Below are positions 1 to 57,241 of a DNA stretch of 57,241 bases, in pieces. The notes below the pieces were generated by a model that did no database searches, was not told the DNA's origin, and saw nothing but the letters and a program-made list of their open reading frames with translations. Each line of letters opens with the position of its first letter. Position 1 is the first letter of the stretch. This DNA comes from a bacterium (GTDB taxonomy: Bacteria > Actinomycetota > Acidimicrobiia > Spongiisociales > Spongiisociaceae). Both the position numbers and the translations under genes were made by a program. The stretch is from NCBI GenBank assembly GCA_028821235.1, contig JAPPGV010000028.1, positions 1 to 57,241 of the forward strand, in the 5' to 3' direction.

Positions 1-1091
1 CACACGTCGCCCCCGGAACAGGCGGGCACCCGGTCGGGCATCCCCTGTGCCAGGGCCTTCAGCATCACCTCGCCGCCCAGCAATCCACCCCACAGGGTGA
101 AGGTGGGCATGGGTGGAACGGCGTGCATCACCGATCCCTCCTTGGTGATCACCCGCAACGGGCGGAAGTTGCCGGCAGTGACCGGCCATTCGGGAGTGGT
201 GAGAGCCTTGAAGATCAGGCAGTTGAACGCCTCGGTCAAGCCCCGCGGTAGGTTGATCGGACCGCGCACCCCTTCGTCGCTCCCCGTCCAGTCGACGATC
301 ATCTCGTCGTCGGTGATGGTGATGGTCACGGCCATCTTTATCGGTCTGTCGAGATCCACCCCGTCGTGGTCCATGTAGTCCTCGGCGCTCCACGTGCCTT
401 TGGGCATTCGCCGCAGGGCCGCCAGCGCCAGGCGCTCGCCGTGGACGTTGATGGCGTCCAGAGCTGCGGTGAGGGTCTCGGCCCCGAACTTGTCGGCGAT
501 CTCACGGGTCCGTCTCACCCCGGTAACGACGGCCGACACCTGGGCCTGCAAGTCCCCGATCGTGTGGCTGGGCAGCCGGCTGTTGAAGCGCACGATGTTG
601 AATATGTCCTCGTTGATCTCGCCTTCGCTGTACAGCTTGACGACCGGGAAGAAGATCCCCTCCTGGTACATGTCAGTGGAGTCGAGCACGTATCCCGGAT
701 CCTTCTGCATGAGGTCGAGCACGTGGCACCGGCAGGACGCGAACCCGACCAGGCGCCCGTCGACGTGGATCGGAGCGAACACGAGCGGGTCGAGCGTGTG
801 GGCCGACGACCAGTACGGGTAGTTGTTTATGAACACGTCCCCGGGCTTCATCGAGTCCGTTCCCAGGAACTCGATCGACCGCTTGATGCCGTAGTCGTTG
901 CCGCGGGTGAACACGGCGATGCCCGGAGCGTCGGCAGCGATGTCTCCGTTCACATCGTGCAGTCCCACCCCGTAGTCGTGGGTTTCGTAGACGACCGTGT
1001 TGTAGGACGTCCGGCAGAGGTTCCGGGCCATCTCCTCGCAGGCCGAGAGAAGGCCGTGACGGATGATCTCGGTCGTTATGGCGTCAACCAT
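1..1091 (-). CDS. hyuB: Hydantoinase B / oxoprolinase beta-type subunit (HyuB), 3' end beyond window
   Basis: Reverse-strand reading from the ATG at 1091 gives about 363 residues that run off the left edge, so the C-terminus is missing. The protein opens MVDAITTEIIRHGLLSACEE and continues through segments typical of the HyuB family (HDVNGDI, RGNDYGIKRS, PGDVFINNYPYW, CHVLDLMQKDPGYV, DWTGSD, GGGDVC-like region at the edge). In known systems HyuA and HyuB together hydrolyse hydantoins, N-methylhydantoin or 5-oxoproline with ATP, or carboxylate acetone/acetophenone-type substrates; the substrate here cannot be read from sequence. The start overlaps the hyuA stop by 8 bases, indicating translational coupling and a shared complex. 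Confidence 0.9.
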   Translation of the reverse strand, partial: MVDAITTEIIRHGLLSACEEMARNLCRTSYNTVVYETHDYGVGLHDVNGDIAADAPGIAVFTRGNDYGIKRSIEFLGTDSMKPGDVFINNYPYWSSAHTLDPLVFAPIHVDGRLVGFASCRCHVLDLMQKDPGYVLDSTDMYQEGIFFPVVKLYSEGEINEDIFNIVRFNSRLPSHTIGDLQAQVSAVVTGVRRTREIADKFGAETLTAALDAINVHGERLALAALRRMPKGTWSAEDYMDHDGVDLDRPIKMAVTITITDDEMIVDWTGSDEGVRGPINLPRGLTEAFNCLIFKALTTPEWPVTAGNFRPLRVITKEGSVMHAVPPMPTFTLWGGLLGGEVMLKALAQGMPDRVPACSGGDV

Positions 1092-3123
1092 CGGTAGCCC
1101 CCAGCGTTATCACGAGTTCGCCATGCTCCCCCACCACCAGATGGTCGCCCGGATGGATGACGGTGGTGGCGGTGTGCTCGACTATCACCGCCGGTCCGGC
1201 GATCTCGTCATCACAGCGGAGGTCCTCCCTCCTGTACACCCCGGCGGGGTTCCGGTGGGCACCCCCGGCGTCCAGAACCGGCCGGGTCGCAAACGGCTCG
1301 GGCAGCCCGGCCTCCCGGCGGGGAATTGTTGGGAAGCTAGGTTGGTCCACCGTTCCGGTGGCGTTCAGGCGCAGCGTCGTGACCTCGACCGGATCGGTCA
1401 TGGTATGGCCGTACTGGCGCCGGTGGAGTTCGGTGAACCGCTGTCCCAGGTACGCGATCGGGTCCGCTGTCCCGGCCGGGAGGGTGATCGACACCGGATG
1501 TTCCTGGCCGGAGTACCTGACGTCGACCGAGCGCGCCAACACCTGCCTCTCGACCGCAAAGCCCTCCGACCGAAGCGTATCTACTGCTCGGGCCGACATC
1601 TCGGCGTAGGAGCTTTCCAGCCGACCGGCGTCGAGAGACTCGAGCGGCACTATGGTGGTCTGCGCGAAGTCGTGCTGGACGTCCGCCATCAGCATTCCCA
1701 GCGCGGAGAAGGCGCCCTGGCCCGGCGGGATGATGACAGTGCTCATACCCAACTCTCGGGCCACGTCGACCGCCACTATCCCACCGGCGCCGCCGAACGC
1801 CAGCAGGGCGAAGTCCTTCGGGTCGCGGCCCAACTCGACGGTGATCGAGCGCACCGCTCCCATGACCTTGACCGCCGAGATCCGGACCACGCCGAGGGCG
1901 AGTTCCTCCACTGTTATGCCCATGCGCTCGGCGAGCGGTTCCAATGCGCCCCGGGCCAGGTCCTTGTCGAGGGTCAGGGTTCCTCCCAGCGGGGTCTCCT
2001 GGCCGAGATAGCCCACTACGAGGGCGGCGTCGGTGAAGGTGGCTTCGCTTCCGCCGGATCCGTACGAAGCCGGCCCCGGGTCTGCGCCGGCGCTGTGCGG
2101 TCCCACCTGGAGCCCTCCCGCTTCGTCGGTCCAGGCGATCGAGCCTCCACCGGCACCGATCGTGTGGATGTAAAGCGAAGAGATGTTTATGGGCAGGCTC
2201 TCGAACTCGGCGCCCTGGTGCATCACGGGTTGTCCATCGATAATGAGCGACGCATCCAGGCTCGTGCCCCCCATATCGACCGTGACGAGGTTGGGTTCCC
2301 CGATCATCCGGGCGAAACCCGCCGCCCCGATCACCCCTCCGGCCGGTCCCGACAGGATCAGGTTCACAGGGTTTTCCCGGGCGGAAGACGCCGTCATAGC
2401 CCCGCCGCCCGACCGCATCATCAGGAACCGGCCTCCGAAACCTCCGGACGCCAGTTCTGCGCCCAGGTCGTACAGGTAGGTCCGCACGATCGGCTTGATG
2501 TAGGCGTCGAGGACTGCCGTGCTGGTCCGTTCGTACTCCCTGTACTCGCGGGAGAGATCCGACGAGATCGACACCTCCACTTCGGGGACGACCTCTGCCA
2601 GAACCTCCCGCATCGCCACTTCATGGGCAGGGTTGGCGTAGGAGTGCAGGAAGGCCACGGCCACTGAGTCGTAGCCACCGTCCCTTATGAGCGCGGCGAT
2701 CCGGCGGGCGTCGGCTTCATCGAATTCGGTGCGGACGGAGCCGTCGAACATGAGGCGCTCCGTCACCTCGAAGGTGTCGCACCGTTCCACCAGACGGGGA
2801 GGGGTCCGGTAGAGGATGTCGTAGTTCCCCTCCCGGGAGGTCCGCCCCAGCAGGTATACGTCCCGGAACCCCGCGGTGGCCACCACGGCGGTTCGGGAGC
2901 CGGAGCGAGTCAGGAGCGCGTTAAGGGCCAGAGTGGTGCCGTGGGTGAACAGGGATGTGCGGTCAAGCGCTGCGTCGACCCGGGCGATGGAGTCGATGAC
3001 CCCCTGGCTCGGGTCCTGCGGCGTGGTGGGTACCTTCTCGAACCGGATCTCTCCGCTGCCGTCGAGACTCACCACGTCCGTGAACGTGCCCCCCACGTCG
3101 ATAGCGAGGCGGTTGGTGCTCAC
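1084..3123 (-). CDS. hyuA: Hydantoinase A / oxoprolinase alpha-type subunit (HyuA)
   Basis: A 679-residue cytoplasmic ATP-dependent subunit with GTG start. The N-terminal phosphate-binding loop DVGGTFTD lies at residues 9-16, and the second nucleotide-binding motif MGGTSLD at 284-290; the family usually has MGGTSTD. Both belong to the ASKHA-like fold of HyuA proteins, which normally run 650-720 residues, so it is full length. It would phosphorylate or activate the substrate acted on with HyuB, whose gene overlaps its stop. The GTG start overlaps the stop of a 39-codon ORF (GTGA), and GAGG sits 7 bases before it. Hydantoin, oxoproline and ketone carboxylation roles all remain possible. Confidence 0.92.
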   Translation of the reverse strand: MSTNRLAIDVGGTFTDVVSLDGSGEIRFEKVPTTPQDPSQGVIDSIARVDAALDRTSLFTHGTTLALNALLTRSGSRTAVVATAGFRDVYLLGRTSREGNYDILYRTPPRLVERCDTFEVTERLMFDGSVRTEFDEADARRIAALIRDGGYDSVAVAFLHSYANPAHEVAMREVLAEVVPEVEVSISSDLSREYREYERTSTAVLDAYIKPIVRTYLYDLGAELASGGFGGRFLMMRSGGGAMTASSARENPVNLILSGPAGGVIGAAGFARMIGEPNLVTVDMGGTSLDASLIIDGQPVMHQGAEFESLPINISSLYIHTIGAGGGSIAWTDEAGGLQVGPHSAGADPGPASYGSGGSEATFTDAALVVGYLGQETPLGGTLTLDKDLARGALEPLAERMGITVEELALGVVRISAVKVMGAVRSITVELGRDPKDFALLAFGGAGGIVAVDVARELGMSTVIIPPGQGAFSALGMLMADVQHDFAQTTIVPLESLDAGRLESSYAEMSARAVDTLRSEGFAVERQVLARSVDVRYSGQEHPVSITLPAGTADPIAYLGQRFTELHRRQYGHTMTDPVEVTTLRLNATGTVDQPSFPTIPRREAGLPEPFATRPVLDAGGAHRNPAGVYRREDLRCDDEIAGPAVIVEHTATTVIHPGDHLVVGEHGELVITLGATDG

Positions 3124-3239
3124 CGGCCTTCCTCGCCGTGGTCGGCCTTGTCACCGGGGGAGGTAGCCAGGCGAGCGATCCGGAAGCGGGCTCCCGTCAT
3201 TCCTCCGGCGAGCGGCAGGTCGATGAAGGTGCGCATCAT
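3120..3239 (-). CDS. Small 39-residue ORF coupled between amidohydrolase and HyuA
   Basis: An ATG-ATG start at 3239 overlaps the amidohydrolase stop (ATGA), and its TGA overlaps the hyuA GTG start (GTGA). It therefore fills the 112-base gap between the two genes exactly. GGGAGAGG lies about 10 bases before the first ATG. The product begins MMRTFIDLPLAGGMTGARF and ends in a charged, glycine-rich tail; I recognise no family. It may be a small partner protein or simply a relay that keeps ribosomes moving into hyuA. The dual overlaps are the only support, so the call is moderate. Confidence 0.45.
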   Translation of the reverse strand: MMRTFIDLPLAGGMTGARFRIARLATSPGDKADHGEEGR

Positions 3240-4456
3240 GGTTCCACTACCTCTCCCGATCGGATGACCAGCCGGTCCGGTGACCAGAGCACGTCGGTCC
3301 GCTCGAAGGGGTTGCCTGCCAGGACTACCAGATCGGCGACGGCGCCCTCCCGGATCACCCCCAGGTCCGGTCGCCGCAGGATGGATGCGTTGACCGAGGT
3401 GGCGGAGCGGAGGACGTCGCCTACCGTATCCACTTCGCACCGGTTCCTGAATTCGAGGAGCTGTTCGTCCTCCAAGTCGCCCACCAGGTCGGTTCCGAGA
3501 CCGATGCGTACTCCGGCCCGGCGGGCGATGCCGATCGACGACAGGCCCGCTTCCAGTACCTCCCGGTTCTTGCGCTCGGAGACCGGAGAAAGGCCGAGGC
3601 CGGGGCCGCGGCGTCCCATGGCGTCGTAGGCGATCAGGGTGGGAACCAGATAGGCGCCGCGTTCCGCCATGAGCTCCGCTGTCTGCCGGTCGAGGAGGTT
3701 TCCGTGTTCAATGGTCCGCACGCCGTTCGTCACCGAGTGGGCGATCGCCTCGGGGGAGTAGGCGTGGGCGGCTACGTAGGAGTCCCGCCGGGATGCCTCG
3801 TCACAGACGGCCCGCACCTCTTCAGCGGAGTACTGCCTGCTACGGAGCGGATCTGTAGGTGAGGCCACGCCCCCGGAGGTGAAGATCTTGATGGCGTGGG
3901 CACCGGTCCGGAACCGTTCCCGCACCACCCGTCTCAGCTTGTCGACCCCATCCACGATCTCCCCGGCATGATGCCCAAGGACCTCGATGGCAAGGTGACC
4001 GGGACGGGCATCGCCGTGCCCTCCGGTCTGGGTGAGGCCGGGACCGGTGAAGAAGTAGCGGGGGCCATCGATGAGTCCGTCCTCGATGGCCATGCGAAGG
4101 CCGATGTCACCCCCCGCCACGTCCCGGACGGTGGTGAAGCCCCGGCGCAGGGCGCCTTCGAGGCGTCGAGCAGCCTTGGTGGCCACATAACTCATCGGCA
4201 ACGCCTCGTTCTCCAGCAGGTCGACGCTCACCGTGTAGGCGTGCAAGTGTGCGTCGATGAGGCCGGGAGTGACCAGTCGACCCTTGGCGTTGATTACCCG
4301 GGCCCCACCCGGAGGCGGGCCCTCCAGGCTGACGATCCGTCCCGCCTCCGTATGGATCGGGCATTCGACCGGCTCGGGACCCACGCCGTCGAACACCAGA
4401 CCATCGATGACCGACAGCAGGTCGGCGGTCAACTGAGCCTCGCACAAGCAGGGCAC
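3236..4456 (-). CDS. Metal-dependent amidohydrolase (imidazolonepropionase-like)
   Basis: A 406-residue cytosolic amidohydrolase-superfamily protein. Visible metal and catalytic positions are the HxH of DAHLHAY (H70, H72), the lysine of AIKIFTSGGV (K190, the usual carboxylated bridging residue), H231 in AAHAYSPEA, H251 in IEHGNLL and D323 in GLGTDLVGD, in the standard order for the fold. The GTG at 4456 is used; a TTG at 4432 would remove eight residues and bring the start close to the conserved SVIDGLVFDG strand. It heads an operon with the small ORF, hyuA and hyuB, which suggests catabolism of a cyclic amide or related N-containing compound. The actual substrate is unknown. Confidence 0.85.
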   Translation of the reverse strand: MPCLCEAQLTADLLSVIDGLVFDGVGPEPVECPIHTEAGRIVSLEGPPPGGARVINAKGRLVTPGLIDAHLHAYTVSVDLLENEALPMSYVATKAARRLEGALRRGFTTVRDVAGGDIGLRMAIEDGLIDGPRYFFTGPGLTQTGGHGDARPGHLAIEVLGHHAGEIVDGVDKLRRVVRERFRTGAHAIKIFTSGGVASPTDPLRSRQYSAEEVRAVCDEASRRDSYVAAHAYSPEAIAHSVTNGVRTIEHGNLLDRQTAELMAERGAYLVPTLIAYDAMGRRGPGLGLSPVSERKNREVLEAGLSSIGIARRAGVRIGLGTDLVGDLEDEQLLEFRNRCEVDTVGDVLRSATSVNASILRRPDLGVIREGAVADLVVLAGNPFERTDVLWSPDRLVIRSGEVVEP

Positions 4457-4696
4457 GCGATCTGCTCAACTCGTGTGAGGCAGTTGGAACATTTCGTCCC
4501 GGCCTGGAATGCAGCCATAACCGTTCAACTTACTCAAGATACGGCTGCCTGACGGAACTCTGTCGTGTCGCTACTCAGGTTGGGAGCGAACTCGAAGCCA
4601 GATCGATCGGGTTGGTCCCGATGATTCTCCCGAAGTCGCGTGGGCTGCAGATCGCGTTCACTCTATGGGTTAGCACTCGCCACTAATAGCGGAGCG
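4457..4696. other. Divergent intergenic region between amidohydrolase and HigBA
   Basis: This spacer separates the minus-strand amidohydrolase from the plus-strand HigBA pair. It is less GC-rich than its surroundings and should contain divergent promoters. I see no convincing ORF, tRNA or long inverted repeat. Confidence 0.5.
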
Positions 4697-4702
4697 TACT
4701 AT
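4697..4702 (+). promoter_or_regulatory. Putative -10 box (TACTAT) for leaderless higB
   Basis: TACTAT fits the TANNNT -10 pattern and lies 6 bases before the GTG at 4709, the spacing at which transcription would begin on the start codon. No convincing -35 is seen. The same geometry recurs at several other genes in the window. Confidence 0.4.
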
Positions 4703-4708
4703 TATCCC

Positions 4709-4992
4709 GTGGTGATTCGGAGCTACCGGGACAAGGACGCACGGGCGGTTGCCGAACGCCGGCGTGTCCGCAGACTACCGAGGATATCCAGCGTCGAGCA
4801 CAGAGGAAGCTGATGATCCTGAACAACGCCACCAACATCAACGATCTACGGGTGCCGCCGGGGGATAGGTTGGAGGCACTGTCCGGAGACCGCGATGGGC
4901 AGCACAGCATTCGGATCAACGACCGGTGGCGGATCTGCTTCGTCTGGAGTGAGGGAAACGCATACGAAGTCGAGATAGTGGACTACCACTGA
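4709..4992 (+). pseudogene. higB: HigB/RelE-type toxin with a one-base frameshift
   Basis: Reading from GTG 4709 gives a HigB-like start (VIRSYRDKDARAVAERRR) that reaches a stop after about 35 codons. Shifting frame by one base near 4779-4782, where CCGAGGATATCC would read PEDIQRR with one extra G, restores the rest of a HigB toxin: RKLMILNNATNINDLRVPP, then LEALSGDRDGQHSIRIND, WRICFVW and EVEIVDYH ending at 4992. HigB toxins are ribosome-dependent mRNA endonucleases, and the pieces together match the usual length of about 92 residues. An ATG at 4813 could still make the last 59 residues. The gene is either inactivated or the missing base is a sequencing error; the intact antitoxin follows 12 bases later. 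Confidence 0.8.
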
Positions 4993-5004
4993 CGTGGAGG
5001 AACG

Positions 5005-5316
5005 ATGAGCACCGAGGCGAAGCTACCGCCCATCCACCCCGGCGAGGTTCTCAACGAGGAGTTCCTCGGCCCTATGAACATCACTCAGTATCGACTGGCG
5101 AAGTGCATAGGTGTGGATCCGAGGCGTATTCATTCCATCGTTCACGGCCAGCGGTCGATAACCGCGGAGACGGCCTTGCTGCTGGGGTGCTTCTTCGGGA
5201 ACTCTCCGGGCTTCTGGATGGGACTACAGGCCCAATACGATCTCGAGGTCACCCGAGACCGCCTAGCAGAACGGCTTGCCGGCGTAGTCGTTCACCCTGC
5301 CGCTCGCGCTGTTTAA
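5005..5316 (+). CDS. higA: HigA-family antitoxin (XRE helix-turn-helix)
   Basis: A 103-residue DNA-binding antitoxin. It begins with the family hallmark PPIHPGEVLNEEFL, followed by an XRE helix-turn-helix (ITQYRLAKCIGVDPRRIHSIVHGQR) and the C-terminal segment FFGNSPGFWMGLQAQYDLE shared by HigA/VapI proteins. The ATG is preceded by GTGGAGGAACG, giving a good ribosome site. In known pairs HigA binds HigB and represses the operon promoter. Here it follows a frameshifted higB, so it may persist as an orphan antitoxin. Confidence 0.9.
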   Translation: MSTEAKLPPIHPGEVLNEEFLGPMNITQYRLAKCIGVDPRRIHSIVHGQRSITAETALLLGCFFGNSPGFWMGLQAQYDLEVTRDRLAERLAGVVVHPAARAV

Positions 5317-5334
5317 CCACCCTCCCCGCTGGAC

Positions 5335-6129
5335 TCAGGGCGTAGAACCGGGTTCGGGAAACTCGCTGACCGGGAACACGTCGTTGACGAGCAGCAGGTC
5401 GGCATTCGGGCAGTGCGGGAGCCATGTGCGGCGCCACTCGCTTCCGGGGATGTGGTAGAGGATCTCGTCGCCGGCAACGATCTCGGCCTCCAGCTCGTAC
5501 CTGCTGTGGCGGCTGATCTGCACGCCTTCGTGGGGGAGTGAGAACTCGATAGGGAACCCGTCGAGGTCGCCCCGGATGGTCTCGCTGACCAGGAGCGGAG
5601 TTGCGGGATCGGTGACGTCGATCAGCCGAACGTGGAGCATGGCATCGCGGGGCAGGTCCTCAGCAGCCGGCCCGGAGTGAATCTGTCCCGGCAGGGGCTC
5701 GATGCAGGTGTCAAAGGGGTTGGTGGAGATGACCACGACATCGGAGTTCGCCGGAGCGCCCCCGGTCAGCACGAGGTGGACGGTGTCGTTGACGTACAAG
5801 AGGTCATCGCCGAGTCTGACGTCGGCGCTCAGCGAGTACTCGTTGCCGCTGACGATCAGGTCGCGGTCGTAATCGATGCGGAAGCGGGCCGGGAGGCGGT
5901 CGGCGTTCTCGATGACATCGAGCCCCAGTTCCACGGAGGGGGCATCGGCCAGCGTGATGTCCAGCAGTCGGACGGTGATGACCGCGCCCTCGGGCAGCTC
6001 GACCTCGCGGGCGAAGCGCACCTCGCCGGAGATGGATCCCGAAGACCCCTGCGGCGCGCAGGCAACCGTCGCCGCAAGGGCCGTGACCGCGACCGCCATC
6101 ATGAATGGACGCGCTAAACGATGAGCCAC
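5335..6129 (-). CDS. Lipoprotein with two YbaY/YscW-like beta domains
   Basis: A 264-residue protein with a lipoprotein signal peptide: the basic stretch MAHRLARPF, a hydrophobic core and a Cys in LAATVACA. The GTG at 6129 is preferred over the ATGs at 6102 and 6099 because only it supplies the positively charged n-region; it overlaps the ctaB stop by 16 bases. After the signal come two related domains (residues about 33-125 and 155-240) sharing the patterns ITVRLLDITLADAP and LHVRLIDVTDPATP, followed by SLSADV and ELEAEI. This resembles the YbaY/YscW family of small beta-sandwich lipoproteins. Its operon with haem A genes hints at a link to respiratory-complex assembly or the envelope, but function is unknown. 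Confidence 0.72.
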   Translation of the reverse strand: MAHRLARPFMMAVAVTALAATVACAPQGSSGSISGEVRFAREVELPEGAVITVRLLDITLADAPSVELGLDVIENADRLPARFRIDYDRDLIVSGNEYSLSADVRLGDDLLYVNDTVHLVLTGGAPANSDVVVISTNPFDTCIEPLPGQIHSGPAAEDLPRDAMLHVRLIDVTDPATPLLVSETIRGDLDGFPIEFSLPHEGVQISRHSRYELEAEIVAGDEILYHIPGSEWRRTWLPHCPNADLLLVNDVFPVSEFPEPGSTP

Positions 6130-7013
6130 CGGGTCACCAGCGAATCGACTCCTACGGCGCCGAAGAGCAGGGCCAGATACAGGAGTGAGAACAGGTACAG
6201 AGCTCTAGCACCCTCGGTTCCCTCACCGCGTGCCAGGCGGACTGCCAGGACGATGAAGCCCGTGCCGAGGGCGACGGCGCCGACCAGGTAGAGCCAACCG
6301 ACCGCGCCCGTGGCGACGAACGTCGCGGAGAGCACCACCAGCACCACGGTGTAGGCCAGGATCTGGCGCTTGGTCGCAGCCAGCGTGGCGACCACCGGCA
6401 GCATCGGGATCCCGGCGCGGGCGTAGTCGTCCTTGATCAGCAGGGCCAGGGCCCAGAAGTGCGGCGGCGTCCACAGGAAGATGATGGCGAACAGGTAGAC
6501 CGCCGGTAGCTCGACCGTCCCGGTCACCGCCGCCCAGCCGACCAGGGGTGGGACCGCGCCGGCGGCGCCGCCGATGACGATGTTCTGGGGCGTCGTCCGC
6601 TTGAGGCCCTTGGTGTACACGAACAGGTAGAAAAGGGTGCCGACCATGGCGAGCAGGCCGCTGAGGACGTTCACGAAGGCAGCCAGGATCACGAAGGCGC
6701 CCAGGTTGAGAAGGATTCCGAAGCCGTAGGCCTGCCATTTGGAGACCCTCCCGCCGGCTACGGGGCGGGTGCTGGTACGGACCATCTTTTGGTCTATGTC
6801 GCGTTCGGCGCCGTGGTTGAGAGCGTTGGCTCCGCCGGCCGCCAGGTAGCCGGAGAGGACGACGAAGACGACTACGAGGGGATCGGGCCGGCCCTCGGCG
6901 GCCAGGAAAATGCTCCCCACGGCCGTGATCAGCAGCAGGGCCGTGATCTGGGGCTTGGTGAGCGCGATGTAGTCGCTCACCACCCTGGATGCGCGAGTGC
7001 CCGGAGCCGGCAT
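6114..7013 (-). CDS. ctaB: Protohaem IX farnesyltransferase (haem O synthase)
   Basis: A 299-residue integral membrane prenyltransferase of the UbiA superfamily that adds a farnesyl group to haem B to make haem O for terminal oxidases. The first Asp-rich motif is in ANALNHGAERDIDQKMVRTS (residues 62-81) followed by TRPVAGGR; a second conserved loop is seen around WTPPHFWALALLIKDDYARAG. Eight or nine membrane spans are apparent. The ATG at 7013 shares its A with the ctaA stop (TGATG), so translation is coupled to haem A synthase. The length matches the family. Confidence 0.95.
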   Translation of the reverse strand: MPAPGTRASRVVSDYIALTKPQITALLLITAVGSIFLAAEGRPDPLVVVFVVLSGYLAAGGANALNHGAERDIDQKMVRTSTRPVAGGRVSKWQAYGFGILLNLGAFVILAAFVNVLSGLLAMVGTLFYLFVYTKGLKRTTPQNIVIGGAAGAVPPLVGWAAVTGTVELPAVYLFAIIFLWTPPHFWALALLIKDDYARAGIPMLPVVATLAATKRQILAYTVVLVVLSATFVATGAVGWLYLVGAVALGTGFIVLAVRLARGEGTEGARALYLFSLLYLALLFGAVGVDSLVTRWLIV

Positions 7014-7972
7014 CAACCGGCGCCCCCCGGGTACCGGGACCTCACCCGGAAGGTTCCGGGATCGAACTGGACCGCGACCATCAGCACCATCGACACCCAG
7101 GACATCGTCGCGAAGACCAGATGCAGGGATGCTATGAGAGGGGTCGAACCCATCCATGCCGTCAGCGCCCCTACCCCGATCTCGATCACCAGGAACCCGG
7201 CCGTGAGGGCGGCCAGCCAGCGGAGCTGGCCCCGCGCCGCGCCCTGTTTCCAAGCCACGTAGCAGGTACGTATCACGAGCACGGCCACGATGGCCACCAT
7301 GTATCGATGGGTCATGTTGATGACGAACGGCGTGCCTCCGGGGATGCTGGTGCCGACGCAGAGCGGCCAGCTCGGACAGGCGGCGCCGTAGTTCATCCCC
7401 ACCATGTAGGACCCGAAGAGGATGGTTGCCAGCAGGCCGCTCAAACCGGCCCATGCCAGCCTCCGATCCCGCCTGGAAGCCGCGGTATCGAGGTCCCGCG
7501 GACGATCGGATCGATCATCGGGCGGACCGGCCAGCCAGGCGACGGCGAGGCCGGCCACGGTCAACTCGGCCAGCCCCAGGTGGATCAGGCGCGTCCACCA
7601 GGAGAGTTCGCTCAGTACGGTGAGGCCACCGAGGATCGCCGCCGCCACCACCAGTGCCGTGCTCGAGGCCGTGGCCACGATGGCGGGTTTCGACGTCCGC
7701 AAGTGTCGCCAAGCCAGGACGAGCGAAGCCACCACCAGGACCCCCACGGCGGTCGCTGCCAGGCGGTGGGTGAACTCGAGCCAGATGTGGTAGTCGAAGG
7801 GCGGGATTATCTGCCCGTGACAGAGCGGCCAATCCGGGCATGCGTCCCCGGAACCGGTCACCCGGACGACCCCTCCCAGAGCGACCTGAGCGATCGCCGC
7901 CACCAGGCTTGCCAGCGTCACCGTTCTGTATCTGGCCCGGCCCGCTCGTGTACCCGCGGCGACATGTGGCAT
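7013..7972 (-). CDS. ctaA: Haem A synthase (CtaA, COX15 family)
   Basis: A 319-residue membrane protein converting haem O to haem A. Two pseudo-repeated halves are visible, each with a periplasmic-side cysteine pair (GDACPDWPLCHG and GAACPSWPLCVG) and histidine-bearing helices (EFTHRLAA, IHLGLAE, NMTHRYMV, SLHLVF). I chose the ATG at 7972, which gives a short basic N-terminus before the first helix; an in-frame extension upstream adds residues without family character. It forms an operon with ctaB and the downstream lipoprotein, supplying haem for aa3-type cytochrome oxidase. It is divergent from the redoxin gene. Confidence 0.93.
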   Translation of the reverse strand: MPHVAAGTRAGRARYRTVTLASLVAAIAQVALGGVVRVTGSGDACPDWPLCHGQIIPPFDYHIWLEFTHRLAATAVGVLVVASLVLAWRHLRTSKPAIVATASSTALVVAAAILGGLTVLSELSWWTRLIHLGLAELTVAGLAVAWLAGPPDDRSDRPRDLDTAASRRDRRLAWAGLSGLLATILFGSYMVGMNYGAACPSWPLCVGTSIPGGTPFVINMTHRYMVAIVAVLVIRTCYVAWKQGAARGQLRWLAALTAGFLVIEIGVGALTAWMGSTPLIASLHLVFATMSWVSMVLMVAVQFDPGTFRVRSRYPGGAG

Positions 7973-8211
7973 GGCTGATCCGCTCCGAGATTCGAATAGG
8001 GATTCCCTCTGCGCCATCCTGAATTCGCGGTTGCAAGGAGGCTCCCGGAAGCTACCGGATCGGATCCCCTCCGATTCTAGTCCGTCCTGCGTGATGGACC
8101 GGTCGCCGAGGACCGCCTGCCGGAGCGGTCGCTCCGCCACGCCGCAGGCTGGACGTATCGTCCTCACGGACCCGAGCGGTTCAGGGACCCGACCAGGACA
8201 TAGGGCCCCTA

Positions 8212-8217
8212 TATAGT
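8212..8217 (+). promoter_or_regulatory. Putative -10 box (TATAGT) before leaderless leader ORF
   Basis: TATAGT lies 6 bases before the ATG at 8224, predicting a transcript that starts at that ATG. It is inside a locally AT-rich patch (CCTATATAGTTG) in otherwise GC-rich sequence. It would drive the short leader ORF and the redoxin gene. Confidence 0.45.
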
Positions 8218-8223
8218 TGCCAA

Positions 8224-8271
8224 ATGGAGGTACTCACCGTCATCGGCCGACCTGATCGGCATCTGTGGTGA
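8224..8271 (+). CDS. Possible 15-codon leader peptide upstream of redoxin
   Basis: The ORF MEVLTVIGRPDRHLW ends in TGA at 8269-8271, overlapping a GTG at 8268 that can start the redoxin gene. With the TATAGT box 6 bases upstream, the leader would be translated from a leaderless mRNA and couple into the redoxin. It shows no run of a regulatory amino acid. Support is positional only. Confidence 0.3.
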   Translation: MEVLTVIGRPDRHLW

Positions 8272-8789
8272 GCCCGCGATCGGCGTTTCCCGCCGCGCCC
8301 GAGTTGGCGGTTACCCGCTGGTTCAATACCGCCGCCAATCCGACCCTGGCCGACCTGCTGGGCGAGGTCGTGGTCATCGAGGCGTTCCAGATGCTCTGTC
8401 CGGGTTGTGTCTCCCACGGACTGCCACAGGCCAAGCGTATCCAGCACGCCTTCGGCGACGATGTCACCCTCCTCGGGCTCCACTGCGTGTTCGAGCATCA
8501 CGAGGCCATGACGCCGGTCTCTCTCGAGGCGTTCCTCTACGAGTACCGCCTCACCTTCCCGGTCGGTGTCGATGCCCACGATCCCGGGTCGGCTCTGCCC
8601 ATCACGATGAGCCGGTTCCAGCTGCGGGGAACCCCGAGCCTGGTTGCCATCGACCGGGCCGGACGCGTCCGTCTCAACGCGTTCGGCCAGGTAGACGACC
8701 TCATCGTCGGCGCGACCCTCGCCCGTCTCATCGACGAGCCCCGGCCAGTAGCGGCGGACGAATGCGAGCCCGACACGGGAAACGCGTAG
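8268..8789 (+). CDS. Thioredoxin-like (AhpC/TlpA-type) redox protein
   Basis: A 173-residue protein with a thioredoxin fold: VVVIEAFQMLCPGC supplies the beta strand and CxxC active site (CPGC), and RGTPSLVAIDRAGRVRL supplies the cis-proline strand. No signal peptide or membrane segment is evident, so it is probably cytosolic. Start choice is GTG 8268, which overlaps the leader ORF stop, or GTG 8265 one codon earlier. It lies between the haem A operon and pheA. The CxxC suggests a disulfide reductase or peroxiredoxin-like role; the substrate is unknown. Confidence 0.78.
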   Translation: MSPRSAFPAAPELAVTRWFNTAANPTLADLLGEVVVIEAFQMLCPGCVSHGLPQAKRIQHAFGDDVTLLGLHCVFEHHEAMTPVSLEAFLYEYRLTFPVGVDAHDPGSALPITMSRFQLRGTPSLVAIDRAGRVRLNAFGQVDDLIVGATLARLIDEPRPVAADECEPDTGNA

Positions 8790-8836
8790 CCCCGAGGTTC
8801 GGAACGCTACCGAGGTCGGGGTAGAGTTCGCGGACC

Positions 8837-9853
8837 GTGATTCAAACATCTGGCACGAGTTCACGCTCCCTCGGCTTCCTCGGACCCGCCGGCACTTTCA
8901 CCGAGGAGGCGCTGGTCACCCGGAAGTACCTGGCCGCCATGCGCCGGCAACCGTTCAACTCGATGCTGCAAGTCCTGAAGTCCGTGGAGTCCGGCGTGGT
9001 GGATGTCGGGTTCGTCCCGATCGAGAACATGATCGAGGGGGCCGTCACCTCCAGCATCGACACCCTGGCCTTCGGAACCGGCCTGTTGATCCAGGACGAG
9101 GTGATAATGGATGTCAGCCTCGCGCTGATGGCGCTTCCCGGCACAGAACTGCGGAATGTCAATTACATCCTCTCCTACCCCCTCGCCTCGGCACAGTGCA
9201 GCCGGTTCATCACACGGCGATTACCCGGCGCGGTAATGGTGGCGGCCAACTCGACGGCCGGCGCGGCCCGTGACCTGGTCGCCCGGGGGGACACGGACAC
9301 GGTGGTGATCGCTCCCCAGAGAGCCGCCGAGGTCTACGGCTTGGAGGTTCTCGAGGCGGGTATAGAGGATCGGTCCGGCAACCAGACGCGCTTCCTGCTG
9401 GTGGGCCGCGACACCGTCCCCGCGCCGACCGGCCGGGACAAGACCAGCCTGGTCGTGTATCAGCGCGCCGACGCACCGGGGTCGCTGGTGGGGATCCTGG
9501 GCGAATTCGTGGCCCGGTCAATCAACATCACCAGCCTGCAGAGCCGTCCCACCAAGGCCAGCCTCGGGAGCTACTGCTTCCTCATCGACTGCGAGGGTCA
9601 CGTAATGGACGAGAAGCTGGGCGATGCGCTACGCAACCTCCAGATGAGGGCGGCCAGCGTCAAGTTCCTCGGCTCCTACCCGGCGGACTCGGTCAGCCCG
9701 GTCGACGGTCCGGCCAACCCAGCATTGCGCGAGGACGTGGATGCCTCCTACGTGGACGATGAGGGTTACCTGGTCCTGGCGGGCGTGCCCGACCAGACGA
9801 GCCGCGACGAGGCCGATGCGTGGCTGGCCGAAGTGCGCTCCAAAGTAGTCTGA
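8837..9853 (+). CDS. pheA: Prephenate dehydratase with ACT domain (copy 1)
   Basis: A 338-residue enzyme converting prephenate to phenylpyruvate in phenylalanine synthesis. The PDT domain starts at GFLGPAGTFTEEA (residues 13-25), has PIENMIEG near 61 and the catalytic Thr-Arg-Phe of GNQTRF (184-186). A C-terminal ACT domain (about 203-283) carries the SLQSRP phenylalanine-binding loop. A low-complexity tail of about 50 residues follows. The start is GTG 8837; a TAGAGT box 9 bases before it could be its promoter. A second, more divergent copy lies at 28856, so paralogue roles differ or are redundant. Confidence 0.93.
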   Translation: MIQTSGTSSRSLGFLGPAGTFTEEALVTRKYLAAMRRQPFNSMLQVLKSVESGVVDVGFVPIENMIEGAVTSSIDTLAFGTGLLIQDEVIMDVSLALMALPGTELRNVNYILSYPLASAQCSRFITRRLPGAVMVAANSTAGAARDLVARGDTDTVVIAPQRAAEVYGLEVLEAGIEDRSGNQTRFLLVGRDTVPAPTGRDKTSLVVYQRADAPGSLVGILGEFVARSINITSLQSRPTKASLGSYCFLIDCEGHVMDEKLGDALRNLQMRAASVKFLGSYPADSVSPVDGPANPALREDVDASYVDDEGYLVLAGVPDQTSRDEADAWLAEVRSKVV

Positions 9854-9856
9854 GGA

Positions 9857-9885
9857 CGAGTCGGGGCGTCCGGGCTCAGGACTCG
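9857..9885. terminator. Weak inverted repeat between convergent genes
   Basis: CGAGTC (9857-9862) pairs with GACTCG (9880-9885) around a GC-rich loop in the 22-base gap where pheA and the ThDP enzyme gene converge. It lacks a T-run and is short, so it is only a candidate bidirectional terminator. Confidence 0.3.
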
Positions 9886-11564
9886 ATCAGACCCTTCTGA
9901 GGCCGCGTCCAGGGCAGTGTGCTGGCATGCGCGGCCAGCGGGGCCGCCGGTATCCGCATGGTGCCGAAGGGCACGTCGATGACCACCGGCGTTTCGCGTT
10001 CCAGGGCAAGCGGGATCATTGTCTCGAGATCGTGGGGGTCGTCCGCTCTCATCCCTACCGCTCCGAATGACTCCGCGAACTTGACGAAGTCCGGGTTGTG
10101 CAGGTCGGTCCCGTAGGTTGCGCCGAACGACTCCTCCAAGTCGCGGGCCACGTTGCCGTAGGAGTCGTTCCTGAAGACGACCACCACCACGTCGAGACCG
10201 TACTGGACCGCCGTGGCGAGCTCGGAGGAGTTGTACATGAAGCCTCCGTCTCCGGCCACGCACACCACGGGGCGGTCCGGCTTCGCGACCTTGACGCCCA
10301 GGGCTGTCGGGAAGGCGTAGCCGAGGTTGAACGAGTAGCCGGAGTCGATGTACGTCTTGGGCCGGTTCACCTGGTAGTGGGTGCGGGCGTAGAAGCCGAA
10401 CTGCGTCACGTCCCAGACCACGAACGCCTCCTCCGGGATGCCGCGTTGCATCGCCTCCAGGACGGCGTACTGGGGTTCCTTGAGCCGGATGTCGTAGTAG
10501 GCGATGAGGCGGCGGGCCGCCGTGACGGCCTCGGCCGGTGACGGGCGCTCGCCCGCGCCGGCCTCCACCAGGAGAGGAAGCAGCGCATCGATGGTGGCTC
10601 TGGCATCGCCGTGCAGGGGGATGGTATTGGACTGGATCCTGGCGAGTTCGCCGTCGTCGATGTTGATGTTCACCAGAGTGGACGACTCGCCGGCCGGATT
10701 GCCGAGCGAGAATCGTGAGCCGATTCCTATGACCACGTCAGCGGCCTGCATCACCTCGTAGAGCTGGTTCATCTCCTGCCGCTCGCCCCTGGGGCTGAAG
10801 CACGAGCCGTAGGACAATGCATGGCTGTCCGGGATGGTCCCCTTGCCTCCGCCGGATGTCACCACCGGTATGTTGGTGGCCTCCGCCAGCTCGGCCAGGG
10901 CGCCCTCCGCGTTCGAGCGCGCCACACCGCCGCCGGCGAATATCACCGGGGTGCGAGAGGCGGCGATGACACGGGCGGCCTCCCGGAGGTCTTCTGCGCT
11001 CGGCACGATCCGGGGAATACGGGCGGGGTTCCGCAACCGGACCTCTTCCCGCTCCACTCCGGTCTCGGGCGGGATCTCGATCAGGACCGGACGCGGTCGG
11101 CCCGTACGCATCTGCCTGAACGCTTCGAACACCGCATCCGGTACTTCGCGGGGCCTGAGCACCCGCCGTTGCCACTTGGTAACCGAGCGCACCGTGCCCG
11201 GCTGGTCCATGACCTCGTGAACGGCCCCGGCACCCTTGCCGATGGCACCGCGCGGGATCTGGCCGGCGATCACGAGCACCGGCGAGGAGCGCGCGTACGC
11301 GTTGGTCAATCCGGACGCCGCGTTGTAGAGACCCGCCCCCGGAACCACGAGGGCCACCCCCGGCCTTCCCGAAGAGCGGGCATAACCGTCGGCCATGAAG
11401 GTGGTGGCCTGCTCGTGGCGGGTCGTGACCATCCGGATGCCCGGCTCGTCCCGCAGCGCGGCGACGATCCCGTATATCTGTATGCCCGGCACGCCGAACA
11501 CGACCTCGACACCCTCGTTCGCGAGGGACTTAACGAGTGCTTCGCCGCCGCTCAGTCTCACCAT
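9876..11564 (-). CDS. Thiamine diphosphate-dependent enzyme, acetolactate synthase-like
   Basis: A 562-residue IlvB/benzoylformate-decarboxylase superfamily protein. The N-terminal pyrimidine-binding domain contains the catalytic glutamate in TTRHEQATTFMADGYAR (E51), a central Rossmann-like domain spans about 190-340, and the C-terminal pyrophosphate-binding domain has the ThDP motif GDG (438-440) ending at N466 in FRNDSYGN. No small regulatory subunit gene is adjacent, so it may be a catabolic or specialised carboligase or decarboxylase rather than biosynthetic acetolactate synthase. It stands alone, converging with pheA. Confidence 0.85.
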   Translation of the reverse strand: MVRLSGGEALVKSLANEGVEVVFGVPGIQIYGIVAALRDEPGIRMVTTRHEQATTFMADGYARSSGRPGVALVVPGAGLYNAASGLTNAYARSSPVLVIAGQIPRGAIGKGAGAVHEVMDQPGTVRSVTKWQRRVLRPREVPDAVFEAFRQMRTGRPRPVLIEIPPETGVEREEVRLRNPARIPRIVPSAEDLREAARVIAASRTPVIFAGGGVARSNAEGALAELAEATNIPVVTSGGGKGTIPDSHALSYGSCFSPRGERQEMNQLYEVMQAADVVIGIGSRFSLGNPAGESSTLVNINIDDGELARIQSNTIPLHGDARATIDALLPLLVEAGAGERPSPAEAVTAARRLIAYYDIRLKEPQYAVLEAMQRGIPEEAFVVWDVTQFGFYARTHYQVNRPKTYIDSGYSFNLGYAFPTALGVKVAKPDRPVVCVAGDGGFMYNSSELATAVQYGLDVVVVVFRNDSYGNVARDLEESFGATYGTDLHNPDFVKFAESFGAVGMRADDPHDLETMIPLALERETPVVIDVPFGTMRIPAAPLAAHASTLPWTRPQKGLIES

Positions 11565-11775
11565 CGCGACACCGCAACCAGGCTTCCACCCAGATCAAGC
11601 ATGCTCGCTCCGCAGGATCGACCGCGAACAGCGGAGTCCGACGCAGCATCGCACTCGAGACGCTCTCCAACTCTCAGCAAGACACCGGGCACACTACAAC
11701 ACGGTCCAGCGAGCAAGGGCACCAAACCGGATCGCCTAGGAAGGCGCGAGCCAACTGCCGGGGCCGCCGGCTGGT

Positions 11776-14253
11776 TTAGGACGTTTCCTCGGCGGCCTCG
11801 TTGCGGCGGTATATGGCATCGATCGCCTCGTCGAGTTCGTCCGCCCAGCGCTGCGTCCGCGAGCGGAGTCGCATGTTCTGGTAGGCGCCCCACAGGGTCA
11901 TGGCGGGTGGCACCAGCACGATGGAGACGATCAGCGAGTACGCGATCGTGATAGCCGCCGTGATGGCGAACTGCTGGGATGCGGCCAGGGGGGAGAACAC
12001 CAGCACTCCGAGCCCGAGCGCCGTAGTCATGGCGGAGCCCAGCAGCGCCGATCCCGTGACCGAGAGCGTCTGGACGGCTGCCCTCTCAGGGTTGCGGTGG
12101 TGCCCGTACTCCTCGCGGTAGCGATGGATCATGTGGATGGTGTAGTCCACCCCGATCCCGATCGAGAGCGCGGTGATGATGGACGTGATGAGCGTGTACG
12201 GGATGTTCAGCAACGCCATGGTGCCCAGGACCGAGACGAGCACCAGCACTATCGGGAACACCGCCACGAATCCCAGGGCGGGCTGGCGGACCGTCATCCA
12301 GAAGAAGAGGGCGAGGACGGTCAGCGCCACCGCGATGGTGGTGCTGATGGCCTCCGTCTGCTGCTCGGTGATGGCGTCGGTGACGGTGAACGAGATGATG
12401 CTGGACGAGGTGGCGGTGAGCGCGCTGTCGTCACCGAACCAGAGGTCCTCGATCTCCCGCTGGGTGTTCCTGGCCTGCGAGGTGTCGCCTGCGAAGGCCG
12501 GGAACTGGAGCAGCATGGCGTCGACGCCGTCCGGGTTGTTGACCAGGAGGCGCCCCATGACAGGATCGACCGCCACCACCCGGTCGAGTAGCTCCTGCAT
12601 CAGCGGCGTATCGAGCTCGATTCCGGCGGAGGCCTGCTGGAACAGGGCGGCGAGCTCCGGGTCGTACTTGTCGCCGGGCTGCCCGCTGTCGTTGATCCAG
12701 TCGTGCACAATCAGGTCGAAGGACGCCTGGATCGGCCCTGCCGCTGCCCCGGGGCGGCGCGTCTCGTCCGCAAAGGCGGTGGTGAGGTCATGAAGGTCGA
12801 TGAACGTGCGGGCCTCGGTAGCCTCGGCCTTCAGGAGCAGGGTGACCATCTCCGTCGAGCCGCCGATGGCCACGTCGAGCGCCTCCATATCCTCCAGTAA
12901 CCCCCCACCCCTGGGAAGGATGTCGCGGATACTGAACTCCGACTCGAGGTCCCGGGCCGCGAACCCGAGCCCGATCGTGATCGCGATGACGGCAACTATG
13001 TAGGGCGTGGGCTTGCGGGTCACCCCTTTCCCCAGGAACTCCGCCATCCGGCTGACACCGGGCAGGGCGGTCGCTATCGGGCGGGGCTCCTTCAACTTGC
13101 CGCGAGCCGCCCGCCTCCGATCGATGATCGTCCGGCCGGCGGGAATAAGCGTCAGCATCACCAGGAGGGCCATCCCCACGCCCAACCCCGCGATGATGCC
13201 GAAGTCGTTGACGATCCCGATCGGGGAGAACAGGCTCACTAAGAGGCTCACGATCGTGGTGACCGCGGCCAGCGTGAGGGGCAGGCTGACGTGCCGCAGT
13301 CCCATCTGGACAGCCCCGGCGACATCCTCGCCGGCGAGGCGTTGCTCGCGGTAGTGCGAGACGATCTGGATGGCGTAGTCCACCGTGAGGCCGATCAGGA
13401 TGATCGGCACCATCGTGGTGAGCGAATTGGGAGGACCGACCAGACCCAGCGCGTTGGGCCCGAGCCATCCCTCGGCGCCGACGATCCAGATTATCGACAG
13501 CAGGAGCCCTCCCAGCGTCAGGAGGAGATCCGAGACCGTCCGCATGAAAAGCAGGATCAGCACCGCAATCAAGAGGAAGGCCGCACCCACGAGCGGGGCC
13601 ATCCCTTCCTCTGTGGCCTTCTTGTACTCGTCTTCTATGACCACGGGCGAGATGCTGCTCACCCGCAGCGGGCCCTCGTCCGCATCCGCCAACTCGTCGA
13701 CCACCCGCGAGGCGGCGTAGATACGCTCGTCGTTGGTGTCAGTCAGGTTGATGGTGGCGATGGCGATCGGAGTCCCGTTCGCGTCCAGTCCGGTCATGGC
13801 GTCGAGTGCCTCCCCGATGCCCGGGACGTTGCGGACGGAGTCGATCTCCGCCTGCGTGACCGACCCGAGGGCGTCCACCTGGAGCACGGCCTTGACCAGC
13901 AACGAGGGCGCGAAAACGGGATCGGGAGGCGCCAGCATGTCCCTCACGCTGGGATCGGTGACGATCTCTCCGATCAGGCTGTCCATCTGGGAGAGCCCTT
14001 CGGGCGTGAGCGCCTCCCCGCGGAAGATGAGCGTGGCTACGTGCGCCTCGGCCTCGCCCCCGAAGAGCTCATCTATCTCGTCCAAGGCCTGGGCGACGGC
14101 GCTGCCGTCGGGAAGGGTCTCGGCGGTCTCCGGCGGCTCCGCGCGCTGTGCAGAGCCGGCGCCCAGGACAACGGTGACGACGAGGAGGGCGGCGATGGTG
14201 ATCCATGGGTAGCCGGTCACGAGCCGGCGCAGCCGATCGAGTGCCTTGCTCAT
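11776..14253 (-). CDS. RND/MMPL-family transporter (HpnN-like, sterol-sensing-like domains)
   Basis: An 825-residue inner-membrane protein with the duplicated 1+5 / 1+5 helix layout of the RND superfamily. Each half has a large extracytoplasmic domain and an SSD-like core motif: GLTVDYAIQIVSHYREQR in the first and GIGVDYTIHMIHRYREEYG in the second. The proton-relay-type aspartates in both VDY motifs are present. Family members export lipids, hopanoids or siderophores by proton motive force. It lies 150 bases downstream of an operon with an LprG-like lipoprotein and MFS pump, which makes envelope lipid transport plausible; the cargo is not determinable. Confidence 0.85.
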   Translation of the reverse strand: MSKALDRLRRLVTGYPWITIAALLVVTVVLGAGSAQRAEPPETAETLPDGSAVAQALDEIDELFGGEAEAHVATLIFRGEALTPEGLSQMDSLIGEIVTDPSVRDMLAPPDPVFAPSLLVKAVLQVDALGSVTQAEIDSVRNVPGIGEALDAMTGLDANGTPIAIATINLTDTNDERIYAASRVVDELADADEGPLRVSSISPVVIEDEYKKATEEGMAPLVGAAFLLIAVLILLFMRTVSDLLLTLGGLLLSIIWIVGAEGWLGPNALGLVGPPNSLTTMVPIILIGLTVDYAIQIVSHYREQRLAGEDVAGAVQMGLRHVSLPLTLAAVTTIVSLLVSLFSPIGIVNDFGIIAGLGVGMALLVMLTLIPAGRTIIDRRRAARGKLKEPRPIATALPGVSRMAEFLGKGVTRKPTPYIVAVIAITIGLGFAARDLESEFSIRDILPRGGGLLEDMEALDVAIGGSTEMVTLLLKAEATEARTFIDLHDLTTAFADETRRPGAAAGPIQASFDLIVHDWINDSGQPGDKYDPELAALFQQASAGIELDTPLMQELLDRVVAVDPVMGRLLVNNPDGVDAMLLQFPAFAGDTSQARNTQREIEDLWFGDDSALTATSSSIISFTVTDAITEQQTEAISTTIAVALTVLALFFWMTVRQPALGFVAVFPIVLVLVSVLGTMALLNIPYTLITSIITALSIGIGVDYTIHMIHRYREEYGHHRNPERAAVQTLSVTGSALLGSAMTTALGLGVLVFSPLAASQQFAITAAITIAYSLIVSIVLVPPAMTLWGAYQNMRLRSRTQRWADELDEAIDAIYRRNEAAEETS

Positions 14254-14403
14254 GGCTCAATAAGGATCACGTCGCTACTAATCATCCCAACTTCCCCTAA
14301 GAGCGGACCCTTTCATGGGCTGAAAGCCAGACCCGGATTCACCTTGAAGTCATGGGTCAGCGCCACGAATCCTAACAGTGACCTGACTCGGCCATCGATC
14401 GTG

Positions 14404-15768
14404 TCATCCCTTAGCCTTCTTGAATCGCCAGCCGTGCATAAGGCTTCCGTAGTGGTTGAACGAGCGCTTTGCCTCCGGGTCGTCGAAGGGGTAGTCCGCG
14501 CCCATCTGGGTCGCGGCTGCGAGTCCGCTAACGAAGCAGGTCTCCTGGCTGTTAATCAGCGTGTGGGCTCCACAGTGCCAGGTTCTTCTCTTGCCCTGGA
14601 TGAAGCGGAACAGGTAGATGAGCAGTGTGGCCTGGCGCACGTCGTGCACGATGTGTTGAAACCACCACCTCCCTACGATCTTCTTTTCATCGATCCGGCT
14701 GGTCGGGTTGTAGGTAACAAGGCAGGGTTTGTCGGACTGGTTGGCCCACGGCTGCTGGTTGTGCATGATGTACGTTATTTCATAGTTGTCGGGCCTGGCG
14801 CCGTATTGTTCGATGTGGTTACTCCGCGTCTCCAGCGGCCTCACTTCGTTGTCCGGCAGGACCGTGAAATCCGAGTGCACCACCGTGTGGTTGTGGAGTT
14901 CGCTCTCGTAACGTATCGACGACAAGATGTAGCGCTCCAGCATCGTGGGTTTGTCGAGGATCATCATCGTCTGGTTGGCATTACACGCCAGAATCACGTC
15001 ATCGAATGTCTCTTTCACACCGTCCTCATCCTCGATCACGACGCAGGATGCCTGGCGATACACCTTCCGGACCGGCCGGTTGAGATAGATCTTGTCCCTG
15101 AACTCGGCCGACAGGTGCTCATAGATCCGTCGCGTGCCTCGGTCCCATGTCTGCATGGGAGTCGCCGATTCGATGTCGAAGAACTCGAGGTACCTCGAGA
15201 ACAGGGCCGCAGGCATATCGAACACATTGGTCGCCATCAGGAAATTGACGAACATGGGCTTCAGTATCTTGTACCGGAAGTCCCCGGAGAACCCACCCAT
15301 ATTCAGCACCGTCCCCATGCTGATGTAGTTGAACGGGTTGAGAGCGTTCGCCAACTTCGACCGGGAACGGCTCAGGCGGCCGAAGCGATGCAGGCGCCTC
15401 AGGATCCGTTGGAACTTCTCGATCTCGGATCCGAGCTGCCGTCTGATGTCGGAGTCGAAATCGTGGGCGTAGACATCGCCACGGTATCTCACGCTGTAGC
15501 TGAACCTGGTATCGACCAACTCGATCCCGAATCGCTCCATCAGCAGCACGATGTGGTGGTAGACCGACGGGATGCAGGCGGTCACGGAGATATCGAACGG
15601 GATCGACGCTCCGTCATCCTGGGGCATCTCTACCGTCACCGCATTCCCCCCGAGCCGGTCCCCGGCCTCGAACAGCCTGAAGTCGAACCGGTCAGGATGC
15701 TGATGCAACCCCCAGGCAGCGCCCAGCCCGGAGATCCCCCCGCCAACAACTGCAATGCGCCTCGACAT
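14404..15768 (-). CDS. FAD-dependent amine-oxidase-like oxidoreductase (COG2907 type)
   Basis: A 454-residue flavoprotein with an N-terminal dinucleotide fold RIAVVGGGISGLGAAWGL (residues 4-21), the acidic ribose-binding residue in FRLFEAGDRLGGNAV, and a C-terminal flavin segment INSQETCFVSGLAAATQMG. The middle is unusually rich in aromatic and charged residues. Such NAD/FAD-binding proteins are often encoded near cyclopropane or unsaturated fatty-acid modification genes. Here the ATG lies 8 bases after the MFS gene in one operon with the LprG-like lipoprotein, suggesting a lipid substrate. That is inference; the reaction is unknown. Confidence 0.8.
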   Translation of the reverse strand: MSRRIAVVGGGISGLGAAWGLHQHPDRFDFRLFEAGDRLGGNAVTVEMPQDDGASIPFDISVTACIPSVYHHIVLLMERFGIELVDTRFSYSVRYRGDVYAHDFDSDIRRQLGSEIEKFQRILRRLHRFGRLSRSRSKLANALNPFNYISMGTVLNMGGFSGDFRYKILKPMFVNFLMATNVFDMPAALFSRYLEFFDIESATPMQTWDRGTRRIYEHLSAEFRDKIYLNRPVRKVYRQASCVVIEDEDGVKETFDDVILACNANQTMMILDKPTMLERYILSSIRYESELHNHTVVHSDFTVLPDNEVRPLETRSNHIEQYGARPDNYEITYIMHNQQPWANQSDKPCLVTYNPTSRIDEKKIVGRWWFQHIVHDVRQATLLIYLFRFIQGKRRTWHCGAHTLINSQETCFVSGLAAATQMGADYPFDDPEAKRSFNHYGSLMHGWRFKKAKG

Positions 15769-15776
15769 CGGTTAGC

Positions 15777-17246
15777 TCAACCTTCGGAACGGCTCTCCGT
15801 CATCCCGGTGTCATCCATCTTCATCGACAGCGCCGGCAGGATGGCCAGGAGGGAGAATATCCCCGCAACCCTGAACAGGCTCTGGAACACCGTCACGCCG
15901 GCTTCGATCAGGGGGGCCGCCGTTTCTTCGTACGACCCGCCGATCGTTACATCGGCGGTCATGCTGTAGAACTGCTCTATCCCCCAGGTGGACAGGGCCG
16001 CCAGGCCCAGCGCCATGCCCACCATCCGGGCCGCGGTGATCAGCGAGGCGGCGGTGCCCCAGTAGTGGCTGGGGGCTGCGCTGAGAGCTGTGACGCTGAT
16101 GGGGGGGATGACCAACCCGAATCCCAGGCCCGCCGTCACGAGCGGCCCCGTCAGCTCGAACTGCTGCACCTCGGTTTCCCAGTTACCCATGAAGATCAAG
16201 CCCACCCCGATGAGCACCAGCCCGGCGATGGTGGCGGCCCTGACTCCTGTCCAGCGCATGATGTAGCCGCCTATCAAGGCTCCCGGCGGGATGGCGGCCG
16301 TGAGGCGGACCAGATGGAGGGCGGCCTCCCAGGTCGGCTTCTCCATGACGGTGTTGGCCATCAGGGGAACGGCGACCAAGCCGATGATCAGGGCTATACC
16401 CACCACGAACTGAACGGCGTTGGCGGTTACGAACGCCTTGGAGCGGTGCAGGAACGCGGCCACCAGCGGCTGCTCGGCCCGCTTCTCCACCCTGACCAGG
16501 AGGGCTACGAGGCATACACCCGCGGCCAGCATCAGGTACGGGACGATGGACTCGAGAGAGAATATGGCCCGCTGGGACAGTGCGGCGGTGATAATCAGGA
16601 GCGCCGCTCCCAGGAGTAGCGCGCCCAGGTAGTCCATCTTGGCCTCGCGGTTGGGTCGGTTCGGCAGGACGGCCAGAAGCGCCATCAGCAGCAGGCTCTG
16701 TGGTACGTCGAACCAGAAGATCCACCTCCAGCCGATCCACTCGATGATGGCGCCCCCGTAAAGAGGACCGAGGACCGACCCGGCCTCGGCCGCGGCGGCC
16801 ACGAGACCGAGCGTCACCCCTCGGTGGCGGGCCGGGACGGCCGCCACTGCCATGGCCATGGCGATCGGCACCGTGGCGCCGCCGCCGGCGGCCTGTAGGA
16901 CCCTGGCGGAGACGATCCAGGGAAAGTTGGGCGCCACCGCCACCAATGCCGACCCGATGGCGAACACGAGCAGCGCCAGCTGGAATATCCGCACCCTGCC
17001 ATGGACGTCGGACAGGCGTCCGGCCAGCGGCATGGCGACGGTGTAGCTGACCAGGTACCCGGTGATGATCCAGGAGGCCGAGTCCAGGTCCGTCAGAGGG
17101 ATCTTCAACTCCAGCATGACGGTGGGCAATGCGGTGTTGACCACCGTCTGATCCAGGGCGGTCGAGAAGACCCCCAGGCAGATGATCGTCAGGATCCCCG
17201 TCTGGGAAGACCCCCACGCGACGACGCGAGACCTGACCGCGTTCAC
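15777..17246 (-). CDS. MFS transporter, DHA2/EmrB-QacA family (P55-like)
   Basis: A 489-residue inner-membrane protein with about 14 hydrophobic helices. Recognisable motifs are motif C-like ALDQTVVNTALPTV in helix 1, DSASWIITGYLVSYTVAMPLAGRLSD with motif A (GRLSDVHGRVR) between helices 2 and 3, and AEAGSVLGPLYGG in helix 5. The GTG start is only 2 bases after the stop of an LprG/LppX-like lipoprotein gene. This reproduces the mycobacterial LprG-Rv1410c (P55) pair, in which the two proteins move triacylglycerol and lipoglycans to the outer envelope. Drug efflux is an alternative. Confidence 0.85.
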   Translation of the reverse strand: MNAVRSRVVAWGSSQTGILTIICLGVFSTALDQTVVNTALPTVMLELKIPLTDLDSASWIITGYLVSYTVAMPLAGRLSDVHGRVRIFQLALLVFAIGSALVAVAPNFPWIVSARVLQAAGGGATVPIAMAMAVAAVPARHRGVTLGLVAAAAEAGSVLGPLYGGAIIEWIGWRWIFWFDVPQSLLLMALLAVLPNRPNREAKMDYLGALLLGAALLIITAALSQRAIFSLESIVPYLMLAAGVCLVALLVRVEKRAEQPLVAAFLHRSKAFVTANAVQFVVGIALIIGLVAVPLMANTVMEKPTWEAALHLVRLTAAIPPGALIGGYIMRWTGVRAATIAGLVLIGVGLIFMGNWETEVQQFELTGPLVTAGLGFGLVIPPISVTALSAAPSHYWGTAASLITAARMVGMALGLAALSTWGIEQFYSMTADVTIGGSYEETAAPLIEAGVTVFQSLFRVAGIFSLLAILPALSMKMDDTGMTESRSEG

Positions 17247-17248
17247 GT

Positions 17249-17992
17249 TCAGGCGGAGGTATCCGGAAGTTGAATGTCGACAGGTGTGTCGTAGTCGGAG
17301 AGGATTATCAGACGGCTGGTGCCCTCCCCATCGTCATCGAAGATCTGGCCGGCTATGCGGATCTGCCGCAGTACCTGATCCGCCTTACCGATCCATAGGC
17401 TCAGGTCGATCGGATGACCGGTATCCGCGGACGTGATGAGGGTGGACAGGTCCTCGGACATCAGCGTTCCGTCAACCCGGAGCGCCGGGCCATCCCCGAC
17501 CGACTCCGTGGCCGCGATGGCGGCGTCCTGGACCAGGGGTAACAGGTTGCTCAGAGTGACGCCCAGCCCGACGAAATTGAAGGGAACCTGGTCCAGCGGC
17601 AGCGGGTTCCAGGGCGCGTCCGCCGAGAACTTCATGAAAGCGACGTCACCGACGGCAACGATCTCGATCTCCGCGAACCCCATCGCCGGGGATTCGACCT
17701 CCACGACTATCCGGGCGCTGTCGGGAGACTCCACTACTCCGTCCACGTTCTTCAACGTCGCGCCGAAGAACTTCGATCCCGTCTCGTTCTCGTCGATCAT
17801 CCGGAACGTTGCCGTCGAGAAGCTGGCCAGATTCTCTCCCGTGCGCGCCAGTACTTCCTCCAGCGAGAGCTCGGGTTCCGGCTCGGTCGTGGTGGGAGCG
17901 GGGTCGCTCCCGCAGGCGGCAACGAGGAGCAGGAAGGCCATCGCCAAGGCTGCGAGCGATGGGGTCCGGATAGCTGATCCGACTACGTTCAT
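17249..17992 (-). CDS. LppX/LprA/LprG-family lipoprotein
   Basis: A 247-residue secreted lipoprotein: signal peptide with lipobox LLVAACGS, a Pro/Thr/Glu-rich linker, then the LppX_LprAFG fold (LARTGENLASFSTATFRM, TLKNVDGVVESPDSARI, VAFMKFSADAPWNPL, IDLSLWIGKADQVLRQIRI). The last strand (SDYDTPVDIQLPD) is typical of the family, in which a hydrophobic cavity carries acylated lipids. The ATG at 17992 is chosen because it directly precedes the signal peptide. It is the first gene of a lipoprotein-MFS-FAD oxidoreductase operon, and coupling to the MFS gene suggests a joint lipid-export function. Confidence 0.88.
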   Translation of the reverse strand: MNVVGSAIRTPSLAALAMAFLLLVAACGSDPAPTTTEPEPELSLEEVLARTGENLASFSTATFRMIDENETGSKFFGATLKNVDGVVESPDSARIVVEVESPAMGFAEIEIVAVGDVAFMKFSADAPWNPLPLDQVPFNFVGLGVTLSNLLPLVQDAAIAATESVGDGPALRVDGTLMSEDLSTLITSADTGHPIDLSLWIGKADQVLRQIRIAGQIFDDDGEGTSRLIILSDYDTPVDIQLPDTSA

Positions 17993-18174
17993 CCGCCCAC
18001 CTCCGTGACCATATCGGCACCGCCCCGGCATCGAGGCCCTGGTCCGACACGATAGCCGCCGGAGTTGCGCTAGGCGGACGGCTTCGGCCTCGGCACTGTT
18101 CGCCGTGTCGGGTTAGGCCACCGCGGGTAGACTTCCTGATCGGTAGCCAGACACGTCAGCGAAAGGTGGTTGCC

Positions 18175-19428
18175 GTGGCGGACACACGCCCCGACGCGCA
18201 CGGATCTCGCGAGCACGATCACTCCGACCATGATCACCATGATCATGATGACCATTCGGGCCACGATCACCAGGGGCATGATCATTCCGGCCACGATCAC
18301 TCCGACCATGATCACCATGATCATGATGACCATTCGGGCCACGATCACCAGGGGCATGATCATTCCGGCCACGATCACCATGACCATGATCACGACGACC
18401 ATTCCGGGCATGACCATGATGACCACGACGACCATTCCGGCCATGACCACCACGGCCACGGCCACCACGGGCATGGCCATGGGCACGGAGGCCATGACCA
18501 CTCCCATGACCTGCGAGGCGTCAGCAAGCGCGCTCTGACCATCGCGCTGATCCTCATAGCCGGTTTCATGTTCGCCGAGGTCATCGGCGGCGTTCTCACG
18601 AAGAGCCTGGCTCTGCTGTCGGACGCCGGTCATATGGTCTCCGACGCCATGTCGATCGCCCTCGCCCTGGTAGCCCTTCGCTTCGCGGAGCGAGAGGCCA
18701 CGGTAGAACGCACCTACGGCTACCAACGTCTGGAGGCCCTCGCCGCCATGGTGAACGCCCTCACCCTCTGGGTCGTCGGTTTCTGGGTGCTACTCGAGGC
18801 CTATCACCGGATACAGGACGTCCCGGAGGTGGAAGGGGTCGGCATGCTCATCGTGGGCGTGCTGGGGTTGCTGGTCAATGTGGCGGCGGCGTGGGTGCTC
18901 CATCGTTCCGCCAAGGACAGCATCAACGTAGAGGGCGCCTTCCAGCATGTCATGGCCGACCTGCTGGGGTCCGTAGGTGTGGTCATTTCGGGCATCGTCA
19001 TCATTACGACCGGATGGAACACGATCGATCCCATCCTCAGCGTGGTCATCGCGCTACTGATCCTCCGGAGCGCCTGGCCGCTGTCGGTCAAGGTTTTCCA
19101 CGTTCTGGTGGATTCTGTTCCGGCGGACATCGATGTCTACAAGTTGGGGAGCGATCTGGAGGTCGAGGGGGTCACCCTGATCCACGACATCCATGTCCGG
19201 GCCGTCAGCTCGGATGAGACGACGTTCTCCGGCCACATCATGATCGACCCGGATTACGAAGGAGACACCAACGAGTTGCTTCGCCGGCTCCGCGACATCA
19301 TCAAGGGACACGGCATCAACCACATCACCATCCAGGTCGACAAGACCATGTCACCAAGTGGCGAGTTGGGCTGCGAGGAGAACCACCACGTCAACTACTT
19401 GGCAGCGCGATCGAGAACCCGACCGTAG
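18175..19428 (+). CDS. Cation diffusion facilitator (Zn/Co/Cd exporter) with giant His-Asp-rich tail
   Basis: A CDF transporter of 417 residues. After 13 ordinary residues comes a roughly 100-residue cytosolic segment made almost only of His, Asp, Gly and Ser, a metal-binding tail far longer than in typical CzcD/ZitB proteins. The core follows with six helices and the transport-site motifs SLALLSDAGHMVSDAMSIAL (HxxxD-type site in helix 2) and FQHVMADLLGSVGV (helix 5), then a C-terminal cytoplasmic domain (VEGVTLIHDIHVRAVS). GTG 18175 is chosen because GAAAGG lies 8 bases before it; GTG 18166 is an alternative. The tail contains a 78-bp perfect tandem duplication. Confidence 0.92.
   Translation: MADTRPDAHGSREHDHSDHDHHDHDDHSGHDHQGHDHSGHDHSDHDHHDHDDHSGHDHQGHDHSGHDHHDHDHDDHSGHDHDDHDDHSGHDHHGHGHHGHGHGHGGHDHSHDLRGVSKRALTIALILIAGFMFAEVIGGVLTKSLALLSDAGHMVSDAMSIALALVALRFAEREATVERTYGYQRLEALAAMVNALTLWVVGFWVLLEAYHRIQDVPEVEGVGMLIVGVLGLLVNVAAAWVLHRSAKDSINVEGAFQHVMADLLGSVGVVISGIVIITTGWNTIDPILSVVIALLILRSAWPLSVKVFHVLVDSVPADIDVYKLGSDLEVEGVTLIHDIHVRAVSSDETTFSGHIMIDPDYEGDTNELLRRLRDIIKGHGINHITIQVDKTMSPSGELGCEENHHVNYLAARSRTRP
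18214..18369 (+). repeat. Perfect 78-bp tandem duplication in the CDF histidine tail
   Basis: Two identical 78-base units, 18214-18291 and 18292-18369, each encode 26 residues (HDHSDHDHHDHDDHSG followed by HDHQGHDHSG). A third unit starts identically at 18370 and then diverges. Because 78 is a multiple of three, gain or loss of a unit keeps the frame and changes only tail length. Confidence 0.95.
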
Positions 19429-19446
19429 CCCTCGGTCAGGTGGCTC

Positions 19447-19483
19447 CTGGTCGGGTGGTTACCAACAGCAACGACCCGACCAG
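19447..19483. terminator. Bidirectional hairpin between cdf and amt
   Basis: CTGGTCGGGT (19447-19456) pairs perfectly with ACCCGACCAG (19474-19483) across a 17-base loop. It lies in the gap between the convergent CDF and ammonium transporter genes. There is no T-tract, as is common in GC-rich actinobacteria. Confidence 0.6.
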
Positions 19484-19506
19484 CAACCGGCAACTACCAA
19501 CTAGGG

Positions 19507-20898
19507 CTACTCGTCGTCGAAGTTCTCCGGCATGAGGACGAACTCGGGATAGGACTCCATACCGAGTTCGGCCACGTCCTGGCCCATCTGCTCGGCCTGT
19601 ACGGATACCCGCAGCCCGATGGTCCGCGCGATGAGGGTCCAGACCGCCCAAGAGACGGCGAACACGAACGCTCCGACCGAAACGATCCCGAGCAGCTGTA
19701 CCCCGAAGCTGGCGTCGGCATTGTCGATGGTGGCGGCCAGGGTTCCCCAGATACCGCAGACGAGGTGGGCGGGAATCGCTCCCACCACATCGTCGACCTT
19801 GAGCTGCTCGAGGAGCTTGATCCCCAGCGTGCAGAGGACGCCGCCCACGGCCCCGATGATGACCGCCCAGTAGAGATTGCTGTGGGTCGGGGCTGCGGTG
19901 ATCGAGACGAGGCCGGCGATGGCGCCGTTCAGCCCGGCGAACAGGTCGATCCGCCCCAGGAGCGGTCTGGAGACCGCCAGGGCGGCCAGCACGCCGGCGC
20001 ACGCCGCCAGGTTGGTGTTGACCAGCACGGTGCTCATCGCCACCGCGTCAAGCGCCGACCCGAGGGCCAGCTGGGACCCGCCGTTGAACCCGAACCAACC
20101 CAGCCACAGGATGAACACCCCGAGTGTCACCAGCAGAACGTTCGAGGGTGGCGTGGGCTTGACCGTTCCGTCCTTGCGGAACTTGCCCAGCCGGGGTCCG
20201 ATGACCAGCACGCCGGCCAGGGCCGCCCAGCCGCCGACACTGTGCACGATGGTCGACCCCGCGAAGTCGGCGAACCCCATCTGGGCCAGCCACCCTCCGC
20301 CCCATGTCCATGCACCCACGATCGGGTAGATGAACGCGGCGAGCACGAGTGTGAATCCGAAGAAGGGCCACAGCTTGGCCCGCTCCGCGATCGCTCCCGA
20401 CACGATGGAAGCGGTGGTAGCTACGAACACCATCTGGAAGAACCAGTCGGAAAGGACGCTGTAGCCGTTCGATACAACCTCGCCGACGGTGTCCGCCTGA
20501 CCGAGAACCAGATCGATCTCGGCCGGCGAAGCCGAGTAGAAGAGCCGGAACGAACCGATTACGTCGCCCACGTTCACGTACATGAGGTTGTAGCCGATCA
20601 CGTAGAAGGCGAGGCAGGCGATCGAGTAGATCCCGATGTTCTTGAGACAGATCATCGAAGAGTTCTTGGTGCGGACCGCGCCCGACTCGAGCATGGTGAA
20701 GCCGGCGCACATCCACATCACCAGGGCACCCCAGATCAGGAATGAGAACGTGTTGAGGATGAAGGCGACCTCGCCCTCGGCCATCTCCGCAGCCGAGGCC
20801 ACGGTGGGGCGCAGGAGGAGCAATCCGAGAGTCAGTATCCCCGCCACCACGATCCTGGTTCTCGACTTGGAACGCCCCCGCTGTGCAACTAGGTTCAT
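19507..20898 (-). CDS. amt: Ammonium transporter (Amt family)
   Basis: A 463-residue membrane protein with an N-terminal signal-like helix ([16 protein letters not shown]) and the 11-helix Amt core. Diagnostic segments are [23 protein letters not shown], the conduction-pore histidine in [16 protein letters not shown], and the second histidine in [19 protein letters not shown]. The protein passively or electrogenically moves ammonium into the cell. GGGAGG lies 9 bases before the ATG. No PII (glnK) gene is adjacent, which is unusual for this family, so regulation by PII must come from elsewhere. Confidence 0.95.
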
Positions 20899-20984
20899 GC
20901 GAAATCCTCCCTCGACATAACGGACGCACAGAGCTTAGAGGATGGAGGCGCTGGAGCCGGGGTTGCGGGCGCGCCGTTCTCGTG

Positions 20985-21012
20985 TTGCGATTGCGATTTC
21001 CCCTTCTAAACT
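20985..21012 (+). promoter_or_regulatory. Putative promoter for rpmB
   Basis: TTGCGA (20985-20990) and TAAACT (21007-21012) are separated by 16 bases and resemble -35 and -10 elements. They lie 35 bases before the L28 start in the divergent amt/rpmB spacer. Confidence 0.5.
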
Positions 21013-21047
21013 TGTGGCCCCAACCCGCACCGATCCGTGGAGTCGAC

Positions 21048-21284
21048 ATGTCCAGAATCTGCATGGTCACCGGCAAGAAGCCGACCTTCGGCAAGAAAGT
21101 GTCGTTTTCCCACAAGCGGTCCAACCGGCGCTGGACCCCGAACATCCAGAAGAAGCGCTACTGGGTTCCCTCGCAGCGCCGCTACGTGACCCTCACGGTC
21201 AGCACCAAGGGGATCAAGACCATCGACAAGAAGGGGATCGAGGCGGTGATGGCGGACCTCAAGCGGCGGGGCATCAAAGTCTGA
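21048..21284 (+). CDS. rpmB: 50S ribosomal protein L28
   Basis: A 78-residue basic protein with the L28 signature [33 protein letters not shown] and C-terminal DLKRRGIKV. It sits at the exit side of the large ribosomal subunit. Only one cysteine remains where zinc-ribbon versions have CxxC pairs, so it is a zinc-independent (C-minus) form. The ATG at 21048 fits the family N-terminus exactly. It is divergent from amt. Confidence 0.97.
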
Positions 21285-21729
21285 CCCGGCCGGGGCCGGT
21301 CCCAGCCGGCCTCCTCGTGTCCTGACCCGGTAGCTCGTCATCCACGTCCGAGACGACGAGAACGCGAAAATCGCGAAGACACGCCCCTCCCCGGCGGGCC
21401 CATCCCCCAGCCACCACCTCCTTCGGTCCGAACGCGTTCCGCTATCCCCCGGCGGGTCCGCTCCCGAATTGATCCCGGTTCCGGTTCCCTCGACGTCGAA
21501 TAGCTGGAAACCGGTGGTGTTTGTGACTGCCGGGCAGTATGCGGCGGGGCTGTGACGTTTTAAACCCCCATGTCCGGGCCCCGGGGTCCACACCGTCCCA
21601 CCACGGGTGACAGAACGCGCCGAACCGAAGACCAGGGACACCTGGAGCATGCCGGAAGAGACCGGGATCGGTTGGCCCGCCACGCTGCCGCCTGGGTCTC
21701 CGGCTCCGACTACCGGCAACGGGAGGCTT
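21285..21729. other. 445-bp convergent intergenic region
   Basis: No gene with family character is visible between rpmB and the ABC ATPase gene. GC-rich inverted segments just after rpmB (GGCCGG near 21290 and CCGGCC near 21308) could form a terminator. A stretch at 21652-21682 resembles a stretch at 47918-47946 upstream of mgtE. Open frames on both strands lack conserved motifs. Confidence 0.5.
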
Positions 21730-22521
21730 TCAGCCCGCTCCCATCGCCTGATAGCGACCGTTCGACGACGCGACCACGAGGGGCATGCCGTAGATGGCGG
21801 TCAGGGTCGCTCCCGTCAGTACCTTCCGGACCGGACCCGACGCCCGTACCCTCCCCCCGGCCAGGATCAGGATGTCATCGAAGCCGGGCGGGATCTCCTC
21901 CGCATGGTGCGTCACCAGGATGACCGTGAGTCTCCCGGCTCCTTCTCCCATGGCGGCCAGGGAGGCGATCAGGCGTTCCCGGGCTCCGAGATCCAGGCCG
22001 GTTCCGGGCTCGTCCAGCAGCAGCAGTTCGGGTCGCGCCATCAGTGCCCGGGCGATCAGCACGCGCTTCATCTCGCCTTCCGAGAGGGTGGCGAACTCCC
22101 GGTCCGCCATGCCGGCCACGCCCATCACCTCCATCTGCTGCTCGGCGTAGCACCGGTCCTTCGGTGTGTAGGAGTGCCATCTGGTGTCCACGAAGGCGGC
22201 GTGGAGTCCGGTCAGGACCACGTCCCGGCACGGCAGGTAGCGCCGTACCAGCGCGGACGGGGCGGGTCCCACGTATCCGATCCGGGGCCGGAGCCGGCGG
22301 ACGTCGGTGCGTCCCATACGTTCGCCCAGGATGGTGGCGGTGCCGCCGGTCGGGAACTGGTAGGTCGATATGACCTGGAGGAGGGTGGTCTTCCCGGCGC
22401 CGTTGGGTCCGAACAGCACCCAGCGCTCACCGGTCCCGACCCTCCAGTCGATGCCCGAGACGAGTTGCTTGCCGGCCTTCTTGACCGTCACGCCTCGCAG
22501 GTCGATGGCCGGGACGCCCAA
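21730..22521 (-). CDS. ABC transporter ATP-binding protein (ModF/YlmA-like)
   Basis: A 263-residue stand-alone ABC ATPase: Walker A GPNGAGKTT (residues about 38-46), signature LSEGEMKRV, Walker B LLLLDEP and H-loop VTHHAEE. The inter-motif region (CRDVVLTGLHAAF, GYVGPAPSALVRRYL) resembles the YlmA/ModF group, whose members often lack an adjacent permease, as here. The start is a TTG 10 bases after the dehydrogenase stop, with a weak TGAGG site. No permease or solute-binding protein lies nearby, so its partner or cytosolic role is unknown. Confidence 0.82.
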   Translation of the reverse strand: MGVPAIDLRGVTVKKAGKQLVSGIDWRVGTGERWVLFGPNGAGKTTLLQVISTYQFPTGGTATILGERMGRTDVRRLRPRIGYVGPAPSALVRRYLPCRDVVLTGLHAAFVDTRWHSYTPKDRCYAEQQMEVMGVAGMADREFATLSEGEMKRVLIARALMARPELLLLDEPGTGLDLGARERLIASLAAMGEGAGRLTVILVTHHAEEIPPGFDDILILAGGRVRASGPVRKVLTGATLTAIYGMPLVVASSNGRYQAMGAG

Positions 22522-22530
22522 TCCGGGGCC

Positions 22531-23451
22531 TCAGTAGCCCCGGCGCGGGTCGTAGAGGGGGAAGGGCTGCTCCCCGCGCTGGATGCGCCGGATGTTGGCC
22601 GCGATCAGGGGCGCCGCCGTAGATGCTCTCGTGAAGCCGCTGGTGTGGGGAGTGATTCGGACCCGAGGGTGTTCCCAGAGCGGCGATCCGGGGGGGAGGG
22701 GCTCGGTCTCCGTGACGTCCAGCACCGCGGCGGACAGGATGCCGTCGTCGAGGGCTGATACGAGGTCGGGTTCGACGGTCGTCGCGCCTCGACCCAGGGA
22801 GACGTAGACCGAACCGGGCGCGAAGTGCGCCAGGACCCCCGCATCGATCAGCCCTCGGGTCTCGGGCGTGTCGGGCAGGACGTTGACGACTGCTCTGGAG
22901 GTGGACACCATTCGCTTGAGACCGTCGCGGCCCCGGTAGTGGGTGATGCCCTCCTCTTCGCCTCCGGATCGGGTCCAGGCGTTGATCGGGTAGCCGAGCC
23001 CGGCCAGGCACTTCCCGATGTGCCGACCGATGGCGCCGAAGCCGAGGATGCCGACCGGAAAGTCACCTGTGGCGGCGGTCCGGATCGGCCGCCACACCTT
23101 CGCGGCCTGCTGGTCGAGGTAGGCGTCCAGCTTGCGATGGAAGTGCACCACCCAGTGAGCAGCGTAGGCGGCCATTTCCCCCGCCATCGCCTCGTCGGCC
23201 AGCCGCACGATGGGAACGTCGGGGTAGTCGCCGCCGGCGAACTGCTCCACCCCCGCCGTCACCGCCAGGATGGCGCGCAGGTTCGGGTAGCGGCGCATGT
23301 CTTCCGTGTCATGGACCCAGAAGACGGCGTACTCGACGGAGTCAGGGTCGTAGATGTCGGGGTAGAACTGGATACTCATGTCCGGCAGTTCCCGAGTCAG
23401 CATCTCCAACCACTCGGCCCGCTCCGAATAAGGGTTCAGCATGATCGCCAC
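22531..23451 (-). CDS. D-2-hydroxyacid dehydrogenase (GhrA-like glyoxylate/hydroxypyruvate reductase)
   Basis: A roughly 306-residue NAD(P)-dependent reductase. The Rossmann motif is GFGAIGRHIG, and the catalytic Arg, Glu and His are seen in order in SLGRGATTV, DVTETEPLP and ITPHTSGF. The catalytic-domain strands flank the cofactor domain as in GhrA and related 2-hydroxyacid dehydrogenases. Start choice is uncertain: GTG 23451 or ATG 23442. It precedes an ABC ATPase gene by 9 bases and is divergent from the HhH-GPD gene. The specific oxoacid cannot be assigned. Confidence 0.87.
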   Translation of the reverse strand: MAIMLNPYSERAEWLEMLTRELPDMSIQFYPDIYDPDSVEYAVFWVHDTEDMRRYPNLRAILAVTAGVEQFAGGDYPDVPIVRLADEAMAGEMAAYAAHWVVHFHRKLDAYLDQQAAKVWRPIRTAATGDFPVGILGFGAIGRHIGKCLAGLGYPINAWTRSGGEEEGITHYRGRDGLKRMVSTSRAVVNVLPDTPETRGLIDAGVLAHFAPGSVYVSLGRGATTVEPDLVSALDDGILSAAVLDVTETEPLPPGSPLWEHPRVRITPHTSGFTRASTAAPLIAANIRRIQRGEQPFPLYDPRRGY

Positions 23452-23584
23452 GGGACAAGTCAACCAGATTGTCGGGACCGTTACCCTATTGGCTCGAAGC
23501 GCGCGCACCGCTTCGGGCCCTACCTGGACGACCTGAATCGATCCGGCGAAACCGGGCGCTCGCTCTTAAGAAGGGAGGATTCAA

Positions 23585-24154
23585 ATGCCCGAGGTGCTTC
23601 CGTGGACCTCTTCGGAGGATGCCAACCGGCTTCTTGCCACCAGCCCGCTGGCTCTCATGATCGGGATGCTGCTGGACCAGCAGGTGAGGATGGAGGTGGC
23701 CTTCCATTCCCCTCACGCCCTTCAGGAACGGTTGGGGCAGCCGCTGGACGCGGCCCGCATCGCCGCAGTCGACGGGGACGAACTGGAGACGATCTTCCGG
23801 GGACCGCCGGCCCTCCACCGGTTTCCCAACGCCATGGCTCGGCGCACGCAGGCGCTGTGCCAGGCGCTCTCCGACCAGTACGACGGCGACGCGGCCGCCA
23901 TCTGGAGGACTGCCGCGGATGGCCGCGAGCTGCTGAGGCGGCTCAAGAAGCTCCCCGGATTCGGCGACGCCAAGGCCCGCATCTTTGCGGGAATCGTCGG
24001 CAAGCGGCTCGGCGAGGGCCCTCCGGGCTGGGAGGAGGTGGCCGCCAACTGGCCCTCCATCGCCGACATCGCCGAGTTCGACCAGATCGACGCTCTGCGC
24101 CAGGCCAAGGCGCGGATGAAGGCGGAGCAGAAGGCGGCCAAGGGCAGGCGGTGA
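23585..24154 (+). CDS. HhH-GPD base-excision repair family protein
   Basis: A 189-residue protein of the short actinobacterial HhH-GPD family. The hairpin-helix-hairpin is LKKLPGFGDAKARIFAGIVG (about residues 119-138), preceded by LALMIGMLLDQQVRMEVAF, the glycosylase-fold helix. The C-terminus is a Lys-rich helix. A strong ribosome site, AGGGAGG, sits 5 bases upstream. It resembles DNA glycosylases but lacks an obvious Fe-S cysteine cluster. Its stop overlaps the uridine kinase start (GTGA), so the two are translationally coupled, an unexpected pairing. Confidence 0.87.
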   Translation: MPEVLPWTSSEDANRLLATSPLALMIGMLLDQQVRMEVAFHSPHALQERLGQPLDAARIAAVDGDELETIFRGPPALHRFPNAMARRTQALCQALSDQYDGDAAAIWRTAADGRELLRRLKKLPGFGDAKARIFAGIVGKRLGEGPPGWEEVAANWPSIADIAEFDQIDALRQAKARMKAEQKAAKGRR

Positions 24155-24822
24155 GGACGTCCGGCGGGGTCCGGGTCGGGGAGGGGAACCAGGACCGGTC
24201 GGAGGGGCGCCCCTTCGTAGTCGGTGTAGCGGGCGGGTCGGGCTCGGGCAAGAGCACGATCTGCGAAGCGATCGTCGAGCGGATCGGCACCGAGCACGTG
24301 GCGCTGATCGCCCATGATGCCTACTACCGGCACCGGCCCGAGATCTCCTACGAGGAGCGGACCAAGGTCAACTATGACCATCCCGACTCGCTGGAGACCG
24401 AGTTGCTCCTGACCCACCTGGAGAGCCTGGCGGCGGGGCAGACGATCCAGCACCCGCTGTACGACTTCACCCGCCACCTGCGCCGGTCCCGGACCCTGCC
24501 CATCCCGCCGCGGCCGGTGATCCTGATCGAGGGCATACTGACGCTGGTGGAGCCCGACCTGCGGGAGATGCTGGACCTTCGGGTCTTCGTGGACACAGAC
24601 GCCGACTTGAGGGTGCTGCGCCGGGTGGGGCGGGACATGCGGGAGAGGGGGCGATCGCTCGAATCGGTAGTCGCCCAGTACCAGGGCACCGTGAAGCCCA
24701 TGCACGAGCGGTTCGTGGAGCCCTCGAAGCGGCACGCCGACCTGGTCATTCCCGAGGGATACAACCGCCAGGCGGTCGGCGCGCTGGTGGCCGTGATCCG
24801 CGAGGTACTCGACCGTCGATAG
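24151..24822 (+). CDS. udk: Uridine kinase
   Basis: A 223-residue cytosolic kinase of the uridine/cytidine salvage family. The P-loop is GGSGSGKS (residues 28-35), followed by HDAYYRHRPEISYEER and the segment NYDHPDSLETELL, both diagnostic of uridine kinases; PLYDFTRHLR and ILIEGILTL continue the signature. GTG 24151 overlaps the HhH-GPD stop. The N-terminal 20 residues before the P-loop strand are not conserved, but no better start is visible. It phosphorylates uridine and cytidine to monophosphates. Confidence 0.93.
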   Translation: MRTSGGVRVGEGNQDRSEGRPFVVGVAGGSGSGKSTICEAIVERIGTEHVALIAHDAYYRHRPEISYEERTKVNYDHPDSLETELLLTHLESLAAGQTIQHPLYDFTRHLRRSRTLPIPPRPVILIEGILTLVEPDLREMLDLRVFVDTDADLRVLRRVGRDMRERGRSLESVVAQYQGTVKPMHERFVEPSKRHADLVIPEGYNRQAVGALVAVIREVLDRR

Positions 24823-24873
24823 TCTCCCTGGGACGACGTCCTGGCGGAACCGGAGCGGTCCTGCCGGGCGCCA

Positions 24874-24879
24874 TATACT
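24874..24879 (+). promoter_or_regulatory. Putative -10 box (TATACT) for leaderless proC
   Basis: TATACT is a near-consensus -10 placed exactly 6 bases before the proC ATG, with no Shine-Dalgarno in between. This predicts a leaderless transcript. Confidence 0.6.
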
Positions 24880-24885
24880 CCGACC

Positions 24886-25704
24886 ATGGATCGGTCTTCC
24901 ATCGCGATCGTCGGGGTCGGCGCCATGGGCGGGGCCCTGCTCTCCGGGCTGCTCGAGGCCGGCTGGACTCCCGCCGACCTGACACTGGTCGAGGCCTACG
25001 AGCCTCGGGCCGCGGAGTTGCGGGAAGCCACCGGCTGCCGCACCGTGACCGTGCCGTCCGATGGCATCGACGGCCAGGACATCGTGGTCCTGGCGGTCAA
25101 GCCCCAGGACATCCACGGCGCCCTGCTTCAACTGGCTGAGGTGTTGACCTCGGATCAAGTACTCGTGGCGCTGGTGGCCGGGGTTCCGATCAGCGTGTAC
25201 GAGCGGGCTCTCGGCGAGGTGCCGGTGATCCGGACCATGCCCAACACGCCCGCACTGGTAGGTGAGGGGATCACCGCGTGTGCGGCCGGCGCCCACGCCA
25301 CCACCGATCACCTGGCCATGGCCCGGACCGTACTGTCGGCCGTGGGCCTGGTCGAGGAGGTAGACGAGGCCCTGATGGATGCGGTGACCGCGGTGTCGGG
25401 GAGCGGACCGGCCTATGCCTACCTGCTCGCCGAGGCGATGGTTGCCGAGGGAATCCGCCAGGGACTCGATCCGGCGACAGCGCTGCGGCTGACGGCCCGG
25501 ACCATCAGGGGTGCAGGGACGATGATGGAGACCTCCGATGACGACCCATCCGTGCTGCGCCAACGGGTGGCGTCCCCGGGCGGCACCACCGCCGAGGCCC
25601 TGGCGGTCATGGACCGGCGCGGTTTCGTGGACGTGGTCCGTGAGGCGGTAGCCGCCGCGACGGACCGCTCCATAGAGCTCGGAGAGATCGCCGCCGGCTC
25701 GTAA
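24886..25704 (+). CDS. proC: Pyrroline-5-carboxylate reductase
   Basis: A 272-residue NAD(P)H enzyme catalysing the last step of proline synthesis. The Rossmann start IAIVGVGAMGGALLSGLL (residues 6-23), VLAVKPQDI, RTMPNTPALVGEGIT, and the family signature TAVSGSGPAYAYLLAEAMVAEG are all present, followed by the C-terminal SPGGTTAEAL substrate loop. Length is typical. It appears leaderless, with TATACT 6 bases upstream, and stands between udk and the EtfD-like gene. Confidence 0.96.
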   Translation: MDRSSIAIVGVGAMGGALLSGLLEAGWTPADLTLVEAYEPRAAELREATGCRTVTVPSDGIDGQDIVVLAVKPQDIHGALLQLAEVLTSDQVLVALVAGVPISVYERALGEVPVIRTMPNTPALVGEGITACAAGAHATTDHLAMARTVLSAVGLVEEVDEALMDAVTAVSGSGPAYAYLLAEAMVAEGIRQGLDPATALRLTARTIRGAGTMMETSDDDPSVLRQRVASPGGTTAEALAVMDRRGFVDVVREAVAAATDRSIELGEIAAGS

Positions 25705-25777
25705 CCTTTTGGTCGACAAGTCCGGCAAGGCTGCGCTCTACACTCGGGCGACCGTCCGAAACACGGAGGGAGCCCGG

Positions 25778-27922
25778 ATGCGCCGCAAGTTCACCGCCGC
25801 CGAGATACTGGTGTTCCTGGGAGTGCTGGCGGTGGTCGGAACCCTGGCGAGTTGGTTTGCCGGACAGTTTCCGGGCCACGCCGAGAGCCCCGTATCCCGC
25901 AAGGTGTTCGTCAACGTCCCGGCCGCGGTGGAAGGCATGTTCTACGTGGCGGTGGCGGGCTTCCTCTTCCTGACCTTCTACCTGTTCTCGCTCCGCGCCA
26001 AGAACTGGCAGCGGGGCGCGCCCGACCGGCGCACCGGTCACTGGAGGGAGCGGCTGGAGGCCATGGGCGCCGGACTCCGGATGCAGACGCTCATGCGCGA
26101 CCGCGGCGCCGGCCTCATGCACTCCATGGTCTACTATGGGTTCCTGGTGCTGTTCCTGGGTACCGTGACCCTGGAGATCGACCATCTGCTGCCGGCCGGT
26201 CTCAAGTTCCTCCAGGACGACGTATACCGGGCCTACTCCTTCATCCTGGATGCGGCGGCGCTGGTGTTCCTCGGGGGCTTGGCCTGGGCCTTCGTGAGAA
26301 GGTATGGACAGGCCCCGTGGCGCCTGCGGTCCAAGACCCGACCCGAGGACTTCTGGATCCTCGTCACCCTGGCCCTGATCGGCGTCAGCGGGCTGGCCAC
26401 CGAAGCGGCCCGGATCGCGGTCGAGAACCGGCCGTCCTACGAGGTGTGGTCGTTCGTGGGCTATCCGCTTTCACTCTTGGTGCCGCAAGGGCCGGCAGCG
26501 GGGATCCATCAGGTCATCTGGGTGATCCACGTGGCCTCCTTCCTGGCGTTCCTGGTCGTGCTGCCCACTACCAAGCTCCGGCACATGGTCACCTCGCCGG
26601 TCAACATGTTCCTCGGTCCCAAGGAGCGGCCACCCGGCGCCATGCGTGAGATGCCCAACCTGATGGAGGTTGACGACATCGAGACCGTGGGCGCGTCGCT
26701 CGTGGGGGAGTTCACCTGGAAACAGCTGCTCGACACCGACGCATGCACGGTGTGCGGGCGGTGCACATCCGTGTGCCCTGCCACCGCCACGGGCAAACCG
26801 CTGGATCCGCGCGAGATCGTGCTCAAGCTCGGTGAGGTGGCGGCCCGGACCGCCGACCCGGCCGTGACGCCCCCGGTCTCGGTGGACGAGGCCATAACCG
26901 TGTCCGCCGACAACGTGTTCGAGCGGATCACCCCCGAGGAGCTCTGGGCCTGCACATCGTGCAAGGCATGCGACGAGATCTGCCCGGTCGACATCGAGAT
27001 CCTGGACAAGATCCTCGACATGCGCCGCTACCTGGCGTTGATGGAAGCGGACTTCCCGGCCGAGCTGGGTAAGGCCTACCTGTCGATGGAGAACTCCTCC
27101 AATCCGTACGGTATGGCCCAGGCGGACCGAGCGGCGTGGACCGCCGAACTGGACTTCGAGGTGCCGATCCTCGGCCAGGACGTGGAGACGGCCGAGTATC
27201 TCTACTGGGTGGGTTGTGCCGGCTCGTTCGATGACCGTAACCGGAAGGTGACGGTGGCGACTGCCCGCCTCCTCCATGAGGCCGGGGTCAGCTTCGCCAT
27301 CCTGGGTCCCGCCGAGCTATGCACCGGTGATCCGGCCCGGCGGTCGGGAAACGAGTTCGTCTTCCAGATGCTTGCCATTCAGAATGTCGAGACGCTCGAG
27401 GACCGCGGGGTCCGTAAGGTCATCACCCAGTGCCCGCATTGCTTCAACACCCTGAAGAACGAGTACCCGCAGTTCGGTGGCGACTACGAGGTGATCCACC
27501 ACAGCCAAGTCCTGTCCGACCTGGTGAGCCAGGGCCTGCTCCGGACGAGGAACGGGCAGTCCAAGACGGTCACCTACCACGATTCTTGCTACCTCGGGCG
27601 CCACAACGGCGTGTACATGGCCCCCCGGGGAGTGGTGGCCTCCATCGGCGGGATCAACGTGGTGGAGATGGGCCGCTCCGGGACCCGCTCGTTCTGTTGC
27701 GGGGCCGGCGGTTCGCAGATGTGGATGGAGGAACGGGTCGGCAAGAAGGTCAACATCGACCGGGCCGAGGAGGCGGTGGCAACCGGAGCGGACGAGGTAG
27801 CGGTGGCATGCCCCTTCTGCTTCGTGATGCTCGATGACGGCGTCCGCGAGCTCGGCCAGGAGGAATCGGTGGCCGTCCGGGACATCTCCATGATCCTGGC
27901 CGACTCCGTTTTTGAAGATTAG
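25778..27922 (+). CDS. Membrane Fe-S oxidoreductase, EtfD-like (heterodisulfide-reductase-related)
   Basis: A 714-residue protein with an N-terminal cytochrome-b-like membrane domain of about six helices (residues 8-265), two [4Fe-4S] motifs (C323-C326-C329-C333 and C392-C395-C398-C402) and two C-terminal CCG-type domains (ITQCPHCFNTLKNEYP and SFCCGAGGSQMW). This is the layout of mycobacterial EtfD, which passes electrons from ETF and acyl-CoA dehydrogenases to the quinone pool. GGAGGG lies 7 bases before ATG 25778. No etfAB genes are adjacent. Another heterodisulfide-reductase-like role is possible. Confidence 0.88.
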   Translation: MRRKFTAAEILVFLGVLAVVGTLASWFAGQFPGHAESPVSRKVFVNVPAAVEGMFYVAVAGFLFLTFYLFSLRAKNWQRGAPDRRTGHWRERLEAMGAGLRMQTLMRDRGAGLMHSMVYYGFLVLFLGTVTLEIDHLLPAGLKFLQDDVYRAYSFILDAAALVFLGGLAWAFVRRYGQAPWRLRSKTRPEDFWILVTLALIGVSGLATEAARIAVENRPSYEVWSFVGYPLSLLVPQGPAAGIHQVIWVIHVASFLAFLVVLPTTKLRHMVTSPVNMFLGPKERPPGAMREMPNLMEVDDIETVGASLVGEFTWKQLLDTDACTVCGRCTSVCPATATGKPLDPREIVLKLGEVAARTADPAVTPPVSVDEAITVSADNVFERITPEELWACTSCKACDEICPVDIEILDKILDMRRYLALMEADFPAELGKAYLSMENSSNPYGMAQADRAAWTAELDFEVPILGQDVETAEYLYWVGCAGSFDDRNRKVTVATARLLHEAGVSFAILGPAELCTGDPARRSGNEFVFQMLAIQNVETLEDRGVRKVITQCPHCFNTLKNEYPQFGGDYEVIHHSQVLSDLVSQGLLRTRNGQSKTVTYHDSCYLGRHNGVYMAPRGVVASIGGINVVEMGRSGTRSFCCGAGGSQMWMEERVGKKVNIDRAEEAVATGADEVAVACPFCFVMLDDGVRELGQEESVAVRDISMILADSVFED

Positions 27923-27924
27923 TT

Positions 27925-27947
27925 TCTAGTTGTTACTAGCAACTAGA
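27925..27947. terminator. Hairpin with CTAGTTG arms between convergent genes
   Basis: TCTAGTTG (27925-27932) pairs with CAACTAGA (27940-27947) around TTACTAG. It sits immediately after the EtfD-like gene and overlaps the stop codon of the opposing gene. The CTAGTTG heptamer recurs as an array at 46393. Confidence 0.55.
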
Positions 27948-28578
27948 CATGCGGTGGGAGTGACTGCCAGAGGTTGTCGAGCTGCTTGTCCAGGAGATCG
28001 GCCTCGGGCGCCACGTATCCGGCGTCACCGCGGCGCTTGACGATGGCTCCCACCTGCCTCAGCCAGCCCAGCACGACATGACCCTGGTAGGCAGGAGGCG
28101 TCGCGCCGTCCACGGAGAGGGCCGTGAAGATGCGCCGGGTGGGGATCGGGTTGTCGGGCCCTCCGTTGGCGGCCAGGTAGCGGACGATGGCCTCCACCTG
28201 CTGCCGGGACGCCCGCACTGTGTAACGGTTCCCACTCTTCTTCGAAGTCACGGTCTTGACGAGGATGTCGCGGTCCCGGGTGTAGTAGGCCGGTCGTCCG
28301 GTGCTTCTCGACAGGTATGAGGTCAGCCACGGGTCCTCGAACTGACCGTACGAGGGGGCCTGGTGGTTGCCGGATGCCTTGGAGAGCCGCACGCTCTCGG
28401 CGCGTGTGGCGGTCTCCTTGACCGCTCTGGCGAAGGAGGCCAGGTGGACCGCGTCGTCGTACCGCCCTTCGGACAGGGCGGTCTCGGCCCTCACCCTCAG
28501 CGTTTCTTCACAATCGCGAAGGGCGGCCTCGGCCGAGGCCATACTGTCGATTGGTGTCGAAGTGTTTCGGCGTGTCAT
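27943..28578 (-). CDS. Uncharacterised protein with possible C-terminal winged helix
   Basis: A 211-residue soluble protein that I do not recognise. The N-terminal 70 residues look helical (AEAALRDCEETLRVRAETALSEGRYDDAVHLASFARAVKET has TPR-like spacing), a basic central part follows (VKTVTSKKSGNRYTVRAS), and the C-terminal third (VEAIVRYLAANGG, TRRIFTAL, VVLGWLRQVGAIVKRRGDAGYVA) has the helix-turn-helix-wing look of a DNA-binding domain. No membrane or signal segment is present. It is a single gene converging with the EtfD-like gene. A regulatory role is inference only. Confidence 0.6.
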   Translation of the reverse strand: MTRRNTSTPIDSMASAEAALRDCEETLRVRAETALSEGRYDDAVHLASFARAVKETATRAESVRLSKASGNHQAPSYGQFEDPWLTSYLSRSTGRPAYYTRDRDILVKTVTSKKSGNRYTVRASRQQVEAIVRYLAANGGPDNPIPTRRIFTALSVDGATPPAYQGHVVLGWLRQVGAIVKRRGDAGYVAPEADLLDKQLDNLWQSLPPHV

Positions 28579-28842
28579 GCTTGTCCGAGACTATTGAACG
28601 TGTCAGGTCTCCATGAAGCCCGATTAACTGCGTGGTAGGGCGGTTCGGGAGTGGTGGCCCGGCTCGCGAGCCCTGTATTCGCGAAGAATCAGCCTCTCGA
28701 ACACGCGCCGGATCAGCGGAGCTACCTGACGCGTACGCCCGCAAATTACCACGGCCTAGACCGCGAAGGTAGCACCGAACGGACCCCGTTCACAGGATTT
28801 ACACACCCGTCCTCGCCTTCCCGGATGGACATCCGTAGCGAG

Positions 28843-28848
28843 TACCCT
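28843..28848 (+). promoter_or_regulatory. Putative -10 box (TACCCT) for leaderless pheA copy 2
   Basis: TACCCT matches TANNNT and lies 7 bases before the ATG at 28856, with no ribosome site in between. This is the leaderless geometry seen elsewhere in the window. Confidence 0.4.
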
Positions 28849-28855
28849 CCGGTCC

Positions 28856-29671
28856 ATGAAGATCGGTTATCAAGGCGAAGGCCTCTCGTACTCGGACCAG
28901 GTGGCGATCCGACTCTTCCCGGATGCGCAGCGGGTCGGTTTCGGCAGCTTCGCCCGAGCCTTCCTGGCGCTCGGGCACGGTGATGTTGATCGGCTGGTGC
29001 TGCCGATCGAGAACTCCACCGTCGGGAGCATCTTGCCGGTTCTCGACCGTCTGGCCCGTCACCCGGTCTCGATCATCGGCGAGCACCTCATCGAGGTGCG
29101 CCATGCCCTGATCGGCCTTCCCGGATCGACCATCGACGGTATCAAAGAGGTCTGGTCGCATCCCCAAGCCCTCGCACAGGCGGATGACCGCATCGAGCAG
29201 GCAGGATGGAACCCGATTCCTTTCTACGACACGGCCGGCGCGGTGCGGGCTGTTGTCGAGAGGGGCGATCCCTCGGTGGCTGCTCTGGCCCCTCGGCACA
29301 CCGCCCGGCGGCATGGTGCGCAGGTACTCCAGGAGGAGTTCCTGGATCGGGACCACAACACCACCCGGTTCGTGATCCTGGCCGCGGACGGATGGGAGGT
29401 GAGCGACGACGCCAACAAGACCTCCATGGTGTTCGAGACGGCTCACTCACCCGGCGCGCTGGCGCTTGCCCTGACCGAGCTCGGCCTGCGCGGCGCCAAC
29501 CTGACGCACTTGCAGTCACGGCCCGCGGACGAGGCCTGGAAGTACCGGTTCTACGCCGACATGATCCATGACCCCGGTCCGCGAGGAGTCAAGGACATCC
29601 TGGAGCCCCGTCCGGCCACCCTGGCTGCGTCGCGCGTACTGGGTACCTACCCGGCGGCCGAGGTTCCCTGA
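28856..29671 (+). CDS. Prephenate dehydratase with ACT domain (copy 2)
   Basis: A 271-residue enzyme of the same family as the gene at 8837 but shorter and divergent. The PDT start is KIGYQGEGLSYSDQVA, PIENSTVGSIL corresponds to the substrate loop, and the catalytic Thr-Arg-Phe lies in HNTTRF (170-172). The ACT domain (about 188-262) contains THLQSRPADEAWKYRFYAD. This form is closest to the classical stand-alone PheA length. It is monocistronic. Two full, motif-intact copies in one genome segment are unusual. Confidence 0.92.
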   Translation: MKIGYQGEGLSYSDQVAIRLFPDAQRVGFGSFARAFLALGHGDVDRLVLPIENSTVGSILPVLDRLARHPVSIIGEHLIEVRHALIGLPGSTIDGIKEVWSHPQALAQADDRIEQAGWNPIPFYDTAGAVRAVVERGDPSVAALAPRHTARRHGAQVLQEEFLDRDHNTTRFVILAADGWEVSDDANKTSMVFETAHSPGALALALTELGLRGANLTHLQSRPADEAWKYRFYADMIHDPGPRGVKDILEPRPATLAASRVLGTYPAAEVP

Positions 29672-29732
29672 TCGCAGGCCCGACGTAGGGATTCCACCAA
29701 GGGCCGACCTTGCCGCCCTTGAGTCGATGGGA

Positions 29733-29987
29733 TCAGGCCTGGCCGGCAGTCTCGTGGAGGCCGACGCTCTCGATGTAGAAGAGGGCGACATCGATCGGCC
29801 CGGCGCCGGTCTGTATCTCGGCGAAATCGACCCCCACCTCGGTCAGCACGCCGGTGAAGGACCTGCCGCCGGTGGTGCGGAGGCGCACCGGGTAACGGAG
29901 CTGTTCAGCCTCGATCAGGGAGTCCCTGAGGGTCCGCCGCAGCGGTGGGGTACGGGTTGGGAGGTCTTGGTCATGTGTGGTGCTCAT
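29733..29987 (-). CDS. Small conserved-looking protein, Sm-like fold possible
   Basis: An 84-residue soluble protein. From the ATG at 29987 it has a basic helical N-terminus (LRRTLRDSLIEAEQLR), then a beta pattern YPVRLRTTGGRSFTGVLTEV, DFAEIQTGAGPIDVALFYIESV that resembles the five-strand Sm/LSm barrel in hydrophobic spacing and in the G-x-L-x-x-V turn. I do not recognise a named family. It is divergent from clpS, with a 91-base shared promoter region. The alternative longer start reads into sequence without this character. Confidence 0.6.
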   Translation of the reverse strand: MSTTHDQDLPTRTPPLRRTLRDSLIEAEQLRYPVRLRTTGGRSFTGVLTEVGVDFAEIQTGAGPIDVALFYIESVGLHETAGQA

Positions 29988-30066
29988 GACATAAGCGTGT
30001 CCGCTGTCGGGCCGGGTTTCAAGACCCATGTCTCCGGCGCATCCGTAACCATGACCGGCGCCCGGA

Positions 30067-30072
30067 TATCCT
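30067..30072 (+). promoter_or_regulatory. Putative -10 box (TATCCT) for leaderless clpS
   Basis: TATCCT lies exactly 6 bases before the clpS ATG at 30079. There is no Shine-Dalgarno in the gap, so the transcript is predicted to begin at the start codon. Confidence 0.55.
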
Positions 30073-30078
30073 GAGAAC

Positions 30079-30405
30079 ATGAACCCGATCAGGACCAGGA
30101 CCGCGGGGTCCCCGGCCGCCACCATCGCGCCCGAGCGGACCGATGTCCCGGAGGTGGAGGATCGAGCCGGTCATGATCGTGGCTGGAACGTGGTGGTCTG
30201 GAACGACCCTGTCAACCTCATGTCCTGCGTGGTGCTGGTGTTCCGCCGGATCTTCGGGTACTCGGAGGAGAAGGCGACCCGGCTGATGCTCGAGGTGCAC
30301 CACGAGGGCCGCTCGATCGTCAGCACCGCACCGCGCGAGAAGGCGGAGATCGATTGCTACACCCTGCATCGCTACGCCTTGTGGGCGACCATCGAACGGG
30401 CGTGA
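30079..30405 (+). CDS. clpS: ATP-dependent Clp protease adaptor ClpS
   Basis: A 108-residue adaptor that delivers N-degron substrates to ClpAP/ClpCP. After a disordered 30-residue N-terminus comes the ClpS core: NVVVWNDPVNLMSCVVLVFRRIFGY with the N-degron-pocket Asn-Asp-Pro, then EKATRLMLEVHHEGRSIV and the closing helix. The conserved D-P-V-N and M-x-V-H-x-x-G elements are intact. The downstream DUF2017 gene overlaps by one base, the standard actinobacterial arrangement. Confidence 0.94.
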   Translation: MNPIRTRTAGSPAATIAPERTDVPEVEDRAGHDRGWNVVVWNDPVNLMSCVVLVFRRIFGYSEEKATRLMLEVHHEGRSIVSTAPREKAEIDCYTLHRYALWATIERA

Positions 30406-30881
30406 TGCCACGGTTCAAGGTCTTGGCGGATCGCATCGAGATGCGTCCCGTGGGAGACGACCTGATGGCCCTCTCCCTCATGCAGGAGATGCTCGCGTCG
30501 CTGGGTGAGGAGCCCGACGACCCGGCGGTCGAGCGGCTGTCGGTGGCTGCATATCCGGATGACGGGGACGCTCAATCCGAGTTCGAACGCCTCATGAACC
30601 CGGAGTTGGATCGCCAGCGCCGGATGGACCGGGACGCGGTGGCTTCCGTGCTCAAGGCGGCCGAGAGCGGGAGCGTGGACCTCACCCCTCCGGAGGCGGA
30701 GGCGCTGTTGATGGTGCTCAACGAGGCTCGGCTGGCCCTCGGCGCCCGGTTGGGGATCGTGGAGGATGGCTGGGGGTCCGACGAGAGGCGAACGTCCGAT
30801 CCGGTCGCGTTGCTCCTCCGCTACCTGACCGGCTACCAGGACGATCTGATTCGGGCGCTGGCAAGGCGGATCGAGCCCTAG
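30405..30881 (+). CDS. DUF2017 family protein
   Basis: A 158-residue soluble helical protein starting at the ATG that shares its A with the clpS stop (TGATG). Conserved features include the C-terminal LTPPEAEALLMVLNEARLALGARLGI and LLLRYLTGYQDDLIRAL. Members of this family are almost always encoded directly after clpS in actinobacteria, and the coupling here agrees, so a role with ClpS-dependent proteolysis is likely. No biochemical function is established to my knowledge. Confidence 0.85.
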   Translation: MPRFKVLADRIEMRPVGDDLMALSLMQEMLASLGEEPDDPAVERLSVAAYPDDGDAQSEFERLMNPELDRQRRMDRDAVASVLKAAESGSVDLTPPEAEALLMVLNEARLALGARLGIVEDGWGSDERRTSDPVALLLRYLTGYQDDLIRALARRIEP

Positions 30882-30934
30882 TTCCCACGTCATCTAGGAT
30901 CGTTGGTTGTCCGTATTCGCCTCGGGAGGTACCG

Positions 30935-31801
30935 GTGACCAGCAGCGCCATTCGTTACGGGATCTGCACCGATCAGTCGCTGCCCTATCGCACCCTCGTG
31001 GACCGGTGGCAGTACTACGAGGAGCTGGGCTTCGACAGCATCTGGGATTGCGACCATTTCATCCGACCCAGCGATCCCACCAACGACTATTTCGAGGGTT
31101 GGACGCTCCTGACCGCGATGGCGGCGGTCACCAGCCGGGTCCGGGTCGGTTGCCTGGTCGCCAGCAACACCTTCCGCCATCCGGCCTTGCTGGCCCAGCA
31201 GGCCATCACCATCGACCACGTTTCCGATGGCCGGCTGGAGTTCGGGATCGGAGCCGGGTGGTTCGTGGAGGAGCACGAGCGCTTCGGGATACCGTTCGGC
31301 GAGCCCGGCGAACTGGTTGCCAGGTTCCACGAGGCGGTCGAAGTGGTCGATTCCCTGCTTCGAGGCGAGGCCACTACCTACGAGGGCCGGCACTACCAGC
31401 TCCAAGGGGCGCGCCTGCGTCCTCAACCTGTGCAAAGGCCGCGGCCGCCGTTGACCATGGGCGCCCACCGGCCCCGCATGTTGCGGATTTGCGCCAGGTT
31501 CGCCGATCGCTGGAACTCGTACGGGACGCTCGACGAGATGGCCGAGCGCAACCGCATTCTCGACGAGGCCTGCCTGGAGATCGGGCGGGACCCGGGTGAG
31601 ATCATCAGGTCCTTCTACGGGTGGATACCCAACCTGACCACCTTGGACATGCCCGATCCGTGGACCGGCCCGGAGGCGTTCGCGGAGGTGGTGGGCCGCT
31701 ACGCGGAGGTCGGTGTGAACGAGTTCATCTTCGATCAGCCCCGGGCCGACCAACTGGACAATGCGGCGGACATCGCCGCCGAGGTTCTCCAGAGCCCGTA
31801 A
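30935..31801 (+). CDS. LLM-class (F420-dependent type) oxidoreductase
   Basis: A 288-residue TIM-barrel protein of the luciferase-like monooxygenase superfamily. Recognisable segments are YGICTDQSLPY at strand 1, YYEELGFDSIWDCDHF, VRVGCLVASNTFRHPALLAQQAITIDHVSDGRLEFGIGAGW (flavin/deazaflavin site) and RPPLTMGAHRPRMLRICARFADRWN. Actinobacterial members commonly use coenzyme F420. GGGAGG precedes the GTG start by 6 bases. It lies upstream of the molybdenum hydroxylase cluster but is separated by a hairpin, so its link to that pathway is uncertain. Confidence 0.87.
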   Translation: MTSSAIRYGICTDQSLPYRTLVDRWQYYEELGFDSIWDCDHFIRPSDPTNDYFEGWTLLTAMAAVTSRVRVGCLVASNTFRHPALLAQQAITIDHVSDGRLEFGIGAGWFVEEHERFGIPFGEPGELVARFHEAVEVVDSLLRGEATTYEGRHYQLQGARLRPQPVQRPRPPLTMGAHRPRMLRICARFADRWNSYGTLDEMAERNRILDEACLEIGRDPGEIIRSFYGWIPNLTTLDMPDPWTGPEAFAEVVGRYAEVGVNEFIFDQPRADQLDNAADIAAEVLQSP

Positions 31802-31808
31802 GCGCCGT

Positions 31809-31832
31809 TCCCCGACTCTTGCTTGGCGGGGA
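31809..31832 (+). terminator. Short hairpin after LLM oxidoreductase gene
   Basis: TCCCCG (31809-31814) pairs with CGGGGA (31827-31832) eight bases after the stop codon. It is short and without a T-run, so it is a tentative terminator separating this gene from coxS. Confidence 0.4.
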
Positions 31833-31939
31833 GCCGATCCACCCCGGCAACGGGGCCGAAACACCGGGCAAATCTCGACAAGAATCCGGCGCTTTTGATA
31901 CCGTTTGGGTAGCCAGCCGCTCCGAAAGGAAGACGCTTG

Positions 31940-32437
31940 ATGAAGGTGTCCATGTCAGTCAATGGAAGGCAGGTCTCCGGGGAAGCCGAACCACGTACGC
32001 TGCTGGTTCACTTCCTACGGGAGAACCTGGGGTTGACGGGCACGCACGTGGGATGCGAATCGTCCTATTGCGGTGCCTGCACCATCAGCCTCGACGGCCA
32101 GGCCGTGCTCTCCTGCACCATGCTGGCCGCCCAGGCCGATGGTGCGGAAGTCACCACCGTCGAGGGTCTGGCCCGCAACGGTGAGCTGCATCCGGTCCAG
32201 GAGGGATTCTGGGAGCGCCACGGCCTCCAGTGCGGCTTCTGCACACCGGGGATGATCATGTCGGCCGTAACGCTCCTCGATGAGAACGACAACCCGTCAG
32301 AAGAGGAGATCCGGCGCGGCATCGAAGGCAACCTCTGCCGCTGCACCGGGTACCACAACATCGTGCGGGCAATCGAATACGCGGGCGCCAAGATGCGCGG
32401 CGAAGAGCCCGCCCCGGCAGAATGGGAGGACGCATGA
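31940..32437 (+). CDS. coxS: CO dehydrogenase-type small subunit, two [2Fe-2S] clusters (CoxS)
   Basis: A 165-residue Fe-S subunit of a xanthine-oxidase-family hydroxylase. The plant-ferredoxin-type cluster uses C39, C44, C47 and C59 ([16 protein letters not shown]), and the second cluster uses C98, C101, C133 and C135 (CGFCTPG and [12 protein letters not shown]). Electrons pass from the molybdenum site through these clusters to FAD in CoxM. ATG 31940 is preceded by AAAGGAAG. Its stop overlaps the coxL start (ATGA), so S and L are coupled. Confidence 0.95.
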
Positions 32438-34809
32438 GCTCGACAAGTGTGCTGGGCGGCGTCGTAAGGCGCCGGGAGGATCCGGCCCTGATCCAGGGCG
32501 GCGGTCGCTACACCGACGATGTGAAGCTGGCGGGCACCGCCCATGCGGCCTTCGTCCGGAGCCCGTTCGCTCATGCCAACGTCCTGTCGGTCGACACGTC
32601 CGCCGCCGAGGCGATGGACGGTGTTCTGGCCGTCTACACCGCCGCCGACGTGGAGCACCTGGGGCCGCTGGTGGCGCAGGTGCCGGTCGGGGCCCTTCGT
32701 CCGCTGCTCAACAACGGAACCGTGAAGCACGTCGGCGAAGCGGTGGCGATGGTGGTCGCAGTGGATCCGTACGTGGCCCGCGACGCCGCCGATGCGGTCG
32801 ATGTCGACTACGACGCCCTGCCGGCGGTCGTGGACCTGAAGCACTCGCTCAGTGACGAGATGCTCGTCCATGGCGACATGGAGTCGAACACCCTGATTTC
32901 CTGGACGGGCCCGTTCGGCGCGGACGCCGATGCCCTGGCTGCTGTCAAGGCGGGTATCGATGAGCAGAAGTCCAGGGACGACGTGGTGGTGGTCTCCCAG
33001 GAGATGATCAACCAACGGCTCATCCCGGTTCCCATCGAGCCCCGTTCGGTGCTGGCCGACTACCAGATCGGCTACGGGCGCTTCGACGTCTACTCGTCCA
33101 CCCAGATCCCGTCGGCGCTGGCCGGGGCCATCGGCAAGTACTTCGGTATGGCCCTAAACCAGGTGACCGTCAAGGCGATGGAGGTGGGCGGCGGGTTCGG
33201 CTGCAAGCTCAACGTCTACAACGACGAGGTGCTCGTGGCCTTCGCCTCGAAGCAACTGGGCTGCCCGGTCAAGTGGACCGAGACCCGCCGCGAGGCGGCC
33301 AACTCGACCATCCAGGGCCGCGGCTGGATAGCCACCGCCACCATGACCGGCACGACGGACGGTGAGATCCTCGGATTCGAGTTGGACGGCATCGCCGACA
33401 TGGGCGCATACTCCCAGAACTTCACCGTCGCCATCCCGTTCCTCGGGGTGTTCGTCGGGTCGGGCCAGTACTCCTTCCCCACGCACTGGAAGATGGACTG
33501 CGTCACTACCCACACGATGACGACCGACGCCTACCGGGGCGCCGGCCGACCGGAGGCCGCCTACTACCTGGAGCGGATCCTCGACATGTACGCGAGGAAG
33601 ATCGGGGTGGACCCGGCCGAGGTGCGCCGCAAGAACTACATCTCGGCGAGCGAGTTCCCCGGGGCGGTTTCGCCGATGGGATTCCCTATGGACACGGGTG
33701 ACTACGAGGCCAACCTGGATGCCGCCCTCGAGTCGGCCGGTTGGTCCGGCCTGCTGGCCGAGCGGGACGCCGCCCGGGCCGAGGGACGTCACGTCGGGGT
33801 CGGGATCGCCACCTATGTCGAGGTATGCGGCTTCGGACCCTCGGGCCTGGTGGACCTCGGTTTCTCATGGGCCGAGTACCAGATGCCGTCGGCGTTCAAC
33901 GGTTCGAGCCTGGTGAGGGTGCATCCTGACGGATCGGCCACCGTGTCGATCGGCACCGGACCCTCCGGCCAGGGCCACCAGACGACGTGGGCGCAGATCG
34001 TCGGCGACGGCCTCGGAATGGATGTCGACCGGATCCGGGTGATCCACGGCGACACCGAGGAGGCCCCGCCCAGCATCGGCACCTTCGGGTCCAGGTCCGC
34101 AGCGGTGGATGGCTCCGCTTGCTACGAGGCCACCCAGAAGGTCCAGGCCAAGGCCGCCAGGATCGCGGCCCACCTGCTCGAAGCGTCCGAGGATGACATC
34201 GAGTTCGCCGACGGCGGCGCCCATGTGGCCGGTACCGACAGCTCGGTCGGTTGGGACGAGATCGCCAAGGCGGCCTACCAGCCTCACGTCCTGCCGGAAG
34301 GCATGGAGGGGGGCTTGGAGGCGCATGCCATCTTCAGCCCGGGCAACGCCACGTGGCCGTTCGGGACCCACATCGCCATGGTGGAGGTCGATGCCGCTAC
34401 CGGGGACGTGAGGCTGTTGCGATACATCGGGATGGACGACTGCGGCAATGTGATCAGTCCGATGATCGTGGACGGTCAGATCCACGGTGGCATTGCCCAG
34501 GGTGTCGGCCAGGCCATGTTCGAGGATGCGGTCTACGACATGGACGGGAACCTGCTGTCGGCCTCGCTGGTGGACTACATACTGCCTACCGCGGTCGACC
34601 TGCCTTCGTTCGAGTTGGGCCGCACGGTGACGCCCACCGACATCAACCCGCTCGGGGTGAAGGGCATCGGCGAGGCGGGCACCATCGGCGCCGCGCAGAC
34701 GGTTGTCAACGCGGTGGTGGACGCCTTGGAGTCGTTGGGTGTGACCCATATCGACATGCCGTTACGTCCTCAGCGGGTGTGGCAGGCGATCCAGGACGCC
34801 CAGGCGTAG
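32434..34809 (+). CDS. coxL: Form II CO dehydrogenase-like molybdopterin large subunit (CoxL family)
   Basis: A 791-residue molybdopterin-cytosine-dinucleotide hydroxylase subunit. The active-site loop reads AYRGAGR (residues 366-372), the form II signature; genuine form I CO dehydrogenases carry AYXCSFR with a cysteine for copper. Other family landmarks are [38 protein letters not shown] and the catalytic glutamate in [10 protein letters not shown] near the C-terminus. The S-L-M order also fits form II. Form II enzymes may oxidise CO poorly or act on other small aldehydes, purines or aromatics, so the substrate is open. ATG 32434 follows GGGAGGA. Confidence 0.94.
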
Positions 34810-34822
34810 GGAGGAGGAGCCC

Positions 34823-35689
34823 ATGTATCCACGACAGTTCGACTACGTAGCGCCCTCCAGCCTGGATGAGGCGCTGGCTGCTCTCGATGCGAATCCGGGA
34901 GCCAAGGTGCTGGCCGGTGGCATGAGCCTGCTGCCGATGATGAAGATGCGGCTGCTGTCGCCCGAGATGGTGGTGGACATCGGCCGGATCGGCGGGTTGG
35001 GCGACATCACCGACAACGGTGATTCCATCTCGATCGGTGCGCTGGTGACCCATGCCGAGGTTGCGGCCAGCGGCCTGGTCCAGGACCACGGCGCGGCGCT
35101 GGCCACGGCTGCTTCCTGGACGGGTGATCGCCAGGTCCGCAACCGTGGTACGTGTTGCGGGTCGATGGCGCACGCCGATGTGGCGGCCGACCAGCCGGTT
35201 GCGGCGCTCGCTCTGGGCGCCACGATGGTGGTGGCGTCGTCGGGAGGCACGCGTGAGATCGCGGCCGCCGACTTCTTCGTGGACACCTTGATGTCCGCGT
35301 TGGAGCCCGGCGAGATCCTGACCGAGATGCGGATTCCCAAGGTCGGCGCCGGCACGGGTTCGGCTTATGACAAGCTGGGCCGCCGTGGTGGTCACACGGA
35401 CTATGCGGTGGCCGGCGTGGCCGCTTCGGTGACCCGTTCCAACGGTTCGGTCAGCGCGGCCACCGTCGCGGTGACCGGTGTGGGCAGCCGCCCCGTTCTG
35501 GTGGACGAGGTTGCCGACGCGCTGGTCGGTTCCGATGGTTCCGACGCCGCCGTCGAGGCCGCGGCCGCCCATGCGACGTGCGGGATCGACGTGCTGGAGG
35601 ACCTGTACGGGTCGGTGGCCTACAAGACCCACCTCGCCCAGCTGTTCGCAGCCCGGGCCGTGAAGGCAGCCCTGGCCGCGGCCGGGTAG
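34823..35689 (+). CDS. coxM: FAD-binding medium subunit (CoxM family)
   Basis: A 288-residue FAD subunit accepting electrons from CoxS. The first flavin loop is LAGGMSLLPMM (usually AGGQSL) and the second VRNRGTCCGSMAHADVAADQP, where family members typically have TxGGSxAHADPAxD; the substitution of GG by CC and loss of the proline are notable. The C-terminal CO_deh_flav_C domain ends near 286. The gene follows coxL by 13 bases with a GGAGGAG ribosome site. A strong terminator follows, cutting it off from the rest of the cluster. Confidence 0.92.
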   Translation: MYPRQFDYVAPSSLDEALAALDANPGAKVLAGGMSLLPMMKMRLLSPEMVVDIGRIGGLGDITDNGDSISIGALVTHAEVAASGLVQDHGAALATAASWTGDRQVRNRGTCCGSMAHADVAADQPVAALALGATMVVASSGGTREIAAADFFVDTLMSALEPGEILTEMRIPKVGAGTGSAYDKLGRRGGHTDYAVAGVAASVTRSNGSVSAATVAVTGVGSRPVLVDEVADALVGSDGSDAAVEAAAAHATCGIDVLEDLYGSVAYKTHLAQLFAARAVKAALAAAG

Positions 35690-35726
35690 CCCGCCGGCAC
35701 AGCCGAAAGACAACACAACCCGACCC

Positions 35727-35762
35727 AACCGGCCGCCCCACCAGACCCCGGGGCGGCCGGTT
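35727..35762 (+). terminator. Strong hairpin terminator after coxM
   Basis: AACCGGCCGCCCC (35727-35739) pairs perfectly with GGGGCGGCCGGTT (35750-35762) over a 10-base loop and runs into TTTCGTCT. It ends the coxSLM unit 38 bases after the stop. Confidence 0.85.
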
Positions 35763-35821
35763 TCGTCTGCCCTCACCCTTCCACGTGGAGTTCTCCCGGC
35801 GTTTCCGGGATAGGCCAGGGT

Positions 35822-35903
35822 GAAAAGTTGTACTAGAAGCCGTGAAATAGTTGTACTCCGAACGACGAAAAAGTTGTACTCAAAGCTGCGAAATAGTTGT
35901 ATT
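35822..35903 (+). repeat. Four direct repeats (AGTTGTACT) with exact 23-bp period
   Basis: The core AGTTGT occurs at 35826, 35849, 35872 and 35895, each spaced 23 bases, with conserved flanks GAAAxAGTTGTACT; the last copy degenerates to AGTTGTATT. The array is AT-rich relative to its surroundings and ends 8 bases before the ATPase start codon. This looks like an iteron or multi-site operator, with a period of about two helical turns so that all copies face one side of the helix. Confidence 0.85.
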
Positions 35904-35911
35904 GTGGTGAG

Positions 35912-37138
35912 ATGGTTGAGTATCGGAAGCGTCTGATCGACGGGGTTCTGGCACAGCGAATGGCCGCTCTACCTGCGGTTATGCTGGTAGGGCCCAGGGC
36001 AACGGGTAAGACGACGACCGCGGTCAGACATGCCCGGACGGTGGTGCGGATGGACCGGCCTGCCGAGGCAGCGGTGTTCCAGGCCGACCCGGACGCCGCG
36101 CTCGGCCGTGACCTTCCCGAACCCGTGCTGCTCGACGAGTGGCAGATGGTGCCCGAGGTGCTGGGGGCCGTGAAGCGGGCTGTCGACCGGGACTCCCGAC
36201 CCGGGCGGTTCATCCTGGCCGGATCGCTACACAGGACCCTCGGCACTCCCGGCGGCTGGCCCGGGGTGGGCCGGGTCGTGAGCCTGGAGATCTGGCCGTT
36301 CACGGTGTCCGAACAGCAGGCGACGGCTACCAAGCCGCTGATCGAGCGCGTAGTCGATGGAGACGACTTGAGACCCGCCGATCCGGGGTTGGACATCCGC
36401 GACTACGTGGATCTCGCCGTTCTGGGCGGCTTTCCCGAGGTGTCGCTGGTCGTGGCCGAATCCGAGCGGAGGGCCTGGCTGGACGGGTATATCGACGGAT
36501 TGATGGTCCGGGATGTGTTGGGTGGTCGCAATCCGGCCCTGTTCCGCAACTTCTTCAACGTCTACGCGGCCAACTCCGCCGGAGTGGTCACCGATCAGAA
36601 GCTCCGCGATTCGGCCCGGATCAACCACCGGACCGCACAAGCCCACCGGCAGCACCTCCTGAACCTGATGGTGGCCGACGAGCTACCGGCCTGGTCCACG
36701 AACCGGCTGAAGCGGTTGGGCCGGTCCCCCAAGCGGTATCTCACCGATTCGGGCCTACTGGCCGCCGCTATGGGCGCCGATTCGGAAGGCGTGCTGCGCC
36801 ACGGCGACCTGCTCGGTCGGGTCCTCGAGACCTTCGTGGTGGCGCAGATACGGGCCGAGGCGACCGCGGTCGGGCGCAAGCCGGTCCTGCATCATCTACG
36901 GTCGGGGGACGGGCGGCACGAGATCGATCTGATCGTAGAGATGGACGCCTGGCGGGTCCTCGGCATCGAGATCAAGGCGACGTCCGCGCCGGACCGCGGC
37001 GACGCCCAGCATCTGATCTGGCTGCGCGATCGGCTGGGCGAGGAGTTCGTCGGAGGGGTGGTCCTGCACACCGGGCCCTGGCCTTACTTGATCGGTGACC
37101 GGATCGTCGCGGCGCCGATCAGCACTCTCTGGGCGTAG
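35912..37138 (+). CDS. AAA ATPase with DUF4143 and nuclease-like C-terminus
   Basis: A 408-residue protein: Walker A GPRATGKT (27-34), Walker B LLDEWQ (73-78), sensor-like ILAGSLHRTL (101-110), then a DUF4143-type winged region (NHRTAQAHRQHLLNLMVADELPAW) and a C-terminal PD-(D/E)xK-like pattern HEIDLIVE...GIEIKAT (E337, D339, E353, K355). ATG 35912 follows GGTGAG. Such ATPases are common mobile or accessory genes of uncertain function, possibly defence- or toxin-antitoxin-related. It interrupts the cox cluster between coxM and coxD and carries its own repeat array upstream, which points to insertion. Confidence 0.85.
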   Translation: MVEYRKRLIDGVLAQRMAALPAVMLVGPRATGKTTTAVRHARTVVRMDRPAEAAVFQADPDAALGRDLPEPVLLDEWQMVPEVLGAVKRAVDRDSRPGRFILAGSLHRTLGTPGGWPGVGRVVSLEIWPFTVSEQQATATKPLIERVVDGDDLRPADPGLDIRDYVDLAVLGGFPEVSLVVAESERRAWLDGYIDGLMVRDVLGGRNPALFRNFFNVYAANSAGVVTDQKLRDSARINHRTAQAHRQHLLNLMVADELPAWSTNRLKRLGRSPKRYLTDSGLLAAAMGADSEGVLRHGDLLGRVLETFVVAQIRAEATAVGRKPVLHHLRSGDGRHEIDLIVEMDAWRVLGIEIKATSAPDRGDAQHLIWLRDRLGEEFVGGVVLHTGPWPYLIGDRIVAAPISTLWA

Positions 37139-37167
37139 GAGGGTGCGTCGCCTCAGGTGGGGACGTG

Positions 37168-37173
37168 TATCCT
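37168..37173 (+). promoter_or_regulatory. Putative -10 box (TATCCT) for leaderless coxD
   Basis: TATCCT lies 7 bases before the coxD ATG, between the end of the inserted ATPase and coxD. It would give the maturation genes their own leaderless promoter downstream of the coxM terminator. Confidence 0.5.
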
Positions 37174-37180
37174 CCTCGCG

Positions 37181-38065
<885 letters not shown>

Positions 38066-38071
38066 TCCCTG

Positions 38072-39241
38072 ATGGCCACTGGTGTTTTCGTCCAGAACGT
38101 GATCCACTTCGCGCGCTACCTGCGCGCCAAGGGCCTCGAAGTCGATCCGCGCACCGGCATGGAATTGCTCACCTCGGCCCATGTGTTGGGTCTGGAGGAT
38201 GTTCGGGACATCAGGTGCGGGTTCCGGTCGCTGGTGGTAACCCGTCCCGACCAGCTGCCGGTGTTCGAGGATGCGTTCGACCTGTTCTTCGGGTCGGGAG
38301 GGCGGAAGCGGACCCCCGTGGAGGCGGAGTCCGATCGGATGGTGCAGTCGTACCTCCCCGTGCTGACCTCGGCCGGCCAGCTCGACGAGGAGGACACGGA
38401 GGACAGCAGCGAGCAGATGGGGGCTTCTCACGCCGAGCGTCTCGGTACCCGCGACTTCGGCGAACTGACAGCCGACGAGATCGCCGAGGTGCGGAGGCTG
38501 ATTTCTCGCATGGTGTGGAGACCGGCCGAGGCGCTGAGTCGCCGCTGGATGCCCGACTCGATGGGAAGCCGCCCCGACATGCGGAGGACCCTCCGGAATG
38601 CGGTCGGTCCCCGCGGCGAGCTGCTGGAGATGGAGTTCCGATCCCGCCGGCCGCGCCGGCGCCCGCTGGTGATCATCGCTGACGTGAGCGGATCGATGGA
38701 GAAGTACGTGGAATTGCTGCTGTACTTCGCCCACTCGGCCCCGGCGCGGATGGGCCGGGTCGAGTCCTTCGTGTTCTCCACCCGGCTAACCCGCATCACC
38801 CACGAGCTCCGTCGCCGGGATCCGGCCATGGCGCTCCGCCTGGTGGCAGGCCGCGTCCACGACTGGTCGGGTGGGACGCGGATCGGAGAAGCTCTGGCAA
38901 CCTACAATCGGCACTGGAGTCGACGGGTGGCCAGAGGTGGTCCGATCGGAATTATCATCAGCGACGGATGGGACCGCGGAGATCCGGAACTGCTGAGCCA
39001 GGAGATGGCGCGGTTCTCGCGCTCCGTCCATCGAACCATCTGGCTGAATCCCCTGGCGGGCCGCAAGGGGTATTCGCCGGAGACCCGAGGGCTTAAGGCG
39101 GCGTTGCCGTACGTGGACGACTTCCTGCCCGCCGCCCGGCTGGTGGATCTGGGTGGAGTCATCCGGCTGTTGGAGTCGATACCTCCCCACCCGAACCAGG
39201 CCACGAGAGGATCACCTAGACGAGGAGCCCGGGCATCATGA
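38072..39241 (+). CDS. coxE: VWA-domain protein, CoxE-like
   Basis: A 389-residue protein with an N-terminal helical region ([20 protein letters not shown]) and a C-terminal von Willebrand A domain whose MIDAS motif is DVSGSM (204-209), followed by the T-containing loop [11 protein letters not shown] and ISDGWDRGD. CoxE partners with the MoxR ATPase CoxD in maturation of Mo-hydroxylases. An acidic, low-complexity segment ([10 protein letters not shown]) lies in the middle. Its stop overlaps the start of the XdhC N-terminal gene, coupling them. Confidence 0.9.
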
Positions 39242-39546
39242 AGGATGCGCTGAGTGTCTACAACCGATGGATCGAAGAAGGGAAGCAGGTCGCGGTGGCG
39301 ACGGTGGTGCGGGTCAAGGGCTCGGCTCCCCGCCCCGAGGGTGCCAAGTTCCTGGTGTCATCCGAAGGTGACATGGAGGGCTCGGTGAGCGGTGGCTGCG
39401 TAGAGAACGACGTGTTCCTCCACGCCCAGGAGGTGCTCGCAACGGGAGAACCTCGCCTGGTGACCTACGGCATCGCCGACGAAGACGCCTTCGAGGTGGG
39501 CCTGGCCTGCGGAGGGACCATCCAGGTGCTGGTCGAGAAATGGTAA
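39238..39546 (+). CDS. XdhC/CoxI-family protein, N-terminal half
   Basis: A 102-residue protein equal to the first Pfam domain of Xdh[24 protein letters not shown], then [10 protein letters not shown] and [12 protein letters not shown], the conserved Gly-Cys segments. XdhC proteins hand sulfurated molybdenum cofactor to xanthine-dehydrogenase-like enzymes. The second domain, normally fused, is encoded by the next gene, which overlaps this one by 7 bases. The ATG overlaps the coxE stop (ATGA). The split is not a frameshift, because each piece has its own clean start and stop. Confidence 0.9.
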
Positions 39547-40328
39547 GAACCCAGCTGGAGGCGGTTCGTAGCCTCGTCGAGGAGGAGCGCCTCGGGGCCG
39601 TCACCACGGTGGTCGAAGGCCCCGCCACCGGCGCCAAGGCGGTGCTGGATCGGGTGGACGGGCTGGTGGCCGGGACGATCCCCGGCGAGATACTCGACGC
39701 CGTGCAGGCCGACGCGGCCAGCCTCATGGACCGTGAGCAGAGCCGTACCCTCGGATACGGGGAGCACGAGGTGTACATCGAAACGGTGGCGCCCCAACCA
39801 CGGCTCCTGATCATCGGGGCCGTTCACATCGCGCAGGAGCTATGCCGGATTGCTCATGGCCTGGGCTTCAGGGTGGTCGTCACCGACTCCCGTCCGTTCT
39901 TCACCACGCCCGAGCGCTTTCCCGAGGCCCATCAGGTGATCGTCGGGTGGCCGGGAGAGATCGAGGACCAGCTGGACATCGACCGCCGGACCTATGTGGT
40001 GATGCTCAGCCATGACGCCCGTTTCGAGGATCCGATGCTGCCCCTCGTACTACCCAGTGAAGTCAAGTACATCGGGGTGATGGGAAGCCGCCGCACCCAC
40101 CGGAAGCGGGTGGAACGGCTGCGCAAGGCCGGGTTCCCCGAGGACCAGATCGCCAGGATCCGCGGCCCGGTCGGGCTCGACATCGGCGCCGAGCAACCCG
40201 GCGAGGTGGCCATATCCATCCTGGCGGAGATGATCCAGGTCCGGTACGGGTCGGGTACCGGGGAGTCTCTCGTCGGGCGGAGGGGCCGGGTCCACCTTCA
40301 ACGCACGGAGGATGCCGGAGACCTATGA
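39540..40328 (+). CDS. XdhC/CoxF-family protein with Rossmann domain
   Basis: A 262-residue protein. The N-terminal 85 residues resemble a degenerate first XdhC domain ([18 protein letters not shown]), and the rest is the XdhC Rossmann domain: [75 protein letters not shown] and the closing [20 protein letters not shown]. It probably works with the 102-residue XdhC half in Mo-cofactor delivery to CoxL. The overlap of 7 bases suggests equimolar synthesis. Confidence 0.9.
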
Positions 40329-40377
40329 CCGTTCCTGGTCGGGTTCCGTCCAACCGTCAACGCTCGTTCGCCCGGTC

Positions 40378-40971
40378 ATGATGACTGCGGCGCTCGTCCT
40401 GGCCGGAGGTGAGTCGGAGCGCTTCGGCAGTTCCAAACAGCTCGCCGAGTGGAGAGGGAAGCCGCTTCTGGCGCACGTGGTGGCCCGGGTGAAGGGTTGG
40501 CCGGAGGTGGGCGCGGTCTACGTGGTGCTGGGTGCCCGTGCCGAACAGATCATGGAAGCAGTCGATCTCGGCGATGCCGCGGTCATTGAGAACCTGGAGT
40601 GGCGGGAAGGGATGGGTTCCTCGCTACGGGTCGGGCTGGACTTCCTGGTGGGCGAGCGCTCGGTCGATCAGGCCCTGGTGGTGCTCGGGGACCAACCGAA
40701 CGTGCCCGGCGACGTCGTGCCCCGGCTTCTCGAGGCGCGGAAGCGGTCACGGCGACCGGTGGTCATCCCCCGGTACCGCTTGACCCGCGGACACCCGGTG
40801 CTGATCCATCGATCCCTGTGGCCGACCCTGATTACCGGGCTGAGCGGTGACCGGGGGGCTCGAAATCTCTTCCTGGCCCATCCGGATTGGGTGGAGGAGG
40901 TGCTCGTGGACGCCATGCCGCCCGGAGACGTCGACACGCCCGAGGATCTCCGCCGCCTGGACAGATCCTGA
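40378..40971 (+). CDS. MobA/MocA-like molybdopterin nucleotidyltransferase
   Basis: A 197-residue NTP-transferase-fold protein. It starts with the nucleotide-binding loop ALVLAGGESERFGSSKQLAEWRGKPLL, has ALVVLGDQPNVPGDVV as the metal-binding strand and the HPVLIHRSLWP segment typical of MocA/YgfJ proteins, which add CMP to molybdopterin to form MCD, the cofactor of CoxL-type enzymes. Start is uncertain: ATG 40378, 40381 or an upstream ATG at 40312 overlapping the XdhC gene. Position at the end of the cluster fits a dedicated cofactor step. Confidence 0.87.
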   Translation: MMTAALVLAGGESERFGSSKQLAEWRGKPLLAHVVARVKGWPEVGAVYVVLGARAEQIMEAVDLGDAAVIENLEWREGMGSSLRVGLDFLVGERSVDQALVVLGDQPNVPGDVVPRLLEARKRSRRPVVIPRYRLTRGHPVLIHRSLWPTLITGLSGDRGARNLFLAHPDWVEEVLVDAMPPGDVDTPEDLRRLDRS

Positions 40972-41102
40972 CAGCCGGACACGTCACGATGTGCTCGATC
41001 GGGTTGGCCTCGACTCCTCATGGACAGGGCTTTGGAGACGGAGTGGGGTGGAGTTCGGCCTCCTGAGTGGGGGTCAGCGATCTCGATGACTCCGATCGGG
41101 TC

Positions 41103-41108
41103 TATCCT
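41103..41108 (+). promoter_or_regulatory. Putative -10 box (TATCCT) for aro gene pair
   Basis: TATCCT lies 27 bases before the DAHP synthase start and upstream of a GGAGG ribosome site. Transcription would start near 41115 and give a short leader. Confidence 0.4.
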
Positions 41109-41135
41109 CTCTGAGTAACGCGTGGAGGATGCTTG

Positions 41136-42149
41136 ATGATCATCGTCATGAAGTCGGGGGCTACACAAGAGCACATCGACAAGGTGGTGCGGCGCCTGGC
41201 CGCGATCGGCTCCGAAGCCCACATCTCGGTGGGACAGGTCCGCACTGTTATCGGTGCTATCGGGGACCGGGAGGTGATCCAGCAACAGCCGTGGCTGGCC
41301 ATGCCCGGAGTGGAGCGGGCGGTACCGGTGCTGAAGCCGTACAAGTTCGTGTCCCGTGAGTTCCAGCCTGAGGACACGGTCATAAAGGTGAGAAATGCCC
41401 AGGTCGGAGGCGGCGTCTTCGCCCCGATCGCCGGTCCGTGCGCGGTCGAGACCCGGGACCAGCTGTTTCGCACGGCCGAGGCGGTGCTCGAAGCGGGCGC
41501 CACCATCCTGCGAGGGGATGCCTTCAAGCCCAGGACGAGCCCTTTCTCCTTCCAGGGCTTGGCCGAGGACGGCCTCCAGCTCATGGCCGAGGCGCGCGAG
41601 GAGTTCGGCCTTCCGTTCGTCGCCGAGGTCCTCGATCCGCGGGATGTGGACCTGGTCGCCGGCTACGCGGACATGTTGCGGATCGGCACCAGGAACATGG
41701 CGAACTACGGGCTGCTCTCAGAGGTGGGCCGGGTTCACAAGCCGGTGCAGCTCAAACGAGGCTTCACAGCCACCATCGATGAGTGGCTCAATGCCGCCGA
41801 GTACATATACAAGGAAGGGAATCACGAGGTCGTCCTGGTGGAACGGGGGATCCGGACCTTCGAGACGGCCACCCGGAACACGCTCGACATATCGGCGGCG
41901 CCGGTGATCAAGCACATGTCCCACCTACCGGTGATCATCGATCCCTCCCATTCGTCAGGCCGTCGCCATCTGGTCGCCCCCCTGGCTCGAGCCGCCATCG
42001 CGGTGGGCGCCGATGGCTTCATCGTGGACGTGCATCCCGCCCCCGAGACCGCCCAGGTCGACGGCGACCAAGCCTTGCTACCGGCCGAATTCGCCGAGTT
42101 GATGGACCAGATGCGAAACCTGGCCGCAGCTCTCGACGTCACCATATAG
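41136..42149 (+). CDS. aroF: 3-deoxy-7-phosphoheptulonate (DAHP) synthase, type I-beta
   Basis: A 337-residue enzyme making DAHP from PEP and erythrose 4-phosphate, the first shikimate step. An N-terminal ferredoxin-like domain (residues 1-75, MIIVMKSGATQEHIDKVVRRL) of the kind that mediates feedback control precedes the barrel: IAGPCAVETRDQLF, GDAFKPRTSPFSFQG, IGTRNMANYGLL, VQLKRGF and IDPSHSSGRR with metal and substrate residues. ATG 41136 is used, as GGAGG lies 7 bases upstream. tyrA follows after 16 bases. Confidence 0.95.
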   Translation: MIIVMKSGATQEHIDKVVRRLAAIGSEAHISVGQVRTVIGAIGDREVIQQQPWLAMPGVERAVPVLKPYKFVSREFQPEDTVIKVRNAQVGGGVFAPIAGPCAVETRDQLFRTAEAVLEAGATILRGDAFKPRTSPFSFQGLAEDGLQLMAEAREEFGLPFVAEVLDPRDVDLVAGYADMLRIGTRNMANYGLLSEVGRVHKPVQLKRGFTATIDEWLNAAEYIYKEGNHEVVLVERGIRTFETATRNTLDISAAPVIKHMSHLPVIIDPSHSSGRRHLVAPLARAAIAVGADGFIVDVHPAPETAQVDGDQALLPAEFAELMDQMRNLAAALDVTI

Positions 42150-42165
42150 CTGACCAGCAGTCCGG

Positions 42166-43188
42166 ATGCGTCGAGCCGCAATCTTCGGCACGGGGTTGAT
42201 CGGGGCGTCCCTCGGCATGGCCCTCCGGCGGGTCGGCTGGACGGTTGCCGGGTGGGACCCCGACCCGACGGCGCTGGAAGTGGCGACGGAGCGGGGCGCG
42301 GTGGATGACGCGTGCGGTAGCCGTGAGGACGCGCTTCCGGGCTCGGACCTGGTGGTCCTGGCCGGACCTCTCACCGCCACCCTCGAGACCCTGCCGGGCT
42401 TGCGTACCGACGCCCTGGTGACGGATGTGGCCGGGGTGAAGCGACCCGTGGTCGACGCACGGCCGGCAGGCATGCGAATGGTGGCCGGGCATCCGATGGC
42501 GGGTCTCGAGCAGGCCGGTCCGGCAGCCGCCTCGCCCTCTCTCTTCAAGGGCGCCGCCTGGGTCATCTGTCCCGACAAGGCTGATGCGGCCGATGTCGAG
42601 ACGCTCGAATCGATAGTCGAATCGGTGGGCGCAATACCGTACCGGCTTCCGGCTGCCGAGCACGATCGGGTGGTGGCCGACATCTCGCACCTCCCCCAGG
42701 TACTCGCCATCTCGTTGATCAACCTGATCACGCGCCGGGATCCGGCCGCCGCGCGCCTGGTGGCAGGCTCCTTCCGCGACCTGACCCGGGTGGCTGCCTC
42801 CGAGCCGCGCTGGTGGCCGGAGGTCCTGGCCGCCAACGAGGCCAACGTCAGCGACTCCATCGAGCGGCTGATGAGACTGCTCGAAGAGGTTCGTCAGGAG
42901 GTGGCGCATGGTGATTCCGGCCCGCTGACCGCTCGGATCGAAGAGGCCAGGAGCAGGCGGCAGGCCATGGCGCCCCCGGTGGTGAGGGTAGGTGTGGTGC
43001 TCCAGGACCGCCCGGGCGAGATCGCCAAGGTAGGACGGGCACTCGAGCACAGCGGTGTGGATGTCCGCGACCTCCAGCTGCGCCACGCCCTCCACGGGGG
43101 AGGCGGCATTCTCACGCTGTCAGTACGACCGGCGGAGGCGGACGTGCTACGCGCCGCGTTGCTGGAGGCGGACTTCTCGCTGGAGTAG
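42166..43188 (+). CDS. tyrA: Prephenate dehydrogenase with C-terminal ACT domain
   Basis: A 340-residue NAD-dependent enzyme producing 4-hydroxyphenylpyruvate for tyrosine. The dinucleotide motif is AIFGTGLIGASLGMAL (residues 5-20), the acidic residue in AGWDPDP, and the substrate helix contains HPMAGLEQAG and DISHLPQVLAISL with the catalytic histidines. The C-terminal 75 residues (RVGVVLQDRPGEIAKVGRALEHSGVDV) are an ACT domain, suggesting feedback by tyrosine. It is in operon with DAHP synthase. Confidence 0.94.
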   Translation: MRRAAIFGTGLIGASLGMALRRVGWTVAGWDPDPTALEVATERGAVDDACGSREDALPGSDLVVLAGPLTATLETLPGLRTDALVTDVAGVKRPVVDARPAGMRMVAGHPMAGLEQAGPAAASPSLFKGAAWVICPDKADAADVETLESIVESVGAIPYRLPAAEHDRVVADISHLPQVLAISLINLITRRDPAAARLVAGSFRDLTRVAASEPRWWPEVLAANEANVSDSIERLMRLLEEVRQEVAHGDSGPLTARIEEARSRRQAMAPPVVRVGVVLQDRPGEIAKVGRALEHSGVDVRDLQLRHALHGGGGILTLSVRPAEADVLRAALLEADFSLE

Positions 43189-43348
43189 TCGGCCCAAGGC
43201 AAACGAAGGTGGCTCTGGTCCGTTCACAGCGGCAGTTCTCGGCGGGCCTGTTCGAGGCCTTGCGCGGCTAGCGGCCTCGGGCATGGCTTTCCTCGGTGCG
43301 TTCCAGAAGTCCTGGGAGTGGTTGGGTTGAATGAGGTCGGGTAGCCCC

Positions 43349-43558
43349 TCAGGTGGAGACGAGATGGGCCGTGGCTTGGGGTTCCGGGACGAGGTCTCCA
43401 TTCGCCCGGAGCATCTCGATGTGATAGCCGACGGCTTCACGGATCAGGGATTCCGTTTCCTCCAAGGTGTCGCCGGCGGCGATGCATCCCGGCAGGTCCG
43501 GAACGTATGCGCCGTAGCCGTTGCCGGTTCGTTCGATGACCGCGATGTAGCTCGTCAT
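43349..43558 (-). CDS. hicB: HicB-family antitoxin
   Basis: A 69-residue antitoxin with the HicB partial RNase-H-like fold: YIAVIERTGNGYGAYVPDLPGCIAAGDTLEE and the helix SLIREAVGYHIEMLRANGD. The short form lacks a C-terminal DNA-binding domain. The ATG at 43558 overlaps the hicA stop (ATGA), the usual coupling in toxin-first hicAB operons. The pair lies between tyrA and nadE next to an AT-rich stretch. Confidence 0.92.
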   Translation of the reverse strand: MTSYIAVIERTGNGYGAYVPDLPGCIAAGDTLEETESLIREAVGYHIEMLRANGDLVPEPQATAHLVST

Positions 43559-43758
43559 AGGGACCCTTTCTCGAGGCCGGCTTGCTTGACGATGCTGGCT
43601 CTCATGTCCGGCGAGAGGTCTTTGCCCATGTGCCCGGCAATCGTAACGGTGCCTGGCTTGTCCGGGTGGTTGTACTGGCGGTGACTTCCGCGGGTCCGCA
43701 CGAGGTACCAACCATCGCGCTTGACCACTCGGATCGCGTCTCTAACTATCGGCGGCAT
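43555..43758 (-). CDS. hicA: HicA-family mRNA interferase toxin
   Basis: A 67-residue toxin with a double-stranded-RNA-binding-like fold. The catalytic histidine is in RTRGSHRQYNHP, preceded by VVKRDGWYLV and followed by VTIAGHMGKDLSPDMRASIVKQAGL, all canonical. HicA cleaves mRNA and is neutralised by HicB. ATG 43758 gives the standard length; an upstream in-frame extension reads through AT-rich promoter sequence and is unlikely. Confidence 0.93.
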   Translation of the reverse strand: MPPIVRDAIRVVKRDGWYLVRTRGSHRQYNHPDKPGTVTIAGHMGKDLSPDMRASIVKQAGLEKGSL

Positions 43759-43784
43759 ATCCGAGCTCCCACGAGTGGTCTGCG

Positions 43785-43890
43785 AAGTTGAGTACATATC
43801 CGTACATTTGTTCATATGCTAAAATATGGGTGTGATATAAACAGACCGATACATTTCTTGATCGTTATATGATTTACAGAATCATGTCTT
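43785..43890 (-). promoter_or_regulatory. AT-rich promoter/operator region of hicAB
   Basis: This stretch is strikingly AT-rich compared with the flanks and contains a repeated GTACAT (43792 and 43802 region) and several TATA-like hexamers. It separates hicAB from nadE on the opposite strand. Exact -10 and -35 positions cannot be fixed by eye. The composition is consistent with a horizontally acquired TA module. Confidence 0.5.
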
Positions 43891-43992
43891 TGATGAGCAC
43901 AGCTCTGGGATACCGCGAAGCCGCTGCCGGAAACCTGCCGACCAACGACGCAGAAGCTCCGGCTCCGTAGCGCCTCCTAGACTCCGCGGACT

Positions 43993-45705
43993 ATGGAGAC
44001 CATCCGGGTGGCCGGGGCGCAGATCAACCTCCGGGTCGGCGACCTCGCTTATAACGAAGCCCGGATTCGAGACGCTGTGGCTTGGGCGGAGGCAGAGGGC
44101 GCTGACGTCCTTCTCCTTCCCGAGTTGGCCATTCCCGGCTATCCGCCAGAGGACCTGGTGATCCGAAGAGGCTTCGTGGATGCCAACCTGGGCGTGCTGG
44201 ACGAGCTTGCCGGCCATGCCGGGTCGACGGTCACCGTGGTGGGGGTCGTTAATCGGGTACGGCCCGGCGGTTCGGCGACCGACGGTCGTGATTCCTTTCC
44301 GGTGGCGAACGCGGCAGCCCTACTCCACCAGGGTCAGATCAGAGGCATCTACAACAAGGTCCTCTTGCCCAACTACGGCGTGTTCGACGAACAACGCTAC
44401 TTCGTGGCGGGTTCCGTACCGGGGGCGGTCTGGAATGTCGGAGGCGTGGTGGTGGGAGTCTCCATATGCGAGGACATATGGGTTCCCGATGGACCACCTT
44501 CTGCTCAGGTCGCCGCTGGAGCTCAGGTACTTCTCAACATCAACGGATCGCCCTTCCACGTCTCGAAGGACGCGGAGCGGGTTCGCCACATCGAGCGGGA
44601 AGCGGTCAATGCCCGGGTGCCCGTGGTCTATCTCAACCTGGTGGGCGGGCAGGATGAGCTGGTCTTCGACGGTGGGTCGATCGTCATGGACCGGGAGGGT
44701 TCCATCCAGTACCGGGCCCCGCGCTTCGAAGAGGACCTGTTCGTGGTCGATATCGAGGTGGGCGAGCCGGCCGGCAACCGGGAGGCGGCGACCGTCGCGC
44801 GGGTGGAGCCTTCGACCCTCCCTTCCAAACTTCGTTCTCCCAGCCCTGCTCCCGCCGCGGAACCCATCGAGCTCATCTACCGAGCGCTCGTGCTCGGACT
44901 TGGCGACTACGTGAGGAAGAACGGTTTCTCGAAGGTGGTGGTGGGTCTCTCCGGGGGCATCGACTCGGCGCTGACGGCGGTGATCGCCGTCGATGCGCTC
45001 GGCCGGGATTCGGTCCGGGGCGTCACCATGCCCTCCGCGTTCAGCTCCCAGGGATCGATACGCGACTCCGAGGAGCTGGCGCGCCGGCTGGGCATTCGCC
45101 TTGATCGCATTGCCATCGGTGACCTGTTCGACGAATACCGGGACGCGCTCGAAGCCGTGTTCGACAGTAGCGAGTTCGGGATCGCGGAGGAGAACCTCCA
45201 GCCCCGGATCCGCGGCACCCTGCTGATGGGAATATCCAACAAGCACCACGAGATGGTCATCGCAACCGGGAACAAGTCCGAGATGGCGGTGGGCTATGCG
45301 ACGCTGTACGGCGACATGGCCGGCGGCTACGCGGTGCTCAAAGACGTCCTCAAGACCACCGTCTACGAGTTGGCCGATTGGCGCAACCGCGCCGAAGAGG
45401 TGATCCCGGAGGAGACAATCCGGAAACCGCCGTCCGCCGAACTGAGGCCCGGCCAACTCGACACCGATAGCCTTCCGCCTTATGAGGTGCTCGATCAGGT
45501 GCTCGCCGCCTACATCGAGGAGGACCGCTCCATCGACGCCATAGTGGATGCCGGGTTCGACCGGGACATCGTCACCCGGGTCGCGGCCATGGTGGATCGC
45601 AACGAGTACAAGCGGCGCCAATCCCCACCGGGAGTGAAGATAACCCCCAAGGCGTTCGGGCGTGACCGTCGCCTACCGATCACCAACGGATGGCGGGGTG
45701 GTTGA
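43993..45705 (+). CDS. nadE: Glutamine-dependent NAD synthetase
   Basis: A 570-residue two-domain enzyme amidating nicotinic acid adenine dinucleotide to NAD. The N-terminal nitrilase-type glutaminase has the Glu-Lys-Cys triad at E44 (LLLPELAIPGYPPEDL), K122 (GIYNKVLLPNYGVFDEQRYF) and C159 (VGVSICEDIW). The synthetase domain has the ATP-pyrophosphatase loop SGGIDS (320-325), TGNKSEMAVGYATLYGDMAGGYAVLKDV and the C-terminal signature EYKRRQSPPGVKITPKAFGRDRRLPI. The ammonia thus comes from glutamine. A TAGACT box lies 9 bases upstream of the ATG. Confidence 0.96.
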   Translation: METIRVAGAQINLRVGDLAYNEARIRDAVAWAEAEGADVLLLPELAIPGYPPEDLVIRRGFVDANLGVLDELAGHAGSTVTVVGVVNRVRPGGSATDGRDSFPVANAAALLHQGQIRGIYNKVLLPNYGVFDEQRYFVAGSVPGAVWNVGGVVVGVSICEDIWVPDGPPSAQVAAGAQVLLNINGSPFHVSKDAERVRHIEREAVNARVPVVYLNLVGGQDELVFDGGSIVMDREGSIQYRAPRFEEDLFVVDIEVGEPAGNREAATVARVEPSTLPSKLRSPSPAPAAEPIELIYRALVLGLGDYVRKNGFSKVVVGLSGGIDSALTAVIAVDALGRDSVRGVTMPSAFSSQGSIRDSEELARRLGIRLDRIAIGDLFDEYRDALEAVFDSSEFGIAEENLQPRIRGTLLMGISNKHHEMVIATGNKSEMAVGYATLYGDMAGGYAVLKDVLKTTVYELADWRNRAEEVIPEETIRKPPSAELRPGQLDTDSLPPYEVLDQVLAAYIEEDRSIDAIVDAGFDRDIVTRVAAMVDRNEYKRRQSPPGVKITPKAFGRDRRLPITNGWRGG

Positions 45706-45817
45706 CCAGGTCCTTGCCCGGTGTGGCAGGGTCCGGGGAGTTCGAGTCACCGGAGTGTGTCAATACCGCGCCGGACGGGGTTAGCCTTTGGGCGGAAGGC
45801 GATCAAGGACTGATGCG

Positions 45818-46390
45818 ATGATGGCTGCTCGAAGGGCCGTACCGTTTATCGCGGTTGTCCTGGCGCTCGCGGCATGCGGCGGGGATGACTCGACGTCCGA
45901 GACCACATCGGCTCCGACCGGCGCATCTCCTACCACCACCAGTACCGCGGTAATCGAAATGGTGGAGTCTGGCGCCGACACCTCGGCTACCGCTGCCTCT
46001 ATAGCAGAGGACGCTGTCGAGCCCGAGGGTGATGGAGATTCGCAAAAGGAGGGGGCGGACACCACCCTGCCACCGGCCATTCCACCGTACGAGGTGATAC
46101 ACCGTCTCATAGCGAATGATCGCACCACCCTCGTGATCCTGGTCGAGCCCGGCGCTTATACCACCGTCCAGTTGGAGAACCTGGTCTACGACGTGGTGGA
46201 CACGTATTCCCCCAACACTGCCATCGTCGTGGACGACCGGGCGGCCGCCGATTTGGCCATCAAGGACGATCTCACCCCCGAGGAGCAGTCGACCCTCGAC
46301 GCCCGGACGTTCCTGAGGATCGAGAACGGAGTGGACGTGACGTTCCACGGTCCTTATGCCGATGCCGGCGGCATGACAGTCGGCAGCTAA
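45818..46390 (+). CDS. Putative lipoprotein, Ser/Thr/Glu-rich linker and folded C-terminus
   Basis: A 190-residue secreted lipoprotein: signal peptide MMAARRAVPFIAVVLALAAC with lipobox LAAC. A low-complexity region of about 65 residues (Ser, Thr, Asp, Glu) follows and then a folded part (PPYEVIHRLIANDRTTLVILVEPG, VQLENLVYDVVDTYSPNTAIVVDD). I do not recognise a family. ATG 45818 follows AAGGA by 9 bases. It converges with mgtE across a heptamer repeat array. Confidence 0.7.
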   Translation: MMAARRAVPFIAVVLALAACGGDDSTSETTSAPTGASPTTTSTAVIEMVESGADTSATAASIAEDAVEPEGDGDSQKEGADTTLPPAIPPYEVIHRLIANDRTTLVILVEPGAYTTVQLENLVYDVVDTYSPNTAIVVDDRAAADLAIKDDLTPEEQSTLDARTFLRIENGVDVTFHGPYADAGGMTVGS

Positions 46391-46392
46391 TT

Positions 46393-46453
46393 CTAGTTGC
46401 TAGTTGCTAGTTGCTAGTTGCTAGTTGCTAGTTATAACTTATGTAACAACTAG
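46393..46453. repeat. CTAGTTG heptamer array with inverted copy
   Basis: Five perfect CTAGTTG units run head-to-tail from 46393 to 46427, followed by CTAGTTA (46428-46434). An inverted CAACTAG follows at 46447-46453, so the transcript can form alternative hairpins. The array sits between the convergent lipoprotein and mgtE genes, three bases after the former's stop. The same heptamer forms the hairpin at 27925. Confidence 0.9.
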
Positions 46454-46470
46454 AAACTAGAGACGAGAAA

Positions 46471-47853
46471 CTAGCGAAGCAGTAGGGTGGCGACCATGAG
46501 GAACCCGCCGAACCCGACTACATCGGTGACCAGCGTCAGGAAGATGTTCGAGGCCAGTGCCGGGTCCAGTCCCAACTTGCGAAGCAACAGAGGGATACCC
46601 GTGCCGGACAACGTTCCTATGACAAGGTTGACGACAGTTGCTATTCCCATGGTGACGGCGAAGTTCACCGTTCCGCCGAACACCAGCCCGACAGTTCCGG
46701 CGAGCAGACCGACCGGTATGGAGTTGATCACGCCGATGGCAACCTGATTCATCAGCACGCGCCCTGCCCGACTCGGCGTGACGCCGTCAATCGCCATCGA
46801 CCGGATAACCACGGCCAGGCTTTGTGCCCCGGCGTTGCCGCCCATCAGCGCCACCACCGGCATGAGCGCGGCCAGTACCGGGCCGATGTCGTCGATCACC
46901 GCGGACTGCCGCTCGATGACCAGCGCCACCACCAGGGCCATGGCAAGATTCACCAACATCCACGGAAGGCGCATGCCGGCCGCTCGTGCTACGGGCGTGA
47001 AGACCGTCTCCTCGGGCCCGGCGCCCATCGCGGCGGCGAAGTCCTCCGAGGCCTCGGCCTGGACCGACTCCACTACTGCCTCGTGGGTGACCATGCCCAG
47101 CAGGACGCCCGAGTGATCGACCACCGGCAGTCCGAACAGGCCGTAGCGCTGCGCCAGCTCGGAGACCTCTTCCCGATCTGTGTCAGGACGTACGGCGACC
47201 GGTTGGTGCACCATGGTCTCGTCGAGTCCCACCCCGGGCCGCGCGAACACCAGGTCCCGGAACGACACCACGCCGACCAGCAGGCGCCGATGATCGACCA
47301 CGTAGACATAGGAGAGGTCCTCGATCTGGTCGTGGAGCTGGCGGAGACGCTCGATGGCTTCCCCCGCGGTCATCCCCACCTGCAGGAATGCCAAGTCAGT
47401 CGTCATCAGCCCGCCCGCCGAGTCAGGAGCGTGCTGGAGGAGAGCGAGCAACTCGTGGGAGATCCCGGGATCGAGGCCGGCCAGTACCTGCTCCCGGTTC
47501 TTCTCGTCCAGCTGGCCGAGCAGGTCGGCCGCCATGTCGGCATCCATGGCCGCGACGAGATCCGAAGTTCGGGCCGGGTTGAGCCCTTCGAGAACATCAA
47601 CGCCCAACTCGGGGCGCATCTCGTTGAGGATTCCGGCTGCGTCAGCGACATCGAGGTCGGAGAGCAGGTCGGTAGCCGCGTCGGTGTCCAGTTCCTCGAG
47701 GATGTCTGCCGCGTCATGGGGGTCGGCGCCGGCCAGTTCCTGCCACTCGGCGGTATGGGTATCCAGGTACTGCTCGACCTCGTCCGGCTGGACCCGGGCC
47801 GTGCTCCGCAACCGCTGGGCGAGTTCCCTTGGCCGGGGCAGCTTTATTCGCAT
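46471..47853 (-). CDS. mgtE: Magnesium transporter MgtE
   Basis: A 460-residue magnesium channel of the inner membrane. It has the N-terminal superhelical domain (repeats such as DAADILEELDTDAATDLLSDLD), a CBS pair (about residues 145-265, with SAGGLMTTDLAFLQVGMTAGEAIERLR and LFGLPVVDHSGVLLGMVT), and five C-terminal helices with the pore motif PVVALMGGNAGAQSLAV. The acidic residues in the cytosolic domain sense Mg. GGTGGAG precedes the ATG. I found no M-box riboswitch in the 161-base leader. Confidence 0.95.
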   Translation of the reverse strand: MRIKLPRPRELAQRLRSTARVQPDEVEQYLDTHTAEWQELAGADPHDAADILEELDTDAATDLLSDLDVADAAGILNEMRPELGVDVLEGLNPARTSDLVAAMDADMAADLLGQLDEKNREQVLAGLDPGISHELLALLQHAPDSAGGLMTTDLAFLQVGMTAGEAIERLRQLHDQIEDLSYVYVVDHRRLLVGVVSFRDLVFARPGVGLDETMVHQPVAVRPDTDREEVSELAQRYGLFGLPVVDHSGVLLGMVTHEAVVESVQAEASEDFAAAMGAGPEETVFTPVARAAGMRLPWMLVNLAMALVVALVIERQSAVIDDIGPVLAALMPVVALMGGNAGAQSLAVVIRSMAIDGVTPSRAGRVLMNQVAIGVINSIPVGLLAGTVGLVFGGTVNFAVTMGIATVVNLVIGTLSGTGIPLLLRKLGLDPALASNIFLTLVTDVVGFGGFLMVATLLLR

Positions 47854-48014
47854 CAGCTTGTCTCCACCGGGGTCGGATCCTGCTGCCGGAGCATGATGGG
47901 GACCGCTAGGAGGGTGCTGGAAGAGGCGGGGATTGGTTGGCCCGCGATCCCTTGACCGGGGGGTTCATTTGAGGCCGTCGGGTGAACTGGACATCATTCA
48001 GTACACTCCCCGGG

Positions 48015-48491
48015 TCAGCCCTCGTAGGGTCGGACCGCGAGCACCGTGACTTTGAACTTGCCGCCTGGCGCTTCGTAGGCGACGTCATCGCCCGCTACTG
48101 CACCCACCAAGGCGGTACCCAGGGGACCCTCGGGCGAAGCCAGCAGGAAGCCGGGAACCCGGTTTTCGGGAATGGCTACCAGATAGTCCTCCTCGTACCC
48201 GTCTTCGTCCACCAGCGTGACGATCGATCCGATCTGCACGGTGCCGTCGCTCGAGGCCTCGCCGACGGTGGAATTGTCGAGTAGATGCCGGAGCTTTCGG
48301 ATCCGCGCTTCCATGAGGCCCTGCTCGGTCTTGGCGGCGTCATAGTCGGCGTTTTCCCGGATGTCCCCGTGTGACCTCGCCTCGGCCAGGCGCTCGGCGA
48401 TCTGGGTACGCCCCACGGTGGTGAGCATGCCGTATTCTTCTTCTAGTTTCCGGTACGCGGCAGGGGTCAGCCAGGTCTCAGGGGTGCTCAT
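48015..48491 (-). CDS. greA: Transcription elongation factor GreA
   Basis: A 158-residue GreA/GreB-type cleavage factor. The N-terminal coiled coil (YRKLEEEYGMLTTVGRTQIAERLAEARSHGDIRENADYDAAKTEQGLMEARIRKL) contains the tip acidic residues DIRENADYD that reach into the polymerase active site. The C-terminal FKBP-like domain ends with GKFKVTVLAV. It rescues backtracked RNA polymerase. ATG 48491 follows a TATCCT box by 6 bases, suggesting a leaderless transcript; it is divergent from selD. Confidence 0.94.
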   Translation of the reverse strand: MSTPETWLTPAAYRKLEEEYGMLTTVGRTQIAERLAEARSHGDIRENADYDAAKTEQGLMEARIRKLRHLLDNSTVGEASSDGTVQIGSIVTLVDEDGYEEDYLVAIPENRVPGFLLASPEGPLGTALVGAVAGDDVAYEAPGGKFKVTVLAVRPYEG

Positions 48492-48497
48492 GCGGCC

Positions 48498-48503
48498 AGG
48501 ATA
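48498..48503 (-). promoter_or_regulatory. Putative -10 box (TATCCT) for leaderless greA
   Basis: On the minus strand TATCCT lies exactly 6 bases before the greA ATG. No ribosome-binding sequence fits in between. Confidence 0.5.
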
Positions 48504-48633
48504 CCCGTTGGGATGGCATCGTCGGCCGGGCGGTCGACCGACGGGAGACGAAGGCCGGGTTCTGCCCGCATCGTGCCAAACTCCTACACCGGTGGAATGG
48601 TCCGGCGAGAAACATGTGACAAGGAGGTGAGAC

Positions 48634-49677
48634 ATGTCCGAGATCCGACTTACGTCCTTCTCGCCGGGCGGCGGTTGAGCGTCCAAGCTCGGCGCTGACG
48701 AGCTGGCGCAGGTCTTGCGCCCTCTAAGAACTCACCATGCGACGTCCCATTCCGACCTCCTGGTGGGAATCGCCACTTCCGACGATGCGGGCGTATTCCG
48801 CCTGGACGACGACCGCGCGCTGGTCCAGACGGTGGACTTCTTCACCCCGATCGTGGACGAGCCCTACGACTGGGGACGGATCGCGGCCGCCAACGCACTG
48901 TCGGACATCTACGCGATGGGCGGGCGGCCGCTTACGGCCCTCCAACTGGTGGGATGGCCCCGGTCAGCGCTGCCGCTCGAGGCATTGAGCGAGGTCATGG
49001 CCGGCGGGGCCGACGTGATGGCGGAGGCCGGGGTCACGATCACGGGTGGGCACTCGATCGACAACGAGGCACCTGTGTACGGGTTCGCGGTCACCGGAAC
49101 GGTATCTCCGGGCCGGGTCGTGACCAACGGCACCGCCCGACCGGGCGACCTCGTAGTGATCACCAAACCCCTCGGAACCGGTGTCGCTGCTTCCGCCCTC
49201 ATGGCCGGGTTGGCCGATCCTGCCATGCGGAGCGCCGCGGTGGAGACCATGGTTGCTCTCAACGGGCCGGCCTCCGCGGTGATGGTGGAGGCGGGTGTGA
49301 CGTGCGCCACCGACATAACGGGCTACGGGCTGGTGGGTCACCTCAGGGAGGTAACGGCCGTCTCCGGGGTGTCGGCGCGGCTCGACATGGATTCGGTTCC
49401 GGTGCTGGCAGGGGTAGCGGATCTGATCGAGGCGGGGGTGTATCCGGGCGGTATCCTGCGGAACCTGGAGACCGTGCAAGCCTCCCTCAGGACTTCTCGG
49501 AGCAGGACGGAACAGAAGATCCTGGCGGATGCCCAGACCAGCGGAGGCCTGCTGATGGCGGTTCCCGCGCTCCGGTCGGGCCGGCTTCTCGAGGAGCTCC
49601 GGCGGGTTGCGCCCGCGGCTACGGTCATAGGCGAGTTCACGACCGCCGGCGGAGAACCCGTGATCGAGGTGGTATGA
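48634..49677 (+). CDS. selD: Selenophosphate synthetase SelD, itself a selenoprotein (in-frame UGA)
   Basis: Reading from ATG 48634, preceded by a perfect AAGGAGGTGA site, gives MSEIRLTSFSPGGG, then a TGA at 48676-48678, then ASKLGADELAQVLRPL continuing in the same frame into an intact SelD (TDFFTPIVDEP-like, NALSDIYAMGGRPLTALQL, GGHSIDNEAPVYGFAVTG, DITGYGLVGHL, ADAQTSGGLL). The TGA sits where SelD has its catalytic Cys/Sec, with the catalytic Lys three residues later (U15, K18). A 6-bp stem with 7-base loop follows. With Sec the protein is 347 residues. It makes selenophosphate from selenide and ATP. A TTG at 48715 would lose the catalytic loop. Confidence 0.93.
48676..48706 (+). promoter_or_regulatory. 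Putative bacterial SECIS element in selD
   Basis: Immediately after the UGA (48676-48678), AGCTCG (48686-48691) pairs with CGAGCT (48699-48704) around GCGCTGA; a C-G pair (48684/48706) can extend it past one mismatch. Bacterial SECIS hairpins lie inside the coding sequence with the apical loop about 15-20 bases after UGA, as here. SelB recognition cannot be judged by eye. Confidence 0.6.
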
Positions 49678-50117
49678 CCGACGGGGCGGATGGCCTGCAG
49701 CGTCTCCGGATGATCGCCTCCGGCCTGTCGATCGGGGGTCTGCAACGCCACATGTTTCTGTGCGCCCAGCAGTCGACGCCCCGCTGCTCGACCTACGAGG
49801 AGAGCAAGGCAGCGTGGACGCAGCTGAAACGGACCACCAAGGCCCTCGACATCGCCTCGGCGCCGCCGAAGTGGCAGGCCAACTTCTCGCGGCCGCCGAC
49901 GCCGGTGGAGCCGGGCAAAGGGACGATCCTCAGATCCAAGGTGGACTGCCTGCGCATCTGCGAGCGGGGACCGATCGCGGTGATCTATCCGGACGGGGTG
50001 TGGTATCACTCGGTGGCCGGCGAGGTTCTCGACCGGATCGTCCACGAGCATCTGGTGGGGGGCCGAACAGTCGACGAATACGTATTCGCGGTGGACGACC
50101 TGTCGGCCCCCTCCTGA
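49674..50117 (+). CDS. Thioredoxin-like [2Fe-2S] ferredoxin domain protein
   Basis: A 147-residue protein whose ATG overlaps the selD stop (ATGA). Four cysteines, C30, C38, C92 and C96 (HMFLCAQQSTPRC and VDCLRICERGP), have the spacing of thioredoxin-like [2Fe-2S] ferredoxins, with GPIAVIYPDGVWYHSV forming the last strands. The segment from 41 to 88 (ESKAAWTQLKRTTKALDI) is helical. Coupling to selD suggests a redox partner in selenium metabolism, for example delivery or reduction of selenide, but that is inference. Confidence 0.8.
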   Translation: MTDGADGLQRLRMIASGLSIGGLQRHMFLCAQQSTPRCSTYEESKAAWTQLKRTTKALDIASAPPKWQANFSRPPTPVEPGKGTILRSKVDCLRICERGPIAVIYPDGVWYHSVAGEVLDRIVHEHLVGGRTVDEYVFAVDDLSAPS

Positions 50118-50122
50118 GCGTG

Positions 50123-51478
50123 ATGCGTCTCCGTGTAGCCGTCCCGGTCATCGCACTGGCCTTGGTGGTCTCGGCCTGCTCCCAGCGTTCGCCAGAGCTT
50201 CCACCGGTCGATGTCCCCGCCGAGGTCGTTCCTGACCTCGTCAACCCGTCTGATGTCGACAGGATGTTCCCGCTCGGTCGCGGTTGCCTGCTGGCGGTTG
50301 GAAGCGGCGTGCGAGTGCTGGACGTGGTGGACGGTACGGGTGCCTCGGATGCGCTGCGGCCCGGTGACATCATGACCTCGGTTGATGGCACACCGGTCAG
50401 CTCCCGGGAGATACTGCTCCAGGTGCTCGAGGACCGGCGGGTAGGGGAGCGAGTGGTCGTGGAGGGAACTCGAGTCGGAGCCCCGTTCAGCGCTTCGATT
50501 GCCCTCTCTCCGGTTCGCGGTCAGACGGGACGGGCCATCCTCGGCGTCATCACCGAGACCAAGCTGGAGGCCGTTCGGCCCACGAGCCTCTCCGAAGCCG
50601 TGGTCGACGATCAGTTGGCCCGTCCGGTCATCGTGGACGGCTGGATCTACCGGTACGTGCCGCTGGGCGCTGTCTGGACACCCTATCCGGGGACTCCCGC
50701 CGAGCATATGGCGGAGTTGGGCTCCGACATCTACGCCGTGGCAGCCGTGGAGCCTCTCTCCCTGGTCCGGGTGGGGGACGAGGAGCCCATCGCCATCGAT
50801 CCCGGGCCGGTCGTTTACGAGACGCCGGTAGGTCCGCTCGAGGTGGTGGCTTCCGGATTCGACGAGGTCGTGGGATCGGTGGGAGGGTTGCTGCTCATAG
50901 CCGGGGAGGCGGAGGCCGGGCCGGGAGACACCGCCGCGGCGGTCCACGCGGTCGATCCGGTGAAGGCGACGGTGGAATGGATCCGCCCCTTGGGCCTGTC
51001 GGATGAGGGGAATCAGTTGGCTGCCGTTGATGCCTACCGGAGCCCGTCCGGTGATCGTGCGTTGGTTGCGCTGGCCGAGTATGACGAGGAAGGCGGCAGC
51101 GGGTTAGAGCTGTTCAATTACTACCTGGTGGACGAGGAGGGCGAGGGGACGGTGGGTCCTCCCGGCATCGATCAGTTCTTCCCCACCGACGGGGTGACCG
51201 GCTGGTACGACGACGACTCTCTCATCTACCTGGTCGACGTCGAGGTTCCTCAGATAGTCCTGTGGTCGTTGGGCACCGGCGAGCACACCCTGCTGAGGGC
51301 CTATTCGGCTGAAGAGGCATTCAGTCTGCGCACGGCCCTTCCGGTAGGGGACGGAGAGCACATTGTGGAGGTGCGTGACGGCGAGGTGTTCCTGGTTGAC
51401 GTGGACCGTCCCGAGCTCACCCGCCTGATTTCCCGGGGATGCCGGCACGAGCCTGTGGAAGGCAGGAGCCTGGGCTAG
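50123..51478 (+). CDS. PDZ-domain lipoprotein
   Basis: A 451-residue secreted lipoprotein. The signal peptide RLRVAVPVIALALVVSAC ends in a lipobox Cys; a PDZ-like domain (about residues 55-140) shows VLDVVDGTGASDALRPGDIMTSVDGTPVSSREILLQVL. The rest is a beta-rich region with propeller-like strands (TAAAVHAVDPVKATVEW, DGVTGWYDDDSLIYLVDV, HIVEVRDGEVFLVDVDR). ATG 50123 follows the ferredoxin-like gene by 5 bases, so it may be in the selD operon. Its TAG stop is part of the inverted end of a mobile-like repeat at 51475. Function is unknown. Confidence 0.75.
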   Translation: MRLRVAVPVIALALVVSACSQRSPELPPVDVPAEVVPDLVNPSDVDRMFPLGRGCLLAVGSGVRVLDVVDGTGASDALRPGDIMTSVDGTPVSSREILLQVLEDRRVGERVVVEGTRVGAPFSASIALSPVRGQTGRAILGVITETKLEAVRPTSLSEAVVDDQLARPVIVDGWIYRYVPLGAVWTPYPGTPAEHMAELGSDIYAVAAVEPLSLVRVGDEEPIAIDPGPVVYETPVGPLEVVASGFDEVVGSVGGLLLIAGEAEAGPGDTAAAVHAVDPVKATVEWIRPLGLSDEGNQLAAVDAYRSPSGDRALVALAEYDEEGGSGLELFNYYLVDEEGEGTVGPPGIDQFFPTDGVTGWYDDDSLIYLVDVEVPQIVLWSLGTGEHTLLRAYSAEEAFSLRTALPVGDGEHIVEVRDGEVFLVDVDRPELTRLISRGCRHEPVEGRSLG

Positions 51479-51645
51479 TGGTCTGTCTCCGCAACAGCCA
51501 GGTGTGTTCTGGCTGCCATCGGTGTCCCGTCGCTGCGTTCCGCTTCCTCAACGTACCGCTGCGGGTACGCCTTCGTCAGCGGGCCTTGCGAGGAACACCG
51601 CTGCCGACGCCATACCACACCGCCATTACACAGACAGACCACTAG
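51475..51645 (+). mobile_element. MITE-like element, full-length copy A (171 bp)
   Basis: Perfect 14-bp terminal inverted repeats, CTAGTGGTCTGTCT (51475-51488) and AGACAGACCACTAG (51632-51645), flank a GC-rich core with an internal near-palindrome GTACCGCTGCGGGTAC. The core is almost identical, in reverse orientation, to 55047-55210. It carries no transposase. The left end supplies the stop codon of the PDZ lipoprotein gene. Confidence 0.8.
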
Positions 51646-51657
51646 TCGGTGACCGGG

Positions 51658-53949
51658 CTACTCGGTTTTCTCGGCGTCTACGGTCTCGGGTTCCGGGGCT
51701 GTGGCCGGGAGGCCTCCGTTGCCTTCCACAACCTCCGGAGCTGCCAGACCGAGGGCGGAGCGATGATCGTCCACGGTCACCGCCGCGAACCCGACGGGAT
51801 TCTCCTTGGTTATCACCCCCGCTTCGAGGCCGATGATCTCGGCAACCTCGTCACCCGAGATGGTCTTCTTCTCCTGGAGACGGACTGCCACGTTGAACAC
51901 CGCCGCCTTGTGCTGTTCGAGCATCTCGTAGACTTCGTCGTAGAGCCGCTGAAGCCTCCGCTCCACCTGGGAGGCCATGGTCTTGGCTATCTCGCCACTC
52001 GGGTCGGGCGGCTGGTCGAGTGCATGGCGGGGCATACCGGCGCTCGAAGCGATATTGTCGCCCATTCCCCAGACCCCGATCATGCGGCTCTCGATAGTGG
52101 TTGCGTTCCGGAGATCACCCCCTACCCCCATCGAGTTGTCGCCCTTGAAGAACATGCGCTCTCCGGCCAGGCTGGCCAGCGACACCTTTATGTCCACCTC
52201 CAACTCGGTCTTCCATTGGACGAACCGGTCCTCGAGGGAGATGTATGAGACGAAGCCGCCGACATCACCGCGGCGCTCGATGGTGGCGACATCGACGTTG
52301 GCGTGGGACTTGAGAAGGTGGGCGGCCACCGCGTGGCTGGACTCGTGGATGGCGACGGCGAACTCTTCGCGCTCCACGTACTCGAAACCTTCGGCCGGGC
52401 CCATTTCCTTGAGGGTCTTGGCCTTCCAGATGTCATCCCACCCGATGATGTCGCGGTCAGCTCGCTGGGCCAGGATGAGGGCCTCATTGACCAGGTCCTT
52501 GATCTTGGCGCCGGAGTAGTACGGGGTCTTGGCAGCGAGCTCCTCGATCTGTTCGTCGGTGATGTCGTGGCTGACCTTGGCCAGATAGCCCTCGAACGTG
52601 CGAGCACGGCCCTCCTTGGTCGGGAATCCGACCTTGTAGATCCGGTCGATCCGTCCCGGACGTAGCAGCGCCGGGTCGAGCACGCTGGGCAGGTTGGTGG
52701 CCATCATGATGAAGATGCGGTACTTGGGTGGAGGCTTGGGCTTTATCCCGAGCGCCTTGCGGGCCTTGTTGGTGATCCCGCGAGGCTTCTTCAGCCCGGA
52801 TATCTCGGTCAGGAGGGCTTGGAGGGTGCCCATACCGCCGCCTCCGCCGCCCATCATCATCACCCGGTTGATCCACGTTCCGGGAAGGCCTTCCGCTTCG
52901 CCGGAAGCCGGACTCGTCCGGGCCGTATCCCCTTCGATGATGCTGAGGGACTGCGGGCTCAGGTAAAGGGAAGCGTTGCAGCCCATCCCGGCGCTGAGCG
53001 GTGTGGTGGGTTGTGGCGGTCCTCCTCCCTGGGCGAGGGCGCCCCGGTTACCGAGGGCGTCGGCCTCGTCGAAGAAGACCACCACGCCCCCATGGCGCAG
53101 GGCCAGCTTGCGGAGCTTCCGGAACAGACCCTTCACCTTCAGGATGCCGACCCCCATGAACATGGCTTGGAAGGCGCCGGGATCGACGAAGACGAAGGGG
53201 AGGCCGACCTCACCCGAGGTGGCCTCGGCGATGAGCGTCTTCCCTGTTCCCGGGGGGCCCCACAGCAGGATTCCGCCGGGCACATAGCCACCCTTGGCCT
53301 CGATCTCATCCGGCTTCTCGAGGAACCCGACGTTCTCCCGGACCAACTCGAGCACATGGTCCTGACCCCAGACATCGGAGTACCGGGTCTCTATCTCTTC
53401 CGGCATGATCGTGTCGACGCCCCCTCGGGACAGGAACCAGAAGAGGGCGGCGAATTGCATGATCAGGAAGAGGGGATAGAACAGGAACATGATGAACTGC
53501 TGCAGGTTGCGGGCCAGGATGCGGGGGAGTTGGATCACCGCCTCGACCGGTCCGTTCACGTCGGCCACGAAGTAGTCCACCACCGATCCCAGGATCAGCA
53601 GGAAGATCAGGATCCGGACGTAGCGGCCGAGCCGGAAGCGGGTCCACGGCTTGAAGCGTCGGTGAGCCTGGCGTTCTATCCCCCCGAAGAACCCTTGGGC
53701 CCAGAACCGGTTGTAGCGGGCCCACTTCTCCGAGACGTAGTAGTGGATCTGGCGGAGCAACTCGATGGGCAGGGCGATCATCAGCACCCGACCGAATGTC
53801 TCGTTCCAGGTGTCCCCGAAGGCCTGGCCGAAAGTGGTGAACGGGGCGGTGACCTTGGCGCTGATCAGGATGCCGAGGAAGAACAGGATCAGCACCACGA
53901 ACTTGATGCGATCCCACGTAGGGGAGCGCCTGCGGACGTCTGTCTTCAT
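51658..53949 (-). CDS. FtsH-like membrane AAA zinc metalloprotease, diverged
   Basis: A 763-residue protein with four N-terminal hydrophobic segments (about 16-31, 52-66, 112-130, 152-173), Walker A GPPGTGKT (231-238), Walker B VVVFFDEAD (289-297), SRH ATNLPSVLDPALLRPGRIDR (417-436) and a zinc site HESSH (535-539) with D612 in GGDLRNAT as likely third ligand. A roughly 100-residue Gly/Pro-rich insertion (305-405) splits the AAA core between Walker B and the SRH. ATG 53949 follows AAGGAAG. It is encoded after a lipoprotein in one operon. It is probably a quality-control protease distinct from canonical FtsH. Confidence 0.88.
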   Translation of the reverse strand: MKTDVRRRSPTWDRIKFVVLILFFLGILISAKVTAPFTTFGQAFGDTWNETFGRVLMIALPIELLRQIHYYVSEKWARYNRFWAQGFFGGIERQAHRRFKPWTRFRLGRYVRILIFLLILGSVVDYFVADVNGPVEAVIQLPRILARNLQQFIMFLFYPLFLIMQFAALFWFLSRGGVDTIMPEEIETRYSDVWGQDHVLELVRENVGFLEKPDEIEAKGGYVPGGILLWGPPGTGKTLIAEATSGEVGLPFVFVDPGAFQAMFMGVGILKVKGLFRKLRKLALRHGGVVVFFDEADALGNRGALAQGGGPPQPTTPLSAGMGCNASLYLSPQSLSIIEGDTARTSPASGEAEGLPGTWINRVMMMGGGGGGMGTLQALLTEISGLKKPRGITNKARKALGIKPKPPPKYRIFIMMATNLPSVLDPALLRPGRIDRIYKVGFPTKEGRARTFEGYLAKVSHDITDEQIEELAAKTPYYSGAKIKDLVNEALILAQRADRDIIGWDDIWKAKTLKEMGPAEGFEYVEREEFAVAIHESSHAVAAHLLKSHANVDVATIERRGDVGGFVSYISLEDRFVQWKTELEVDIKVSLASLAGERMFFKGDNSMGVGGDLRNATTIESRMIGVWGMGDNIASSAGMPRHALDQPPDPSGEIAKTMASQVERRLQRLYDEVYEMLEQHKAAVFNVAVRLQEKKTISGDEVAEIIGLEAGVITKENPVGFAAVTVDDHRSALGLAAPEVVEGNGGLPATAPEPETVDAEKTE

Positions 53950-53960
53950 AATCGGCTTCC

Positions 53961-54599
53961 TTATCGCCGGGTGTTCACGATCCACGACTCGACCGCCGCC
54001 ACGATGTGCTCACCCTCCCGGGCGAAGCACTCCAGGGAGCAGCCCGCTGCCATCGAGTACAGCTCGGTGGCCTGCGGATTGGTGACTGCCAGCACGTAGA
54101 CGAGCCCCTGGCTCTGCCCGTCCTGGGCGGTGAGCCCTACCGTGGCGCCGATGCCCTCGAAATCCCTCCCGAACGTGAAGTCCCACGTGTCGATCTCCAC
54201 TCCCTGGCCCGGGTTGGTGACGTCGTAGGCCGAGACCGCCATCAAGCGGCGTGAGAGCAGGTCCTTCTCCTCCGGGCTGATCTGGCGGATTATCTGGGCT
54301 CCCACCGGGAACGGGGAGGTTGCCGCATCGAGGGACAGGTTGTTCAGGTCGCGTCCTGCGGCGCCGTCGAACGCCACGAAGCTGATCGGCCGGTAACCAC
54401 CGATGTCCGGCACGAACGGCACCGGAGCGATCTGGGACAACTCGTCGGCCCGGTAGAGGTTCCAATTCCTGGGCAATTCGAAGAGGGACCGATTCTCCGC
54501 GTCCCGGTAGACGGTGATGTCGGGATCGCCCCCGCCGCACGCGGCCAGCAGCATGGCCCCGACCAGTACAAGGATCGCGATCCTCGAGTGCGCTTTCAT
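53961..54599 (-). CDS. Putative lipoprotein, operon partner of FtsH-like protease
   Basis: A 212-residue secreted lipoprotein: signal peptide KAHSRIAILVLVGAMLLAAC with lipobox LAAC, then a compact domain (YRDAENRSLFELPRNWNLYRADEL near the start, VLAVTNPQATELYSMAAGCSLECFAREGEHIVAAVESW at the end) resembling PsbP/DUF1795-type small lipoproteins that begin with a protein-sized FxLPxxW motif. Two cysteines near the C-terminus may pair. It precedes the FtsH-like gene by 11 bases, suggesting an extracytoplasmic partner or substrate sensor. Confidence 0.75.
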   Translation of the reverse strand: MKAHSRIAILVLVGAMLLAACGGGDPDITVYRDAENRSLFELPRNWNLYRADELSQIAPVPFVPDIGGYRPISFVAFDGAAGRDLNNLSLDAATSPFPVGAQIIRQISPEEKDLLSRRLMAVSAYDVTNPGQGVEIDTWDFTFGRDFEGIGATVGLTAQDGQSQGLVYVLAVTNPQATELYSMAAGCSLECFAREGEHIVAAVESWIVNTRR

Positions 54600-54644
54600 G
54601 GGTCTTGCTGTCCTCGCCGTAAGACGCCGTCTGGGTATTCTACG

Positions 54645-54692
54645 CTAGTGGTCTGTCTACGTAACGGCTGGTTGTTTGGCAGACAGACCACT
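54645..54692 (+). mobile_element. Short internally deleted element (48 bp) of the same repeat family
   Basis: CTAGTGGTCTGTCT (54645-54658) and AGACAGACCACT (54681-54692) are the same inverted ends as in copy A, with only a 22-base core containing GGTTGTTTGGC, which also occurs at the end of copy B. It is therefore best read as a deletion derivative. Confidence 0.7.
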
Positions 54693-54696
54693 TTCG

Positions 54697-54749
54697 CGTC
54701 TGTCTATGTAACGGCGTTAGAGCACGCCTGGTTGTTTGGCAGACAGACG
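54697..54749 (+). mobile_element. Second short element (53 bp) of the repeat family
   Basis: CGTCTGTCT (54697-54705) pairs with AGACAGACG (54741-54749), and the core again contains GTAACGGC and CTGGTTGTTTGGC as in the preceding element 4 bases away. The ends are shorter and diverged, so it is an older or rearranged copy. Confidence 0.6.
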
Positions 54750-54816
54750 ACCGGGAGGAGCTAATGGGGCCGCGTGCGACCCCCTCAGGCTCAGCGGAGA
54801 TCGATTCGAGAGCGTT

Positions 54817-55014
54817 GTGATCGTGCCCCTCGTGACCTTGCTGGCCCACCACCCCTACGACACCGTTCTGGGCTTTTCGATCGCGCTCGTGGGGATAGTC
54901 CTGATCATGTGGGCCGAGAGGAGGGCAAGGGCGCGGCGCCAGGACGAGGACCGCCGACCCGCGCCTCCGGATCGTCAACCGGCCACCGGCGGGTCCCGGC
55001 CACCGGCGGACTAG
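54817..55014 (+). CDS. Small single-pass membrane protein
   Basis: A 65-residue protein from GTG 54817: a hydrophobic segment (TVLGFSIALVGIVLIMWAERR) is followed by a basic, proline-rich cytosolic tail (RRARARRQDEDRRPAPPD). No homologous family is recognised and the ribosome site is weak. A longer start at 54736 would read through a repeat element and is rejected. It lies between elements of the repeat family. Confidence 0.45.
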   Translation: MIVPLVTLLAHHPYDTVLGFSIALVGIVLIMWAERRARARRQDEDRRPAPPDRQPATGGSRPPAD

Positions 55015-55034
55015 CACGCACATGGTTGCTTAGC

Positions 55035-55210
55035 AGACAGGCCACTGTGGTCTGTCTGCGGATTGGCGGTGTGGTGTGGCGTCGGCAGCGGTGTTTCTCG
55101 CCAGGCCCGCTGACGAAGGCGTACCCGCAGCGGTACGTTGAGGAAGCGGAACGCAGCGACGGGGCGCCGCTGGCCGCCAGAGCACCCGGTTGTTTCGCAG
55201 ACAGGCCACT
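55035..55210 (-). mobile_element. MITE-like element copy B plus an abutting half copy
   Basis: GTGGTCTGTCT (55047-55057) and AGACAGGCCACT (55199-55210) bound a core that is the reverse complement of copy A; about 100 bases around 55064-55165 differ by only a few positions. Directly to the left, 55035-55046 is another end (AGACAGGCCACT) preceded by GGTTGCTTAGC, so a half element abuts it. No protein is convincingly encoded. Confidence 0.78.
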
Positions 55211-55223
55211 AACATCCCCGCCG

Positions 55224-56405
55224 ATGTCCGACGCACGTGTGGCCGCTATCGGCGAGATACTCGGAGGCGCTCCCGACCATCTGGTGGAGCGATCGGCGGA
55301 GGCTCGCGCGGCGGCACAGGGGACAACGGTCGACGAGGTGCTGAGTGCCTGGTCCGGTGGGGCGGCATTGGCCCCTGCGGTTCCACCTCCGGCATCCGAC
55401 CCGGTCGCGATGGAGGCCGAAGCGCCTCCGGCGCCGGCTGATCCGACCCCTCAAGAGGCACCGCAGGCTGCATTCGAACCGGTAGCCGTTGCGGCGTTTG
55501 AAGTTGTCGAGGAAGAAGTAGAAGAGATCGAGCCGATAGATCCGGCGCCGTTGGCAGATCGGGTTCGCCTGGGCGCCAAGGTGGGAGCTGCTTTCGGCGC
55601 AGTCCTCGGCTTGGTGTCGTTCGTGGCGATGGCTCCGCTGATGCTGCCCCGACTGTCGGAGGCCACCGCGGACGGCGCCCCGGCCGGTGAGGTCACCTGG
55701 ACCTACGTAGCCGCCACCGGCGTGGTCTGGCTCGTGGCGGGCGCCATAATCAACGTGGCCTCACGGGGGATGGGCCGGTTCAGGTCGCCGGCCTACGACA
55801 CGGAGACCAGTTGGGTCGGTTCGGTGTTCTCGGGGGGTTTCGTGGGTCTGGTGGTCGGCGCCGCCTTCGGGGGCGTTCTGTATGCCACCGGCGAGGCCTC
55901 CCTGTCGGGGACGCAACTACTCGCCGTCAGCCCTCTCTCGATCATGTGGATCTGGTTGGGCTGGACGGTGCTGGGCGCGCTGATCGGCGGGCTCGGCCAG
56001 GCCATGGCGCAGCCGGCCGCCCTGGTCGGTACCGAGGCGGAGGAGGCCCGCGAGGTCCGGAAGCGCCTCACCGACGGGTTGGCCATGCCGGTGCTCGCGA
56101 CGCTGGTCATCGCGGTGATCGTCGTCTCCTTCGGGTCCCTGCTCCTTCGCTATTCCGGGTTCGCCCCGCTGATAGCCATCCTCGTTTCCATCGGGACGAT
56201 CGGGTTCGCGGCGCTGATGTCGTCCCGTCCCAACCTCCGGGTCACCAAGGGAGAGTTCTTGGTGGCGGCGGCCGGGGTCGGGGTGGTCCTGACGATGCTG
56301 GCGCTGATCGCCGCCGCGGTCTCGGGCGACGGTCATGAGGAGGAAGCCGGCGATCCTGCCGACCACGCACTGGAGTACGTCATCACCGATCCGGCCGGCC
56401 ACTAG
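55224..56405 (+). CDS. Multi-pass membrane protein with Ala/Pro/Glu-rich N-terminus
   Basis: A 393-residue protein from ATG 55224. The first 45 residues are helical (RVAAIGEILGGAPDHLVERSAEARAAAQG), residues 50-108 are Pro/Ala/Glu-rich and acidic (VVEEEVEEIEPIDP), and then about seven hydrophobic segments follow (GAAFGAVLGLVSFVAMAPLML, YVAATGVVWLVAGAIINVAS, VGSVFSGGFVGLVVGAAFGG, MWIWLGWTVLGALIGG and others). I do not recognise a family. Its upstream region, including any promoter, is occupied by repeat copy B. Confidence 0.7.
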   Translation: MSDARVAAIGEILGGAPDHLVERSAEARAAAQGTTVDEVLSAWSGGAALAPAVPPPASDPVAMEAEAPPAPADPTPQEAPQAAFEPVAVAAFEVVEEEVEEIEPIDPAPLADRVRLGAKVGAAFGAVLGLVSFVAMAPLMLPRLSEATADGAPAGEVTWTYVAATGVVWLVAGAIINVASRGMGRFRSPAYDTETSWVGSVFSGGFVGLVVGAAFGGVLYATGEASLSGTQLLAVSPLSIMWIWLGWTVLGALIGGLGQAMAQPAALVGTEAEEAREVRKRLTDGLAMPVLATLVIAVIVVSFGSLLLRYSGFAPLIAILVSIGTIGFAALMSSRPNLRVTKGEFLVAAAGVGVVLTMLALIAAAVSGDGHEEEAGDPADHALEYVITDPAGH

Positions 56406-56433
56406 CCCGGACGGATGCCGGACCACGGCTCCA

Positions 56434-57241
56434 TCATCCCAATAGTAGGAGCAGGCCCCCGATCGTGAAGACGATCATCGCCGCCAGCATCGGATACTGG
56501 GACCGGATCGCCATCTCCGGGGGGAATCTCTCCAGGGCCCGGTCATGGGCCACCAGCACCGCCACCATGTGACCCACCGCGATGGCTGATGTCTGGGTCC
56601 ATGCGATGGCGCCGGTCGACAGGATCGTGTAGTCGACACGCCATCCGGCCGTGCCGAACAGGTTCCATCCGAGCCCGTATGGATCCGATGCCAGCCTGAT
56701 CAGGTTCTGACCCTCGAAGACCAGGAAGCTGAAGTAGTGGGCCACGGTGTAGGCCACCATGATCGGGACCAGGGAGGGGCCGAAGAGGTCGCCCAACTCG
56801 TGTTCGGGCTCGCCGGTCATCCGGGCCATGGCCGCGATGGCCACGCGGTACAGCGCCATCACCACGCCGATCCCGAAGACCAACCCGCCGGTGTTCACGG
56901 CGGTCAGTTCCCATCCGGATCGGTTGGAGACGATGTCGAGCCAGAAGGAGCTACGCGAGAAGCCGTCGAAGGTGGTAGCGCCTATGACGACGAGAACGAG
57001 CCGCACGGTGGCAGGACCCATGCTCATTCCCGCCAGCCCGGTCACGGGGTACCGGAGCCGCAATGTTCCCTTATCGTCCTTGTGGAGGGGGGCGAGGGCG
57101 CCGATCGTGCGGAACAGGACGGAGAAGCCGTCAGCTCGCCCGGCCCAGGCCGGTCCGTAGTTCATCGCGCCCGCCACCAGCGCGATCGTGTAGAGCACCA
57201 GATAGGCGCCGATCGTCCGTGGCGCCGCACCCTGGTGGAAA
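56434..57241 (-). CDS. Polytopic membrane protein, 5' end beyond window
   Basis: The reading frame is open to the right edge, so the N-terminus is missing; about 268 residues are visible. They contain six or so helices and polar membrane-embedded residues (AGAMNYGPAWAGRADGF, GFSRSSFWLDIV, SLVPIMVAYTVAHYFSFLVFEGQNLIRLASDPYGLGWNLFG, AWTQTSAIAVGHMVAVLVAHD). It resembles an actinobacterial family sometimes labelled fenitrothion hydrolase, although the label is poorly supported and the conserved His residues suggest a metal or haem-binding membrane protein. Function is unknown. Confidence 0.65.
   Translation of the reverse strand, partial: FHQGAAPRTIGAYLVLYTIALVAGAMNYGPAWAGRADGFSVLFRTIGALAPLHKDDKGTLRLRYPVTGLAGMSMGPATVRLVLVVIGATTFDGFSRSSFWLDIVSNRSGWELTAVNTGGLVFGIGVVMALYRVAIAAMARMTGEPEHELGDLFGPSLVPIMVAYTVAHYFSFLVFEGQNLIRLASDPYGLGWNLFGTAGWRVDYTILSTGAIAWTQTSAIAVGHMVAVLVAHDRALERFPPEMAIRSQYPMLAAMIVFTIGGLLLLLG

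Follow-up and report, generated by a model that had tools for sequence, protein, structure and literature searches.

Direct repeats with an exact 23-bp step lie immediately ahead of a gene for a DUF4143 ATPase that interrupts a cox gene cluster, and they raise the question of which protein reads them and to what end. We analysed this locus within a 57,241-nucleotide stretch of DNA (the window). The evidence favours an account in which the gene encodes a self-addressed NTPase–nuclease of the PDC-S01 (AAA_14–DUF4143) kind, a one-gene system that would bind the array ahead of its own gene and repress its own expression. We put the probability of this whole account at roughly 0.6.

A single phased array precedes the gene

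The sequence AGTTGTACT occurs at 35826, 35849 and 35872 and AGTTGTATT at 35895, a step of exactly 23 bp, as a first-pass annotation of this DNA had reported. The same annotation placed the end of the array at the ATPase start, and the last of the four units indeed ends 8 bp upstream of the ATG at 35912. The pattern AGTTGTACT-N14-AGTTGTA, allowing up to three mismatches, was observed 3 times against an expectation of 0.02. The unit is longer than the 9-mer originally described: a conserved 17-bp core, which in most window units reads nGYGAAAWAGTTGTAYT, precedes about six variable bases. With the register taken from the subfamily motif (see below), the forward-strand cores read from the sequence are GGGTGAAAAGTTGTACT (35818–35834) and, at exact 23-bp steps, CGTGAAATAGTTGTACT (35841–35857), GACGAAAAAGTTGTACT (35864–35880) and TGCGAAATAGTTGTATT (35887–35903), where the 8 bp separating the last core from the ATG is the modal distance in 80 homologous arrays.

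Scanning the entire window for lag-23 self-similarity identified this array alone (35823–35901) and no other segment of comparable score. A CRISPR array is ruled out by the 23-bp unit, in which the 17-bp core and roughly six variable bases leave no spacer of CRISPR length, and by the examined flanking genes, which are those of the cox cluster. Repeats of other kinds are present in the window. Between two gene regions, 46386–46474 contains six CTAGTTG heptamers in head-to-tail order and, after them, about four AACTAGA heptamers in inverted orientation. The repeats at 18211–18479, of 78 bp and 15 bp, look in-frame and abound in CATGATCACGACCAT, which suggests a His/Asp-rich metal-binding stretch.

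An ATPase fused to a PD-(D/E)XK domain

The gene (35912–37138, forward strand) encodes a protein of 408 amino acids that we characterized by Pfam, PADLOC, structure modelling and fold matching. ATG 35912 is the likely start because homologue alignments begin there; the TTG at 35897 that serves as the start in the open reading frame listing falls within array unit 4. AAA_14 and DUF4143 are the only Pfam domains above the cut-off; the Rep initiator domain that an iteron-type replicon would encode next to its repeats is not among them. The PADLOC model PDLC04790 (PDC-S01) matches the full length of the protein (residues 1–408, E = 1.7e-98), and on this sequence match the gene is a member of PDC-S01, a candidate defence gene.

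An AlphaFold2 model of the protein alone, without DNA (mean pLDDT 92.4), comprises a STAND-like AAA ATPase (residues ~1–200), a winged helix (~200–262) and a PD-(D/E)XK nuclease domain (~263–408). The recognition helix (residues 239–251) is the second helix of the winged-helix HTH, and residues 331–336 form a turn that joins two strands directly before E337 and D339. A PDB sequence search with the window protein returned no significant relative. Among the PDB fold matches listed for residues 1–290 are PAB2304 (2qen, Z 14.4) and SSO1545 (2fna, Z 13.4), with NLRs and CED-4 (Z about 12) and also Avs5 lower among those listed. For the C-terminal domain alone, the matches listed are to Can2, Card1 and McrC, with Z values of 8–10 (Can2 9.9, McrC 8.2).

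The ATPase residues G27..GK33T34 (Walker A), D75 and E76 (the Walker B acidic pair), S105 (sensor) and R121 (the arginine position) are near-invariant across 80 array-bearing proteins, and the window protein thus combines an NBD and winged-helix fold with STAND/MNS-type ATPase residues. It likewise has both the PD-(D/E)XK fold and the E...D...ExK residues. All 80 array-bearing proteins have E337, D339 and E353, and 77 of the 80 have K355. The nuclease ancestry earlier suspected from the C-terminal ExK pattern is therefore borne out by a recognizable domain with intact catalytic residues, and because array-bearing proteins keep these residues we would expect the nuclease to be active.

The unit is an old and repeatedly lost insertion at the coxM–coxD junction

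The upstream flank is a coxM-like flavoprotein gene (34823–35689, forward strand; domain search), separated from the array by a GC-rich inverted repeat from the repeat listing (35722–35767, no strand assigned) that is probably the coxM terminator. Downstream lies a MoxR/coxD-like AAA gene (37157–38065, forward strand; domain search), after which come coxE, xdhC and mobA-like genes. The location between the coxM terminator and coxD is thus as first annotated.

A comparison of this junction in related genomes, which that annotation had proposed, yielded filled, decayed and clean examples. Gene and array are present at the junction in four of the ten genomes of the genus. Three further genomes of the genus, together with a second genus, retain array remnants, some with gene stubs. 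The remaining three genomes of the genus, like one other relative, show a short junction without any trace of the unit. The ATPase is therefore not conserved at this position in all related cox clusters. A third genus has a complete orthologue (76% identity) at a distance of about 1 kb from coxD, with the array core kept and the spacers drifted. The view of the gene as inserted into the cluster is upheld by the empty or decayed junctions of relatives, but the insertion is not recent: because an orthologue of about 76% identity sits beside coxD in another genus, the unit entered the site before the genera split. It has been lost repeatedly, and so is dispensable, yet it is kept under selection where it is present. 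No terminal inverted repeats or target duplications were identified in the filled, decayed and clean junctions, and the clean junctions of relatives have diverged such that no base-exact empty site is definable. In another genus (L103/L144; G011, OY282370) an AbrB-like antitoxin region is also found beside coxD at the coxM–coxD junction, which therefore appears to collect insertions.

Arrays with a 23-bp period are a trait of the gene family

The source genome has 13 DUF4143 genes, and there are about 98 matches across the ten genomes of the genus. A search for arrays ahead of other DUF4143 genes, also proposed in the first-pass annotation, found them widely. When self-similarity was scored at each lag from 12 to 60 upstream of 70 DUF4143 genes of the genus, lag 23 had a mean score of 14.8 and reached at least 10 in 44/70, lag 46 came second and the remaining lags all lay between 3.7 and 5.1. 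The arrays of paralogues differ in sequence (for example CGCAAAGTGGAGT, TGTATGCGATA and CTGTAGGATGA). No co-resident paralogues sharing one array were found, in a comparison of 11 pairs that is too small to claim avoidance.

The subfamily of the window gene, represented by 79 genes drawn from 85,000 species genomes (set A2), spans Acidimicrobiia, Actinomycetes (among them Frankia and Microbispora), Chloroflexi, Planctomycetota and Elusimicrobia. The lag-23 score is at least 10 upstream of 66 of the 79 genes (mean 19.8), whereas lags other than multiples of 23 each give such a score in at most three of the 79. Scores of at least 10 at lag 23 were obtained for 7/469 regions upstream of neighbouring ORFs, two of which resemble further arrays of this kind, and for 0/71 regions downstream of the gene, 0/79 inside the gene and 1/79 shuffled sequences. 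The ArchATPase family (PF01637), considered as a control, has no true member in the genus. With a matrix that imposes no period, the interval between units is 23 bp in 152 of 169 cases (46 bp in 7, 22 in 5, 21 in 2, 17 in 2, 54 in 1 and 24 in 0). Homologous arrays contain 2–6 units of the form TGYGnnAAAnC-GGTAYT plus about six variable bases, with the last unit usually about 8 bp (the mode) from the start codon. Two genomes of 2.3 and 3.4 Mb (G009 and G198) carry 22 and 23 DUF4143 matches, respectively, which suggests many co-resident specificities. The phage records matched are seven in number, weak (25–27% identity), unannotated and metagenomic.

Outside this clade the upstream sites take other forms. 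Plasmid homologues of about 30% identity in Rhizobium, Sinorhizobium, Novosphingobium, Phyllobacterium and Azotobacter have a 22-bp step, and steps of 22, 24 and 32 bp occur in places in the Actinobacterial sample. The 32-bp step, about three helical turns, is found upstream of DUF4143 genes of other Actinobacterial families (L131, L134, L135 and L136), and the 24-bp step upstream of L122 and L301. At the start of several DUF4143 genes, large palindromes take the place of direct repeats. One such palindrome, TGAATGAtNATCATTCA, is common to an Acidimicrobiia paralogue and Thermus TT_P0211, and precedes DUF4143 genes of a single subfamily in Actinomycetota and Deinococcota (L009, L040 and L306, the last being TT_RS11170 on Thermus pTT27). 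In another subfamily (L004, L027, L028 and L166; second gene 5673–6882, reverse strand) the gene is preceded by the palindrome GGCTAATTCAAATT-N7-TTTGAATTAGCC. As a general rule, each DUF4143 gene seems to have an operator-like site of its own, and in the clade of the window gene this site takes the form of the 23-bp head-to-tail array.

Array bases covary with two segments of the adjacent protein

The two half-sites of the subfamily unit are spaced by about ten bases, which puts them on the same side of the double helix. In 66 protein–array pairs the highest mutual information values cluster between residues 331–335 and DNA bases 13–16, within the TGYG half-site, and a second cluster links residues 238–248 to bases 22 and 0–3, within the GGTA half-site. 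By DSSP of the model these residues fall in the hairpin loop directly before E337/D339 (codons 36902–36916, forward strand) and in the winged-helix recognition helix (codons 36623–36655, forward strand), respectively. When the set was extended to 80 pairs, the loop block came top among 329 sliding windows, a position that it keeps in sister-pair contrasts and in each half of a clade split (cross identity at most 63%). The helix block (DNA 22–3) takes first place among 317 windows when all pairs are used, and is 17th and 3rd when the clade-split halves are taken separately; because it is not significant in sister-pair contrasts, its signal may partly reflect shared ancestry.

In a leave-relatives-out test, each base was predicted from a single residue among about 400 columns, with relatives of more than 60% identity excluded. 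D333 is the best column for base 14 (0.65 against 0.29 for the majority base) and tied best for base 15, N238 is best for base 2 (0.61 against 0.38) and base 4 (0.62 against 0.28), and H239 is best for base 22. S331 comes second for base 16 (0.62 against 0.13), where L305 does better, and at DNA positions 0 and 1 neither segment supplies the best predictor. Individual pairings are chemically sensible and would fit direct reading: R335 is paired with G13 in 76/76 cases and Q335 with T13 in 2/2, D/E331 mostly with C16, and K/R240 with G1 or A1 in 68/69 while E/D/T/Q240 is paired with C1 in 8/8. A pair between base 13 and T34 in set g1 (score 606) was discarded as a near-zero-variance artefact, and covariation across a mixture of other subfamilies (set g2; 77 proteins whose register is not alignable) gave only noise, which we count neither way. 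Genome searches centred on other Actinobacteria, intended to enlarge the set, added almost nothing new, and the clade-split halves and leave-relatives-out prediction stand in place of a fully independent validation set.

A proposed model for self-binding and autorepression

Because the array bases covary with two segments of the adjacent protein, the protein itself very probably binds the array ahead of its own gene. Contact by loop 331–335 is well supported by these patterns and contact by helix 238–248 is probable. The first-pass annotation had left open whether the array is a site for the ATPase or for an unseen partner; the covariation points to the ATPase and disfavours the partner.

We propose that one protomer would occupy each 23-bp unit. 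The recognition helix (N238-H239-R240) would read the (G/T)GTAYT half-site. The nuclease hairpin loop (S331–R335), beside the catalytic E337/D339, would read the TGYG half-site, which faces the same side of the DNA at a distance of one helical turn, so that adjacent major grooves are read. The strict 23-bp step would bring neighbouring ATPase domains into contact, allowing 2–6 protomers to assemble cooperatively between about −95 and −8 relative to the start codon. We have moderate confidence in one protomer per unit and in cooperative assembly, the latter being suggested by the fixed unit spacing. The translation start would be covered by such an assembly, as would a promoter lying within about 95 bp, and the gene would thereby be repressed. 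Our confidence in autoregulation is also moderate: it follows from the position of the array, at which a scanner found no sigma-70-like promoter. If the nuclease were then released or activated, a response to invading DNA would be plausible.

Other explanations for the array have to be set against this account. Tandem repeats do arise by slippage, but the probability that this one is a functionless product of slippage or chance is negligible, as one exact period recurs across phyla in sequence-unrelated arrays and is rare at neighbouring genes, the core stays alike between orthologues that are 90% and 76% identical while the spacers drift, and the subfamily lag scan and its controls contradict it. 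It is very improbable that the array serves as operator for some other, unseen transcription factor. Repeats of this sort could in principle be recognized by other DNA-binding proteins, but within one genome the array sequence varies gene by gene, tracking residues of the adjacent protein. Within its genome the window array occurs at this gene alone, and a search of 59 genomes found it in no genus but its own; no second conserved gene was seen.

The first-pass suggestion of a selfish or defence-type unit agrees with the PDC-S01 assignment and the loss pattern, and takes two forms. The array could be the target of the protein's nuclease as well as its landing site, in which case gene and array would form a minimal selfish element, a homing or self-exclusion device acting by cleavage or recombination of DNA at arrays of its type. 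The placement of the base-reading loop directly before E337/D339, the retention of all catalytic residues in array-bearing proteins, the patchy distribution with repeated decay at one junction, and the occurrence of the gene in many copies per genome with differing arrays, and on many plasmids, would all suit such an element. We nonetheless consider it unlikely, given that the insertion is old, that no terminal repeats or target duplications were identified at the junction and the clean junctions of relatives do not yield a simple empty site, that an element which cut its own promoter would need tight control to avoid destroying itself, and that viral contigs contain no relatives of the window subfamily. 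A role in anti-phage defence, in which the array stores or represses a STAND-like nuclease until infection, whereupon it assembles elsewhere and degrades DNA, is a real possibility, if on balance somewhat improbable. The full-length PDC-S01 match argues for it, as do the resemblance of the fold to STAND ATPases including Avs5 and NLRs and of the nuclease to Can2/Card1 and McrC, and so does the Thermus homologue TT_P0211, whose RNA is 6.6-fold higher with plasmid DNA, only in Argonaute-positive cells (PMC4406477). Against this, PDC-S01 is a candidate by genomic embedding only, the window copy sits in a metabolic cluster and no sensor domain is apparent in the 408 amino acids. A defence function would be compatible with self-binding and autoregulation as proposed here.

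Relationship to known systems

Among defence candidates across prokaryotes, PDC-S01 is reported to rank fourth in abundance, with 29,494 bacterial and 9,986 archaeal systems, and validation is pending for most such candidates (PMC12988326). The arrays would provide a predicted DNA target for each PDC-S01 protein, together with a testable residue-to-base code. Their strict spacing rule points to a defined multimer on DNA, and the covariation suggests a part for a PD-(D/E)XK loop, next to the active site, in reading the gene's own operator. Tentatively, and with a little less than even confidence, we suggest that DUF4143/PDC-S01 proteins may be a large class of self-addressing one-gene systems. 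Each would read a private array at its own promoter through its winged helix and a nuclease specificity loop, with a readable residue-to-base code, so that several copies could share a cell without cross-talk. The nuclease would be directed against foreign or array-bearing DNA, and its spacing-locked, array-bound assembly would represent a resting or self-recognition state.

Array reading is probably a novel, undescribed feature of PDC-S01: among 5.39 million open papers, the literature on DUF4143, PDC-S01, COG1373 and direct repeats with AAA ATPases contained no account of the arrays. The window protein shares its full-length HMM match with PDC-S01, a PADLOC single-gene candidate (AAA_14 plus DUF4143, COG1373-type) in which the ATPase is fused to a PD-(D/E)XK domain (PMC12988326), whereas its upstream arrays and sequence recognition have no counterpart in the descriptions found. 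Over about 250 residues it has the same ATPase and winged-helix fold as the STAND/archaeal ATPases PAB2304 and SSO1545, to which it adds the C-terminal PD-(D/E)XK domain, itself apparently DNA-reading.

In the iteron arrays of theta plasmids, a Rep protein binds direct repeats beside its own gene. Like the window array, these are direct repeats about two helical turns apart beside a gene for a winged-helix protein; the window unit differs in lacking a Rep-type domain, in its chromosomal setting (a MAG contig) and in having repeats that diversify gene by gene. The CRISPR ancillary nucleases Can2, Card1 and Can1, and also McrC, have the same nuclease-domain fold as the window protein. They are switched by cyclic oligoadenylate or McrB, whereas the window protein has no CARF domain and, in its family, the bases of the array covary with the loop beside the active site.
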